The translations under genes and the position numbers were made by a program. This document shows positions 1 to 64,000 of a DNA stretch of 64,000 bases, one piece after another. This DNA is from Perkinsus olseni (lineage: Eukaryota > Perkinsozoa > Perkinsida > Perkinsidae): contig JABANP010000154.1 in NCBI GenBank assembly GCA_013115135.1, positions 1 through 64,000 of the forward strand, written 5' to 3'. The first letter of the stretch is position 1, and each line of letters begins with the position of its first letter. The notes under the pieces are model-generated. The model was not told the DNA's origin. It saw only the letters and a list, made by a program, of their open reading frames with translations, and made no database searches.

Positions 1-1686
1 CTCCAAAACAGCCGTGGTGATGGACCGTGAGACAGGCTCACCATGCGGTCACTCGGCATCTGCCATGGGCTTCTCATGAGCACTATCCTATCAGCTAGCT
101 GGTCAACATCAAGATCATCTCGGCTCAACTCCAAACACGGTGAGAGGCCTCTCGCTATTCTACTAGGACTGATCGAGTCGTCACGATGTCCACCGACTGC
201 TGATGACTTCATACAAGGCTACACCACCGATACCGGCATGAAAACACTGATAGGACCATACCGTTCATCCACCTCTGTAACACAAGTCTTGGCATAAGGC
301 AAACGAGAGAGTAATCAAGCATGATTAGTCCGGCACTGAGAGGACCTAAATTCCCGCTGGCAGAAGAGCGACACAAAAGCCATCGCTCAAGAACTGCATA
401 CCGTATATGGACAGACACGACATATACGCTCATGAAACCCACAGGCCCTTCCATATTGGAACTCTCCAGAAGACAGATGCCGATAGAAAACATGGTCAGA
501 TGGTCCAGGCTGAGGCGTATCCGATAGATGGCCAGTGCCCTTGCACTAAGGCAGCTCTGCAACTGACAGGGAACGAATCGAGAAAGTTGCAGCCGCGGCA
601 ATGGCGTCTTGCCGACGTTGGAAGATGCCGCCCCTCCATCGAAGGCTCGGCTATGGGACTTTTCACGACTTCTCAGTCATCATCAAGAGGGGACTCTCTG
701 GCACGGTAGGTAAGGTACAGCTGTGTGTCAAGCAATATGAAGCCACCTGAACGACTCAATTGATGACTCGTTGCACAGCTCGACTGTGCACTGAGGAGAA
801 ACGTGCAATTCAAAACCCGGTGTCTACGATGTTCAGGTGCCGGCATGATATCCAAGCATGCAGCCCACAGCCCCACCATCATCCTTGAAGGCCGAGCCCA
901 CCGCCATGTCCATTCGAGGTTGACAGGACAAGAGTCAGGAGGGAGGCGACGACTGAAGTCAGGGAACTCCGGGAAAAGAGCAGAGAACCCCTAGAAGACT
1001 ATAGGAGCTTCATGCGCTTCAGCCATACACAAATTTTCCTTCGCACTCCTTGGCCACAGTTTCTGCAAGGACCATGCTATCGTGGTTCATGGGGACGGTT
1101 ACACACGGGTTAAACCGCCCTTGGGAGCAGCTATGTTGCCAATGATTAGTCGTGAGACCGCATGAAGGGATGATAGCATCCAAAATGGTCACGTGGCTCG
1201 GGTGGCACCCGCTAGTATAGCGGAGACGTACCACGGGTACCCTTACGGAGGGCCTCTTAGGGCCAGCCAAGAAGGAGAAGGAGGCAAAGCAATGAGGTTG
1301 TGGTTGATGATCGAACCGTGACGGTGACGTCGCCTTGCTCTCAACGGACAATTGGACGTCGTCGGTGGTCGATGGATGAGCATTTTGAACACAACTGTGA
1401 TGAGCCCAGAATGCCTCGAACACAGCAGGCTCAATTCACAAACACGACACGGTAGCACGAGCCGAAAAATAGAAAAGCAATGTCGCGACGAGGATGGACA
1501 AATGCCGATGTTCATAACAATAATCGTGAGCGTTCGAGGCTTCCCAGCAGGCCTGCAGGCCCGGCACTCGGCTCGAGTGATGAGACGACGTTACGACGGT
1601 CGTGTGGCGATGAAGCTGGGAAAACGGGTAAAAGAATTTAGTGGGCGGCCGAAAACTGATCAGCGGTACCGTGGGGATAAAAAATC
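1..1686. other. Gene-poor flank, duplicated at 4.6-5.6 kb
   Basis: No convincing gene is seen; open frames on both strands are short and do not agree with the second copy. Stretches match the region 4.63-5.55 kb in the same order: around 640-690 with 4632-4690, 850-930 with 4820-4880, 1205-1260 with 5105-5165, and 1410-1450 with 5305-5345. It is the 3' flank of the minus-strand gene that follows and belongs to the older tandem duplication. Confidence 0.5.
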
Positions 1687-3530
1687 TTAAGCCTTGGTAA
1701 GACAGATACGGCGCTTCAGGAATCGGGTGTAGATGGTCTTCTCAGTGGCAAAGAAGAGCACCTGCAGGTCCTTGTTTGACCACTCTTCGTACCACTGCAA
1801 GATCAACTTATTCCAGAATAAATGATATTCCTCATCTCTGAAGCGCACCGTGATGTATTCACGGTCCACCCAAGGCCTACTGCGGAGAGAGAGCTTGAAG
1901 CGGGAGGAGACAACCGCTCCATCAGCTTCCACCTCAATCAGCACATCGTCCTCGGATCTCACCGTGCAAGTGACTTTGTAGTTAGATTCTTCGGGTTGGT
2001 CATAGACGAACTTACCCGGTACGACCGGGAAACCCTTCCTCCTGAAAACCACTCGTCGGTCCTGGAAGCGACTCGCGATAAGTTTGTCACCCCTTGGGAA
2101 CAACAAAGCCGCGAGATCACAAGGCTGATCCCCAACAGCTGGCGAAAAGGCCTCATCGAGGCCGATAATGCCGGTATTCTTGAAGAAGGTCTCCAATCGC
2201 TTGCACCATTCAACAGCAGTAATGTTAGATCTGTCGAAGTCGATGAGGAAGCGTCGCCGATACCTTGGGACGGGCGCGGACCGCATAGGATACGGCCCAA
2301 GTTTGATTACATTGCTAGTAACCCGAACTTGCGGTACATCAATGTCGTAGGTAACCTGTTTATCTTCGTTGACCTTGTACGTCATAGTGTAGAACGAGCC
2401 CTTGTGAGTGAAGTCACCAACGTCCTGAGCCGTCGTGACCAGGAAGGGAAGAGAAGCCGATAATATCAGACAAGTTGGTATGAAGGATATCAGCATTGGT
2501 AGAAGGGAGGAGGAGCCTCGTGGGAGACAAAGGAAAAACTTACACTGGGGGAATTGGCTCAAGCACGACCATGAGCCGACAGTGGAACTGCCAAGTCGAT
2601 TGGACGAGGCGGGCAACGGACGGTGAAGAAATTTGCGAAGGCTCTCTATCAGAATATTCGGTGAACAACCCGTACGCGTGTGCACGTCAGCCTGGGACGG
2701 CAACAGCGACCGACGTCTGGCGCTGTCCCCGAAAGAGTGCCCGGCTCGACAAGCACGAACATCCTGGTCAGGCTATGGTAGTAAAGGTGATGGTTCGATC
2801 AACACAGAATAAGGAGGATGGATAACCGTTGGTGTTCAGGGGCAGTAAGGAGGTCAATTAGGCCGTTCCTCGCCATCAGGTCACATGTCTTCAGCAGCTG
2901 CCTACAGTATTACCCGCAAGGATCAGAGTGAAAAGGCGATGCATCACAGCCAGGTCGAAGCCGGGCGAGCATCATGACCATGATCAGCTTTACGAGGAAC
3001 GGGCGATTGAAGCTGGGCGAAGCTCATCCTGATAGAGAGTCTCAGGGAGACTTTCACAGTGGCTTATTATTCCCGACGCGATCGTAACCATTGCCCGTGG
3101 TCACGCTGAACGAATCGCACACTTCCAGCCGACCGATGGGTTGTAGACCAGAACCAAGAAAGGACTGGTCCCAGGACAGTATCGGCTGTTCAAGATGGAT
3201 GGACAGCAAAGCCTTGCTCACGCCCTCAGCCTTACGGTGTCACCGTGATGCTGCTTTCTGCGCTGTCCCTATCGTGCGCCCTACTAATCTGACGCTGCCG
3301 AGCATTAGAATATACCCGAGGGGCTCTACCAGTAGTTTTTCCCTATGGAATCTCATTGGCAGGCTCGAGTCGTGGCCATGGGTCGGAGACTCCGACCCCG
3401 ACTCGGAGTCTCTGCAGCAGTCCACAGTAAGAGAACAGAACAAGACCGCCTCATTCAACTCATCGATGTACTCACTCGTCTCCTCAACTGGGGTTTTCCC
3501 GGCCCATAGAGACTACACGGCGTAGTGATG
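600..3530. repeat. Tandem segmental duplication, copy 1
   Basis: Together with 4630-7260 this forms a direct duplication with a period of about 3.7-4.0 kb. The secreted-protein gene is the best conserved part; both its flanks also align in patches, for example 3416-3470 with 7149-7205. The flanks have drifted far more than the gene, so the duplication is not recent. Boundaries are approximate. Confidence 0.6.
1687..2496 (-). CDS. Secreted protein of unknown function, paralog 1
   Basis: A single-exon gene of 269 residues. The frame is open further upstream to 2703, but the Met at 2494-2496 is chosen because it starts a clear signal peptide (MLISFIPTCLILSASLPFLV, then TTAQ), and because the paralog at 5633-6457 begins at the same place. 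The mature part has no domain I recognise. Conserved with the paralog are DVGDF-HKG-FYTMTYKV after the signal, a motif ITA-EWCKR-ETFFKN in the middle, KSEDDVLI-like strands, and a C-terminal TIYT-F--R-I-LT. It looks like a folded extracellular domain rather than low complexity. The product is probably secreted or surface-bound. Function unknown. Confidence 0.75.
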   Translation of the reverse strand: MLISFIPTCLILSASLPFLVTTAQDVGDFTHKGSFYTMTYKVNEDKQVTYDIDVPQVRVTSNVIKLGPYPMRSAPVPRYRRRFLIDFDRSNITAVEWCKRLETFFKNTGIIGLDEAFSPAVGDQPCDLAALLFPRGDKLIASRFQDRRVVFRRKGFPVVPGKFVYDQPEESNYKVTCTVRSEDDVLIEVEADGAVVSSRFKLSLRSRPWVDREYITVRFRDEEYHLFWNKLILQWYEEWSNKDLQVLFFATEKTIYTRFLKRRICLTKA

Positions 3531-3780
3531 GCCTCCCGGAGACAATGGAGGTTGTTGAAGCCAGCCGGGCACAAAGAGTCCACAGCAGCCTGCCTCATAA
3601 CGGTAGCTGCTGGCTGTCCACCGAGTAGGACTCAGCGGGCCAGTGACAGCTAGGCTGTCTCAGCCCGCGGCATCGGGTAACCGGTAGCAGTCTCACATGA
3701 ATTGAGACCTCCTCCAGGGCGGGTAGGATGCGGTTTTGAAGTTGAACTGATGTATTGAGCCAGTCAATCAATCTCTCAAC
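2497..3780. other. Intergenic, duplicated at 6.46-7.26 kb
   Basis: No gene recognised. The 144-codon plus-strand frame at 3091-3525 is not preserved in the duplicate at 7.1 kb, so it is probably chance. At 3384-3412 a GC-rich inverted repeat reads GTCGGAGACTCCGAC followed by a related sequence, which could form a hairpin. Confidence 0.4.
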
Positions 3781-3784
3781 TCGG

Positions 3785-3852
3785 GTTCGCGACTTTAGCT
3801 AAGCTAAGGCGCGTAATTGCGCTGCGCGCAGGTTCAATTCCCTCCAGTCGCG
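3785..3852 (+). tRNA. tRNA-like sequence, identity uncertain
   Basis: The ends pair well: GCGACTT at 3787-3793 with CAGTCGC at 3845-3851, six of seven pairs. An A-box-like TAGCTAAG and a full internal promoter B box GGTTCAATTCC are present. However, the T stem has two mismatches, no proper seven-base anticodon loop can be drawn in the GC-rich middle (GCGCG...CGCGC), and no T-run terminator follows. It could be a tRNA relic, a tRNA-derived repeat or an odd tRNA. A covariance-model scan would decide. Confidence 0.35.
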
Positions 3853-3859
3853 CTTTAAC

Positions 3860-5632
3860 AACACTAGCGGCTTGGGCCACTCTTAGTACAATCGACATGC
3901 CCAAAAACTACGCTATGAGCAGTTATGTAGTCAAATGATGGCGCCAATAGGAAGACGACGGGAGCTTATACAAATTGTGACGAAGCGCTTGGTCTCTACA
4001 TCGCGACCCAAGGGATCCTTGCCACTTACCAAACTGCTGGCGCGGGAGACGGCCCTCCCGTTCGATCTAGATGTGGCCGCGGCCGACAGAGGGAAGTATC
4101 TCTCACAGAAGGCATAGGCTTCGAACAGGTTCATGTCTGATACCTGAAGGGTCAGGTGAATCTTGCTCATCTTGAATTTCCTCAACTCTCACCTCCAAAG
4201 ACACACCAGCATGCAGTCGTTCATATCCCCTGTCCATCAGAGCCGCCATGGGGTGGCAACTCCGTTGGGGAGGCGTCAGATCGCTGCAGCTGCTGCTGTC
4301 TGAGTGATGTCGAGTCTTCACCCTCACCGAGTCCGCCAGCATGTGATGGTCGAAAAACAGCCTCCTAAAGACGGTCCAAGAGGCGAGGCTTCCAGTAGAG
4401 TTTGTGTAATGACAATCACCTCACTATTATCCATGCAACAACGTGGAAGCGCTCACGGTAATTCTGTCGACTAAGTTATACTAATCCAGGCCCCCCTTCT
4501 CATCCAGTATGGACTCGTCCACGCGGACGAGATGGCTTCATGCAAGGCACGGGTGACCGATTTCTGGGATGAAGTGTCTAATAAAGACGCAGAAAATTGA
4601 GAATGCCAGAGAAGACACTTTGGCAGGAGCTCCCGAAAGCTCGGCTGAGGGACTTTTTAAGACTTCTCAGCACCGCTCAGTCATCATCCGCAGGGTGATT
4701 GTCTGGCGCGGTTCAACGTTGTGTCGAGACCCCCACGCAACGTCAAGCGATATGCAGCTTCCTGAAGAACTGGAATGAAGACTCATACAGCCGCCCGACT
4801 ATCGGCGAAGAGCTACCAAAGCATGCTCCCAGAGCCATATTATCCTTCCCACCGAGCCGATCGCCGTGCCCAGTCGAAGCCGACGAAGCAGAAAACAAGG
4901 GGAGGAACCTCCTTCTCCATCGTCGCTTGAACCTCGAGTATCTCGAGTATGAAGAGCGTATTGTAGACTTAGCATGCTATAGTGGGTCAGCGTCGAACCG
5001 TGAGGGTCAGCCGTCCCCTACGGTTCGTCGTAGCCTACGACTCATAGGACTGTAAGAAGGGATGGAAGAGCTCCCGGAATACAGTACTGGTCACACTGCA
5101 TGAGGTGGCACCCACCAATCCGCCTATCGCAGAGCCGTACCAAGGGAACCCCCGGGTCCTTTAGGGCTACTAGTCAAGACTGTCCTCGGAAGATGCACGG
5201 CATCGAAGTTCTGCATGATTATGAAACAGTGGATGTCGTCGGAGCTCCGAACGGTCGACAAGCCTGACGACATTTAAATACAACTGTGGTGAAATCTGAG
5301 TGCTGCCTCGACCATACCACGCTCGATTCACAAACACAACACGGTGAGCCGATATATCGAAAAAGGCGAGGGCGAGAGAAGCCCCATTCACACCACTTAC
5401 ACGTACACAGAGTTGCACTGATGGCTCTTTGGACATCGCTAGGCAACCGTGAACCAGCCTCGGGCTGATAGTGGGTATTACAATAATCTTGGGAGACCGA
5501 GGCTGCTCAACAAGCCACGGTCTGTTCAACACAGCTTACGCTGTGTAAAGATGAAGCCGATAGAACGAGCGAAGGAACCAAATGGTGGGAAAACCTTGCC
5601 ACTCATTAATCGGCGGTGAGAAGAATCTCAGC
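3860..5632. other. Intergenic, second duplicated flank
   Basis: No gene supported. From about 4630 the sequence aligns in patches with 600-1450 (see the duplication entries). Short open frames here do not match between copies. Confidence 0.45.
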
Positions 5633-7260
5633 TCAAACCCTGGTGAGAGCAATCTGACGCCCTCGAAATTGTGTGTAAATTGTCTTGGTCGTGGCGAAAA
5701 GCAGCAGTTCCAAGTCAACGGGTCTCCATCTCGCCAGGGTCCACTTGCGCAACACCTTAGTCCCGAATTCTTGCACCGTATCAAGCCCACTTCCGAATGG
5801 CGTCACAGCGTAGTCACGATCCACTAGAGGACTACTGTGAAGAGAGAGCTTGTAACGGGAGTATAGAACTTCCCCACGGAATTCAATCTGGATCAGCACA
5901 TCGTCTTCAGATTTCACCGTAAAAGTAACTTTGAATGAAAGCGTTGTTTGCTCAGGCTTCTCATACACGAACATGCCGCTTACCGCCGCGTAGCCTTTCC
6001 TCTTGAACTCGTGTAGCCTGTTCTGAAAGTCAGTAGGGATACCATGGTACGATGGTAAAATCATGAGAACGGTGAGGTAACAAAGCTGGATATCACCAGC
6101 AGCAGGCGAGTAGGGCTCATCAACACCGATGATTCCGTTGTTCTTGAAGAAGGTCTCCCAACGCTTGCACCAATCAAGAGCAGTGATGTTGGATTTATCG
6201 AAATCGATTCGGTAGGTGTTAGAATGCCGTCTGATGGGAGCATACCGTAGAGGATACGGCCCTAGCTTCAACACGTTTCTAGTAACCCGAACTTGAGGTA
6301 CATCAAGGTCGAAGGTAACCTGTTTATCTTCGTTGACCTTGTACGTCATAGTGTAGAACGGGCCCTTGTGAGCGAAGTCACCAACGTCCTGAGCCGTCGT
6401 GACCAGGAAGGGAAGAGAAGCCGATAATATCAGGCAAGTTGGTACGAAGGCGACCATTGGTGGGAGGAGGAGTCTCGTTAAAGACCTAGGAAAGAGTTAC
6501 ACTTAAGAATTTGGTTCAACCATCGACGTAAACGATGAGCCGGCAGTTGTAGATCCCTGATTCTTGGCCGCAGCGGTGTAGCTTGGGAGAGTAACGCTAT
6601 GAGCTACAAAAAAAGTGCCGATGAAGACGTGGGCGGGCCTCCGAGACTTGAGATGCGATAAAGCGATTTCGGTGAGAGTGCATTGGCACTGACACCGTCA
6701 CACTGTGGTGACACATTCCCGACGGCCCAGTCGACCGGAGGAGGGGGCCAAGGGCGGGTACAACACCTCCGAAGGACTCAGTGGACAACTTGCACGCATG
6801 CACACTTCAGCTTAGGACGACGGCAACCTGTCTCGGCTCAACAGGTGCACTATAGTGATAACCATCACCATTGCTGACTAACTACCAGTACCTCATACCA
6901 ACCTGCGCCTTGAACTCACGTGCATGGGGATACGTGCAGAACTGAGCTTAGCTCAGTAAGCTGTAGAGCACATTATTGTTCAACTCTTCTCGTGTCAAAC
7001 TTGACCTTTGAGCCCCATCTCACAGGTACCACTGAAGCTGTGAAGGGGGCCACCGTCCAACGGATCCGAGGTTCGACCGAGAGTGAGGCTGATGGACTGC
7101 CGTAGATGGGCAGGGCGGTCGATTGAGTCGACACAACCCAATCGTTACGGAGTCTCCGCAGTAAACCACAGTAAGAGAACAGAAGAAGACCATCTAATTG
7201 AACTCATCGATGTACCCATCCGTGCCGGCGGCCCGTACAGTCTCACTTCGAACAATCTCA
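4630..7260. repeat. Tandem segmental duplication, copy 2
   Basis: Second copy of the unit described for 600-3530. It holds the paralogous secreted-protein gene at 5633-6457 plus both flanks. Patches at 7149-7205 match 3416-3470, including the shared CACAGTAAGAGAACAGAA. Confidence 0.6.
5633..6457 (-). CDS. Secreted protein of unknown function, paralog 2
   Basis: A single-exon gene of 274 residues and tandem paralog of 1687-2496. The start ATG at 6455-6457 directly begins a signal peptide (MVAFVPTCLILSASLPFLVT). The two proteins are very close over the first 60 residues and diverge later; insertions and deletions between them keep the frame, which supports coding selection. No known domain is recognised. 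The 5' end of the gene matches copy 1 almost base for base around 6310-6440. Confidence 0.78.
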   Translation of the reverse strand: MVAFVPTCLILSASLPFLVTTAQDVGDFAHKGPFYTMTYKVNEDKQVTFDLDVPQVRVTRNVLKLGPYPLRYAPIRRHSNTYRIDFDKSNITALDWCKRWETFFKNNGIIGVDEPYSPAAGDIQLCYLTVLMILPSYHGIPTDFQNRLHEFKRKGYAAVSGMFVYEKPEQTTLSFKVTFTVKSEDDVLIQIEFRGEVLYSRYKLSLHSSPLVDRDYAVTPFGSGLDTVQEFGTKVLRKWTLARWRPVDLELLLFATTKTIYTQFRGRQIALTRV

Positions 7261-7411
7261 GTCACTAGGCACGTTCCACATTCGCACAGACCCAACCAAC
7301 TCTATCACATTTCCAACCATAATAACTACACTGCAATCCAACGACAAATACGACAATAGAAACACAGGAATACTATGATGACAACAACAACAACTGAACA
7401 GGAAGCTGCGG
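6458..7411. other. Intergenic, no gene seen
   Basis: Continuation of duplicated flank to about 7260, then about 150 bp of AC-rich sequence leading to the 3' end of the TIM9-like gene. Nothing else recognised. Confidence 0.4.
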
Positions 7412-7915
7412 TTAGCTCTCTCCTCCACGCTGACGGTAGACCTCAGCGGTGTTCCCTCTGGACTCGTTCTCGTGTAAGATCTTGGCCTGCTCGGCGTTGT
7501 GCTCGGCGAACCTCAAGGCCACTCGCTGCGAATACCCCACGAACTTCTGTACACAACGCTTGGTGCAGTCCATCTGAAGAGGACGGAAAATGGCTAAATA
7601 TGAATCGCTTCGCTCCGCCCTCGGCACCTCTTCCCCGTTTATTTTTTTCTCTTTGGAAGCTCCTCACACAAGTAGCGAAGCATCTATTGACCATGTTATT
7701 GTAGGTGTTCATCGAATCTCGCATCTGGAAAGAAGCCAAATACACTTCCATCTTGATCTCCGCTCCTCTCGGGGATGGACCGCATTCGTATCTTCCTCGC
7801 ATGAACCTCAAGATTCGCTCACCTGCAGCCACTGCATCTCCTGTTCAACAGCCTGACGATCAGCATTCGATAAGGCGTTGAAGCCAGGCACCGCACTAGG
7901 GTCCATTCCAGACAT
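7412..7915 (-). CDS. TIM9: Mitochondrial import chaperone Tim9 (three exons)
   Basis: Small Tim proteins form the hexameric chaperone of the mitochondrial intermembrane space that escorts membrane proteins to the TIM22 and SAM complexes. Exon 1 (7823-7915) starts MSGMDPSAV and ends in WLQ; exon 2 (7628-7724) carries MRDSMNTYNNMVNRCFATC, the first CX3C; exon 3 (7412-7573) carries CTKRC, the second CX3C, followed by QRVALRFAEHN, the Tim9 signature tail. Introns are 98 and 54 nt, both GT-AG. As assembled, exon 2 is one base out of frame with exon 3. Removing one A from the run of seven A (7650-7656) restores a normal 15-residue spacing between the two CX3C motifs. This is either a sequencing error or a real frameshift. 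Confidence 0.82.
7574..7627 (-). repeat. Family C introner-like intron in TIM9
   Basis: A 54-nt intron with GTGCCG donor and CTTCAG acceptor. Its interior GCGGA-GCGAAGCGATTCAT followed by a TTTA tract is shared with two introns of the class V enzyme gene (33224-33270 and 33501-33552). Confidence 0.7.
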
Positions 7916-7933
7916 CTTTACTACTTTACAAAA

Positions 7934-8158
7934 TCACAACTGAAGATCTTTGAAGTGAGAGTTGGAACTTTCAGTCAAAAGCCTCGCTGGCAACTCGACG
8001 ATCGTTGCTGACTTGAAAACATCCCATGCATCAAATAAGCACACTATTCTCTTCTCTTCCCCTTCTCTTGGGAACCTGACCAACCACACTTCCACGCCAA
8101 GCTCTTCGAAAGCACCGATGGTCAACCGCCGAGGATGAGCCATCATCCTAGACTGCAT
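7934..8158 (-). CDS. Possible small gene, unrecognised
   Basis: An ATG-started frame of 74 codons between TIM9 and the transporter, same strand. The first part (MAHPRRLTIGAFEELGVEVW) has protein-like composition. The rest may include an intron, since GTCAGG follows GEVW-type sequence in the expected place. No family recognised. It could be a short gene, an extra exon or chance. Confidence 0.25.
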   Translation of the reverse strand: MQSRMMAHPRRLTIGAFEELGVEVWLVRFPREGEEKRIVCLFDAWDVFKSATIVELPARLLTESSNSHFKDLQL

Positions 8159-8285
8159 ATGGCAAGAACAAGCCTCACGTGTTAAAAAGAAATTTCAGAA
8201 GGTCCCCGATCGTCACTGCCCTAACGGCTGCCCTACTTCCCACGGGAGCATCAGCAACCCGTCCCTACGCGCCTGCACAACCGGC

Positions 8286-9569
8286 TTACCATTGGTTTCG
8301 TTCGACATCCCTTCCGAAGATCCCCAACCCCACCGAGACGAAGATCATCCCAACCATCGAGGAGGGTGCCAATGGATACCCGAAAAGGATCTGTAAGACT
8401 GCCGATCTTGCCGAAGTTGTGCTTCCCTCGACTCACAGAACTGGCTAGAGCCGTAGCCCACAGCTCCACTGCAGCTGCGATGGACTTAATAATAGACCCG
8501 AGGGAACGAAGGACGAACCCCGTTAATATACCTACCACGGAACCCGGCTGCCACGACTCCAAACAATTCCAAGGGGAGCGCAATTTTCTCATCCTTGTTC
8601 CGCCACATCAAATCCGAGTCACAACAACACCCTACCGATCCACAGGGCCCAGCAGACGCAAAAAGTCGGCCTTCCCCGCAGCTCCCCGTGGACGTACCAG
8701 TGAACGCAGCATTAATAACAGCGGCCGCAGTCCAGGGCCTCGTAAGAGGCTGAATTAACGCATCCCACTGCGTCTGATGATGAGGCGCCACAAAACAGCT
8801 CAGAATCAACAGGAGGAGACTGTCAGCGTACATGAACACATTTTGTATCTACAACAGCTAGAGGTGTCAGAAAAAAAACCACCAGCAACTCACATGAGGA
8901 TTCACCCCTCGATTTCTCAGAAGCTTCTCACTGAAGATTCCAGCAGCGCTCGACAAAAACGCTTGTAAAAACACCGTCATGTAATCCACGACCGAGTGAC
9001 CGCCAGAGGAGCCGCCTGAAAAATCGCCATCACCCTCGACTGCACCGAAGAGCCTCACCGAATAGGAGAGCGTAGAGGGCCGGGCTCTCCCTGAGCATCG
9101 AGCCTAGCATTATAAAAATAAGTCCAACCCATTGAAGGAGGGACGTCTTCTTAGCGGACCCTAGTAGTTGATAGAGAATGGCTGTTATCACTATGCGGCT
9201 CTGCAGCAGTACCTGCATGACGGGAAATGTCGCGCGCCACGAAATTTGCCCGCCTTACAAAATAGGTACCCGGATCGAACCTTTTCAAGCCGTGGTAAGT
9301 AAGGACGTTATAAATGCAGTACAGCGCTGCTGGTATCATGTTTCTGACACCTCTAGCTGTCACGATCAACAGCAGCGGCAACGGGCGTACAGTAAAAGCA
9401 GCTTTGGATGGCCCTTCAATTGTGCCACGAGGCCCGCCAAAGTTCCTCCCGTGTCCATACAGAAGAGGGCGCTGGCTAACACCAACTTGGCCGCCTCCTG
9501 CCACATCACGGCGACCTTGGAGTCGACCACCACGCCCTCCTCCTCATCAACGACCGATGCCCAGTGAAC
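8286..9569 (-). CDS. SLC35A-type nucleotide-sugar transporter (N-terminal exon missing)
   Basis: Golgi or ER membrane antiporter family that exchanges a cytosolic nucleotide sugar for the nucleoside monophosphate. Seven consecutive exons join in frame: 9391-9569, 9259-9343, 9059-9212, 8894-9015, 8698-8848, 8437-8531, 8286-8390, ending TAA. Family features in order: VMWQEAAKLVLA (helix 2), NMIPAALYCIYNVL (helix 3-4), VLLQSRIVITAILYQLL and LQWVGLIFIMLG (helices 5-6), AGIFSEKLLRN, NAAFTGILTGFVLRSLGSII, and a C-terminal ILFGYP helix pair. Introns are 42-47 nt apart from one of 166 nt. An acceptor lies just before 9569, so the first exon with helix 1 must lie upstream (9.57-10.2 kb); I could not identify it. 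Substrate cannot be told from sequence. Confidence 0.85.
8849..8893 (-). repeat. Family B introner-like intron, inverted orientation
   Basis: A 45-nt intron of the transporter (GTGAGT...TTGTAG). It contains the 18-nt sequence AGCTAGAGGTGTCAGAAA at 8856-8873 on the plus strand, that is, antisense to the host gene. In this orientation the complement supplies the pyrimidine tract before the acceptor. The same sequence lies in the sense direction in the introns at 9344, 33352 and 34090. Confidence 0.7.
9213..9258 (-). repeat. Family A introner-like intron in transporter
   Basis: A 46-nt GT-AG intron between TYF and VLLQ codons. It contains AAATTTCGTGGCGCGCG, the family A core shared with introns at 12478, 14033, 15372 and 34399. 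Confidence 0.7.
9344..9390 (-). repeat. Family B introner-like intron, sense orientation
   Basis: A 47-nt intron (GTACGC...GTCAG) that ends within the family B core: AGCTAGAGGTGTCAG forms the acceptor. Frame across the junction (KLLL-NMIPAALY) matches the SLC35A family. Confidence 0.68.
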
Positions 9570-10550
9570 CTAGGAGAGGTCTTATCGAACTTCACAAGCA
9601 ATCACCGCCAAAGCCAGCGCTGGTGACGGCAGTCGTCCATTCAAGGAGCGTCACCGCTGTCAGTCCACCGTGTAGGGATTGAGACCGCTATCTGATTGCG
9701 TTAACGGCAGACTCCTACTGTCCCTGAATCTACTCCCTACTACGGAGACGTTGGCACCACGGAAAAGAGGGAATGCCCCTCTCGAATGGAACGACCGCCA
9801 CTATGTGCCATTTTCACAACGTTATTTGCAAGATTCCCAACCAACCCCTCGACCCAAGCAGACGACTATCATCTTCATTCGACCACCACCACCACCCGGC
9901 AGCCTACCAGCAGTCCCTGGGCCACCCACACTGCGATGTATGTCCCCAAAATAGCAATACTTCATACCAACCCGTCAGGCCGAGGAACGAGAAAGGAAGA
10001 GTAGAATTAACGGAGGCGGGCCTTCCAGCATCACCCAACCGTGTCACCATTGCAACTGCGTGGCAAGAGGTCCATCCACCACCACACGGTCCGAAAATTA
10101 CGCAATAAAATCGTAGAAAGCACCCCGGCGGCGAAGCATTACCGGCGGCAACCTCACCACGAGCCATTCTCACGCTCAGACCAACTCAATTTTGCCCCAC
10201 CCATCTGAGGACCCTGAAACTCTACAGCCGAGAATGGTTCTAAGAAACATCAGTATTGGACGTAGTGGTAGTTGATGACAATGACGACCATCGACTCATC
10301 GACGTTGTCGCTTGGCGATACCCTTAGGCTTGGCGAAGCCTCCTTCTCCTAAAGTAAAATAAAGTATCATAGTAAGCACGTGTCTCAGTAAACTCATGTG
10401 TATAATACAGTGTTCCAAATAATCTTAGAAGATTTCCGAAAGGAGCGGTATCTCCGTAACAGGAATCACGAATCAGAACCTGTTTCTTGGGTACGTTCTG
10501 TATAATGGCAATGCGTGAAGATTGAAAGTGTAATCAAAACCGTTTCATGA
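9570..10550. other. Unassigned; probably 5' exon(s) of the transporter
   Basis: The transporter needs an upstream exon, so part of this stretch should hold it, but no helix-1 sequence could be recognised in any minus-strand frame. The rest shows nothing that I can name. Confidence 0.3.
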
Positions 10551-10753
10551 GTAGTGCTCCAAATCGATTCGGAATAGAATCTAAAAACTTGATTTCGCCT
10601 CAACTCCTCATGCTTATAAACCGTCACAGAACTTGGAGAGGGTATTCACATGGTCGTAACGAATAGTGTGTCAATGAATCAGGTTCAAACTCTCAGTAGC
10701 TGAGGCGAAATTAAGTTTTCAGACCACATCCCAAATTGATTTGGAGCACTGTA
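10551..10753. mobile_element. MITE-like inverted-repeat element
   Basis: Imperfect inverted repeats of about 52 bp, starting GTGCTCCAAATC at 10554 and closing with the complement ending GATTTGGAGCAC near 10748, flank about 90 bp. Inside each arm the stretch ACTT-ATTTCGCCTCA is nearly identical. A weaker match to the outer end (AGTGTTCCAAAT) lies at 10410. It fits a miniature inverted-repeat transposon; no transposase is present. Target-site duplication could not be assigned with certainty. Confidence 0.6.
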
Positions 10754-11762
10754 GCAACAACGAAAACAACAACCCGAGCTGAGCCATGAGCTCCTACCAC
10801 CAGCAGGCTCCTGCGTAGTAGAAGGCGACGGGCTGTTCCCCTGGCGTCTGTTCTTCCTCTTTTTCTTCTGTGGTTGAGTCGCCTTCGCCGCAGCATCATC
10901 ATCCTTCAGATCAAACTCCTGCTCGATAAACCTGATCATCAAGCGACATAATTCTGTATCACTCAAGGATCAACCTAAGATACTCCTTACTTCAAAGCCT
11001 GACTAGCAGCCGATCGTTTCCCCCCTGCCGGAGTGTCTCGGCGGATCTCCGCAGCAGCCGTGGCACCGTGACGCCTCTTGCCGAGCAGCCCGCTGACCGG
11101 CGCCTGGGGCACCTGACCACACTTCAGAATCCAACCAGCAAGCCCCCTTGTCTACTAGGACCCCTTCAAAGGTCACAACGACGACGAGCCTCACAGCGAT
11201 GAGAGATCATTCGAGGAATCTTGAAGTCAAGAGTCCGCCACCGCATGAGTAGCAATAGTAGTACTAGAACGCTCTTAAGTAGCACCGCCGCCGCCGCCCT
11301 CCCCCAACGACCCTCACATTAGCATAAGCCTGTCGGATGCTCTTCGGGATGGCGCCCTTCGTTCCCTTCAGGTGGATAACCTCCGGTGATGGCGGTGTAT
11401 CCTTCTTCTCACCAGACGTCACCTGGACACGATTTGCCGGTATTGTGGTATCAATCACCAGCCCCTACCTTAACCGGTTGCGACACAGTACTCGCCACAA
11501 CAGGGTTCTCCATCTCAGCCTGCCCTCCTTCCTCCTTCTCCTCAGCGTTGGCTTCCTTCTGCCTCGCCAAGTACATGGTACTGGCCAACTCCGCAGGGAC
11601 CTGCTTGCTCGAGAGTTTCCTCAAGGCATTCATCCCCAAGACCGCCGCAATATTCATACCACGCCAATCGCAACTTAAACAGCAATCTCGCAGTCCACGC
11701 TTTCCTTCAACCAGAACAATTCCGACCGACGCCGACTCGAGGACTTCGACCCACCCTCCCAA
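10685..11762 (-). CDS. Minus-strand exons of an unidentified basic protein
   Basis: Three open stretches have protein-like composition: about 10760-10966 (LMIRFIEQEFDLKDDDAAAK then lysine- and arginine-rich KKKRKNRR), 11264-11458 (GAIPKSIRQAYANVRVVGGG) and 11451-11762 (LASTMYLARQKEANAEEKEE). They could be a long C-terminal tail of the RRP6 gene upstream, or a separate gene. The last codons of the first frame come from the arm of the inverted-repeat element. Splice joins were not resolved. Confidence 0.35.
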
Positions 11763-12141
11763 GAGTTGTCTCTACCTCAGTAAGGGCGACCCCCAATGCA
11801 GCTCGGACACCGTCAACAGTCGCGGCGATCTGACCATCATCCGCGATGGCGGTGTCCACACTCAGAACGTCCGTAGGGCCACTAGGCTGGTGGGGTGGTA
11901 GGGCACCTGATCACCATCATGAGCGGGAATCCAAAAGACGCCCTTCTCGTAAGCCCCAGCTACGAAGACAGAAAGTCTTCGATCTGGTGCCCCTCTGAGC
12001 TCTCCAGCGTCACCGAAAACTCTCCGAAATTCGTCCACTCGAAATTCCGCAAAGGAGAGATGTATCCCCCACCAACCTCTTCACCCCGTCACAAGGTTCC
12101 GCACTGACCAACGCCGGAAAAATAAAGTGAAACAACAGCCA

Positions 12142-12790
12142 CTATAATTCATCCAAAATTTTCCAATTTTTCCCAAATATCAATTCGCGACACGCAGAAG
12201 ACACTTCCCCACCTCGCCGAGATCCAACACACAGTCCCCCCTCACCAGCGTCGAGTGCTTCAATCCGGCTGGCGCTGAGCACCACTGGCTCATCCCTCAC
12301 GCTAGAGCACGTCTTCCAAGTCTTATGGCCACCTGATGCAACGCTGGCCGGAGATTTCCGCCGCTTCTTCTCGGGTGTGGCTGGAGGCAATGGAGAGCTT
12401 TGCTGTGACTCTTTGCCGCCCTCCTTAGGAGCCACACCAGCTTCCGGTATGGGGGCCTTCGGATGCAATGCCGCGTACTGAAATCAGCGAGGACCATGAC
12501 CGCTGCGCCACGAAATTAAACAACAGTCGTGAACTCCCCTGGGCTGAGATGAATCGAAGATGAAAGTACCGCAATTTCTCCACAGCTCTCTTCCTGCCTA
12601 GGAAAACGCTTCTCTACAAGCACCCCCACCAGCTCACAACGAGAAAGATATTCATAAAAATCATCACAACGCTTCTCACGATTACGAGGGGGCTGCGCAG
12701 CATCACCCGGAATACGCCCGATAGCAGTCAAAAGCACGTATGCCACGAGGGGCTCAATAAACGCTTCGCCACGAGAGAGAACAGCGTGGC
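12142..12790 (-). CDS. Spliced exons, RRP6 tail or separate gene
   Basis: Two exons join in frame across the 44-nt intron 12478-12521: upstream AYVLLTAIGRIPGD...SPGEFTTV and downstream YAALHPKAPIPEAG followed by a serine/proline-rich, basic segment PEKKRRKSPAS. The basic stretch looks like a nuclear localisation signal. No domain recognised. It lies directly downstream of the HRDC exon of RRP6 on the same strand, so it may be the RRP6 C-terminus. Confidence 0.4.
12478..12521 (-). repeat. Family A introner-like intron
   Basis: A 44-nt intron, donor GTTTAATTTC, acceptor TTTCAG. The core TTTAATTTCGTGGCGCAG plus CGGTCATGG is shared with the RRP6 intron at 14033-14088. Confidence 0.62.
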
Positions 12791-13074
12791 TGCGATGAGA
12801 GCGCTTCGGGTATTCCCATCATAACAAAATTCCAGCCAGTACACTTTGACGACAAGCCGCAAAATTATGGAGTGCTCGAAAGTTTCGTCACGGAACTTGA
12901 GACAGTAGTACTGTTACCCCGCAGAAAACAGGCAATCACCTCTTAAACTACCAGATGATTCTGACCAATAAACAATATCAAAATTTTCGACCCTCACCGA
13001 GCTAAGTTCTAATAACTTCCCATTTCAACCACTACTAGGTACAGCTCCCACAAAGTTTAACTACCCCCCCCTCC

Positions 13075-16000
13075 TTACTTGGAGAACCGCCAACACTTCA
13101 TCCGCATTCTCCCGAACCTGCCGTGCCACATTGCCCGACCCTCCCCCGAGAGCCCGCAAGAGCTGCTCTCGGGTCACTGGCTCATCCATAGCAATTCTCA
13201 ATGCCAAACGGTCGGTAAGAATCTGTTCGCGATGACCAAATCGATCACCAGGGCGCGCGCTTTCTCCACGATCCCTACCGAGTTAGGGAATACATCTCTC
13301 TCCCGTCCGAGTTTATCGCGCCAGTACATGAGGGCGGCCAGCATCGGACGACCAACCAGCGACAGCGGCGTGTTCGTCTTACAGGACAGCGTTATCTGCT
13401 GAGAGGTAGTGTGAGGACCGGTCTACCATCCCGAGGGAAGAACAAGCCAACTCATTTTTCTGTGGTTATCAAGATCCGCATGTGGGTGATGAAGGCTCTG
13501 ATATCACTACTCATATTATAGAGGAAGAGAAAGCTTTCCTCCGTCATACAAGTAACAACACTCGAAGCGTGAAATCAGGCGACGATCAGAATTGTGAAGG
13601 AATGAGCGTCAACAGCGGCGACCCCCACGAGTCATCACTACCGCATGCTCCATAAAGTCAGAATCGCTGTCTTTGTACGTCTTCAATGCCACATCGCAGC
13701 TACGGTTGATGGTACTCATATACCTGACAAAAATCACCAATATCTTAGCGGAGCGAAGCAGCAACAGCCGACGAGTCACCGGCCGCAATCTAGGGAGACG
13801 AGGGAGGCCTTCGACGATGCCCATGAGACGGGCGGACGGCGACGTAATCAAAAACTTCACATTCACCGACTATCTCACTCCCGCCACAAACCGATCTCAC
13901 TGCTACTATCATCATCACGGCCCTCCTTCCCTCGGTTATTAGTACATCTTCCTCCCGTACGCCGTAACTTTGCCCTCATCAACGCCGCCACCAGCACACA
14001 ACAACTGTGCACGCATGCGGTCATAGACATACCTAGAGGGAACATTTACTAACGATGGCCCGTGACCGCGCGCCACGAAATTAATTACAGTAGATAATGA
14101 ACATCATCTCTCGCGTATTGTTTCATCCGGTCCGACAGAGGCCGCTGCCGCCAGTCTGCCAGCTGGTTGGCCTTATCCGCTTTGTACCCGCAATAGAAGT
14201 CCAAAAGATTCTTCAAACTATACCTGACAAATCGATCACGTGATCGATTGCATCCAACCACAAAAGAATCATAAGACCGAACTCTCCTCTCACAACCCGG
14301 CAAAAATGAAATAATAATTTTCCCAAAAAAAAGGCGAAGCGAAGCGAGGCCGTGAATCTACCCTCCGCCGAGCTCGAGTACTCGAGCTGCCTGGCCGGTA
14401 TCAAACATGTTGCAAAGATACGCCGAAAGATCTCTCTGCAGCCACTGAACGTCCATATCGGCTCCATGCAGCACCTGCTCAATAATCATTTTTCCATACC
14501 ACTCCTTCCACAAATCGTACCTTAACAATACCCGGGTCGCTTGTAATCCTGTTGAAGTCATGCATTTTGATCATAATGCCCGGGGCCAGGACGTCCACTA
14601 TATAATCCTTCTTCCGAGTAGCGATCTGAGTGAGACCGAATGAAAGCGGCGCCACGACGAGAAGGTACGATAGGAACACGTACACCTCGAGCGAAGATCG
14701 AACTCACGACCTCTCGATGGTCAACCCAATTCCTTAACCGTTACACCAGACCGGTCGACGACATGAATTACCTGTATAAGGCACGTAAATCCTCGATAAC
14801 TCTGCATGTTATGATGTTCTAAATCAATCGCCACCTCCGGTGCCTCTGCCAACTCGTCCAACATCTCATCCACCAACTCCACCGTATCCACCCACATCTG
14901 AGGAATACCACACCTCGCCCTATTCATCACGCCAATTCCTCCACTAAATCCTGTTCATGGTCCTCACATTTCTATGGTTCACAATATTACATTATACGAG
15001 GCGACCGAAGCCCAACCCTTCGCAATAAAATTACATCTCCCACGACCAACGTCAATCTCCCCTAACCCAACCACACCATGCCCAATTCATCCTTCACATA
15101 AATCCTAGCCCCCAACCCTCCCATCCATCACCCACTTCTCACAATACCATACTCCCAGTACGCTACTTAGGTCCACTTAAAATTACTCTCTACCACGACC
15201 AATCGCCACAATCAATCATTTTCCCGTCGCTCCGCACTACCAGTTCCGCCTCCTTATTGGGGAGTTGCGGGGTCGGGACTTCCGTCATCTCCCCAACCTC
15301 CGCTTCGACCATCTCTCGCCAAGTCCTTATCTCCTCAGCATACGCGTGGGGGAGAGGCTCATCCGATACAACTGACAAAACAATAACCGTCACTGCGCCA
15401 CGAAATTCATTACGACCCAGATCCATGTGACCAACTTCCATCATCGTCCTCCGTGCCTTCCTTCAATCAACAACGCTGGCAATCCGTCCCTTAATGTCAA
15501 ATTGAAAACAATTTCAAGCGATACTCTGTGCTACCGATATCCATGCAGCCAGCGTACCAAATTCACCACAACCTGGGTCGAAGTAACCTCCGATACTTCG
15601 TTCAACAAAGAAAGAAACGCCGCTATAAATTCATCTCTCCACTTCGAATCCGAAACTAGTTTGAACGATGCACGCCCACCGCTCCGCGCATGAGATCACG
15701 ATCCAGCGCTAAACGAAAACGTCTTGCAGTTTCGATTCGTCCAGAACCATGCAGGCGAATCCCTAACACGAGCTACACTAAAACCCCGTTTCACCCAACA
15801 GGCTTGACACTGCAAATTAACCGATTCCACCTAGCTTCCCCAATACCATACATCCCACAACTCCTATTACCGCCATTTTGAGCATCCACGATTGCCTTTG
15901 GTATGGGTAGGTCGCTATTATGTTTGACCTTCAACCGGGGCACCTGAGGCGAGCCAATCACGACTATCTCGGGAGAAGAATCAATGAGACTACGTATCGC

Positions 16001-16725
16001 AGACGGTAATTATCAACCAGTTCCTTGAAGTTATCCTGAGGTCGCCACGACAACTCCTTAACTTCAGCTTCACGCTTGAAGCCGCCGTCCAATCCTGATA
16101 GAAAAAGTGTAAAATCCTACGCACACCCTGGCCACGAGTCCCATAACAGCAAATTCAACACTCCATGACGACATCGAACGATGGACTAGTTCGTCACCCA
16201 CACGATCCAAAGAACTACTTAAAACTATCAACCACCAAAGGACTCCCAAAATCCGTAATGTCTCTCGACACACAAAAATGATTCGCCTCGTAATCTAAAT
16301 TATATTTCAACAAAGTTTAACAACCACTCCTCACGGGTGGTAACACTCTCACAGACTTGTAACCACCTCGTAACTCTGAGTCACAGTTACGAGGTGGTTA
16401 CAAGCTACACGGTAGCATCGTAGGGTAGTACTGTCTTGGCAACTTGATGGGACGATAACAGCGACTGCGCGACGAACGACGAAGAATAACCAAGTCCCGT
16501 TGACGCGGCAGCCACGACAGCCTGTTCAGCCCCAACACCTCCCCCCCTCAGAAATCACCGTCCCCTCTTTCCACTACCAGCCCCATCTCGTGTAGCATCA
16601 CCCACTATTTTGTGATCTGCCGCATCCTTGATCTTGAACGCTTCATCAACTCGCCCGAAGAGGTTATCAATAGCGTCTTCAAACTCTCCCCAATCACCTA
16701 TCCGCTTAGCGTGAACTTCGGGGTC
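13075..16725 (-). CDS. RRP6: Exosome 3'-5' exonuclease Rrp6/EXOSC10 (multi-exon)
   Basis: Nuclear exosome subunit that trims rRNA, snRNA and snoRNA precursors. Exons along the minus strand: about 16560-16720 (DPEVHAKRIG..., probably the N-terminal PMC2NT region), 15190-15371 (DEPLPHAYAEEIRTW, the conserved HPY-like linker), 14772-14897 (AIDLEHH, DEDD motif I), 14521-14625 (IATRKKDYIVDVL...), 14362-14474 (VLHGADMDVQWLQRD, motif II), 14089-14223 (SLKNLLDFYC...ARDDVHYL, motif III), from 14032 downward (YVYDRMRAQLL), then ALKTYKDSDSD at 13.65 kb and an HRDC domain at 13.08-13.38 kb (YWRDKLGRE, then LTDRLALRIA). Checked introns are 42-146 nt, GT-AG and frame-consistent. The start exon and the true 3' end were not found. 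Confidence 0.85.
14033..14088 (-). repeat. Family A introner-like intron in RRP6
   Basis: A 56-nt intron between HYLL and YVYDRMR. It begins GTAATTAATTTCGTGGCGCG, with GGTCACGG following. The first 13 bases after the donor match the intron at 15372-15413 except for one base. Confidence 0.72.
14684..14755 (-). tRNA. Degenerate tRNA-like sequence inside an RRP6 intron
   Basis: On the minus strand an A-box-like TGGTGTAACGG and a T-arm GTGAG-TTCGATC-TTCGC are present at the right distance, but the acceptor stem pairs at only three of seven positions, the D stem is poor and no anticodon stem forms. It sits in the 146-nt intron 14626-14771, in the same direction as the gene. It is best read as a decayed tRNA or tRNA-derived insert. 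Confidence 0.35.
15372..15413 (-). repeat. Family A introner-like intron in RRP6
   Basis: A 42-nt intron starting GTAATGAATTTCGTGGCGCA and GTGACGG, ending TTGTCAG. The downstream exon codes for VSDEPLPHAY. Confidence 0.68.
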
Positions 16726-16859
16726 GCTGAAACAGCGGAAAATCAGCAAAAATGGTAAAAAATAACAACGAATCGGCGCCATGAAGACAGAATATGAAAA
16801 GTTCCTGAGTGGAGTTCCAATCCGATCGCGGATAGACAGTCCACTGATCATCACATTTC

Positions 16860-18290
16860 TACCGCTATCGAGAGGAAACGCACATCATCGCGGTTCGACG
16901 GGAATCGTAAAAACTGACTTAGCGTTTTCTAGAATTTACCAAATGGCAATGCAAATCATTACAATTGTAAAGAACTTCCTGAAGGGACTTCTCGCAAGTT
17001 GCATGGCCAACTTCGTGAACCAAGAAGACTAATCGTCCCTCCACGAGAGTGCCATACGGGTTTCCCAGACGCCGCTAAAAATACTTTCTCAGAATCCTTC
17101 GCCGGAATTCCCAAACAACGTGATCTCCACGGGATAAACGATGTGCCCCATCCCGTTTATTACAGTTTTTTGAATAGCCTGCCAAGTAGATGAACGACCC
17201 TCTCCCCGGCTGCTTCGCTCCGCTCACTCATATCTTCAATACTGGACATAACCGAATAATCTGTACCACTGGGTAGGTGTGACGCCGACCTGCATCAGGG
17301 AAGAAGGACGCAGATACAAGTGAATACCACTCCTCCCCGTCATCACGAATATGAGCCAGCGCCATCTCGACCACTCCGATAGACGACCACGTGAACAGTT
17401 GCACGACAGTGTCCGAGGAATCACGAGAGCATGCAATTTATTTGAAAACCCATGGCGTTGATAGGCTTCCCCGGTGGGATGATTTCAGAATCTCTTTGAC
17501 GAGGAGTTTGACAATAGTTGTCATCAACGAAAATATCATTTCTCGAAGGAGATATCCGACACTCGTCGCTGACCTGCTACGCGGCGATCATCACGAGCCC
17601 CCGGCCGAAAAGACTCTTGTTAGTTGAGAATACAACGCCCAAGTGGGTGGCTATTGGAGGTGGGCGTGCTCGACTGCACCGCCCCTGGGTGGAAAGGAGC
17701 GCTTCATGGTGCCCACTTTACCGTGTAAATTTACTTTCCCGATAGAATAATGAAATGAATCGAGAATTGAATTTTTCTAGAGTGGCAAACAGAATTTTAC
17801 ACGCCTGCCATGGCAGATTACACGGATCACAAGTGAAGCGTTCATCAACAGCCTCAACCAGTCAAACAGACAGCGTTCGCAAACAAAGGCCTATCAAAAG
17901 CAGGTAGTATAGAAATGCTTGCTAACTACGATGCCCGAGTCAGCGTAAAAGTTGTGGATGACCTCTCCCGTATTACACTAAGGCCTTCCTCGTCTTGCTG
18001 AGCATCTTCTGAACGAACTCATCTTGACCTAAGATACTCGCAAGCTTCGGGTCAACCTCCGTGCAAGTGGCCATAGAAGTGATAGCAGGAGAGATACCAC
18101 TGAAGTCTCACCATTTACCCAGTACCGGTGCAGACGGTGCCTCACTACCGAAATGGTACCAACAAATTCGCGAAAGATGCAACGCTTCGCTTCGCCTAAA
18201 GATCAAAATTATTCTCGATCGCCCTAAAACGAGCTCTCCAAACGAAACCATTTTTCCCAAGCAACTTTCGTTCGACAACCCCCTACTGTG
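16860..18290. other. No gene resolved
   Basis: Should contain the 5' exon of RRP6 near 16.8-17.2 kb, which I could not identify. Short frames on both strands are not convincing. Family C-like cores (CTTCGCTCCGC at 17209, CGCTTCGCTTCGCC at 18183) suggest more intron-derived sequence here. Confidence 0.35.
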
Positions 18291-18292
18291 AA

Positions 18293-18484
18293 ATGCTCGG
18301 TTTCATGCGCTTGCTCATCATCGGTGTCTTCTTCGTCCTCAGTACTCGTGCCTTGGAGGTAAGCATCCGAGGTCGACCCGTAGCTGATACGGATATCATG
18401 ATTCCTTGTCCTTAGTTGACGGGTGGTGGCGCCGGTGGAGGCAGAGGGTTGAGCTCGGGTGCCAGAAGGACATTTCAACCGTGA
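18293..18484 (+). CDS. Small secreted protein, copy 1 of a two-exon family
   Basis: Exon 1 (18293-18358) codes for a 22-residue signal peptide, MLGFMRLLIIGVFFVLSTRA then LE, and stops at a GTAAGC donor. A 57-nt intron ends CTTAG at 18415; exon 2 opens LTGGGAGGG, like copy 2 (LTGGGKGSGGG). In this frame it stops at 18484, whereas a +1 shift would give a lysine- and glutamate-rich tail to 18624 that resembles the longer copy 2. So the copy may be frameshifted or truncated. Function unknown. Confidence 0.5.
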
Positions 18485-19096
18485 AGGGCGCTAATAAATT
18501 GAAAGATGGTGGAAAGGAGTATCGTGAAGAACAGGAGAAAAAAGAGGCAGCCACGGGGGCTGTTGGTGGTGAAAACGAGAAAGGCGGTGGGAAACCATGG
18601 GCGAAGAGTGCTCGCGGAAAGTAAGACGAGGCTTGTGTTCAATAGAATCACTGTCATCAGCTTTGGCTCCTCAGGTTCTTCTCGACCAAACAAAAGGTGC
18701 GGAGAGGAGATGAGAGAGCATGAACCTTGCTGAGGCTATGCTGTTGGATGTTGTAAGCGACGCGGTTGCGTTTCTTGATAGATCATCTGAAGGGGCATCA
18801 AAGCAGGCTAATCTGCAGCGGGCTATACCGCGATACCCGAACTGACTTCCTCTATCAAGGAAGCGCGACGCCAAAGGGTTCAATGGGCTAGTCCGAGCAG
18901 CGGTACGGACCAATCGAGAATTCTGAGGAGATTGATTGTGGAGTCTGGCGAGGGCTCTCTTGCAGTGACACACCGATGGTCTCTTGTTATCAACGGGCGT
19001 CGATTTCAATGTTAATTGCGAAATGTGTTTTCATGTTGCGGGTGAAAGTCCTTTATCCCACGACCAAGGTGCTCAGCTGCTTGCTTCATCATCATA

Positions 19097-19500
19097 ATGC
19101 TGCTTAACATCATCATACGCTTCTTCGTCATCGTAGTGTTCCTCATCCTGGATGCCCATACCTTAGAGGTGAGTTGGAAGGCAACTGGAGGTCCATCGGT
19201 GCTGGCTTCATCCGTTTTATATTGCCTGATTCGGACTACCTCTTTTATCAAGGCACGCCTGTCTGAATTACATCTCGAGATTGCAACGAAGAGGATATGA
19301 TGGTTAATGCCCTTACCTCTCAGTTAACGGGCGGAGGCAAAGGCAGTGGTGGCGGGAGGAGTCCCGATGCTAAAATGAAAGCCGCTATGCGCGCTGTCGG
19401 CACTGTGCTCGAGTTTCAGCGGCGTGCGAAGGAGCGTCGAGATTCACAGAATGCGAAAGAGAAGCGAAAATCGTGGGCATTCCGTGCCTTCTCGTCGTGA
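19097..19500 (+). CDS. Small secreted basic protein, copy 2
   Basis: Exon 1 (19097-19168) codes for a 24-residue hydrophobic signal (MLLNIIIRFFVIVVFLILDA, then HTLE) and ends at GTGAGT. The 155-nt intron ends CTCTCAG; exon 2 (19324-19500) adds LTGGGKGSGGG and a strongly basic helix-prone tail (EFQRRAKERRDSQNAKEKRK) for 82 residues in total. The position of the intron directly after the signal peptide is the same in all three copies at 18.3, 19.1 and 23.1 kb. No domain recognised. Confidence 0.62.
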
Positions 19501-20204
19501 GTTAGTCCACGTTCTAAACCCTCAAGTATTGCCCGCTCAGTAGGACTGTCGACAGAGAGAAAGACACAGATGAGGGAGGCAGGAAAATGATTACTCATGG
19601 CGACGGAGATATGCTGTTAGATGTTAGAATTTACTCGCTTGCGTTTGTCAGTATGTCCTTGCCGAGGACCTCGTGGGCGATTGATCTACCCAAGAGGTGC
19701 TTGCGGTACACGATGGGAACCATGACGGACTAGGACTGTACTTTTGCCACTCGATGGGCTGAGCCCATTGGGCTCTGAGGTCCATCATCTGTGGGGTAGA
19801 CAGATGGTCTAAGACCATAGATGGCTCGGAAACTGATCGGCCAAGGCTCGGCTCGGCGAGAGGTCTGCTCGTGTACTTCCTGAAGGCGGAGAGGCGGCAG
19901 CGTTCCTTCAACCACGCAGTTCAGTCAAGCGTAGGAGACGGTTAGACCACGCCACCGAATCGAACAAACCTCTTTGATCTCCTCGTGAATCCCGCACCCA
20001 CACGCTCGCGCCTTCCGCCGGGATTCCCTAGCAGCCCTCTGCACGCCCAGTGTACTCGGTAGTAGGCTGCTACTATCTACAGCTAGTAGCCCTCGGCCTG
20101 ACTTGTTCAGCTCAATCTCGCCCTTGCGAATCGATCCCCGAGCGTCGCAGCTGGTAGATGCTAGATTCCCTGACTCTGTGCATAAGTCCTCCGCGAACCC
20201 GACA

Positions 20205-20504
20205 GTTGACAAAACGATCTTTGTGTTTGGCATGTCGTTGTTATTGCCTAGAGTGTCGATCTCTCAGCCGTTATCCACCCTCACCGGTTCCACCGCGCGG
20301 TATTGCCTGCTCTGTTCCCAGCCTTAGCCAGTGCCCGCGACTTCGGATGTTCGGATGTGATGACTTCCGCCTACCCACCCGAACTTAGTGGCCCCTTGGG
20401 ATGGGCTGCTGATCTCCGACCGACTCTCGGCACGACACGCCATTCACTCAGATCTCGCCCCCGCATGGGTTACAGGTGCTCGCTACACACCCGGCTTGTT
20501 TAAT
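20205..20504 (+). repeat. R repeat, copy 1 (with diverged tail)
   Basis: A 300-bp sequence that starts GTTGACAAAACGATCTTTG and ends CACACCCGGCTT plus TAAT. Eight full or partial copies occur in the window and the core is nearly identical by eye. A tail of about 150 bp (to about 20680) is shared with other copies at lower similarity, for example TGGTATGACATGCACACATA at 20557. Confidence 0.85.
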
Positions 20505-21158
20505 GAGGGATGTCACGGCTCTATGCGGTACAATGTACACAAGGTTGGGAATGGTGTGGTATGACATGCACACATACGTTTTGTGCAATATGTCCCGCCT
20601 TTTTGTAGATTGGGGGCTTTTACGCTGATCCCGTATAACCATTCGCTTGCGAGGATTCAACAGAGCGAACTCGTCGCGGTAAGATTGTGACTGAATTCGT
20701 GTTGCATTGAGTTGTGGCACCCAATGATGGTGCAACCACGACAAACTGCCTGAACCACACACCTCGACAGTGTTTTCAAGCATCGCGCCCCTCCTTCGGT
20801 TCCGTAACCCTTCTCAGTGATCAATTACTCCGAGATCGATCAAAACACACCGCTCAAACTGAGGGTTCGAGAGGGTAATTAAAAGTTGCTAGTCCATGAT
20901 GGTGATTGAGCCAAGGGAAATCCCGAGCAGTCAGGACTGCCTGAACACGAAGCCTTTAACAACAAAATGAATGAAGGCTTATCAAAGTATAAGACTTTCG
21001 AAAGCAGGCCTTGGTGTCGTAGAATAAATTAGCCGAAATTCAGGAGGAGCGACCGTGACTGCCGTCCTCGCTTACGAATGATAAAGTACACCGGTGTCAA
21101 CCCAAACAGCAGAAAATAGGAGTTTGGGACACCTCATGAGGCAAGAGCGGAGCCAAAG

Positions 21159-22520
21159 TTACTGGTGAAGAGGTAAAGCAGCGTCGCCACGAAGGGCACG
21201 TGATGACCTCGACGGCAGCAGACTGATGGCGTGCTGCACAGTTCTAAGAGCATTGATTGCTCCACTCCGTATCGTTTGCGGCATCAGATCGGGAATCTCG
21301 CACACGACAGGATCCACGTTCGCCAGCATCAGAGGCTTTACCAGGCTCGGCTCAACATCCATTGATAATAAAATGGCAGCGAGACCAGCGACAATCGGCT
21401 GTGCAGCTGATGTGCCGTTGAAGTACCTCAGATTACCGTTCGCGTCAAGCCCAGTGAAAATATTGGTACCATAGGCGGCTACGTCAACCCTTTCCCCCCA
21501 ACTCGAGAAGGTGTTGAGCACATTTATAGTACTATTATCCTGCAAGTAGGCGACACATATGCCTAGCGGCCCACCGTACCAACAAGGGTAAGTATCAGCC
21601 GCACGACCAGAATTGTTACCAGCTGAGGACACTAGCAGGATGCCATTCTCCTGCGCAGCGCGTAGAGCGTTCAACAGCTGATGCTGTTGATGAGTCGAAT
21701 TCTTATAATAACTGAGACCATAACCGAAGGACATTGATACGATATCCACCTCCAGATCAATAGCCATGTCGATAGCGGCCAAAAACTTGGACAGAGGCAT
21801 ACTTTTATCGTCATCTATCATTTGCAGAGATACCAACGAGACGTTGGGAGCAATTCCAGCAATACCAAACGAATCGTTACTCTTCGCCGCGAGGATTTTG
21901 CTAACTTTAGTGCCGTGGGTATTCACGTTTGTCAGGACGGGCGAATTGGTGAAGAAGTTCCAACCGCCATGTATATACTCGCCGTTCTTCCTTCGCAGTG
22001 TCCCCTTTACCGCAGCGAAGTCCGGGTCGGTCCAGTCGATACCGGAGTCGAGAACGGCCACCTTGACCTTCCGTTTGACATGAGGAAGAGCAAGCCTCCA
22101 AACCTCACCCATCTCCATCCATTTCAAATGCTTTTGATACGCGGCACCAGGATCATCTACATGCAGGTCGCTATCGAAATGACCGAAGGATTCACCGTCG
22201 GCATCCTCACCACAGTCGGCTTGGAGTCCGAGCTTGACGCTGGCCGTAGACACGAAGTCGCACAGAGTATCGCTGTCGATAGTATTGGATGAAGTCTTCA
22301 CCACTTGTGAATGGACATATCCGAGAGTGGTGACATCAGCGGTATACAGGAAAGAGACAATGCTTCGGTCAGTGAATGAGTGACCGGCGTTCACCAACAA
22401 TTGCGGCAGATGACGGACATCGACATCGTCGGAGCCAGATTTGATGGACACGATTGTGTCACTTAACGGGGCCGTGGCACCGACTAGAGAGGCGAGGGAA
22501 ATAGCCGATGAAATGCGCAT
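21159..22520 (-). CDS. Secreted subtilisin-like serine protease (S8)
   Basis: A single-exon gene of 453 residues. The frame runs on to 22586, but the Met at 22518-22520 is chosen because it starts a signal peptide (MRISSAISLASLVGATA). The catalytic triad is complete: Asp158 in VAVLDSGID, His202 in NTHGTKVSKIL, Ser371 in FNGTSAAQPIVAGL; the oxyanion Asn302 lies in SSAGNNSG. Residues 20-135 form a probable propeptide. Such enzymes are secreted or surface proteases. In this setting, between small secreted-protein genes, it may act on host or environmental proteins, which is inference. All expected residues are present, so it should be active. Confidence 0.92.
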   Translation of the reverse strand: MRISSAISLASLVGATAPLSDTIVSIKSGSDDVDVRHLPQLLVNAGHSFTDRSIVSFLYTADVTTLGYVHSQVVKTSSNTIDSDTLCDFVSTASVKLGLQADCGEDADGESFGHFDSDLHVDDPGAAYQKHLKWMEMGEVWRLALPHVKRKVKVAVLDSGIDWTDPDFAAVKGTLRRKNGEYIHGGWNFFTNSPVLTNVNTHGTKVSKILAAKSNDSFGIAGIAPNVSLVSLQMIDDDKSMPLSKFLAAIDMAIDLEVDIVSMSFGYGLSYYKNSTHQQHQLLNALRAAQENGILLVSSAGNNSGRAADTYPCWYGGPLGICVAYLQDNSTINVLNTFSSWGERVDVAAYGTNIFTGLDANGNLRYFNGTSAAQPIVAGLAAILLSMDVEPSLVKPLMLANVDPVVCEIPDLMPQTIRSGAINALRTVQHAISLLPSRSSRALRGDAALPLHQ

Positions 22521-23072
22521 AGAAGAGAAGGGAATACTGAGAGCTAGGGGCTGAGACGGCTGTTCGGGCGATCCAGGGACGACCACTCTTCAGGGATCCC
22601 AACTCGATTCCGGAAGATGAGACGTGACCTCGAGAAGCAAGTTCCAGAGCATAGTTACGACGAGACGGCGGCGGGTGCAGTCTCATTGAATCCGGTGAGA
22701 CTGTCCTTTGCCGAGGTGGATCAGCCCGCGTCTCCTCGCGTCTCGAGGTATCAAGTGCCTGTCTACGGTGCTAGAACTATGAAGACCTGATGGATGAAGG
22801 CGTTCTTCGAGGCCATCGGGCCCCGACGAGTGCTAACCAAGGCGCAGTCTGGCTATAATGAGTGCTAAGCACTTGGAAGAAGCCCAGACGGGTGGAGATA
22901 CACTTCGTGACACACACGCCCAGTGATCGGCTAGGGCCCGAATCTGTCCCATCATACACATGCCCTCGCCCGTATTTTCCCTCATCTTCCTTCGCTATAC
23001 TTTAGTGCCCAGCGTAACTCGCCAATATTTTTCCGCTTGCCATTGCTATTCGCTTCTGTGATTCTTAATTTA
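22521..23072. other. Intergenic between protease and small secreted gene
   Basis: Divergent spacer between the protease (minus) and the small secreted gene copy 3 (plus). Probably holds both promoters; no motif recognised. Confidence 0.4.
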
Positions 23073-23598
23073 ATGCTCAGCGTCACCCGCCTACTCCTCA
23101 TGGGAGTATCAATCATTCCAAGTACTCTTGCCCTGGAGGTGAGCTCGAAGAAACAGCGACGGCTTCACTTTATTCTTACGATTGTATCGGCACTTCATCC
23201 CGGTTAAATACTATTTCAAAATCGACCCTGGGCGTCACATCATCGCAGGTAATTTTCATTCCGTTCTTATCAGTCGACTAATAGAGGCACGAGTCACTCA
23301 AATCATCAACAGCGAACCTCGGGAGCTGTACACCGGGCGGACATTCTTCAACAGGGCGGAGTCCGCGAGGAATTGGGCGAGGATGGATCAGCCCGAGACG
23401 GCATCGAACAGCAGATGGAGGGAGTGTCTTGGGCGATACGAGAGAAGGACAGGTCAGCATTCTTACTTCTCCTCAAGGACGAATCAATCACCATCATCCA
23501 TCCATCAGGTTCCACAGGAAAACAAGGCAGTGAAGTGGATAGCTACCATCATTGTGCGTGTTAATTGTCACACTGTACTCAGTCGCGTTGGATGGTGA
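23073..23598 (+). CDS. Small secreted protein, copy 3 (exon 2 uncertain)
   Basis: Exon 1 (23073-23138) codes for MLSVTRLLLMGVSIIPSTLA then LE and ends at GTGAGC, exactly as in copies 1 and 2. Downstream, a frame from about 23182 to 23598 is open and, after an acceptor TTATCAG at about 23271, reads an arginine- and glutamate-rich stretch ending RVGW. No LTGGG start is seen, so the second exon has been replaced or diverged. Function unknown. Confidence 0.45.
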
Positions 23599-24192
23599 GG
23601 CCTGCGTAGGCGTTAGTGAATACGATAGCAAGGGTGGAACGACGCGGCTGCTCTTTCGCATCATCTTCGCGCTTCACAGGATTCGTATTCCTGAGCATAA
23701 CCCGCGACAGCACTACCGAATGAATCATGCGCTTTGCACCGTCGAGTCCTCAATGCCATATTAAGTCTCCTCACGCGATACCTTTCTCTCAACGGACGTT
23801 CGGAGTCGATAAGGAGGAATCGATTAATCGAGATTAAGATCGAGACTCTCACTCATGTGGCCCCGGCGACCTCCTAGCGGATCGTCAGTGGCGATGGGGT
23901 TCGGAACAGCAAAGTATCTTCTGGTGAACTCTTCAGGTCGATCGATCTGCGGTAGGTCCCCGTTGGAGCTGTTGTAACAGTTTTATGATAATACTCTTAC
24001 CTGTCGCCATGTCGAGTAACTCGCGGTTGACTGCCGGCGCTACCATTATGTATAAGCAGTCACTGGTCGACAAATCTGTGGCTCAGGGCCAAGTGGCAGA
24101 GCCGCAGGATACTAATCGAATAACTGCCCGATCTCGAGTGGGTTCGGAGTGGCTACCCTCATTGCTCTATGGAAGTCTCTTGAGGCCCGACA

Positions 24193-24492
24193 GTTGACAA
24201 AACGATCTTTGTGTTTGGCATGTCGTTGTTATTGCCTAGAGTGTCGGTCTCTCAGCCGTTATCCACCCTCACCGGTTCCACCGCGCGGTATTGCCTGCTC
24301 TGTTCCCAGCCTTAGCCAGTGCCCGCGACTTCGGATGTTCGGATGTGATGACTTCCGCCTACCCACCCGAACTTAGTGGCCCCTTGGGATGGGCTGCTGA
24401 TCTCCGACCGACTCTCGGCACGACACGCCATTCACTCAGATCTCGCCCCCGCATGGGTTACAGGTGCTCGCTACACACCCGGCTTGTTTAAT
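24193..24492 (+). repeat. R repeat, copy 2 (first of the array)
   Basis: Full 300-bp core, same orientation as copy 1. Upstream it is preceded by CCCGACA as in copy 1, whereas the following three copies are preceded by GATCCCCGTA. Confidence 0.85.
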
Positions 24493-25574
24493 TCAGGATG
24501 TCACGGCTCTATCCGGTACAATGTACACGAGATTGGAGATGGTGTGGTATGACATGCACACATACGTTTTGTGTAACATGTCCCACCTCAGTGTAAATTA
24601 GAGCTCTTACGCCTTCGCCGTTTCATCATTCGACCGCTAAAATTCAATGAAATGTGTTGTTTCCAAGGCGTTCAAAGTTGGGTGATGCCCTGCCAGCCCT
24701 GGGCGACACAATCTCATATCGGGGATCAGCTGTTGCGATTCATGATGGTGAGGAATGCTCAATAAAATTTGCCAATTGAGGAAGCTCTAGCAACTGGGCA
24801 CCTGACACGGAATATAATCTGGTGAGAACAGCTATGCTGCAACAGCATCGTCGCATTAGAATGGTTGACAAGTTGTCAATGACAACCACTGCTTGTCGTC
24901 TACAACTTGTCGATGCATTGGACAGGCGGGACCGCCACTGTCGGGCAGCCATGGTCCTACGACTACAACGGCTGACGAACAAGCAGAGAAACTGGTAGTT
25001 CTCAATGGACGTTTGTTCAAGAAGATACTCCGCGAGGTTTGCAATTGGTAGACGTGATCTAGTTGAATTGGGACGCTCTTTCGAGCATAATCTACCAGAG
25101 TTCATGCCGTTGACTAGATAGCCTAGAGCTTGAACGGCAATCCTGGTCCTTGCGGAGAGATAGTTGGCGATAGATCCGGAAGCATTGAATGAAAAATCTG
25201 AACTCTGTAGCACAAAACTGCTGCTGAACATCACGAACGGCCCGATCATCACCAATTGTCGACGGGATGAGCGAGGTCCATTCCGGTAGCAGGGACAAAT
25301 GCCGAAAAGTACATGGCAAAGCAAGGGAGGAAGATTCGCTTTTCACTAGTATCAGGGCACACTCAGCTCATTGCTAGGTAGTTTGAGTCCGATTTGCGGG
25401 CCTCGTCTACGTATGAACTGTTGTTGGAAGCGGAAGACTTCTCATCGTGAATATCTTTTAGTCCATTGCTGAAGTCTGCCGCATCATTACGTAGCTCTTC
25501 GAGAGAGTTTTGAGCTCACGAGAGGTCACTGGTGTCTACCTTCTTCACCCTGAGCGTAAGTCCGGATCCCCGTA

Positions 25575-25874
25575 GTTGACAAAACGATCTTTGTGTTTGG
25601 CATGTCGTTGTTATTGCCTAGAGTGTCGATCTCTCAGCCGTTATCCACCCTCACCGGTTCCACCGCGCGGTATTGCCTGCTCTGTTCCCAGCCTTAGCCA
25701 GTGCCCGCGACTTCGGATGTTCGGATGTGATGACTTCCGCCGACCCACCCGAACTTAGTGGCCCCTTGGGATGGGCTGCTGATCTCCGACCGACTCTCGG
25801 CACGACACGCCATTCACTCAGATCTCGCCCCCGCATGGGTTACAGGTGCTCGCTACACACCCGGCTTGTTTAAT
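25575..25874 (+). repeat. R repeat, copy 3
   Basis: Full core; one visible change (CCGACC for CCTACC at 25739-25744). Confidence 0.85.
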
Positions 25875-26988
25875 ACAGGATGTCACGGCTCTATCCGGTA
25901 CAATGTACACGAGATTGGAGATGGTGTGGTATGACATGCACACATACGTTTTGTGTAACATGTCCCACCTCAGTGTAAATTAGAGCTCTTACGCCTTCGC
26001 CGTTTCATCATTCGACCGCTAAAATTCAATGAAATGTGTTGTTTCCAAGGCGTTCAAAGTTGGGTGATGCCCTGCCAGCCCTGGGCGACACAATCTCATA
26101 TCGGGGATCAGCTGTTGCGATTCATGATGGTGAGGAATGCTCAATAAAATTTGCCAATTGAGGAAGCTCTAGCAACTGGGCACCTGACACGGAATATAAT
26201 CTGGTGAGAACAGCTATGCTGCAACAGCATCGTCGCATTAGAATGGTTGACAAGTTGTCAATGACAACCACTGCTTGTCGTCTACAACTTGTCGATGCAT
26301 TGGACAGGCGGGACCGCCACTGTCGGGCAGCCATGGTCCTACGACTACAACGGCTGACGAACAAGCAGAAAAACTGGTAGTTCTCAATGGACGTTTGTTC
26401 AAGAAGATACTCCGCGAGGTTTGCAATTGGTAGACGTGATCTAGTTGTATTGGGACGCTCTTTCGAGCATAATCTACCAGAGTTGATTGCCGTTCAAGCT
26501 CTAGGCTATCTAGTCAACGGTATGCTGGTCTTTGCGGAGAGATAGTTGGCGATAGATCCGGAAGCATTGAATGAAAAATCTGAACTCTGTAGCACAAAAC
26601 TGCTGCTGAACATCACGAACGGCCCGATCATCACCAATTGTCGACGGGATGAGCGAGGTCCATTCCGGTAGCAGGGACAAATGCCGAAAAGTACATGGCA
26701 AAGCAAGGGAGGAAGATTCGCTTTTCACTAGTATCAGGGCACACTCAGCTCATTGCTAGGTAGTTTGAGTCCGATTTGCGGGCCTCGTCTACGTATGAAC
26801 TGTTGTTGGAAGCGGAAGACTTCTCATCGTTAATATCTTCTAGTCCATTGCTGAAGTCTGCCGCATCATTACGTAGCTCTTCGAGAGAGTTTTGAGCTCA
26901 CGAGAGGTCACTGGTGTCTACCTTCTTGAAGAAGGTGAATCACGTGAAGAAGGCTTCTTCACCCTGAGCGTAAGTCCGGATCCCCGTA

Positions 26989-27288
26989 GTTGACATAACG
27001 ATCTTTGTGTTTGGCATGTCGTTGTTATTGCCTAGGGTGTCGATCTCTCAGCCGTTATCCACCCTCACCGGTTCCACCGCGCGGTATTGCCTGCTCTGTT
27101 CCCAGCCTTAGCCAGTGCCCGCGACTTCGGATGTTCGGATGTGATGACTTCCGCCTACCCACCCGAACTTAGTGGCCCCTTGGGATGGGCTGCTGATCTC
27201 CGACCGACTCTCGGCACGACGCGCCATTCACTCAGATCTCGCCCCCGCATGGGTTACAGGTGCTCGCTGCACACCCGGCTTGTTTAAT
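26989..27288 (+). repeat. R repeat, copy 4
   Basis: Full core with a few single-base changes (TTGACATAAC at the start, CCTAGGGTG). Confidence 0.85.
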
Positions 27289-28370
27289 ACAGGATGTCAC
27301 GGCTCTATCCGGTACAATGTACACGAGATTGGAGATGGTGTGGTATGACATGCACACATACGTTTTGTGTAACATGTCCCACCTCAGTGTAAATTAGAGC
27401 TCTTACGCCTTCGCCGTTTCATCATTCGACCGCTAAAATTCAATGAAATGTGTTGTTTCCAAGGCGTTCAAAATTGGGTGATGCCCTGCCAGCCCTGGGC
27501 GACACAATCTCATATCGGGGATCAGCTGTTGCGATTCATGATGGTGAGGAATGCTCAATAAAATTTGCCAATTGAGGAAGCTCTAGCAACTGGGCACCTG
27601 ACACGGAATATAATCTGGTGAGAACAGCTATGCTGCAACAGCATCGTCGCATTAGAATGGTTGACAAGTTGTCAATGACAACCACTGCTTGTCGTCTACA
27701 ACTTGTCGATGCATTGGACACGCGGGACCGCCACTGTCGGGCAGCCATGGTCCTACGACTACAACGGCTGACGAACAAGCAGAAAAACTGGTAGTTCTCA
27801 ATGGACGTTTGTTCAAGAAGATACTCCGCGAGGTTTGCAATTGGTAGACGTGATCTAGTTGAATTGGGACGCTCTTTCGAGCATAATCTACCAGAGTTCA
27901 TGCCGTTGACTAGATAGCCTAGAGCTTGAACGGCAATTCTGGTCTTTGCGGAGAGATAGTTGGCGATAGATCCGGAAGCATTGAATGAAAAATCTGAACT
28001 CTGTAGCACAAAACTGCTGCTGAACATCACGAACGGCCCGATCATCACCAATTGCCGACGGGATGAGCGAGGTCCATTCCGGTAGCAGGGACAAATGCCG
28101 AAAAGTACATGGCAAAGCAAGGGAGAAAGATTCGCTTTTCACTAGTATCAGGGCACACTCAGCTCATTGCTAGGTAGTTTGAGTCCGATTTGCGGGCCTC
28201 GTCTACGTATGAACTGTTGTTGGAAGCGGAAGACTTCTCGTCGTGAATATCTTCTAGTCCATTGCTGAAGTCTGCCGCATCATTACGTAGTTCTTCGAGA
28301 GAGTTTTGAGCTCACGAGAGATCACTGGTGTCTACCTTCTTCACCCTGAGCGTAAGTCCGGATCCCCGTA

Positions 28371-28670
28371 GTTGACAAAACGATCTTTGTGTTTGGCATG
28401 TCGTTGTTATTGCCTAGAGTGCCGATCTCTCAGCCGTTATCCACCCTCACCGGTTCCACCGCGCGGTATTGCCTGCTCTGTTCCCAGCCTTAGCCAGTGC
28501 CCGCGACTTCGGATGTTCGGATGTGATGACTTCCGCCTACCCACCCGAGCTTAGTGGCCCCTTGGGATGGGCTGCTGATCTCCGACCGACTCTCGGCACG
28601 ACACGCCATTCACTCAGATCTCGCCCCCGCCTGGGTTACAGGTGCTCGCTACACACCCGGCTTACTTAAT
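28371..28670 (+). repeat. R repeat, copy 5 (end of array)
   Basis: Full core. Its tail (to about 28800) resembles that of copy 1 rather than the array interior, so the array ends here. Confidence 0.85.
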
Positions 28671-29007
28671 AAAGGATGTCACGGCTCTATGCGGTACAAT
28701 GTACACAAGATTGGGAATGGTGTGGTATGACATGCGCACATACCAATTGTGTTACATGTCGCACCTCGTATATATGAGGGACTCGTTGTGTTTCTCATAA
28801 CAAGTGAAATACTAGCGTGTTCCACTACGAGGGGCCAACTCCACTACAGCTGCGTCCCAGCCCATTGTCAATGGTCACAGCCAAGGAAGTCAACACTGCA
28901 GAGCTGTTGACCCAATAGTAACAAGGATTCGCTACTATGAAACACAAGTTATCATCCTTTCAACGTCGTAGAAATGATAGACAGTATCGCTTTTGGTAAG
29001 TACATTA

Positions 29008-29964
29008 TCACTTTTGCTTCCTCGGCAACGGGCAAGCCCCTCCAATATTGCAGGACATGATGCACTCCTCAGCGGCTTGGTCCGTATCCTCATCCGAACT
29101 GCTACCCTTGGTCGTCGCCATCTTCTCGTCACCGGAAATCTTCCCCTTAGCGATATCACTAGCTTTCCCCGCATTTTTGATCGCCATCAGCGGCTTCATC
29201 GTACTCAGTAAACTATTGAACAAACGAGGATAGTCGAACTCCTGCTCGCTCAGAAGGACCTTCACTCGATGCCTCTCCTTAGGTGCCGCGAAGCACGCAG
29301 GGCAGTTGTCAGAGATGACAGGCAGCCTATTCTCACTGGCGAACTCAGCGAGCTGCTTCTCCCTGCAGTAGACCAGTGGTCGAATGACTCTCAAGTCCCC
29401 TTGCTGGACGAAGTAGTTGGCCTTCATCGTCCTCAGCGTTCCGTTGTGGAAGGCGCTCATGACGAAGCTCTCAGCCAGATCATCCAAATGCTGCCCCAAA
29501 GCAAGAGAGGTATACCCGAATTCTCGCATGCACGAGTAAAGCATGCCACGCTTCATCCGAGCACAAAAACTGCACAGACTGGGCTTCTTGGGGTCGAGAG
29601 AATTCTTCGCCATTTCGATCAGCGGCTTCGACAAAAAGTGGTACTCAACGCCCAACGCCTCCATGTATCTCTTCAACGGCTCCGGGCTGTACTCTGGCGT
29701 CTGCGGGTCGACCGTGGCAGCCCCGATCGTGAATTTAACGGGCGAGCGCTTTCGCATGGCGAGGAGTAAGTGTAGCATGGTGAGACTGTCCTTGCCACCA
29801 GAAAGGCCGACAAGAATCTTGTCGCCCTCGCCAATCATTTGGAAATCTCGCACGGCCGTACCGATGAGGAGACGGAGCTTCTTCGACACGACTGGTGTGA
29901 TGGAGACTTGAGGGAAACCACTCGGGTGCAGCTTAACATGAGGGGCTACCAACTCCGTCGAGGC
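29008..29964 (-). CDS. TtcA-type tRNA 2-thiolation enzyme (last exon)
   Basis: ATP-dependent PP-loop sulfurtransferase that thiolates a tRNA base; bacterial TtcA modifies C32 using an iron-sulfur cluster. Counting from the codon at 29952, the PP-loop SGGKDS is at 51-56, the first cysteine pair CSFC at 127-130, GQHLDDLAES near 153-162, and the second pair CPAC at 217-220, all diagnostic. The C-terminal tail is rich in Ser, Lys and acidic residues with CNIGGACPLP at the end. The frame is open to 30034 without ATG; a strong acceptor (pyrimidines then CTTCTCAG) precedes 29964. So the start codon lies in an upstream exon that I did not find. A plastid or mitochondrial location is possible but not shown. 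Confidence 0.88.
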   Translation of the reverse strand, partial: ASTELVAPHVKLHPSGFPQVSITPVVSKKLRLLIGTAVRDFQMIGEGDKILVGLSGGKDSLTMLHLLLAMRKRSPVKFTIGAATVDPQTPEYSPEPLKRYMEALGVEYHFLSKPLIEMAKNSLDPKKPSLCSFCARMKRGMLYSCMREFGYTSLALGQHLDDLAESFVMSAFHNGTLRTMKANYFVQQGDLRVIRPLVYCREKQLAEFASENRLPVISDNCPACFAAPKERHRVKVLLSEQEFDYPRLFNSLLSTMKPLMAIKNAGKASDIAKGKISGDEKMATTKGSSSDEDTDQAAEECIMSCNIGGACPLPRKQK

Positions 29965-30032
29965 CTGAGAAGCAACAGAAGAAGCAGTGAAACGCCGGGA
30001 ATTGTGATGCCGTGATGATGCAGCGCGAACTA

Positions 30033-30173
30033 ATTAATAGGGGAGCGACAACTCTCTCACGCGAACATAAACGTGAAGATTAATAGGGCACCGACAACTG
30101 TCTCACGCGAACATAAAGGTGAAGATTAATAGGGAACCGACAACTCTCTCACGCGAATGAAATATGAGAACTA
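30033..30173. repeat. Three tandem copies of a 46-bp repeat
   Basis: The unit contains ATTAATAGGG, CCGACAACT and CTCTCACGCGAACATAAA. It begins near 30033, 30079 and 30125 and the third is partial. It lies just upstream of the last TtcA exon, probably in its intron. Confidence 0.8.
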
Positions 30174-30227
30174 ATACAGCTATTCGCTGCAGCTAAGGAA
30201 TGTACTAAGTGAAAGGAAAAGTGGTGA

Positions 30228-31020
30228 CTAAGTGGGAAAAGGGAATGGACGGTAAACTGAAGGTTTCCCAGAGACTGCTGTGGAGGAAAGCTCGAGTTGA
30301 AATTCAAATACGCCATCCTCAACTGCAGCCGAGACGGTCCTCCTTCGCCTCTTCCTCACCTCGCGCTTCTTAGATTGCCTCTCCTCCTGTTGAGTGCTGA
30401 GACGTGACTTCATCATCGACTTCCGCTCCTCCTCAGTCATTGACCAGATCGATGAGTTGAACACACTCTCGCTTGCTCTGACCACAGCAAAAACAGCGTA
30501 AAACAACCGCTCCCTCCAACCACTGCGACACCCGAAGCGTTTCAATTGCACAGTCTCTCGAGACGACACTTGAGGCTTCCACTTGTGAACCCCTCGAAGT
30601 CCCAGTTTCACTCGACAACGGCTGCTCGGGCAGAGACTATCACCTCTTCGACGGACTGCCGTCAGCGAAGCATCTGACCCCGACCCACCTTGCCGGGGCA
30701 TCGTCCCCCTGTACTCCCCCCTTGAAGAGGGGCACGTTAGGGTCAGTACAGAGCATCGGTTGTGGGGAGGATACACCATCTAATGACCACTTGCAGTCCG
30801 TCGGCAATGCAAACCAGACCAAGTCGGCCAATTGGGGATCCAGTAAGGGGCACTTCACAGCCGAGAAGGGAACCTGATAGAGAGTCGCCACATATTCACA
30901 AGCAGCTATTGATAACAACTTTATATTTGATATAATCACCTTACTCGGCATGTATGTTCCGAGCACAGACGTAGCAAAGTATTTCGTACAAGGGGAAAAC
31001 CTTCCGCAGTTTTCATTCAA
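30228..31020 (-). CDS. Unrecognised minus-strand ORFs
   Basis: Two overlapping frames. The upstream one (30640-31020, 126 codons from ATG) includes LLSIAACEYVATLYQVPFSA and LADLVWFALPTDCKW. The downstream one contains WSMTEEERKSMMKSRL followed by a lysine/arginine-rich segment and, in another frame, a CFCC motif. They may be exons of one gene joined by short introns. No family recognised. Confidence 0.35.
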
Positions 31021-31195
31021 GTACGGAGCGCGAGGAGATCTTCAAATTGCCCAGATTTATAGTAAGCTCCCTCCCGGGAAGTTGCTGATTGTAATTTTCC
31101 AGTATTTTCTACCGAGTGAACGAACGTGCCATATTTGACCCGCCCCTCACGGTTCGCTCAGAGGATACCAAAAACAACGAATAAAGCGAAAAAAT

Positions 31196-31737
31196 TCAAG
31201 GTTCCTCAAGCTGTTCTACTGAGAATTTAGATTGAAAATATCCCGTTCTCTTCAAAGCTAAATGCTCCAGAGCTATGACAATACCCAGCGTAACGACGCC
31301 AGTGTAGAGAACCCAAATGAAGACACGAACCCCGACCGAGAACGAGAACGCAGCGAAGGGTGACGCCCCGCCGACCTGCCCAGCTGAGTAGGCGTTGTCC
31401 ACGATAGTATCCGCCCTCTTGATGAGACTATCTATGCAATCATCACATGCGGGGGTGGAGCGCTCCCCGAGATCAGCGATACTGCCAACGTCTTGGCCGA
31501 GAACTCGAGACCACCCGAGATCGGTAGACAGCCACCTGAGAAGACCGGTGACGAGAGGAAGACAGGCGACGGGGTGCGTCGTAGGGTCGTAGTCAATAGG
31601 CAGCATCGTAGGCGGCCATTGAAAACGATCAGTGGCCCGGCGAGTGAAAGACAGCTCCCGAGTACTCTCGCAGTGATAGACAGTAAGAGACGAGGTCACC
31701 ATGGCTACGGTAAGATGGACTCCAAGATCGATTTCAC
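31196..31737 (-). CDS. ORF continuing past the class V enzyme, with one TM segment
   Basis: A long open frame directly after the class V enzyme. It contains a hydrophilic part with CDDCIDSLIKRADTIV, then one membrane segment (VFIWVLYTGVVTLGIVIAL) and a short polar tail. A GTAGGTGAAATC donor near 31735 could join the enzyme to this frame, making a C-terminal membrane anchor; equally it may be a separate small gene. Not recognised. Confidence 0.35.
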
Positions 31738-34700
31738 CTACTGTCTCGTCCTGTCTCTTCTGTCCAATTGATGGTGCCATTCTCCAGTCGACGTGCTGAA
31801 GGTGTATGCTCCTAGTAGCTTCCAACCGTTCTCAGCCACCCATAGAATAGATCCTGAAGGGGCTCCATCAGATGGGGGCACGCCCGGCCTCTCGCGGCCA
31901 GGCAAGAGCAAACTCCACTGGCTAGTTCGAATACTATCAACGCCTGTGCGACTGTGATTAGCCGAGTCCAATAAGCGTACTATTATCGGTTACAAGAGCT
32001 CAACCAGAACACCTTCAGTACTCCTATGAAGATACCCGTACTCACCTGCAAGGACGTCCAGCTCCTCCTGGGTCATAGAGTAATGAACACCAACCCGCAT
32101 GAAGCCTGGACGGATCACTTCACAACCACTCGTCCCTGAGAAAGAGGATACTGCTGTGAGTGGTAGAATGCGCAAGGAAATGAACGATAGCGATAACGAC
32201 CGCCATCCCCTCGTCGATGGAGATATCATTGAAAGGGTCTTTCGCTTCAATCCCATGAAGTACCGTATCAACGCGTTGGCGATAAATGAATCCTCTGTTG
32301 AAGCCGGTCTTACTCAGAGAGTTCTCGAAGCGCACGGCCATGTCGTTATCAATTCCCAGCAGACTATGTGCATAGGGGCCAGCACAAGCACAGCCACCTC
32401 TACCCTGGACACCGAAGACATCATTCAATACCGCACCAACGAAGTTGTAATGGAGATATCTGACAACATAACCGAGAGTATGTCGACCTGCAAAGATACG
32501 CTGATAATCTGCGTGACCACCGGCGAGTCCTACTTCCTATTGAAGCCCAGCCCATTTCTTCTCAAGGTGACGGCACAAAAAGATACTAATTCATCGAAGC
32601 TTCAACGTAAGATACTCCAAGAGCAGAGCTTTGGCGCTTCCACTAGGACATGCCGATAGACTTACAGTCCCCTTTTGGTGGCTGGATCTTCATTATAGAG
32701 TATATTGAACGACACGATGCCCGCGCACTGACTCCGATCCTACATAGATAGCGAGAGAGTATCTTTTTACTTGTTTTACACCACCACCACCAACCTGAGG
32801 TCCTAGTATGTGAATCTTGCTGCATTTGGAGAGCCTTTCGACCAGCTGAGTCGCCATCCGTCTCTCTGTTTTAGCGATCATATCATGATCCAGCATGCTG
32901 TGAAGGTGGTATACCGCACCCGCCCGAATGCAACCCAGAATATCAGGGGTACCTATAAGAGTTACGAAAGGTGTGGTATGAACTCCGGCATATAATTCCC
33001 TACCAGCCTCTTCTCTTTCCTCATGATTTTGAATGTAACTGTGAGCAACTGGACTGACGTAAAACACAACCCCGCCGCCGCAGACCGCAGGGACGGCGTT
33101 GGTCTGATGCTTTTTCTTGCAAAGCAACAGTCCACTACTGCCAGGGCCTCCGAGTAACTTATGAGGCGACACAAACGCGAAGTCGATGTACCCTTGAGGA
33201 TGGGATACAGGGTTCATATCAACCTGACGATACGAAAATACGTAAACATGAATCGCTTCGCTCCGCCTACTTTGATTTTGCTACTGGCTGCAGCGAGGTC
33301 CCAACAGGCAATACCGTTATAGGAATGGACCAAGGTAGACAAGGTTGGTATCTGGCAGTATCGTTTTCTGACACCTCTAGCTGATAAATAATGATCCCGC
33401 CTACATCAAGCATGGCCCCTGTAACATTGCTGCACGCCGATAATACCACTACCGGCACGGCAGCCGTATCAGTAGCCGTTGATTCATTGAAGTGTACAAT
33501 CTGCAACGTAAGAAAAAATTAAACATGCAGCGGTTCGCTCCGCTAAGACTACCTCCTTCAATACCTCCTCCAGGGCGTTGACATCGGCCGTCCCTGTGGT
33601 ATGGTCGAGGGGGAGCTCCTGAGGGGCGCCGATGATCCTCGGTGGTATTCGAACGGCCGACTCAAGTTGGTGATGAAATTCCAGTGCGACATCCATCAGC
33701 AAAGCGGGCCACTCGAACTCTCAATTCTATCGGTGGTTGAACGAGTGGGTCCATTAATTTTGTTGGGCTCTGTGAAACAATACGCCGGTGCGTCTTGTGG
33801 CATAGTTGATGTAATCCCCACTAGTAGTACCACTAACTCCGTCTCAAAGACGTTGTCCACGCTGCTGTCCACCGTGCCCGACAACTTGAAGTGTGATCCG
33901 GGAACTGAGAGTGAAAAATACGGCAAGGCTAGTGTCGCTGCTTTCATGAGATGAGCCAGCTTGGATACCGCTGCGCAATCCTACCATAGTACCCGAAGGA
34001 GAGCCTCCTTTGACTATGGGAAAGTGTGAGAGTATCTCACGGAAGGGCAATGCTGAACTATGGTGATTAACCGGATCCAACACCAATACCTACACAGAGA
34101 TAGTACGGACAGAAAACACTATCATCATTCGACGCACGAAGACCACGGAAGGTTTACTGACGATTAGAAACTACAGTCGGTGTCGTCATATTTTCTGACA
34201 CCTCTAGCTACCAGAATCAATGATGTACCATCCCCCTGGAAACCCTGTACACTCACCGCTCGTCTCCTCGTCCTCTTCTTCTGTGTAGTTTTGTAGTTGC
34301 CCAACTTCTCGGCATGCATGACAGTTTTAACGTGAGATCGATACACGGACTCATTCTTCAGACGAACGTCGCATAATGTACACTCGCAACCACCCCATCT
34401 AGCAGCAGACAACACCGTCACTGCGCCACGAAATTAGAGGCTGCCACACTACCGGTCCTCTCTGAAGAACTTCCTTTCATCGTCTTGTTGGTCCCCCTGT
34501 TGATCGAAGCCCCTACTCTTCCAGAGCATCTCCAAGAACTTATTCGAAGCACCAGTAGCACCGGCACCGCAGAATATAACTAAAAACATGAAGGACGGTC
34601 GTCTTAAAATTGCCGCCGTACTCAGCAGGTGTCCCAAGGCTAAGTTCGGGAGCAGCCCTGGGTCCTAATGGCTTCGTAACTCCGAACTACGACCTAGCGG

Positions 34701-35632
34701 ATGGCCAAGGAACCGCTCTTGAAAGGTGCTGAGTCACTCGTCGGCTCTCTTGAGTGAATACTGTATCGCTGAGGCTGCCAGAGGGAAAGCAGCTCAAGAG
34801 TATAGCTCCTGTACACGAGTACAGTAGAGTGAATTCAGTGTGAAGAACAGGCCTGTTGTGAGGCCTCGCCTAGGTTGATACCGAAGAGACCCTCCCCCCG
34901 CCATATTAACGTAAAATACGATCCCAAACCGTGTCGTAACCCTGCAGTGGCGATGACAACGAGAATGTATCATTCCCACAGTAAAATCTGCGGCCAATGA
35001 TGACACCGAACACGCCCCGAATTCTTACCAGAATCTTCATGATTAGCATTGAAATAAGCTCGGACCTTCTCTCGGGCCTCCGAACGGTAAAACGTAGTCT
35101 GGCGTGCTGTGGCTGATGCTATTGAATGAGTGTTGCCGTACCTTGAACAGAGTCTATCATGGTCCACTGGTACTACAAGCACGACCTACCTTGGAAGGAC
35201 TCTGTGGGTGATGAAATCCTCTATGCATTGGAGACCTCTCCCCGAGGCAGTATAGTCGGCGTACCTAGGAATAGAAAATGAACGACCGAGGGTGATTCTG
35301 TTGAAGGCGCCTCCGTTTCGCCGGAAAGCGCTGGAAACTGCCAGACACGGCGAAGCAGCAAAATTTGGCAACACGAATGGTATTAGCCGCGAAATATAGT
35401 TGACGGCCTTTGAATGATGAATCGAGTGCAAATGGCGGGACCGCTTCCTTTATTACACTATTTTCCTAGTAGAATCATCGTAAGGTATTGTTATCCGCTG
35501 GTCCCTTCCGATGATCTGTCCTCGGAGATAGTCCACTACTTTATCATAGTTCTCAGAGAGGGATTTACCCTGTCCAGCGAGGGGCTCAGAGGGAGCTATT
35601 GGTTGCTCGTCCAAGTTGCCGTATCGTAACAT
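31738..35632 (-). CDS. Class V PLP enzyme (cysteine desulfurase-like) with inserted C2H2 zinc finger
   Basis: Fold type I PLP enzyme related to cysteine desulfurase and selenocysteine lyase. Exons: 35457-35632 (YLRGQIIGRD), 35190-35264 (YADYTASGRG), 35029-35141 (YGNTHSIASATAR), 34453-34579 (VIFCGAGATGASNKF), 34212-34398 (zinc finger), then DPVNHHSSALPFRE from 34089, GTADVNALEEV near 33.56 kb, 33405-33500 (VVLSACSNVTG), 33271-33351 (HSYNGIACWDLAAAS), from 33223 (SPHKLLGGPGSSG, the PLP lysine), FGVQGRGGCACAGPY near 32.4 kb, EVIRPGFMRVGVHYS near 32.1 kb and AENGWKLLG...TGEWHH near 31.8 kb. Junction phases agree throughout exons 1-6. The finger CTLC-x12-H-x5-H interrupts the domain between NKFLEML and DPVNHH. 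Intron 3 is 449 nt; other checked introns are 47-192 nt. Confidence 0.88.
33224..33270 (-). repeat. Family C introner-like intron
   Basis: A 47-nt intron of the class V gene. It starts GTAGGCGGAGCGAAGCGATT and continues CATGTTTA, ending ATCGTCAG; it is almost the same sequence as the TIM9 intron. Confidence 0.75.
33352..33404 (-). repeat. Family B introner-like intron, sense orientation
   Basis: A 53-nt intron between AMLD and IPTLS. It contains AGCTAGAGGTGTCAGAAA and then ACGATACTGCCAG as the acceptor. Confidence 0.72.
33501..33552 (-). repeat. Family C introner-like intron
   Basis: A 52-nt intron. Core TAGCGGAGCGAACCGCTGCA followed by TGTTTA, a diverged version of the other two family C introns; acceptor GTTGCAG. 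Confidence 0.65.
34090..34211 (-). repeat. Family B introner-like intron, sense orientation
   Basis: Intron that follows the zinc-finger exon. It starts GTAGCTAGAGGTGTCAGAAA, so the family B core is at the donor end here. The acceptor TGTGTAG at 34090 keeps the frame; an earlier acceptor is possible. Confidence 0.6.
34399..34452 (-). repeat. Family A introner-like intron
   Basis: A 54-nt intron directly before the zinc-finger exon. Core CTAATTTCGTGGCGCAG with TGACGG, acceptor GCTGCTAG; phase 2 on both sides. Confidence 0.7.
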
Positions 35633-35970
35633 TAATAAGGAAGAACAAGAGAAACTGAGTCTGGGGTGTACCGCGTGGACCGACAAGTTTGCTGGCGTGT
35701 ATGGAGGACAATTCTGGTGCACAGTGTAACGGCATTATGCCCGACGGTTGCTATAAACTCGCAATATCATTAGCTGGTATTGAACCAGACATCGGAGTCT
35801 GTGAACGACTTCGAAAACCGATTCGGCTTGTGCGCGGACAACCGAAAGGTCCCTGGTTCTACCCCTGGGTTAAGAATCTTTTCGCGGAAGGCGAGCGCGC
35901 AATTCATACCACTCCACTCTCAGCTGCCTGTGAATTGAACCCCATAACACTGTAACAATCAGTAACTAAT
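35633..35970. other. Spacer with diverged R tail
   Basis: Upstream of the class V gene start. The part at 35900-35970 is the tail of the inverted R copy that follows (complement of GGCAGCTGAGA-TGGAGTGGTAT, also seen after copy 7). No gene. Confidence 0.5.
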
Positions 35971-36464
35971 AAGCCGGGTGTGTAGCGAGCACCTGTAACC
36001 CATGCGGGGGCGAGATCTGAGTGAATGGCTGATCTCCGACCGAGAGTCGGTCGGAGATCAGCAGCCCATCCCAAGGGGTCACTAAGTTCGGGTGGGTAGG
36101 CGGAAGTCATCACATCCGAACATCCGAAGTCGCGGGCACTGGCTAAGGCTGGGAACAGAGCAGGCAATACCGCGCGGTGGAACCGGTGAGGGTGGATAAC
36201 GGCTGAGAGATCGACACTCTAGGCAATAACAACGACACGCCAAACACAATCGGAGATCAGCAGCCCATCCCAAGGGGTCACTAAGTTCGGGTGGGTAGGC
36301 GGAAGTCATCACATCCGAACATCCGAAGTCGCGGGCACTGGCTAAGGCTGGGAACAGAGCAGGCAATACCGCGCGGTGGAACCGGTGAGGGTGGATAACG
36401 GCTGAGAGATCGACACTCTAGGCAATAACAACGACACGCCAAACACAAAGATCGTTTTGTCAAC
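35971..36464 (-). repeat. R repeat, copy 6: two truncated copies in tandem, inverted
   Basis: The first part (35971-36249) covers most of R but has a foreign segment at about 36024-36040; the second (36250-36464) restarts at ATCGGAGATCAGCAGCCCAT and runs to GTTTTGTCAAC. Upstream flank CCGACAGTTGAC matches copies 1 and 2. See the finding on the palindrome at 36028-36062. Confidence 0.85.
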
Positions 36465-36469
36465 TGTCG

Positions 36470-37094
36470 GGTTCTTGGAGGACTTATAAGTGACGTCCTA
36501 CGACCTCGACCCAGCTGACGGTTCTTAAAGACCAGAAATCGATGAAGGCCTCGTCTTAGGTTGCTGTAGTATCGCTGTAAAGCAAGCCTAGTGCTCGAAT
36601 TCCTGACGCCACTACAACGTCAACAAAGATCTCTGGCGCTCGTCAAAGCGCTAAGGAATCTGTCAGTTTGAGCTTTGGGTCACTGATGCGCTCGATGACA
36701 CTTTCCTCACCGTTTTTGAGCTTCCACCGCCATGGCCAGTCTGACATACTTGTTTGTCACGCTCTAGTCCATGTCAAGGCAGCGCACGAAGTCCGGTGGG
36801 TAGTGAAATGTGGCAAAGTTTCTTAGTCCGCTGAGCGAGTACAGGAACATTCCCGACTCGAGTCTCGGGAATCCCAAGGAGGGTGCTACGGCACGTAGTT
36901 GAGAGTATCACCTTAATGATCGACGATTGCTTGAATGTTTCTTCCTTCAATTTCGTAAACTACGCGATTATGGCGGCTTTGCCAGATCGAGGAACTAATA
37001 TCGTCATACTAACTCGCTAGATGAGCGGACGCCCGAGTCGATGCTACCGCTCTAATAAGCCGCCATTTTCCTCCTCTGTTAGTACTTGTTCGGA
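36470..37094. other. Intergenic, no gene seen
   Basis: Between R copy 6 and the secreted-protein gene at 37095. The first bases continue the R 5' flank (GGGTTCTTGGAGGACTTATA). The rest should include the promoter of the gene that follows; no motif recognised. Confidence 0.4.
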
Positions 37095-37880
37095 ATGTCG
37101 CGCTACCTAGTGTGGTGTGGTATTACTTTTGTTCACCTGGTTGATGCGGAGGAAAAGTACTACTGCTACTTTAAAGCCGATCTATTGGCCCATTGCATTG
37201 GTAGATCTAGCAGTGGTCCAGTAAAAACTATTTCACAGCACGGAGCCTTGCAGGATCCTCAGAAACCAGACGAGCTAGTATTCACCACCGACATTTGCAG
37301 TGTTCAGGACCAACGCCCTGCACAAGGAGTAGGAGGTGCCTTATACGTGGACACTGTCGTTCCCTGTGATATCGAGGGACTGCAAGCGATGGTCATTCCC
37401 TATCGTGAGACGGAAGGGAGTAGAATTCACCGCAGGCCCACACGCTATCACTTGACCTATCCAGCATCAACCGGGGAGACTCAGTTCGATAAGCTGCAGC
37501 CGATCGCCGTGGGTGACCTCAAGCTCGGCCGGGCTCAGAAGAGCGATGGTATTCTGTCCACTTTCGAAAGCCACAGTCCAATTCACTTGAAAGCCGTGTT
37601 AACAGAAATAAATCTCCCTAATTCTCGCCCGGTAGTGAAGGCCACCTTCAAGATGCTAACAGACGCCGGGAGCCAGAGGGAGCTATTCCCGTTGAGCTCA
37701 AAAGACGGTGTGATGAGGCTCACCACTACGGAATATCACCCGCCACGCGTGGAGGCGTTCTTCTTCAAATTGCCGTCTAGAAGAGAAAACTACTACGGAC
37801 TCATGATCACTTTCAATGATGAGCCTATCATGCTGTTTAATACGAGCATGCGGCCCGGTTATTTCGAGACACATGGGTGA
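37095..37880 (+). CDS. Secreted protein of unknown function, pair 2 copy 1
   Basis: A single exon of 261 residues. An in-frame TTG lies three codons earlier; the ATG at 37095 is chosen as it starts a signal peptide (MSRYLVWCGITFVHLVDA). The mature protein begins EEKYYCYFKADLLAHCIG and shares with its neighbour at 38847-39638: KTISQHGA, CDI-GL, FDKL-PIAV--L-L, TFESH-P, V-KATF and EAFFF-LPS. The four conserved cysteines in the first 120 residues suggest disulfides. No known family. Confidence 0.78.
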   Translation: MSRYLVWCGITFVHLVDAEEKYYCYFKADLLAHCIGRSSSGPVKTISQHGALQDPQKPDELVFTTDICSVQDQRPAQGVGGALYVDTVVPCDIEGLQAMVIPYRETEGSRIHRRPTRYHLTYPASTGETQFDKLQPIAVGDLKLGRAQKSDGILSTFESHSPIHLKAVLTEINLPNSRPVVKATFKMLTDAGSQRELFPLSSKDGVMRLTTTEYHPPRVEAFFFKLPSRRENYYGLMITFNDEPIMLFNTSMRPGYFETHG

Positions 37881-38846
37881 GCGATGAGGGAGGCCAATGG
37901 TGTGGAGGGTGAAGAACCTCAGATACCGCCGTACTGAACGATATCCCGGACGGAATGAGGCTACTGCGATTGAGTTGTAAGTTGCATGAAGACTGGAACT
38001 GCCGGCAGCCGTCTGAAGTCGAGGGAGCTATCCATCGCATGCCGCGCTTGTACATCAAAGGAAATTCGTTCAAACTACTTGGCACGATTGGTTTCCGCTT
38101 CATCATCGATGAGGCCAATTTCTCAGGCCCCCTGCTTCACATCCAGCCGCCGAGCCCCGACCTGACGGACCCCCGTCGTAAGCTAAACAGGATATCATGC
38201 TCCTACTGGGACTTCCTCCAGATACGAAGAGAGCGAACGCTCAAGAGTCGCAGCCTCTGCTGCCACAGAACAGGTTCATGATCCAGAAAATGCTCCACCG
38301 AGTTACGAGGAGAGTGAGGAAGCTCAGCGCGGAACCCGAACTGAAGGTCAGTTGCGAAGGGGTGCTGATCTTCAAAAGCGAGTTCGCTTCGCACGTTAGC
38401 TGAGAGACTGTATCGCCTTCCCATTGTAGGCCGCCGACTAAGGATGACCGATTACGATATCACGACCACCACATTCATCGCCTGCCGGACGTGCGTTCGA
38501 GCTCGTCTCGAGGGGTGAAGAAGGTATCTTCGTTTAATCCCCCATCTCCTCTACATACCGTCTTATCAAGAGAAGTCACCTCATGTAACGCTGTTGATGT
38601 TGTGGTTGCATCAGGCTCTTGTGTTGGTCACGACCCCCATTGCTTTTCTCGCTTGCTCTCGTCGTCATGTTGACTATCACTGTGCGAATTTCGGTAAGCT
38701 CAGTCTCTCTGGGCGCGGTGCCCGGCCAGTAGCCTCTGTACCAGTCGACACTGTATCCGTGTAGCTCAGCTGCAGGCGACGTGATTCGAGGGTCAGCGAG
38801 ATGCTACGGTGAGTCCGATCAGTTGCACCGGTATTTCCTGTTTCAA
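37881..38846. other. Spacer between the paired genes, duplicated at 39.6-40.6 kb
   Basis: No gene supported. A patch near 38575-38630 (ACGCTGTTGATGT, CTTGTGTTGG) matches 40420-40465, so the duplication that made the gene pair included its 3' flank. Confidence 0.45.
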
Positions 38847-39638
38847 ATGATGAATTCCCGTCTTGTGATTGGTGTGGCTCTGTTCCCGCTGGTCAAAGCG
38901 AAACATAAGTACTTCTGTTACTTTGAAGACCATTTGTCCGCCCGATGTCTTGGTAAGTCGAACATGGATCTAATTAAGACGATCTCGCAGCACGGCGCTG
39001 TAGACGATCCAGACCGACCGAACCATAGACAGTACGTTAACAACGTCTGCCGCATCACAAGGGCAACCCAGAGATCGTCGGGTGGCTCACTCCACGTGCC
39101 GAGTAATGGAGTGTGTGATATCGATGGATTGCGAGGGGCAACCGTTGAGTACACTATGGAGTGGGGCGGCAGGCTGAGCGGCAAATCTACTTCGTACACT
39201 TTGTCGTATCCCCGGTCGACCAAGCAGTACCGATTCGACAAGCTGAAGCCCATCGCGGTTAGCAAACTTGACCTATCGCAAAGTTCACCTGGGGCGCAAA
39301 CTTGGGCGACCTTCGAGAGCCACAGACCTCTCTATTGGAGGGCCGTCCTGACCAGCCATCCGGTCACGCGGGTAAAGGCCACCTTCAGTTATGGCGGACG
39401 TGCCGGGTTGCAAGGCAGCCGCGACCGGAGCGATGTTGATGTCTTGGAGACAAGAGATGGTATCATGAAGCTACAGTACAACCGGTCTGATGGCAGCTCA
39501 GCCAATGGGGAAGCATTTTTCTTTGCACTACCGTCTTCGCGACAGACTTTGTACGGAGTGATGGTCACCTTCCACAATGAGCCCGAAATGTTGTTCGATA
39601 CGAGGCTGGGTTTCCCCGTCCGTGAAGGGCATGGGTGA
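38847..39638 (+). CDS. Secreted protein of unknown function, pair 2 copy 2
   Basis: A single exon of 263 residues, tandem paralog of 37095-37880. The open frame extends to 38781 with a GTG, but the ATG at 38847 begins the hydrophobic signal (MMNSRLVIGVALFPLVKAKH) and matches the start of the neighbour. Aligned cysteines and the KTISQHGA, TFESH and FFALPSSRQTLYGVMVTF motifs are conserved. The pair diverged well before the R repeats spread. Function unknown. Confidence 0.78.
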   Translation: MMNSRLVIGVALFPLVKAKHKYFCYFEDHLSARCLGKSNMDLIKTISQHGAVDDPDRPNHRQYVNNVCRITRATQRSSGGSLHVPSNGVCDIDGLRGATVEYTMEWGGRLSGKSTSYTLSYPRSTKQYRFDKLKPIAVSKLDLSQSSPGAQTWATFESHRPLYWRAVLTSHPVTRVKATFSYGGRAGLQGSRDRSDVDVLETRDGIMKLQYNRSDGSSANGEAFFFALPSSRQTLYGVMVTFHNEPEMLFDTRLGFPVREGHG

Positions 39639-40592
39639 GCTTCAAGTGCGCGTGGGGTGCTGTGAATAGCACATTCGCTTAGGCACCGCCAAACTTCACG
39701 ATATCGCAGTCAGAATCGGGAAAGGCCAGTCCAGCGGTGAGTCATCGCTAAACACCCAAGGGAAGCGACACGGGGCGTCGATTCACTCGCTCTTTCGCGT
39801 AGTCTGTCGCAACAGGAGACTGAATGTCTCGACCGTTCCCTTTCGCGGTTTGTTTCGCCCGACTACCACCGGTGTGACGTTTCGCTCTTTGAATCCAATA
39901 GATCATTGTTCTTGCAGAGATACAGCTGGGGAACTCCAACAACGAGAAACTGGTTGGGACGCCGCCCCACCCAGGTACCACGGCTTCTCCGATGAGAGCT
40001 TTTCATGAGAAGTTATCATCATGGACGTATTCACCAGTTCAATTTTAGTTACGCGGACTTAGTTCGTGATGGATATATTCAAGTACCCTCGCCTGGTGCA
40101 CAGCGAGGACAAGAGAATTGGAACCGCCATCCACCCGAGTAGAATAACTCTCCATTAAGGGTTTGCGTTATCGGTACTGCATGGATCTCAGTTACGTGAA
40201 TCCAGTCAGCCATGGATCCATTCGGTTATCGCAAGGGTCTGGCACATAAATCAGGCACCGAGGACCTCGTCGTCGACGATTCGTCGCTCAAACTAATCCC
40301 GCGCCGCCAACTGTCAACATCAGTACTGAGACGGAGTCCTCCCTTAACGTCGGTCATTCGTCTCTCTCGCTATTTTCTTGACAACGGGGTGCACGTTCAT
40401 AAAAGCTGTGTCTCATGGTACGCTGTTGATGTAGGATATATGGCTTCGTCTTGTGTTGGGAAAGTCTGCCAATACATACACAAAGGCTTGAAACTGCGTG
40501 GAAACAATTCCCTTTGATGGAATTTCTCAGTCGTGCACCGTCAACTGTATCATTTTCCGAGCAAGCGTTAGCAACCAGGGAACTCGGTAACC
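39639..40592. other. Duplicated 3' flank, no gene
   Basis: Includes the patch matching 38.58-38.63 kb. The 101-codon plus frame at 40212-40517 overlaps this repeat but is not preserved in the other copy. Confidence 0.4.
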
Positions 40593-40891
40593 GTTGACAA
40601 AAACGATCTTTATGTTTGGCATGTCGTTGTTATTGCCTAGAGTGTCGGTCTCTCAGCCGTTATCCACCCTCACCGGTTCCACCGCGCGGTATTGCCTGCT
40701 CTGTTCCCAGCCTTAGCCAGTGCCCGCGACTTCGGATGTTCGGATGTGATGACTTCCGCCTACCCACCCGAACTTAGTGGCCCCTTGGGATGGGCTGCTG
40801 ATCTCCGACCGACTCTCGGCACGACACGCCATTCACTCAGATCTCGCCCCCGCATGGGTTACAGGTGCTCGCTACACACCCGGCTTACTAG
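40593..40891 (+). repeat. R repeat, copy 7
   Basis: Full core in plus orientation. Its tail (to about 41050) is related to that of copies 1 and 6 but clearly diverged (TTACAGTGCCATTTGGTACA), whereas the core is almost unchanged. Confidence 0.85.
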
Positions 40892-41050
40892 TTGCTGACT
40901 GTTACAGTGCCATTTGGTACAATTCAGAGGCAGCTGAGAATGGAGTGGTATGGCCTGCACACATACGATTTGTGTTACATGTCCCACCTCGCATAGATAA
41001 GGGACTTTCACGCTGTGTCCTTTTCATCATTCGCCTGCGAGGATTCAACC

Positions 41051-41609
41051 GATAGATATCTACGTGGTTGAATGCTATCGTTTACGACCCGGCATGGCAG
41101 ACCACGATCACTTTCCCAAATCGCCTGTTCAAGGAATTATCAATTGAGCAGAATTTAAATTCTGAGCAATTCCGAGTTCATTGAACAGTTTCGCTCGTCA
41201 CCAACGAGCTTACATACGCCACTCGAGCGGTAGTTTGATTTCCTTTCCCGGATTTCTCAACCGAGTCACTATCGAGCTATATCGAGGGAGAACATCAGCG
41301 GACTGGCAAATGCCTTTGAGTTCAACATTGACTGACATGACCCGCAATGGCATCATTGTACAGTGTTGCGATCAATTTCTCATATGCCGGGCAAGCAGAG
41401 CATCATCGCAGTAGCTACAGCAGCGACAACGATCCCTCTCACCCGGGCGGAGGTAAGAGCTGCCCGTATCGGTAGATCCCCGCAACCTCACTCGTACGCA
41501 ACTCTCTAACATGCCACTGTGTAGTTCCTGCCGGCTGCAGGCTGCTACCGCTACATGAAGCGGGCTTAGCGTCCTCATTCGAGCATCTTTATTCTTGTCT
41601 GCTTGCAGG
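41051..41609. other. No clear gene; probably the 5' region of the next gene
   Basis: An acceptor (TCTGCTTGCAG at 41600-41610) shows that an upstream exon of the gene that follows must lie here, perhaps with a signal peptide. None was identified with confidence. Confidence 0.35.
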
Positions 41610-41610
41610 G

Positions 41611-42325
41611 GTTCCCTCCGTTGGGAGTGACTTACCTCTCTCTAACGGACAACGGTGTGGGCTGTCTCTTTAACAATAGTCTCTCCGGTGAAAGTACAAT
41701 GGGAGCATTGGAGGTCAAAGTCGGGTGGGCAGGAGTGCCGCACCTGTTAAGCATCGTCTGTCCCGCCAACTTGGGCGAGGATGGGTTCCTAAGCACTTTG
41801 TAAGGCATTCTGGGCCGGGGGATCTTCCCGCAATCGCCAAATGGTTTCCCTTGCTGTAGTTCCGAGGCTGGAGTTCTCGACACTTATGAACGCGGGTACC
41901 CAAAATGGCGCACGGAGGACAAGTTTCGTTTCGAAGACCCTCCTCTTGTTGGCACTGGCTTAGACCCTCTCGGAGGCATTGATAGCGCGACTTTACTCGA
42001 GGAAATGGGCGACCTGAACTCGGCCGCTATCGAGATTAACCGAAAGCCATCCTGGAAGGGTAAACACAGCGTTGATGGTGACGTCATCAGAGCCCAAGGG
42101 CCCACTGGGGCCAAGACGGCTGACCAGTTGGGAAAGGTGTGCTCTGCTGCGATGGAGGCTATCAAAGAGCAGTATTCCTATGAGCTTCTCTGCGGCTTGG
42201 TTCGTCTGAGATCCGAGGAAGCCGTTAAGACTGCCGAGGATGCAGGACGAGAGTTTGGGAAAGACCCTTTGACTGGTTGCAAGATGATACGTAGGCGCAG
42301 AAGATTTCGCAAGGTGAGAGACTGA
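41611..42325 (+). CDS. Unrecognised two-exon gene, paralog of 49.6-50.45 kb
   Basis: Exon a (41611-41802) starts after an acceptor and reads GFPPLGVTYLSLTDNGVGC ... EDGFLST; the intron (GTAAGG...GCTGTAG) is in frame with exon b, which reads SEAGVLDTYERGYPKWRTED, DPLGGIDSATLLEEM and a basic C-terminus RRRRRFRKVRD to 42325. The paralog shares FPPL, NGxxC, DPLG-ID, VCSA and the basic tail. Predicted mostly helical; no domain recognised. The first exon is missing. Confidence 0.6.
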
Positions 42326-43437
42326 TCCTCCTCAACAGCTGTTATTCATTGCTAAGTTTTCCCATGTTGTTAATGACGATGTGCATGATGATGTTATGTG
42401 CTGCTACTTCTTGTGTCAGCTCAAGTCAAGAGGGATGATGTCGGTCCAATCGTCCTCGCTGGTGAACTAGGGGGAAGATGATGCTTCACATTTGTCTACT
42501 TCGCTTCTTCGATACTTCTACTTCGCCATACTCCTTTCGGGGGATCTATTCCTCAATCTCTACCCACTGAACTACCGTGGCTCCTCGCACTAGCAATGAG
42601 TCATAGCTAACGGCGACTGAATCGTTCATTTGCCAACCACGGAGGAGAGCAAACGTCGATACATATACGACGATAGCGGAGTAGATGCGCTTCCCTTTGG
42701 GTTGTCTGACGTGGGTTCATCACTTCAAGAGGTGGAAATCTATACTGCCGTTCCAAGAGGAACAGCATCCTGCGCTTCGAAACGGCCATGGTAGCATTGA
42801 CGACAACCACCGGAGGTCTGCACAACCAACCAGGGTTAGCAAACCTTGGCATGGCTGGGGAACCAACGCATACGCGAGGGGTTAGCTCTAGCTCAGGGAA
42901 ACAAGCCATTAGAGTTCATTGGCCTTGAGAATCCAAGCAGAGGTTCATGAAGACTACGAGTAGGGTTCTGTAGAGGCGTCGGTCGATGCAGAAGTGGGGG
43001 ATTGCAGTTGAAGTCACGATCGTTGTGACCTACTCTTGAAGAAAGCAAAAAAAGCAGGAAAACGCGGAGATACAGCGAAGAACGTTCCGCACAGCCCGCC
43101 CGCGAAGCCCGCGAATTAGAAGTTACCATCATAAAACTGTATTGAAGCGCCTCCCGAGTGGATATCGTAGCGGGTGATGACGCCAAGAAACGCACTCATA
43201 CTAGGATTTATCCGACTGCGTAGTGGAGCCGTTGCGGGGGATAAACGTCTGTTGAAGAACCTTCGAGGAAGACTCGCAACCGACAGCATCGGTTGACTCG
43301 GGCGAACATGGTCCTTCGTTCTATCCCAGGCTGGGACAAATTTCACAAAAGGAAAAATGGCGCGTGGGGGAGTACCACTCCACCCGTAATCATGCGTGAA
43401 CTTTAGATGATTGCACTGTGGTACCCATTAAGTGGTA
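42326..43437. other. Intergenic, no gene seen
   Basis: Several frames of 60-100 codons exist on both strands but none has protein-like features or a paralog. A G-rich hairpin-prone stretch lies near 43080-43115. Confidence 0.4.
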
Positions 43438-43730
43438 GAGCCGGGTGTGTAGCGAGCACCTGTAACCCATGCGGGGGCGAGATCTGTGTGAATGGCGTGT
43501 CGTGCCGAGAGTCGGTCGGAGATCAGCAGCCCATCCCAAGGGGCCACTAAGTTCGGGTGGGTAGGCGGAAGTCATCACATCCGAACATCCGAAGTCGCGG
43601 GCACTGGCTAAGGCTGGGAACAGAGCAGGCAATACCGCGCGGTGGAACCGGTGAGGGTGGATAACGGCTGAGAGATCGACACTCTAGGCAATAACAACGA
43701 CATGCCAAACACAAAGATCGTTTTTGTCAT
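43438..43730 (-). repeat. R repeat, copy 8 (inverted)
   Basis: Nearly complete core in minus orientation. It ends at GTTTTTGTCAT and is followed within 200 bp by the start codon of the coiled-coil gene, so it may overlap that gene's promoter region. Confidence 0.85.
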
Positions 43731-43921
43731 TTGCGTCCATTTTACATTTTACATTTGCATCTGGCATGACGTGGCATTTAGATCGACGTGGTTTGATAAT
43801 CAATCTTTGATTCTCCGGGCACTGCGGATCTGGCGCAACAGCAACACGGTTCAAGCGAATGGTCACATTTTCACTCCGATTTTGGCTTGGAAGCAACGAA
43901 TATTAAAGTGCTCCATTTTTG

Positions 43922-45162
43922 ATGGTTTCGCCAAACGCCAACTCGATCGCTAACTCCCAAGATCGCGTGCTCCGAGCAGTGGAGAACTACTATAAGGTTA
44001 GTGGTTCCAGCCAACCAGAGGCTTACAAAATTCGTTCTGAAGAGGATGGTCTGAACGGTGGAGCTTTGGATGAGCCCGCCATTATGGCGACCAACGAACG
44101 AGGGGCCTCGCCACCCGTGACCTCCGAAGACGTCGACACGCTCTCATCAAACAACGCGGACTTGAACGTGTTAGGGCAAGAGCTACTCCCACGATTGCTG
44201 AGGATGCAGAAAGGATTATTAGGGGACCTCGACAGGCACAAGCGGATGGGTGGGGGGCTGAGGTGGAGATTACGTGCGTTGGAAGCTCGGCTCAAGGAAA
44301 AAGATTCCCTGATAAAAGAACTCAGTGATAATGTCAAGGAACTGAGTGATGGGCGAGATGCGGTTGTTATGAGAATGAGGAAGGAAGTGCTCCGCCTTCA
44401 ACAAGAGGTAGAGAGCAGACGAAGAGCACAGAGAGTAAGTCTGATTCACCATCCGGTTATGATCATTGCCGCTTGACCTATTCCACGCCTCAGCTGAATG
44501 TTCTCAGGGCCCACCAATAGAGAGGAGTACCGTCCAGCTATGCCTTGGCTTCACAGACGAGTAAGTCTGATCCCTTCATCACCGCTTGTGATTTGCTTTA
44601 CGCAACACATCATCATTTTATTCCCTGTCCTCTGAGCTCAGCCATCGCGGGATCACGCCGAGTTAGTCTTTTTTAGGTTGCAGAGCCTCGCATCAACTCC
44701 CGCGGAAGAGTTTACGGATTCGACCCTCGCGGATATCCGGAATGCCGCAAGAGCACTGGACCATCAATTACGGTAACCCACCATCGCAAGGGTTTTCTCA
44801 ACCAGCGGCGGCCTCGGCCTTTGGGGCAACGGCAGTGCCGGTCCGGCACCGTACAAGCTGCATGCCGTGTGTTCGTGCGTGCACCCCTACTATGAACTAT
44901 GCGGCCGTGATCGAGGCTGTAACTGCCTCACGTAAATCCGGCAGACTCCCCGTCTTCTTGTCTCAGCTGGCCATCTTGTAAAGCTACGCGTGACTATGTC
45001 GTGGCTTCCTTTCAGGACCTCCGTACCCCAAACATCGCCATAGAGGAAATTGTGACACTTCGCATCCCTCCATGCTCAGTGTTAAGTATCCATCTAGAAT
45101 TGCGGATTGAGTACCAACAGTCGGAATTTCGACTCTTCAAAGCGGCGCCTTACGATGAGTGA
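43922..45162 (+). CDS. Coiled-coil protein, four or more exons
   Basis: Exon 1 (43922-44434) starts at ATG (MVSPNANSIANSQDR), then a glutamate-rich part and a long coiled coil (ALEARLKEKDSLIKELSDNV ... RKEVLRLQQEVESRRRAQ). Exon 2 (44508-44560, GPPIERSTVQLCLGFTD) and exon 3 (44677-44772, LQSLASTPAEEFTD) join in phase. A further open stretch to 45162 (DLRTPNIAIEEIVTL) does not fit the phase of exon 3, so an exon between 44773 and 45015 is probably missed; a cysteine-rich candidate lies at 44808-44930. No family recognised; such proteins often serve in the cytoskeleton or membrane tethering. Confidence 0.6.
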
Positions 45163-45545
45163 AAACTACCGATTGCCACTTTCATCGTATGTGTTGGCTG
45201 TTTCTGGCACCTACACCTAGTTGGCTCACCGAGCGGCGGTTGCGGCGATGTGAACGCGACGATCATGGTTGCTTTTTCGCGTTGTATCCCCGTTAAACCC
45301 TCGGAGGGACTAGGGAACCAGACACCTTGTTTTTTTTTGTAGGCAACACACAAAGCATGCAATACATGCAGCTACTCTCAACGGAGCCGCGACTTCAGAT
45401 CGACAACTCACAATCATCGCTCGCTGCCGACTAGTGATAGTATGTAACTGAGCATTAACCACATTCTCCCATGCACAAGTGACCCCCTATGGACCGCCCG
45501 AGCAGATGCAAGCTCAGAAGGCCACAGAGGGGCACGGTGATAGTC

Positions 45546-46631
45546 TTACATGAACAGCTGAATGATGTCGATGTAAAGCGACATGGCCGCAAAGCAATAG
45601 TCATCCAGAGAGAAGCTGTACTTATTGTGCTTGCCCCCAGCTATCAACTGCGTATCGTACACCAGATACATAGAGAATATGAGAGCTCCGATACCTGTCA
45701 CCGTAGAGTGAGGAGAGACACGAGAGTTGGACTCACCAGCGTATACTTTATGAAGGACTGGAGTGCTCCCAAAGAAGAGAAACATGAGCCCGAATAACGC
45801 TAATACAAGAGTCGCCACGAAGAGGTAGGGACCCATGCCTGAGACGCTATAAGGCGAACAATAGAAGATCAGTGGTTACCAGTGAAATCGTGCTTGGTTT
45901 GGAACGCGTAGGCAGTGAGCCCCATGACAACAATAGCAACAATTCCGACAGCGAGGAGAATCTGATCAACGTCGATGGGCAACGACGAGGGACCGTCGAG
46001 TCTACGGAATTGATGTCGTAGCGGGAGGTGATGATGCCAACCATGAAGCCCTCGGCAGCAGTGAAGATAGTAAGTACTATGTAGTTGGTCGGGTATCTGA
46101 CGTTCTCAAGGGTAACGACACTTCGGCTGTTCAATAGAAAATCTCTGAATGTTAAAACCGCTCCCAGGACCGCCTTTGGCACGTCAAATTCAATCCTGGG
46201 AGCGCTCCTGGAATTCAGGGGAGATAGTCTATTGAACACCCTCACTGATACCAAATCTCGCCCTACTTCCGCATGATGGAAGGTGCGCACATAATGGCGA
46301 TCATGATGCCCAGAGTGAGGAAAACGCTAAGGTAAACCAGCGCCACTGTCTTCGGGCCGACGAACTTTTCGGGGTAGCTGACACGAGAGAGACTCGAAGG
46401 AATAGAGGATTATAAAGTTGTAGTTACAGGGCGAAGGGAACAGCGATGGCCGCTGTGACGATCAATTGGACGGCCAGAATGCTGTACACCTGACGGTACA
46501 GGTTGGTCGACGCTGGGAAGAGGGTTGAGACAAACCTTTCTTATGAAGTTATGTCGCACATAAGTCGGAATGCCCTCAACTATCTGGTCACTGGGGTAGA
46601 ACTGGGAATCTTCGTAACCTGTGAATGACAT
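45546..46631 (-). CDS. TMBIM/LFG (Bax inhibitor-1 family) membrane protein, seven exons
   Basis: Multi-pass membrane protein of the TMBIM family; members leak calcium from ER or Golgi and restrain cell death in animals and plants. Exons 46536-46631, 46428-46489, 46267-46377, 46006-46096, 45880-45961, 45737-45838 and 45546-45694 sum to 693 nt, 230 residues, all in frame. Family signatures: VRHNFIRKVYSILAVQLIVT at the N-terminus, YPTNYIVLTIFTAAEGFMVG, YAFQTKHDFT, and the C-terminal SMYLVYDTQLIAGGKH plus YCFAAMSLYIDIIQLF. Six further membrane helices are evident. Introns are 46, 50, 170, 44, 41 and 42 nt. The ATG at 46629-46631 begins a short cytosolic head (MSFTGYEDSQ). Confidence 0.95.
46097..46266 (-). 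repeat. Inverted-repeat element filling a TMBIM intron
   Basis: This 170-nt intron, in a gene whose other introns are 41-50 nt, is mostly an imperfect inverted repeat. Arms contain TGTTCAATAGA-TATCTC...CTGAAT and CGCTCCCAGGA in one direction and their complements in the other, with a loop of about 20 nt. Donor GTAGGG and acceptor AACGTCAG give a perfect in-frame join (MRK-YPTNY). Confidence 0.75.
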
Positions 46632-47250
46632 GGGTGAAGTGAAGATACGCCTCTTTGACCTCGAGCTGCCTCCAAGTCGATCGTCCCTCTCCCTATGCTT
46701 CCTGAATTGCGAGACATGTAGCAATTGAACTGATCCAAGAGAGAACAACATAGCGGATAGCTGTAGAGTCAGCACGCGACTATGTACACGTGTATCATAT
46801 AGCTAATTGTCGTCGTTGGGCCGCGACAGCTCCCCTTCCCCTCTCATGTTGAGCTCCCATCCGGATCACGCTACGAGGCGATCCCACAACAACACGCATT
46901 CGAAAACTTGACGAGAAAGTCGCTTTCGAAAGGAGAAGTTATCGGACACCCTTCACTGATCCTGCGGAGGCAAGCTCCACAGGTAACCCTAGGCGGTCAC
47001 CGAACCAGCCTTCTCGAGGCACGCCTACAACTGGTATCAGTGGAAAGCAGTCACAAGGTGGAGTACACCCTTCGTTAGGTCGAATCTCCGCCATACCCAG
47101 TTACTCGATATCTCGTTGTACGCGTGCACACGTGCGTTCCTCAGTAGGCGAGCGAAAACCGGGTCTCAATTGCTGCGTCATTTCTAGTCGATCCCGAATC
47201 TGACACCTTAAATTTCGGGACCTTCTGACTTGCGCACCGTAGTAGGCAAG
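46632..47250. other. Intergenic, no gene seen
   Basis: Divergent spacer between TMBIM (minus) and the small cysteine-rich gene (plus). No motif recognised. Confidence 0.4.
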
Positions 47251-47251
47251 C

Positions 47252-47558
47252 ATGTCTATACTACCTACTATGGCCTGTGCTGCTGCTTGCGGGCGTTTGT
47301 CTGTCGGTTTGGCTGGTCGAGGCCATTGATGAATGTTTCACTTGTGATTCGTGTAATCGACCATGTCTGACACGTATAATTCCGTTTCCACCCAAAAAAC
47401 CATTATGTGTCGTTGGCGGTAGCATTTACCACACTAAAGCCTTTCTTGGGCAGTTCCACTATTATCATTGGTATCATACTGGAGACTCCAACCAGTACTT
47501 CCAGGATAGAATCAACGCGACAACGGGAGTGGTACCGGAGGATGTCCAAGCTCCCTAG
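47252..47558 (+). CDS. Small cysteine-rich secreted protein, start disrupted
   Basis: The frame from 47277 (a GTG) codes for LLLAGVCLSVWLVEAIDECF, a signal peptide and the start of a cysteine-rich domain (CFTCDSCNRPCLT), then a tyrosine- and histidine-rich part to 47558. No ATG is in frame; the only suitable one, at 47252 (MSILPTM), is out of phase by one base within CTACTATGG at 47267-47275. Either an error, a frameshift or an upstream exon explains this. No family recognised. Confidence 0.45.
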
Positions 47559-47699
47559 TAAAAACTCACGGGTGCAGCCAGGGTGCTATTGTGAGGGTAA
47601 AAATCAATATCGTCACGGTAGAGAACTCAGGGAGGGAAGAGCTTTCCTGCTTCATGGAAACCAATCGTCCTATTATACACAAATAAGGCACGGGCTGTA

Positions 47700-48379
47700 G
47701 AGGCCCCATTACCTGCACGCTCGGTACATTCGCTCAAATTTTTGGAAGAGAAAGTTTGTCTCCCAATCAAGGCGACACCATGCATTCACCTTGATCGCTA
47801 CTAGCCCGAAAAATGTGGAAAAAGAGGAATTTTTCGTGTAAAATGTCAGGTAAATTTCACGCGACATGAAAATTTCCTCCGGCACTCAGTCATGAAGTCT
47901 TTCGTTACTTTCAGACCGGACGACTCTCTCGGACCCAGGCCGTGATAGCCTAGATGGCACGACGACAATGTTGTCATCCAAGTGGGGTCCTGATGATCCG
48001 ACCTCCACTAGGCAGCCCGTCGGTGGTTGTAGTGATTTGCTATAGAGGCAGTGCCCAGCCATGGTTCTCTCTCTTTTAGTATGCACTCACAATGCGTCCA
48101 CCCCTAGTGTCGATGACATCGAAAGTGGCGATGCTGACAGTCCGCGGTTGAAGCGAGTCGCTGCTAGGATACCCCAGAGATACTTCCAGATGCAGGAGAG
48201 AATAGATTCGCTGATAAGGAGGCTTGAGGGCATCACAATCAGCAATGCATAGTCGCTTGTGCCTCACATCGTCGAGGCAAAGACAGCGGATTGAAGGAGG
48301 GCATGCTTGGTCCTGTGCGACCGGAAGAAAATACTATTTCGTTGAGAGAAGCGTTGTGCATGAGTAAAGCTGGCTCAGA
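47700..48379. other. No gene seen
   Basis: AT-rich start with AAATTTC/GAAAATTT short inverted repeats at 47828-47880, then undistinguished sequence. A frame of 63 codons at 48061-48252 looks protein-like at its end (RYFQMQERIDSLIRRLEGIT) and might be an exon of the gene pair here, but has no other support. Confidence 0.35.
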
Positions 48380-48568
48380 ATTTTGAGGAGGCGGGTGGGG
48401 GATTGAACAGTGGCAGTGGCTTTCCCCCTGGTATGAGTGTTACTACTACAACTACCCGATACACGGCCCCGACTTATCGAGGATATGTAATAGGGGATGC
48501 TGCGGTAGATGGCGGCAATGTTCTGATAACATTACGACAGCCACTGGGGGAGGAGGCTTTTGAAGGTA
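48380..48568 (+). repeat. Duplicated exon-like segment, copy 1
   Basis: 189 bp nearly identical to 51091-51279, with four differences seen by eye. The segment runs from an acceptor-like TTGAACAG to a donor-like GAAG/GTACTC and is open in one frame (PPGMSVTTTTTRY, YRGYVIGDAAVDGG, TLRQPLGEEAFEG). It is probably one exon of a duplicated gene. Confidence 0.75.
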
Positions 48569-49625
48569 CTCGTAGAAGGGCATAGGGAGGGCTGCGGCCA
48601 GTATCTTGCAACTCTCTATTGCTCTCAGCTTCGCACGCTTCTTGGTAACAATCCCACGCTGGGAGGAACGTCCTGAGCGAAATTACCACGCAGAGTCTAT
48701 GCGCACGAAGGAAACTGTGCGCAGCAGGATGACCACTCGGCAGTGGTTCGAAGTAGTTCATTGCTAGCGCTAGAAACGAGCTAGCAGAAGAGGAAGAGAG
48801 AAGCTCCCAATGGTTGTCAACCATTGCAGAGTCATGGTTGTGATTTTGTGGCGGATGCGGGCTCGTCCCGTCCCTCCGCTACCTGGCCCTTGAGTTAAGA
48901 TACCAGAAGTTTCGATTTGACCCAGGCTTGGTATGGAGTCAGGCGGTCCTCTAGTGTCCAACTGAACAGTGGTGGCCGTCGCTGTTACGCGGTTGGAGGC
49001 TCTGGCGCTGATGAATACTGAGTCGCGTCAGAGCAAAGCAACGCGCTGTTTACAATCTCAACCTCTGCGTCATGAGAACTTGGCTTAAAGCAAATGATGA
49101 ATTCCTCGCAGACGGCGAGTCGCCGCTCCTTCTATGCACAGCATCATTCTTTGGAGCATGCCATTCTGGCAACAGTAAGAGGCGCACCACTGAACCCGAC
49201 GCGCGATGCGTCAGCTATTTCCGAGCACGGAGGTTCAACGTCTCAGCTTTGGTATGGTATCGGGGCCTAGTGGGCCCCTCGTGTAGCTCAGGAGACGGAA
49301 TGACGAATTACTACGTTCTTTCGAAGGTCTCCTTGCTTCGAACGCGTGGGTGAGCGTAATGGTAAGTCTGTATGCGTCGCGTGCTGCGTTGACCGCACAA
49401 TTTCCTTGACGCCTCCCGCTCGCCTCGAGTGAGTGGCCTCTTCGGGCAGCATTTTAATTTTCCTCCGAATCCTCGCTCTTTCTATTCGGGTCTCTCATCG
49501 GACAACCACCAAGGTCCGGACGGTCACTTCTCATGAGCAGTAGTGGAACTCTCTTTCTCACTGTGGGAATCCCACAGAACGACCGGGAGTAGCGGACACA
49601 AATTTGCAGGGTTGATTCTACCTGG
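48569..49625. other. No gene resolved
   Basis: Contains short frames on both strands, none convincing. A probable 5' exon of the gene that follows lies somewhere in this stretch. Confidence 0.35.
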
Positions 49626-50450
49626 TTGGAGCCAGTTCCTCAAATGGCAGCCAAACAGCTCCTAGTCGCAGCTGCCACGCTGAAGAAGTCGCTGAACCCT
49701 TACAATTGGTTTGCCTCGCAACCCATCCATCATCCGGAATTCCCTCCATTAACTGCTCAGCAGCTTCTGGTAGAAAGCAATGGCGCTAGCTGCTTTTACG
49801 GCCGTGGTGAAGTCATGAGCCCCTACCGGCAATCGTTGTCGATTGAAGTTGAGCTGCGACAAAGGTCTCCGAGCACTGAAGATCGTGTGCCCCAGGAATG
49901 GTACCCGGAAGGCATTCTCAAGTCACTTGTAAGGCGAGTAAGATGATATGCTTTCTGAATGTTGTTTGTTGTAGTTCCTGGTCTGACGGGTTCGAATTCT
50001 GTGAAAGAATACAACCGCAATTACCCGTATACTTCCATAAAGACCACGTTCCTGTTTAAGGAAGCCCCTCTCATCGACACTGGCACGGACCCGCTGGGAG
50101 ATATTGACGCCTTGACTTACTACAAAGAGCTTAAAAGACTTAACGCGACCGCTAGTAAATTGGCCTTGAAGAATCTCACCGATGGTCAGAAGGAATTGAT
50201 GAGGAAGCACTTGGATGAACTCGGGCAGCATGGGAAGGACACGGCGAACGAGGTGAGGGAAGTGTGCTCGGCTGTAAGGGAGGGTTTGGTGGAGGAATTT
50301 GGGTTGTTTGACAACCTGTGCGAGATAGTTCGTGTAAACTCAAATAAAGCTATCGAGGTTGCCAAGAATGCTGGACGACGGTTTGAAGAGAAAGATGGTC
50401 GAACAATGATCACCCGAGACTTGAGGGGGAAGCGCAAGTTTAGACCCTGA
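49626..50450 (+). CDS. Unrecognised two-exon gene, paralog of 41.6-42.3 kb
   Basis: Exon a (to 49929) reads PHMAAKQLLVAAATLKKSL-like sequence and then FPPLTAQQLLVESNGASCFY ... WYPEGILKSL, matching the exon of the paralog. Exon b (49973-50450) reads EYNRNYPYTSIKTTFLFKEA, DPLGDIDALTYYKEL, VREVCSAVREGLVEEF and a basic end RGKRKFRP. With the obvious GTAAGG donor and TTGTAG acceptor the two exons are one base out of phase, so this copy may be broken or use another splice site. Helical, possibly coiled; no family recognised. Confidence 0.55.
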
Positions 50451-51090
50451 TTGTCCCGGGGTTTTCATGGTTGCTTTTGGTGTACGTGAGTGAAGCTGTG
50501 GATGATGTTAAGTCTTGATACTACTAGTTTTTTGTGTCTAGAAGGCTAAATTGGAAGGGGATTGTGAAGTTCCTGGCTCGGAAGAACTTCAGGGGACACA
50601 CAGGAAGTCTGGGTGGCAGGCTCGTTCCATCTTGGGTGCTGCTGAGCTCGACTGCAAGCTCCCTTTGAGCGAGGAGATACTGTTACTTGGCAGGAAGATG
50701 GATCTGGTGGGGGCAGTCGGGGCAGATGATCTGCCAGTGGAAATCAAGTCTACCAGTGTATAGAAATCGTAGAGGATCGTTGTTTCATCTAAGGTTCTCT
50801 GCTACTTGTATGGAAATTGTAAAAATATGAATATCTATCGTCATTTGATAGAAGTTTTGGCAAGGGTAGCCCTTAAAGGCCATTATGGCGGTTTGGCCGC
50901 AGTTGTAGGTTACAACTTGCGTCAGGGTCACATCTCATGAATGCTGCATTCTACCGTATCAACTCACCTGCGGTGGGCAGGTCATTATGACCATGAAGTG
51001 TGCCTAGGCTCATTCGAAGGAGCCATGCTAGCCGGCTCTGTGAGGCTCTAAGAGTACTTCACTATCACAGCTGTTGTGTTATATTATAGT
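50451..51090. other. Possible exon at 50542-50763
   Basis: After a TGTGTCTAG acceptor the frame KAKLEGDCEVPGSEELQ to IKSTSV* is open for 74 codons. It may be an alternative last exon of the preceding gene or of the gene with the duplicated exon. The remaining sequence shows nothing. Confidence 0.3.
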
Positions 51091-51279
51091 ATTTTGAGGA
51101 GGCGGGTGGGGGATTGAACAGTGGCAGTGGCTTTCCCCCTGGTATGAGTGTCACTACTACAACTACCCGATACAGGGCCCCGGCTTATCGAGGATATGTA
51201 ATAGGGGATGCTGCGGTAGATGGCGGCGATGTTCTGATAACATTACGACAGCCACTGGGGGAGGAGGCTTTTGAAGGTA
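51091..51279 (+). repeat. Duplicated exon-like segment, copy 2
   Basis: Second copy of 48380-48568. Of the four differences, three change the residue (Thr/Arg, Thr/Ala, Asn/Asp) and one is silent. It ends at a donor-like GAAG/GTAATG. Downstream, frames to 51747 (VYEIVTCLRFV, GLEEWSQAWLYYLPQG) may hold later exons. Confidence 0.75.
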
Positions 51280-52239
51280 ATGGTAGTAAGAGGGTGGCCT
51301 TAGGCCACTGGCCTAGCACCGCCGTAGCATACACCGCTGAGCGGCTGAGGTGCTTGGTGGAGGCACACGACTATGGAACCTTAACTTGACGCGAGTAGAT
51401 GGCCGCATGATTGTTGGCTTGAGCCGGAGAACTGACTCCTCCCGAGATTCGGCCAACGGAATTCTTTTTAAGTTTATGGTCCCAGTGGTTCACACGTGCG
51501 CCGCCGCCGGGAGAAGAAATGTTATCATCGGCTTCGAAATCATCTGTCTGGCTCCGTTCGGGTGTACGAAATCGTCACCTGTCTTCGATTCGTACCGCAC
51601 CATTCCCAATTCCCCGTTTCTCTACTCATCGAAGTTGTCTACTGTCATATAGGTCTGGAAGAGTGGTCCCAAGCATGGCTTTACTACCTCCCGCAAGGTT
51701 CAGAGGCCACGGTGGACTATGAGGTACTATGGGCTGGCCATGCTTAACTCACCTTACGGAATATCCTTTCGATTCGACCTCTGCGAATCGTGGTGGGACC
51801 CTAGAAGGTCCAGGCTGCTGTCGATGATGATGAAGACACCTTCCTCATCCCTCAGGTCATGGACATCCTTTCTGTCAACGGCAGAGTGCTGCGCTTACGG
51901 CCGATAGACGGGGTCTTCCAGTGCAGTAGTCGACGGACTTCGTATTATTGATATAAAACCGTACCACGCTCTTGATGCTGTTCTGTAGTTTCTCGCTTCA
52001 ACTGTGGAATTCTCCCGCGTTCTTTCCGTCGGTAAATGGGCGGGGCTGCCAGAACCGAAGCACACTACCATCAAAAGCGCCGGATAGCTGCTTAAGAGAA
52101 CCTCACTGGCCTTAGTGTGTCCTTCACGACGCACAGGAAATAACACCTCCTGACTTGCCGGCATCTCGAGGGTTCGTTGTCCTCGGTGTCCGTGCTCAGG
52201 GTAGCCTCAGGATATTATAGTAGTTGCAGGGGTTTTGGT
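51280..52239. other. Probable 3' exons of an unrecognised gene, then spacer
   Basis: A plus-strand frame at 51496-51747 has a protein-like stretch with alternating hydrophobic residues (SLLIEVVYCHIGLEEW). Gene structure not resolved. Confidence 0.3.
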
Positions 52240-54862
52240 ATGGGTAGCAGAGCGCCTCCTACCAAACGGTCGAGATGCAGCGTTGGTCAGCAGGGCATGC
52301 GGACCCTCGATTCTTTCTTCGCCAAAAAGGAGGTACTAGTGATAATCCTGGTGGCTGTCGGGGGTTGACTGCGGATGCCTGTCGCGATACCGAGAACTCA
52401 AGGCTACATCGTCTCCGAATCAGAGGGGATTTCTCATTATCACTGACCACGTTACGCCCTATAGTGGAGCGGTGTCCTGGTTCTGATGCAGTCGACTGCG
52501 TGAGGGTGTGCTTTTTCAGACGGCCTCCCATGCCACGAGTAGTGTTGAAGCGATCGACATCGAGGCTAGTCAGAGTAGCAGTGGTCCCGATTCGAGACAC
52601 CCGAAGGCGTCTGAGCACCCCTCGGCGAGAGAGGAGGGCAGCAGTGGTCAAGCCTTGAAGTAAGTACGGGACTATGCTGATTCATGGGCACAACGTCGTT
52701 TTTCAACTTCTTCTGAAGAGGGCTGCATCGCCACCACAACCGCCCATTGCAGGCCTAAGATCGCCCTTCGGCCGAAGTCCTCGGCGCGTCGGCCAACCGA
52801 AAGCCGTCAATGGGGGCCCTTAGCTCAGCGGGCGAGGCCTACATCCTCGACAGACCTAGTGTACGAGGCTGGCTCTGAAAGGGAGGGAACGGGGAATTCT
52901 GTCGGAGGCGTGGCCACAATAATGAGAATAGTAGTCACCTACCACTAATCCCTTCCTTCCAGTCAGCGTGTCAGATCAACTACTATGAAGCCCTTCCCTT
53001 CAATTGGAGCAGATGGAGCTGCTTCTACGATGCAGCATCAGCCGGCCGTCCCGAGTACGACTCAGTCTCTCTCCCAACCTACGCCAACCTCAGGTATGAT
53101 ACTCTGGGGTCCTCCTGGCTGTGGTAAGACCACCTTAGCTCAACTCCTGTGTCGGTCGTTAACCCAATCTGGTCTGCCGTGGCGCCACACCAAACTCAGT
53201 GCTGTCAACGCGGGAGTCAACGATGTGAGCTCAGAAAGGGGTCGTCGCTGGCGAGTGCAGCCCTACCCACTCAGGTGAAGAAGGTCGTCGAGGAAGCCAC
53301 CAACGCTAGGAGACTTTCTGGAGGGCGTAGGGCTTCGGCGGCCGGGTGAAGGGGGATCTTTTTCATCTCAGGTACGCTGCTTTTCTTGGATGAGATCCAC
53401 CGTTTCAATAAAGCCCAGCAAGACGCGCTCCTCCCTCATGTCGAGAACGGCACCCTCACGCTCATCGGGGCGACCACGGAGAACCCGAGCTTCCAGTGCA
53501 ACAGGTGCTCGCTTGTCGCTGGTCGTACCACTCCTCCCCCAACTCGTCGCTCATCAGGGCTCTGGTGTCGCGGTGTCAAATAATAAAGATTCCACCACTG
53601 AGCACCGGCTCGGTGGAGAAGATAGTAGACAGTCTGAGTAGATTGGTCGATAATGATTTCTTTTCCTAGTTACGAAGAGCACTGTCCAACTACTACCCAC
53701 AAGTAGCTGTGGACGGATCGACCGCTGAACTGTTGAAGACGTTGGCCGAATTCGGGATGGGCGACGTCAGAGCATCCCTGAATGCGCTCGAGCTTGCCTG
53801 CGATCTGGCCATGATGGGCCCTGGGGATGCGTCCCCCGTCATCACACTGCGACTGGAGCATGTCAAAGAGGTCAGTGCGTCGCGGGGCGTGGACTATCTC
53901 GGTGTGGGGAGGGTAGTTGCCGAATGAAGCATAAGTAGACTGGGCTCCACGGGGGTAGAGTAGGTCGCGAGAATTGTAGTTGGGAACGAAAAAGATGGTA
54001 TTGTGAAGCTTGTGAAGACACTGGTCTTAGGCGATGGAGACATCTTCCTGTGGGAGGCATCGGCTGCTCGGCTACGACAAGAACGGCGACATCCACTACG
54101 ATCTTGCCAGTGCCCTACAGAAGTCGATTCGAGGCTCTGATAAAGACGCTGCAGCGTAACGGGACGTATCTTCCCTTCAAGCCGAGCTTTCATGCCTTAG
54201 GTATTGGACGACCAGGATGCTACACGGCGGTGAGCCTCCTGAATACGTGTCCCGTCGGCTGATGAGAATCGCCTCTGAGGACGTTGGCCTGGCGGATCCC
54301 CAAGCATTGCAAGTGGCGGCTGCGGCTCACACGGCGACGATGGCCACTGGCATGCCTGAGTGTAGCGACTAAGCATCCGTGATGGGGTCCTCTAGAGGCG
54401 CGCCTCAGGTTCCACTGCCCTGCTGCAGGCAGCCCTTTACCTCTGCGATGCCCCTAAGAGTAACGCTGTCTATGTAGCCTACAAGAACGCAACCAGAGCA
54501 ATCGAGAACGCCACTACGGACTCTGAGGTGCTCTGTGTGATTGGATTAGTACCGTAATTCCAACAACTCCTACTGATGGGTAGGTACCGGTGCATCTACG
54601 CAACGCCCCTACAGGGTTGATGAGGGAGCTCGGCTACGGACGGGATTATATTTACACCAACCAGCCGCGGCCAACTCGAGCGGGCGAGATGGCGCCCGAA
54701 CAGTCGTAGGTGGATGCCCTCATGGTCTCTGTGGATACCTTGGTCAGGTATCTCCCATCGGGCCTCCACCGAGGCGACATCTTCCCGACGGCCTTCTACG
54801 ATGCACGGCCCGGTCTGCCGTCCTCTTGCCCAACTTGCGGTGCGCGGCTTATCAGGGAATGA
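52240..54862 (+). CDS. WRNIP1/RarA (Mgs1) AAA+ ATPase, multi-exon
   Basis: Clamp-loader-like AAA+ ATPase acting at stalled replication forks. Exon 1 (52240-52332) begins [13 protein letters not shown] and has [11 protein letters not shown], close to a PCNA-interacting PIP box. A serine-rich linker exon follows (52520-52659). Walker [14 protein letters not shown] is at 53109-53148; the next exons join in phase: [22 protein letters not shown] (53275-53326), Walker [12 protein letters not shown] and sensor 1 [13 protein letters not shown] (53372-53504), LVSRCQIIK (from 53558), [13 protein letters not shown] (53.75 kb), [20 protein letters not shown] (54.08 kb), [20 protein letters not shown] and [12 protein letters not shown] (54.2-54.35 kb), [11 protein letters not shown], then [18 protein letters not shown] and a final exon ending [11 protein letters not shown]. 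No N-terminal UBZ zinc finger was seen. Introns are mostly 45-60 nt. Confidence 0.92.
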
Positions 54863-55600
54863 CGACATTGTGGCTGTTTTGTGTTCTCTAGTGTGAACGG
54901 TTCTAATACGATCCGAAAAGATACGCCCCGATGAATCTGGTCCATCTTCTCAACGACGGAACCACACGACTGGAATCGACCTGATTGCTTTGTCTGCTTC
55001 AAAGAGAACGCGGTGACGATTTACTCAGCAGCCAAAGCGCCCGTTTATTCTTCCTAGCGCCACCAGTCGCGCATTCGTAATGGCGTACACTTAGCTCAGT
55101 GCCTTCAGGCTGCAGTAGCTTAGCTTTGCGGAGTGATCTTATTACAACTGACGACGATCTGTGCAGCACCGGTGAGTGGAATTCCGAAGTGGAGGACTTC
55201 GCCCTCCGACCGAAAATCCAAACAGTTTCATGGACTACCGCAGTTCAACATGAGCTGATTTTGTGTCCGCCCTCAACAGCCTACGGCAAATGTATCACAC
55301 AAGCCTCGTCGCGAGCAATCACGCTCGCTTTGCTCCAGCTCGCGTGGCCAGTCGGCTGCATCTATTCATCACAGCCATATAGTCATATTCATATTCTCAT
55401 CGACACTTGAGGTGTTCGATGTTGTTGTTCAACGCTGATAGACTACCAACTCGACAAAGACATCATCACCAGCGGTTTGAATACAACAGTAATCGACAGT
55501 GTTCATGAATGAATGGGATTGGTTTTCAATCCCATGGACTTCCTAAGAAAGGACCAGAGGAGGGTGGCATCAATCTGATGATACATTCACCCTTACAGTC
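54863..55600. other. Intergenic, no gene seen
   Basis: Convergent spacer between WRNIP1 and the minus-strand gene pair. The 103-codon frame at 55099-55410 has no supporting features. Confidence 0.4.
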
Positions 55601-58600
55601 GAAGTCCGTGGTTGTACGCCCATGACAAGGCTCGGTCAAACGCCATTCTGTTGCCGAGCTGCTGTTCTCGAACGTACTCGCATGCCTACGATGATGGCCA
55701 ACTACGACCTATTTTGTATCTTTCACTCGTCGACCTACTTCGAGACTTTCAATAGAGGGGAACAAGTGAGGATATCGATGACGGTTGGCTTCGGCAAACC
55801 TGTACGGCTCCACAGCAACAATAACGCTTGGCGGGGAGTCGTACCACGGTATCCACGTGTTGAAGTCAATTCTACTTATTAGTTTGGCGTCAGAAGAACA
55901 GCACACTCGTATCTAACAGGGACGTATCTTTCATGCTCGCGCAACACAGATGAGCTCACTTACTCCACAAGCTTTCCAAACGTAACCCATAGAAGGGTTT
56001 CGCGCTAGAGCTAAGGCGGTATCTTTTAAACACGCAAGCCTTTTACGGAAAAGAAGATACTCATTGCGACCAAGCCCACCTCTATCGTCTCGGCTCCTGG
56101 GAAGCTTTCCTCCATCGGTGAAGGACAACTGCTTTAGAAGGTCCCCTTCAACAGAAGTCTGATCCGATGGAAATGATCCGACTGGAATCATTCCTACTGT
56201 TCTACTGCTTACGAAATAGCTCGCATGAGCTCCAATGGAAGGCTCGTCCAGAGTCCACGCTCCAGGGTATCTGATCATTTCCACTGCTGTACGCGATCAA
56301 CGACGTGTAACACGTCACGTGTTGTCTGCTCCCCGAGCCCTTCGAGTTTCGAATCATTCTTCTCGGGGGATCTATTGAATATCGACTGCGTGGGTTCTAC
56401 TGTACGCGGGTTACGGGGCGAACGCCCTGCTCGGCAGAGCCTGTCCTCGATCGAAATAGGGGACAGTACTCTTCACAGGGAAGAGCAACTCCCAACAGGC
56501 CATACAACATACCATATTGAATGGATATAATATAGAAATACCAATAAACCCGTGGGGGTACTATTAATTAGTAGATCGCGCACGATGGGTTGCCTCTATC
56601 ACCATTATTAAGACATATTTTAGGATTAATCTATGTGTGAGTTTATAGTCCAACGCTTACGGCTTTGCGGCTAAGACTCGCCGATGTGCTCAGTTGAAGA
56701 CTCTCTGTAGCATTGACATGCAGTGCAATGAGAGAGACTGTCAGCCAGATTACTATCATTATGATCATCGGTCAGATACCATCTTTTTCGTATATACTAA
56801 TAGTGATGAATATAAGAACTATGTAATAATTTATTTGAAATAGGTGGCCATATTGTGTCACACCTGGCGGGTTGAAGTAAACCTGTTTGGGGGTTTTTTC
56901 GCATCGCCTTTCTATCGAATATCTCGGGACATCTCTCGAACTCGACGTCCGTCCCTGACTAACGCATGCATGACGACAATAATGAGCCCAGCTTACTTTT
57001 CCAAGCAAAATTCTGGGATACGAACCTGGCCCGGAGGACAACGGGGAGCTTCGGGTCTTTCGGAGTGCAGTACTTGAAGGCAGCAACTTGTTCAGCGGTC
57101 GGCATCTACGACGATGAGCATGCTCCGCCACGGAGCCTTCTTTGGCCTACCTCATCCAAGTCCCCATGGATAAACAGTACAGAGTCGTCGGGCTCCCCGA
57201 AGGCCTCCACGTACTTCTCGACTAGGAAGGCCCGGGCGAACTCCTCGAAACCGAACCTGAGACCCCTTGAGGTGGGCCCCGGGTGAAAGTCTTCTCACGT
57301 CCCCTCTCCCTCGCCCATCAGCCGTTGGTATCGGACTTGGGCGGAATCGTCGAGAACGTTATACACTATTTTATGACGGAAGCGTTCGAACCTGGAACGC
57401 TGTCTGATTGGTCGGAGCGGCGACCTCATTCAGGCCACCTCGGTGAGTTCAAAACTGTCCCCAACAAGAGCGGTTTGTTCCACTTCTTTAACGTCTTCGC
57501 CGTCTCCACGATAATGAAGACCTGCGAGATTGTCTACGGGACACACGAGAGAGGCAGACCGTACGTCAACGAGAGAGTCCAACTCGTACAAGCGCATTTC
57601 GAGGACGTCGAACTCGTAGGCAAACAGGAGGAGGTCGACTATCTTCACAGGGGAAGGTCGGTCGCCGGACATGTACCTGCATCGTATCCAAGTACCCGTG
57701 GTCAGCCAGCATCCGCCTACCGATTCTCCATGCAGTTCCATTTTATACGCCTGTCAGGAGGTCGGACGGTGGTGAGGAGATCTGACGGCGGGTCTCGGGT
57801 CAAGGCTGGCCGAAGGAGGTCCATGTACCGGACGGCCCAGACCTGACGATAAGAGTCGACATGTCACAGCCAGGACGACGCACAGTGAAGTTGGGATGAT
57901 TCCGATCAGCCAGAGCAGCCCAGTCGAACTCCGGCCCGGCCCGCTTCTCCATGATCCCCGAACTCAGGGTTGGCTTCCCATTGCCCTGAAGAACTGTTCG
58001 AGGGCCGGTCGCTACGCGTAGGCCTACCCAGTCGGTGCAGATCGACTTCGGCTTCGTTCTCGTGTACTTGCCGAGAAGCCTCCTCCAGTATACCGGGGAT
58101 GTCATATTGCTGTGGGCTGTCTGCACAGCACACGCACGATTGGCCTACTTCGGGGGCTTGGGTTGCCTCAATGGGTCGTAACAGTATACTGCTAGCACAC
58201 TGCCTCTTCAGTTATACTTCTGCCCGTTCGGTAAGAGTTGGTATGAGCGCGTCCGGTGTGATCTCCGTCAACCTACCGTTGGCTGCTCCATTAATTTGCG
58301 GCTGATGAACCCCCGGTTTCTCTTCTCGAGACCCCAGTTCTCCCTCTTCTCGCAACGCTGAGCAAAGGCCGCATCGGTCGTTGCTGACTAGTAGCATGCA
58401 GGACTCACGAGGCCGGGGAGGTGCTCATGTGATACACCTCCTCACCGTAGACCAACACGGACAGGTTCATCACCTGCGGAACACCATGCGCGAGCAGCGA
58501 TGGATGGCTCAGATTCACCCGATCCCGGAGGAAGGCACGGTTGGCCGGGCTGCCTCGGATCAAGCTCCACAGTAGAGACATTACGCAGAGGGCAAACGCC

Positions 58601-58632
58601 ATTAGGCAAAGCTTCAGCAGCAGGGCCTTCAA
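55600..58632 (-). CDS. Unrecognised long gene, tandem copy A (many exons)
   Basis: N-terminal exon starts at 58632 with a signal or anchor helix (MKALLLKLCLMAFALCVMSL). Exons that align one-to-one with copy B: GPEFDWAALADRNHPN (57.9 kb), RYMSGDRPSPVKIVDLLLFA (57.65 kb), EKYVEAFGEPDDSVLFIHGD then PTAEQVAAFKYCTPKD (57.2 and 57.1 kb, 45-nt intron 57106-57150), WTLDEPSIGAHASYFVSS (56.2 kb), DLLKQLSFTDGG (56.13 kb), ALALARNPSMGYVWKACGV (56.0 kb) and FNTWIPW...RFAEANRHRYP (55.85 kb). Conservation of these blocks between copies shows a real protein; no domain is recognised. Possibly secreted or type II membrane. Exon joins were not all resolved; no acceptors were traced for the middle part. Confidence 0.6.
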
Positions 58633-58639
58633 AAACTGA

Positions 58640-59400
58640 GCGGAAGAAAGTCTGACGAGAGATCAAGCAGAGGGACTCACCATCTTGTTGCTGCTCGGTC
58701 GCTTCTCTGCTCGGTTGCGCGGTTTTTCGCCGCATTTTGCCGGGGCGTAATCAACAGACAGCCTCGCTGTGGGGGAGGGCATATAGGAGCACGCAAAACC
58801 CCTTCTAACAGCCTCTGATCGAAGTGACTCAGTGACGCTGGACTCCTCCCGTTGAATCGCCTTTGCCGAGTCTCTTACAGTTTGGCAGAGGTGTGGGGCT
58901 TTAAATTGCCCTGGCAAGCCTACTGTGTATTCGTTTCGCTGTTACGGGAGTTGCCGCTGTGCGCTCCGTGGTTTACCGAGATGTGCTCATGTTGATTCGA
59001 TGCTCCCCGACCACTCGATGTTAACAACACAACCAATACTCCCAACAAACGTGAAAATCTCCGCATGCTGCATGTCAACTTCTCCGGTAATCAACACAGC
59101 CAGGGCAGCTGCAGTGGGCCTCAGTCGATCCACACCATCCGCCTGAACGCGTTTACTGATGCGCCTAAGGGCAGCGGTAATCCTACCAGGGCTGCAGCAA
59201 GGCGCCGACCCCCTCGGATCGCACTGCGCAGGCCTGAGATAGTAAAGCCATAACAACGTCGTGGAGAACGGCCTAACCTTCTCCCGGCCGCGTCCGTCTG
59301 CTGCGGACCGCAGCGGAGATCGGTCCGCCAGCGCGGTTGGGTTGCCTCAGCAGGAGCTCTCGGCTCGGGCGCCTGGGACTTCGGAGATGCCGCGGGGCGA
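58640..59400. other. Spacer between the tandem genes
   Basis: No gene supported. Should include the promoter of copy A and the 3' end of copy B. Frames on both strands are short. Confidence 0.4.
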
Positions 59401-62107
59401 GATGGCTTCCTGACGATTTGTGATGCTCTTCAGCAGCCTGAAGTTCCCTCACAGTCTGATGCCGTTATTATACGCCCAAGCGAGCGCCTTGTCGAATTTA
59501 AGTCTGTTGGTCTGCTGTTGCTTCCGAATGTACTCACAAGCCTGCAGGAGCAACACACCTCACAAGGGACGAAACCGCCCGGCGTCTCACAGCCAACCTC
59601 TCCCGAGACGGGAACATGTAGGGATAACGCTGCCGGTTGGCATCGGCGAACCTGATGAGCCTGAAGGCTGGCCACGGCCGCCATCTTCAACTAACCATGG
59701 GATCCAAGTATTGAAGCTGATCTTCTCCGTACGAGCGTTCGATGCATCATCCCAACAGCAGACTCTTATCTGACCGAAACCGAATGCGCTTTCGAAGTAG
59801 GCCGGTGAGCTCACCCCGCAGACCCTCCAAGCGTCGGCCATGGACGGGTTCTTAGCCAGAGCAACAGCGATATCTGATCAGCAGGACCGTGTGTGGCACA
59901 GTCAGCAGACCCCCACCTCTCCGTGCTTTGGTCGTCCTCGCTCCGTTCAATGATACCACCGTCCGAGAAGGACAGTTGCTTCAACAAGTCGCTTTCTGGC
60001 GGCATCTGCGAGGCCCGGTGTCAGCACGCGTGCAGCATCCTTCATTCGCTCACGAAGAAGCTCATGTGGGCTCCCACAGTCGGATGGTCCATCGCCCAGT
60101 GCCCCTTGGTCCTGCAAAACTGAGTTCCTCCATCTCCCCTAACGACAGCAGGCCCACCGTGCAGGCAAGGCGGCGCCCGTGATCGGATGCTTCTGCATGG
60201 AGGTCTTATCGAAGATATTAGGGAAGGTCAAGTCGGGCATGTCGGCTCCTGGAAGGGAGGTGGCATGAGAGCTAGCCTATGGACCGAGTGAGCTCACTCC
60301 TCCAGGCGAAGTTCATTGCGAGAAATCTGGTAGGTAGGGCCGCGGGGTATCGGGTGTCTTTGGGGGTGCAGTACTTGAAGGCTGCTACTTGTTCTGCAGC
60401 GGGCATCTGATCATACAGTGAGGCTTAGGGACACTTCGGATGGGCGGATTTGGGTTGTTTTTGGTGTTGGGACGATGCTAAGTGATCCCAGTCAGTGGTG
60501 TAATCAGCTATTATAGCGGCCCTATGCTGTCCACTAGCATCGCCCGATTAGTTCAGCTGGATAGAATGTCTGCCTACGGAGCAGATGGTCGTAGGTTCGA
60601 ATCCTGCATCGGGTAACTATTTATCCCATTCAATTCGCTCCCAACTTGACCTCGTCCATATCCCCGTGAATGAATAGTGTTTTGTCATCAGGCTCTCCGA
60701 AAGCCTCGACATACTTCTCCAGCAGATACCCCCGGGTGAATGTCTCCAATGCGTATCTACACTCGAGGTATCCTTCTCTAGTGGACTAAGCAGCCAGCGT
60801 GGTGATGGTACCACCGTCTACCTGTCTTCCTTTCCTCCATTAACCCTCCTGAACCTCGCCTCGACAGCATCGTCCAGAACACCGTACACGATCTTGTCTC
60901 GGAAGGCTTCAAACCTGCTGTTGGTGAGGCTGCCTTTGTCGAGCACCACCACCCGGCCACCTCCGAGACTCGAGGGCAGCTCCCAACAGCAGCGACTTCG
61001 ACCACTTCTTGAACGCTCTCGTCGACTCGACGATAACGAAGACCTGCGCGCTGACCATTCCGTGCATCCTCAATGCAGCAGACGCACATCGACAACAGAG
61101 TGGAGCTCATGCAGTCGGATCTCCAGGATGTCAAGTTCGTACGCAAAGGGGACGAGGTCGACGATGCGGACTGGCGAGGGCCGCGTGCCAGTCATATACC
61201 TGGGGGGACATAAAGGCGGTAAAATCAAAGAGGAGCGGTACGGATTCTCTGACAGTCCCATTCGAGCTTCCGCGATTGGGGTCTGTCCAGAACTGTCGCC
61301 TCCGCTGCAGGCTCCCGGGATAGGAGGCCTTGGAGGTGTGTAACGTACCGCCGCACCCACACCTGGGAGGGGACGTGCAGGAGGGAGCCTCCGCGTCAGC
61401 TCACTTCGTTGTTCGGATGATGGCGATCGACCAGGGCTAGCCAGTCGAACTCAACACCAGCAATTTCTTCCATTCGGCCGTGGTCTGGGTTGATCTCCCA
61501 CTCCCCTGTCATCGGTACGGCCTTTCGACATGATCGCTCGTTGCGTCATCTCACCCAGCTCATTCAGGTCGACTTGCGCAGCGTCTATCCACATGAGATC
61601 GCCCCTGTCGAGTATGCTCTCCGCTGTCACTACGGGAGCCTTGGTGCCTTAGAGACGAGCCCGGCAAAATCAGCGCCACGTAGCTCCGGCCAACCTCTCT
61701 TCGCACAGTCAGCCTTCTCGCCTTTGAGCTCCTCAATCGTCCCCTTAGCCTCCTCTAATTCCCGTCCCCTGGCGTCCAATGCCTCCTTCAACTCGCTCTA
61801 AGTCGATCGCCTATCACCACAAACCCGACCTCGGTGCTCCCCACTACCGCCTTATCCTCCGCTTCCTTCCCGTCTGCCTTCGATGCAGCGGAGCGAAGTT
61901 TCTTCAGCACTAGCTCCAGCCGAGAGAGTACCTATTCATACCAAGGGCCGTCCGGGTCGGCACTACGACAGCTTCCCTCACGTCGTTGCCGTTAAGAACC
62001 GCTGCCCCCTTCAGGAACGCTCCTTCGTCATTGAACGACGAAGCCCCTCTTATCGGTACCGAGAGAACGTACAGAGCCGGGAGGAGTACACACACCAGCA
62101 CTATCAT
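59401..62107 (-). CDS. Unrecognised long gene, tandem copy B (many exons)
   Basis: Starts at 62107 with a signal helix (MIVLVCVLLPALYVLSVPIR), then a coiled coil (ELKEALDARGRELEEAKGTI near 61.75 kb). Blocks shared with copy A: GVEFDWLALVDRHHPN (61.45 kb), RYMTGTRPSPVRIVDLVPFA (61.17 kb), EKYVEAFGEPDDKTLFIHGD (60.7 kb), PAAEQVAAFKYCTPKD (60.39 kb), WAMDHPTVGAHMSFFVSE (60.08 kb), DLLKQLSFSDGG (59.97 kb), NPSMADAWRVCGV (59.83 kb) and SFNTWIPW (59.7 kb). The intron at 60407-60650 (244 nt) contains a tRNA-Arg gene, whereas the same intron in copy A is 45 nt. Function unknown. Confidence 0.6.
60542..60614 (+). tRNA. tRNA-Arg (anticodon ACG)
   Basis: A 73-nt cloverleaf: acceptor GCCCGAT pairs with ATCGGGT (first pair G-U), D arm TTAGTTCAGCTGGATAGAA, anticodon arm TCTGC-CTACGGA-GCAGA with ACG, and T arm GTAGG-TTCGAAT-CCTGC. 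No CCA is encoded and no intron is present. It lies antisense inside an intron of the minus-strand gene copy B. Confidence 0.93.
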
Positions 62108-62458
62108 GGATCGCAGCCTCGTCCACGACCAAGCGCCCTGAAGGAGGACCACTGCCGTTCCGTACTGGAGGTGGGAGTACCGTATCCCCTCGATGACCGG
62201 TTGAATGGCGCTGAGTGGCGACCGCTTCCGCAGCCCCAGCGGAAGCAACCCGACCTCTCGTCGCTGACGGAGAAGCAGCCGCCCTACCTCTAGTAGACGA
62301 CCTCAATCCCAGAGGCATTGCGACACTACCCCTTCCACAAAGTACTCAGACATTAACAAAAGCAACAGCAAGGGGTGGTCTTACTGAGACAGGCGTGGGA
62401 GGAACGGGTGGTGAATACGTTTTGGTGATACAAGGTTACAACGTGGTTGGAAATATCA

Positions 62459-64000
<1,542 letters not shown>

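What the first reader, a model, noticed from the sequence alone, without database searches (positions are those of the whole stretch)
8849..9390. Family B: one sequence forms introns in both orientations
AGCTAGAGGTGTCAGAAA lies sense in introns 9344-9390, 33352-33404 and 34090-34211, but antisense in 8849-8893. Two opposite cases sit in adjacent introns of one gene. In sense it offers a CAG acceptor; in antisense its complement TTTCTGACACCTCTAG gives a pyrimidine tract and TAG. A sequence that carries splice signals on both strands would let a mobile element become an intron whichever way it lands.
Basis: partly seen in the sequence, partly recalled or inferred. Interest (0 to 1): 0.88.

Follow-up and report, generated by a model that had tools for sequence, protein, structure and literature searches.

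The report
Short repeated word inside introns
A shellfish parasite carries the same 18-letter DNA word in over two hundred places, often inside its tiny introns and on either strand; the pattern is real, but how the word spread and what it does are not yet known.

Summary
The genome is inferred to be Perkinsus olseni. The 18-mer occurs exactly 226 times in 61.5 Mb (119 forward, 107 reverse; backwards control 0). I examined 87 copies with the word masked: 53 fall in predicted introns (31 antisense, 22 sense); control positions are 25.9% intronic. Thirteen such introns (8 antisense, 5 sense) are confirmed by a Pfam domain reading across the splice, including window 8849-8893, 9344-9390 and 33352-33404. 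The fourth more likely starts at 34256 than 34211. The two opposite copies are not in neighbouring introns: 9213-9258, carrying another repeated word, lies between.

The shared unit is about 18 bp with sharp borders; no inverted repeat, no convincing target-site duplication, no fixed place in the intron and no empty site were found. None of 32 antisense introns ends inside the word; 7 of 24 sense introns are called with its CAG as acceptor. Three related introns lack the word. Best reading: an introner-like micro-repeat, copied in either orientation and tolerated or weakly conserved in ordinary introns. A functional intronic element remains a serious rival.

The parts
8856..8873 (+). 18-mer copy 1, antisense to its gene
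   Evidence: exact match
8849..8893 (-). 45-nt GT-AG intron of the SLC35A-like gene holding copy 1 in antisense; acceptor GTTGTAG lies 7 nt beyond the word
   Evidence: Pfam Nuc_sug_transp spans the junction; P. olseni proteins P0109-P0112 agree; letters
9213..9258 (-). 46-nt intron between the two 18-mer introns; carries another repeated word, AATTTCGTGGCGC (family A), in sense
   Evidence: coordinates; word; P0109-P0112 read TYF/VLLQ across it
9341..9358 (-). 18-mer copy 2, sense; its CAG is the acceptor and its last AAA is the start of the exon
9344..9390 (-). 47-nt intron of the SLC35A-like gene ending inside copy 2
33365..33382 (-). 18-mer copy 3, sense
33352..33404 (-). 53-nt intron of the class V aminotransferase gene; the word is internal
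   Evidence: Aminotran_5 spans the junction; P0116 agrees
34192..34209 (-). 18-mer copy 4, sense
34090..34256 (-). probable 167-nt intron holding copy 4 (reader: 34090-34211)
   Evidence: comparison with paralogue P0117; donor position; donor inferred

Best explanation
The word is an introner-like micro-repeat of Perkinsus olseni: a unit of about 18 bp that was copied to hundreds of places, in either orientation, and that is found above all inside ordinary GT-AG introns. Both strands are compatible with splicing, so both orientations survive there. Antisense gives CTGAC plus pyrimidines; sense gives GTGTCAG, which sometimes serves as the acceptor. The surrounding intron provides the donor and usually the acceptor. 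After arrival the core is kept at least as well as its neighbourhood. Shown: the copies, their two orientations, the intron residence, the sharp borders, and that introns of related genes do without the word. Inferred: that copying produced the family, and that splice compatibility is why both orientations are kept. Unknown: the copying machinery, and whether the word arrived with each intron or later.
For: 226 exact copies, control 0, both strands. A second subtype ending TAA has 25 exact copies; all 25 were fetched and 15 are called intronic, 7 sense and 8 antisense, as expected of two copied lineages. 53 of 87 examined exact copies lie in introns with the word masked, 31 antisense and 22 sense. 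Thirteen introns (8 antisense, 5 sense) are spanned by a Pfam domain above its cut-off. Outside the word only weak base preferences. Among the 100 places listed, 8 neighbouring pairs are under 2 kb apart, where about 0.7 is expected from density (my arithmetic; some may be tandem duplicates). Related introns without the word: L135, L137 and probably L142.
Against: No inverted repeat and no convincing target-site duplication; no empty site in 24 aligned paralogue pairs. Word-bearing short introns are only 4 nt longer than others (median 52 against 48, p=0.005), where insertion into a finished intron predicts about 18. Of 87 copies, 17 fall outside predicted genes and 17 in predicted exons, though at least two such calls (L010, L041) look wrong. 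No relative's DNA was held, so no gain could be seen.
Confidence: 0.42

Rival explanations
1. The word is a functional cis-element kept by selection in old introns, acting either on DNA (a long binding site, orientation-free) or on RNA, without recent mobility.
For: 24 flank-found paralogue pairs: the word has 15 changes in 432 positions against 55 in 576 in the 12+12 nt around it, Fisher p=1.4e-4. L010 and L041, about 80% identical, keep it 18/18, but both were picked as exact. Two window genes hold two copies each. A neighbouring word of another family (A, intron 9213-9258) fits the read-through peptide NFVACD of a relative about 50% identical in protein with 1 mismatch; 5 of 3000 shuffled peptides did as well.
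Against: The query copies were chosen as exact, so the fair neutral expectation is about half the flank rate: 20.6 changes against 15 seen, P=0.13. An exact 18-mer at 226 sites is hard to reach without copying. Position in the intron does not differ from uniform. Ordinary short introns show no CTGAC branch-site consensus. The word is rarer in predicted intergenic DNA than control positions (13 of 65 against 38.8%), where a DNA-level site should be free to lie. Three related introns do without it.
Confidence: 0.27
2. One reading: a mobile element that becomes an intron whichever way it lands, bringing splice signals on both strands (a true introner).
For: Both orientations in verified introns; identical dispersed copies; acceptor inside the word in window 9344-9390 and called so in 7 of 24 sense introns; opposite-orientation introner insertion is a recognised possibility in PMC9860276 (passages read).
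Against: The shared unit is 18 nt of about 50. No antisense intron of 32 ends inside the word and no exact copy has a donor called inside it. No inverted repeat, no convincing TSD. Introns at the same place without the word.
Confidence: 0.2
3. Passive filler: short pieces pasted into existing non-coding DNA by break repair, seen in introns only because coding sequence excludes them.
For: No convincing TSD, sharp borders, placement not different from uniform; word families unrelated to each other share the habit.
Against: Enriched in short introns (28 of 65 copies against 9.4% of control positions) while predicted intergenic DNA is poor in it (13 of 65 against 38.8%); one fixed 18-mer with two subtypes is not random filler.
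Confidence: 0.08

Closest known systems
Introner elements (Micromonas, Aureococcus, Amoebophrya and others; PMC9860276, PMC7789003)
   Same: Many dispersed copies in spliceosomal introns; insertion in opposite orientation is allowed for. Some introner families also lack TSDs and TIRs: 49 of 130 families showed TSDs and 72 of 177 TIRs (passages of PMC9860276).
   Different: Introner families there were judged by similarity of the intron ends; here only 18 nt are shared, at no fixed place, and the splice sites usually lie outside.
MITEs (miniature inverted-repeat transposons)
   Same: Short, non-coding, dispersed, both orientations.
   Different: No terminal inverted repeats and no convincing target-site duplication found.
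Long protein-binding motifs such as RE1/NRSF or CTCF sites (recalled, not from a call)
   Same: About 20 bp, orientation-free, dispersed, weak flank preferences.
   Different: Such motifs are degenerate (recalled); here exact copies far outnumber central variants (226 exact of 269), and intergenic DNA is not favoured.

Membership tests
Introner element | Copies similar over most of the intron, ends included | tested here: not met
   Information content drops to near zero outside the 18-mer, apart from weak preferences (65 copies, 91 copies)
Introner element | Recent intron gain: the site lacks the intron in close relatives | not testable with these tools
   No other Perkinsus DNA held. Within the genome, 24 of 24 aligned paralogue pairs keep the word or a changed form in place, 14 of 24 unchanged; L135, L137 and probably L142 have the intron without the word
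Introner element | Splice sites carried by the element or its target-site duplication | tested here: not met
   Of 56 exact copies called intronic, 49 have the whole word inside the intron (32 antisense, 17 sense) and 7 sense ones have the acceptor inside the word; so met for a minority of sense copies only
Introner element | Insertion in both orientations | tested here: met
   31 antisense, 22 sense of 53 intronic copies, binomial p=0.27
MITE / DNA transposon | Terminal inverted repeats | tested here: not met
   No excess complementarity of left and right flanks
MITE / DNA transposon | Target-site duplication | tested here: not met
   Flanking direct repeats of 4, 5 and 6 nt: 14, 3, 1 against 12.5, 3.4, 1.0 expected; 3 nt 63 against 49.6, a mild excess; an offset scan gave only small counts such as 3 against 0.35 among hundreds of combinations; no in-register repeat excess at splice junctions
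Branch-point element | Fixed distance to the 3' splice site and general use in introns | tested here: inconclusive
   CTGAC occurs 15 times in 297 ordinary short introns; antisense words lie 7-29 nt from the intron end; placement does not differ from uniform, though sense alone is borderline (p=0.054)
Known structured RNA | Rfam match over the copies | tested here: not met
   9 Rfam matches in the window at gathering threshold, none over a copy

The most novel reading that the evidence does not exclude
P. olseni introns host several unrelated families of 12-18 bp words, each copied without target duplication into short introns, some families on either strand and one mostly in sense. This would be a new class of intron-resident micro-element, much shorter than an introner, that can be gained or lost while the intron stays, and that is then kept by selection.
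Probability: 0.3. Interest if true: 0.85.

Novelty: new variant of a known kind. Interest (0 to 1): 0.6.

Why it matters
How introns gain sequence, and how new introns arise, is a long-standing question. An exact word at hundreds of places, largely introns, on both strands, with sharp borders and no transposon marks, does not fit the usual introner picture. It is testable with other Perkinsus genomes and RNA-seq. If the word is selected, it points to an unrecognised intron element in alveolates; if it is copied, to a very short mobile unit.

Tried and rejected
Target-site duplication: tested over offsets and lengths on 65 copies and 91 copies; nothing beyond a mild 3-nt excess. Flanking stem: one copy (L029) has a perfect 7-nt inverted repeat around the word, but the set shows no excess. 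Branch site: attractive because antisense reads TTTCTGAC, but ordinary introns have no such consensus and the position varies. Whole-intron copies: rejected, flanks unrelated. Insertion into finished introns: lengths differ by 4 nt, not 18. Selection test by paralogues: looked strong (Fisher p=1.4e-4) until corrected for having picked exact queries (P=0.13). Subtype TAA near the donor (6 of 7 antisense introns, two of them paralogues) against AAA (p=0.009, post hoc): weakened by L050 and L146, 99% identical paralogues that differ A/T at the same place. The C32 tandem array was checked for Rfam, tRNA and ORFs; nothing explained it. HMM errors known to me by later comparison: L010 and L041 (called non-intronic), and wrong borders for L050, L065 and window 8849-8893 (called 120 nt). 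A join script for L065 failed; the 49-nt reading of L065 is by eye and is not counted. I had also counted antisense ends in a set that could not contain introns ending inside the word; one search replaces that count.

Full report
Setting. The window is contig C62 of an unnamed 61.48 Mb eukaryotic assembly of 968 contigs. A subtilisin open frame in the window finds P. olseni proteins; the one labelled FOZ60_001090 lies on a contig of 130819 bases, the length of C18, and P. olseni protein P0112 lies on one of 37139 bases, the length of C461. I infer that the assembly is Perkinsus olseni. No relative's DNA was held with it, and I did not scan the viral or prokaryote collections.

The word. AGCTAGAGGTGTCAGAAA has four exact copies in the window and none with 1-3 mismatches. 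The whole genome has 226 exact copies, 119 forward and 107 reverse, with a backwards control of 0. Up to 3 mismatches gives 785 against 64 for the control, but a tandem array on C32 inflates this. With the six central positions free there are 269 matches, control 7, so central variants are few. One subtype, ending TAA, has 25 copies.

Borders. In 65 exact copies and 91 distinct copies only weak preferences lie outside the word, chiefly R at -2 (70 of 91), Y at -1 (66 of 91) and R at +1 (82 of 91). No inverted repeat was found; direct repeats of 4-6 nt are at expectation and 3-nt repeats mildly above it (63 against 49.6). The unit copied or conserved is about 18-21 bp.

Where it lies. I trained a simple gene-finding HMM on the fetched DNA, words included, and decoded with the word masked. 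Of 87 exact copies examined (87 of 226; loci taken in contig order plus chosen clusters, not at random), 53 lie in predicted introns (31 antisense, 22 sense), 17 outside predicted genes and 17 in predicted exons. For the first 65 copies the figure is 40 introns against an intron share of 26% of bases (binomial p=1.3e-9); control positions 200-1300 bases away were intronic in 25.9% of 1296 cases. Introns of up to 130 nt hold 28 of 65 copies against 9.4% of control positions; predicted intergenic DNA holds 13 of 65 against 38.8%. The HMM makes errors: L010 and L041 look intronic from their alignment but were called otherwise, and three introns had wrong borders.

Verification. One search printed 56 word-bearing intron models. 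I chose by eye 18 gene models with 19 such introns (one search printed 20 further candidates, of which 16 were used) and gave them to Pfam in 20 sequences, one of which was not a genuine translation and one a part of the SLC35A gene again. A domain above its curated cut-off spans 13 of the 19 junctions: antisense L002 (TFIIB), L008 (TPP enzyme), L018 (ribosomal protein L26), L030 (hydrolase), L035 (NTF2), L053 (DnaJ), L056 (kinase, only 5 residues past the junction) and window 8849-8893; sense L059 (Snf7), L063 (bestrophin), L079 (Arf), window 9344-9390 and 33352-33404. L076 (WD40, DCAF13-like by my reading) is spanned only by matches below cut-off. L011, L016, L043, L054 and L074 were not confirmed. 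Annotated P. olseni proteins read across both SLC35A junctions and one reads across the class V junction; whether those annotations rest on transcripts is unknown.

Splice sites. Without masking, 56 of the 87 exact copies overlap a called intron: 32 antisense and 17 sense introns hold the whole word, and 7 sense introns have their acceptor inside it (L001, L040, L062, L065, L075, L076, window 9344-9390); no antisense intron ends inside it and no donor lies inside it. Of the seven, the window case is verified, L076 probable, L065 wrong by my reading and L062 doubtful because its tandem paralogue L063 uses an acceptor further on. For the TAA subtype 2 acceptors and 2 donors are called inside the word among 18 overlapping introns of 25 copies. 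In 35 introns of 38-62 nt holding the whole word (both subtypes) the median length is 52 against 48 for 308 others (p=0.005), and the word's place does not differ significantly from uniform (KS p=0.12; sense alone 0.054). Ordinary short introns show no CTGAC consensus.

Paralogues. Flank searches with 63 of 65 copies gave 26 full-length paralogue places and four short partial ones. I aligned 24; C365 (100% identical) and C107 (99%) were left out, and C107, fetched later as L146, carries the TAA form. In 24 of 24 the word or a changed form of it is in place, 14 of 24 without change; L123 and L134 have 4 and 3 changes. Changes: 15 of 432 in the word, 55 of 576 in the adjacent 12+12 nt (Fisher p=1.4e-4). 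Because the query copies were chosen as exact, the neutral expectation is about half the flank rate (20.6), and 15 is not significantly lower (P=0.13). More distant relatives have an intron at the same place without the word: the hydrolase L135 (49 nt) and the bestrophin L137 (43 nt), and probably the remote bestrophin L142 (47 nt).

Other words. The same held DNA has other short words in introns: AATTTCGTGGCGC (19 places; 11 intronic, 10 sense), GCTTCGCTCCGC (17 places; 9 intronic, 5 sense and 4 antisense), TCTTCGCTGTGCGCA (6 rows, all intronic; two rows are one place in overlapping loci, so 5 places, 2 sense and 3 antisense), and GTATCTTT (20 sense and 6 antisense introns). The first of these lies in the middle intron (9213-9258) of the same SLC35A-like gene. 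At that site the predicted protein P0114 of an unnamed source (50% identical over 32% of the query) appears to read through the intron; its NFVACD fits the word with one mismatch, and 5 of 3000 shuffled peptides did as well. At the 9344-9390 site the same protein reads GV before the exon, which fits GGTGTC; this is one weak site (0.6% of random dipeptides).

Literature. Search listings: introner with Perkinsus gave one paper, on Amoebophrya; Perkinsus chesapeaki, olseni and genome assembly gave 2; introner elements, intron gain, transposable elements and dinoflagellate gave 1; introners with intron gain gave 13; Perkinsus with introns and splice sites gave 13; Perkinsus olseni with genome and intron gave 15; introner with both orientations gave one review. 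Of PMC9860276 and PMC7789003 I read passages; the others I saw as listings only. The main text of PMC9860276 does not contain the word Perkinsus. Within these searches I found no report of this word or of introners in Perkinsus.

Judgement. A real, unusual, orientation-free intronic repeat. I do not file it as an introner, because features tested here (whole-intron similarity, splice sites carried by the element) are not met or met only for a minority of sense copies; but it behaves in part like one. Copying is inferred from the number of identical copies and from the two subtypes; selection is suggested but not proven.

Noticed in passing
window 20216-20495, 24204-24483, 25586-25865, 26998-27279, 28382-28661, 35973-36250, 40605-40884, 43440-43719: Eight signal recognition particle RNA matches.
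   Followed up: no
window 60542-60615: A tRNA match.
   Followed up: no
window 9213-9258, word at 9234-9246: Family A word AATTTCGTGGCGC in the intron between the two 18-mer introns; sense in 10 of 11 predicted introns and apparently kept in a relative.
   Followed up: partly
held loci L001-L060 and window: Words GTATCTTT, GCTTCGCTCCGC, TCTTCGCTGTGCGCA and the tRNA B-box-like (recalled label) GGTTCGATCC recur in introns in both orientations.
   Followed up: partly
L101, L102 (G000:C32:93500-95100 and 97700-98700): Tandem array of about 194-nt units carrying AGCTAGAGGTGTCAGAGA, one base off the word; no Rfam match near its gathering score and no tRNA.
   Followed up: partly
L061 (G000:C195:35250-35950): Three exact copies within 211 bases, same orientation, the first and third in what look like diverged direct repeats.
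   Followed up: no
L144-L161: Subtype ending TAA: in 6 of 7 antisense introns it sits 6-11 nt after the donor, unlike the main type (post hoc).
   Followed up: partly
places listed: Copies cluster: 8 neighbouring pairs under 2 kb among the 100 listed places, five of them 485-898 bases apart on C42, C62 (two), C105 and C139.
   Followed up: partly
P0109-P0112: The SLC35A-like protein is named ER degradation-enhancing alpha-mannosidase-like protein 3 in public records, although the precomputed Pfam domain is a nucleotide-sugar transporter.
   Followed up: no
Many loci have a second copy at 87-100% identity in the assembly, perhaps uncollapsed haplotypes or recent duplication.
   Followed up: no
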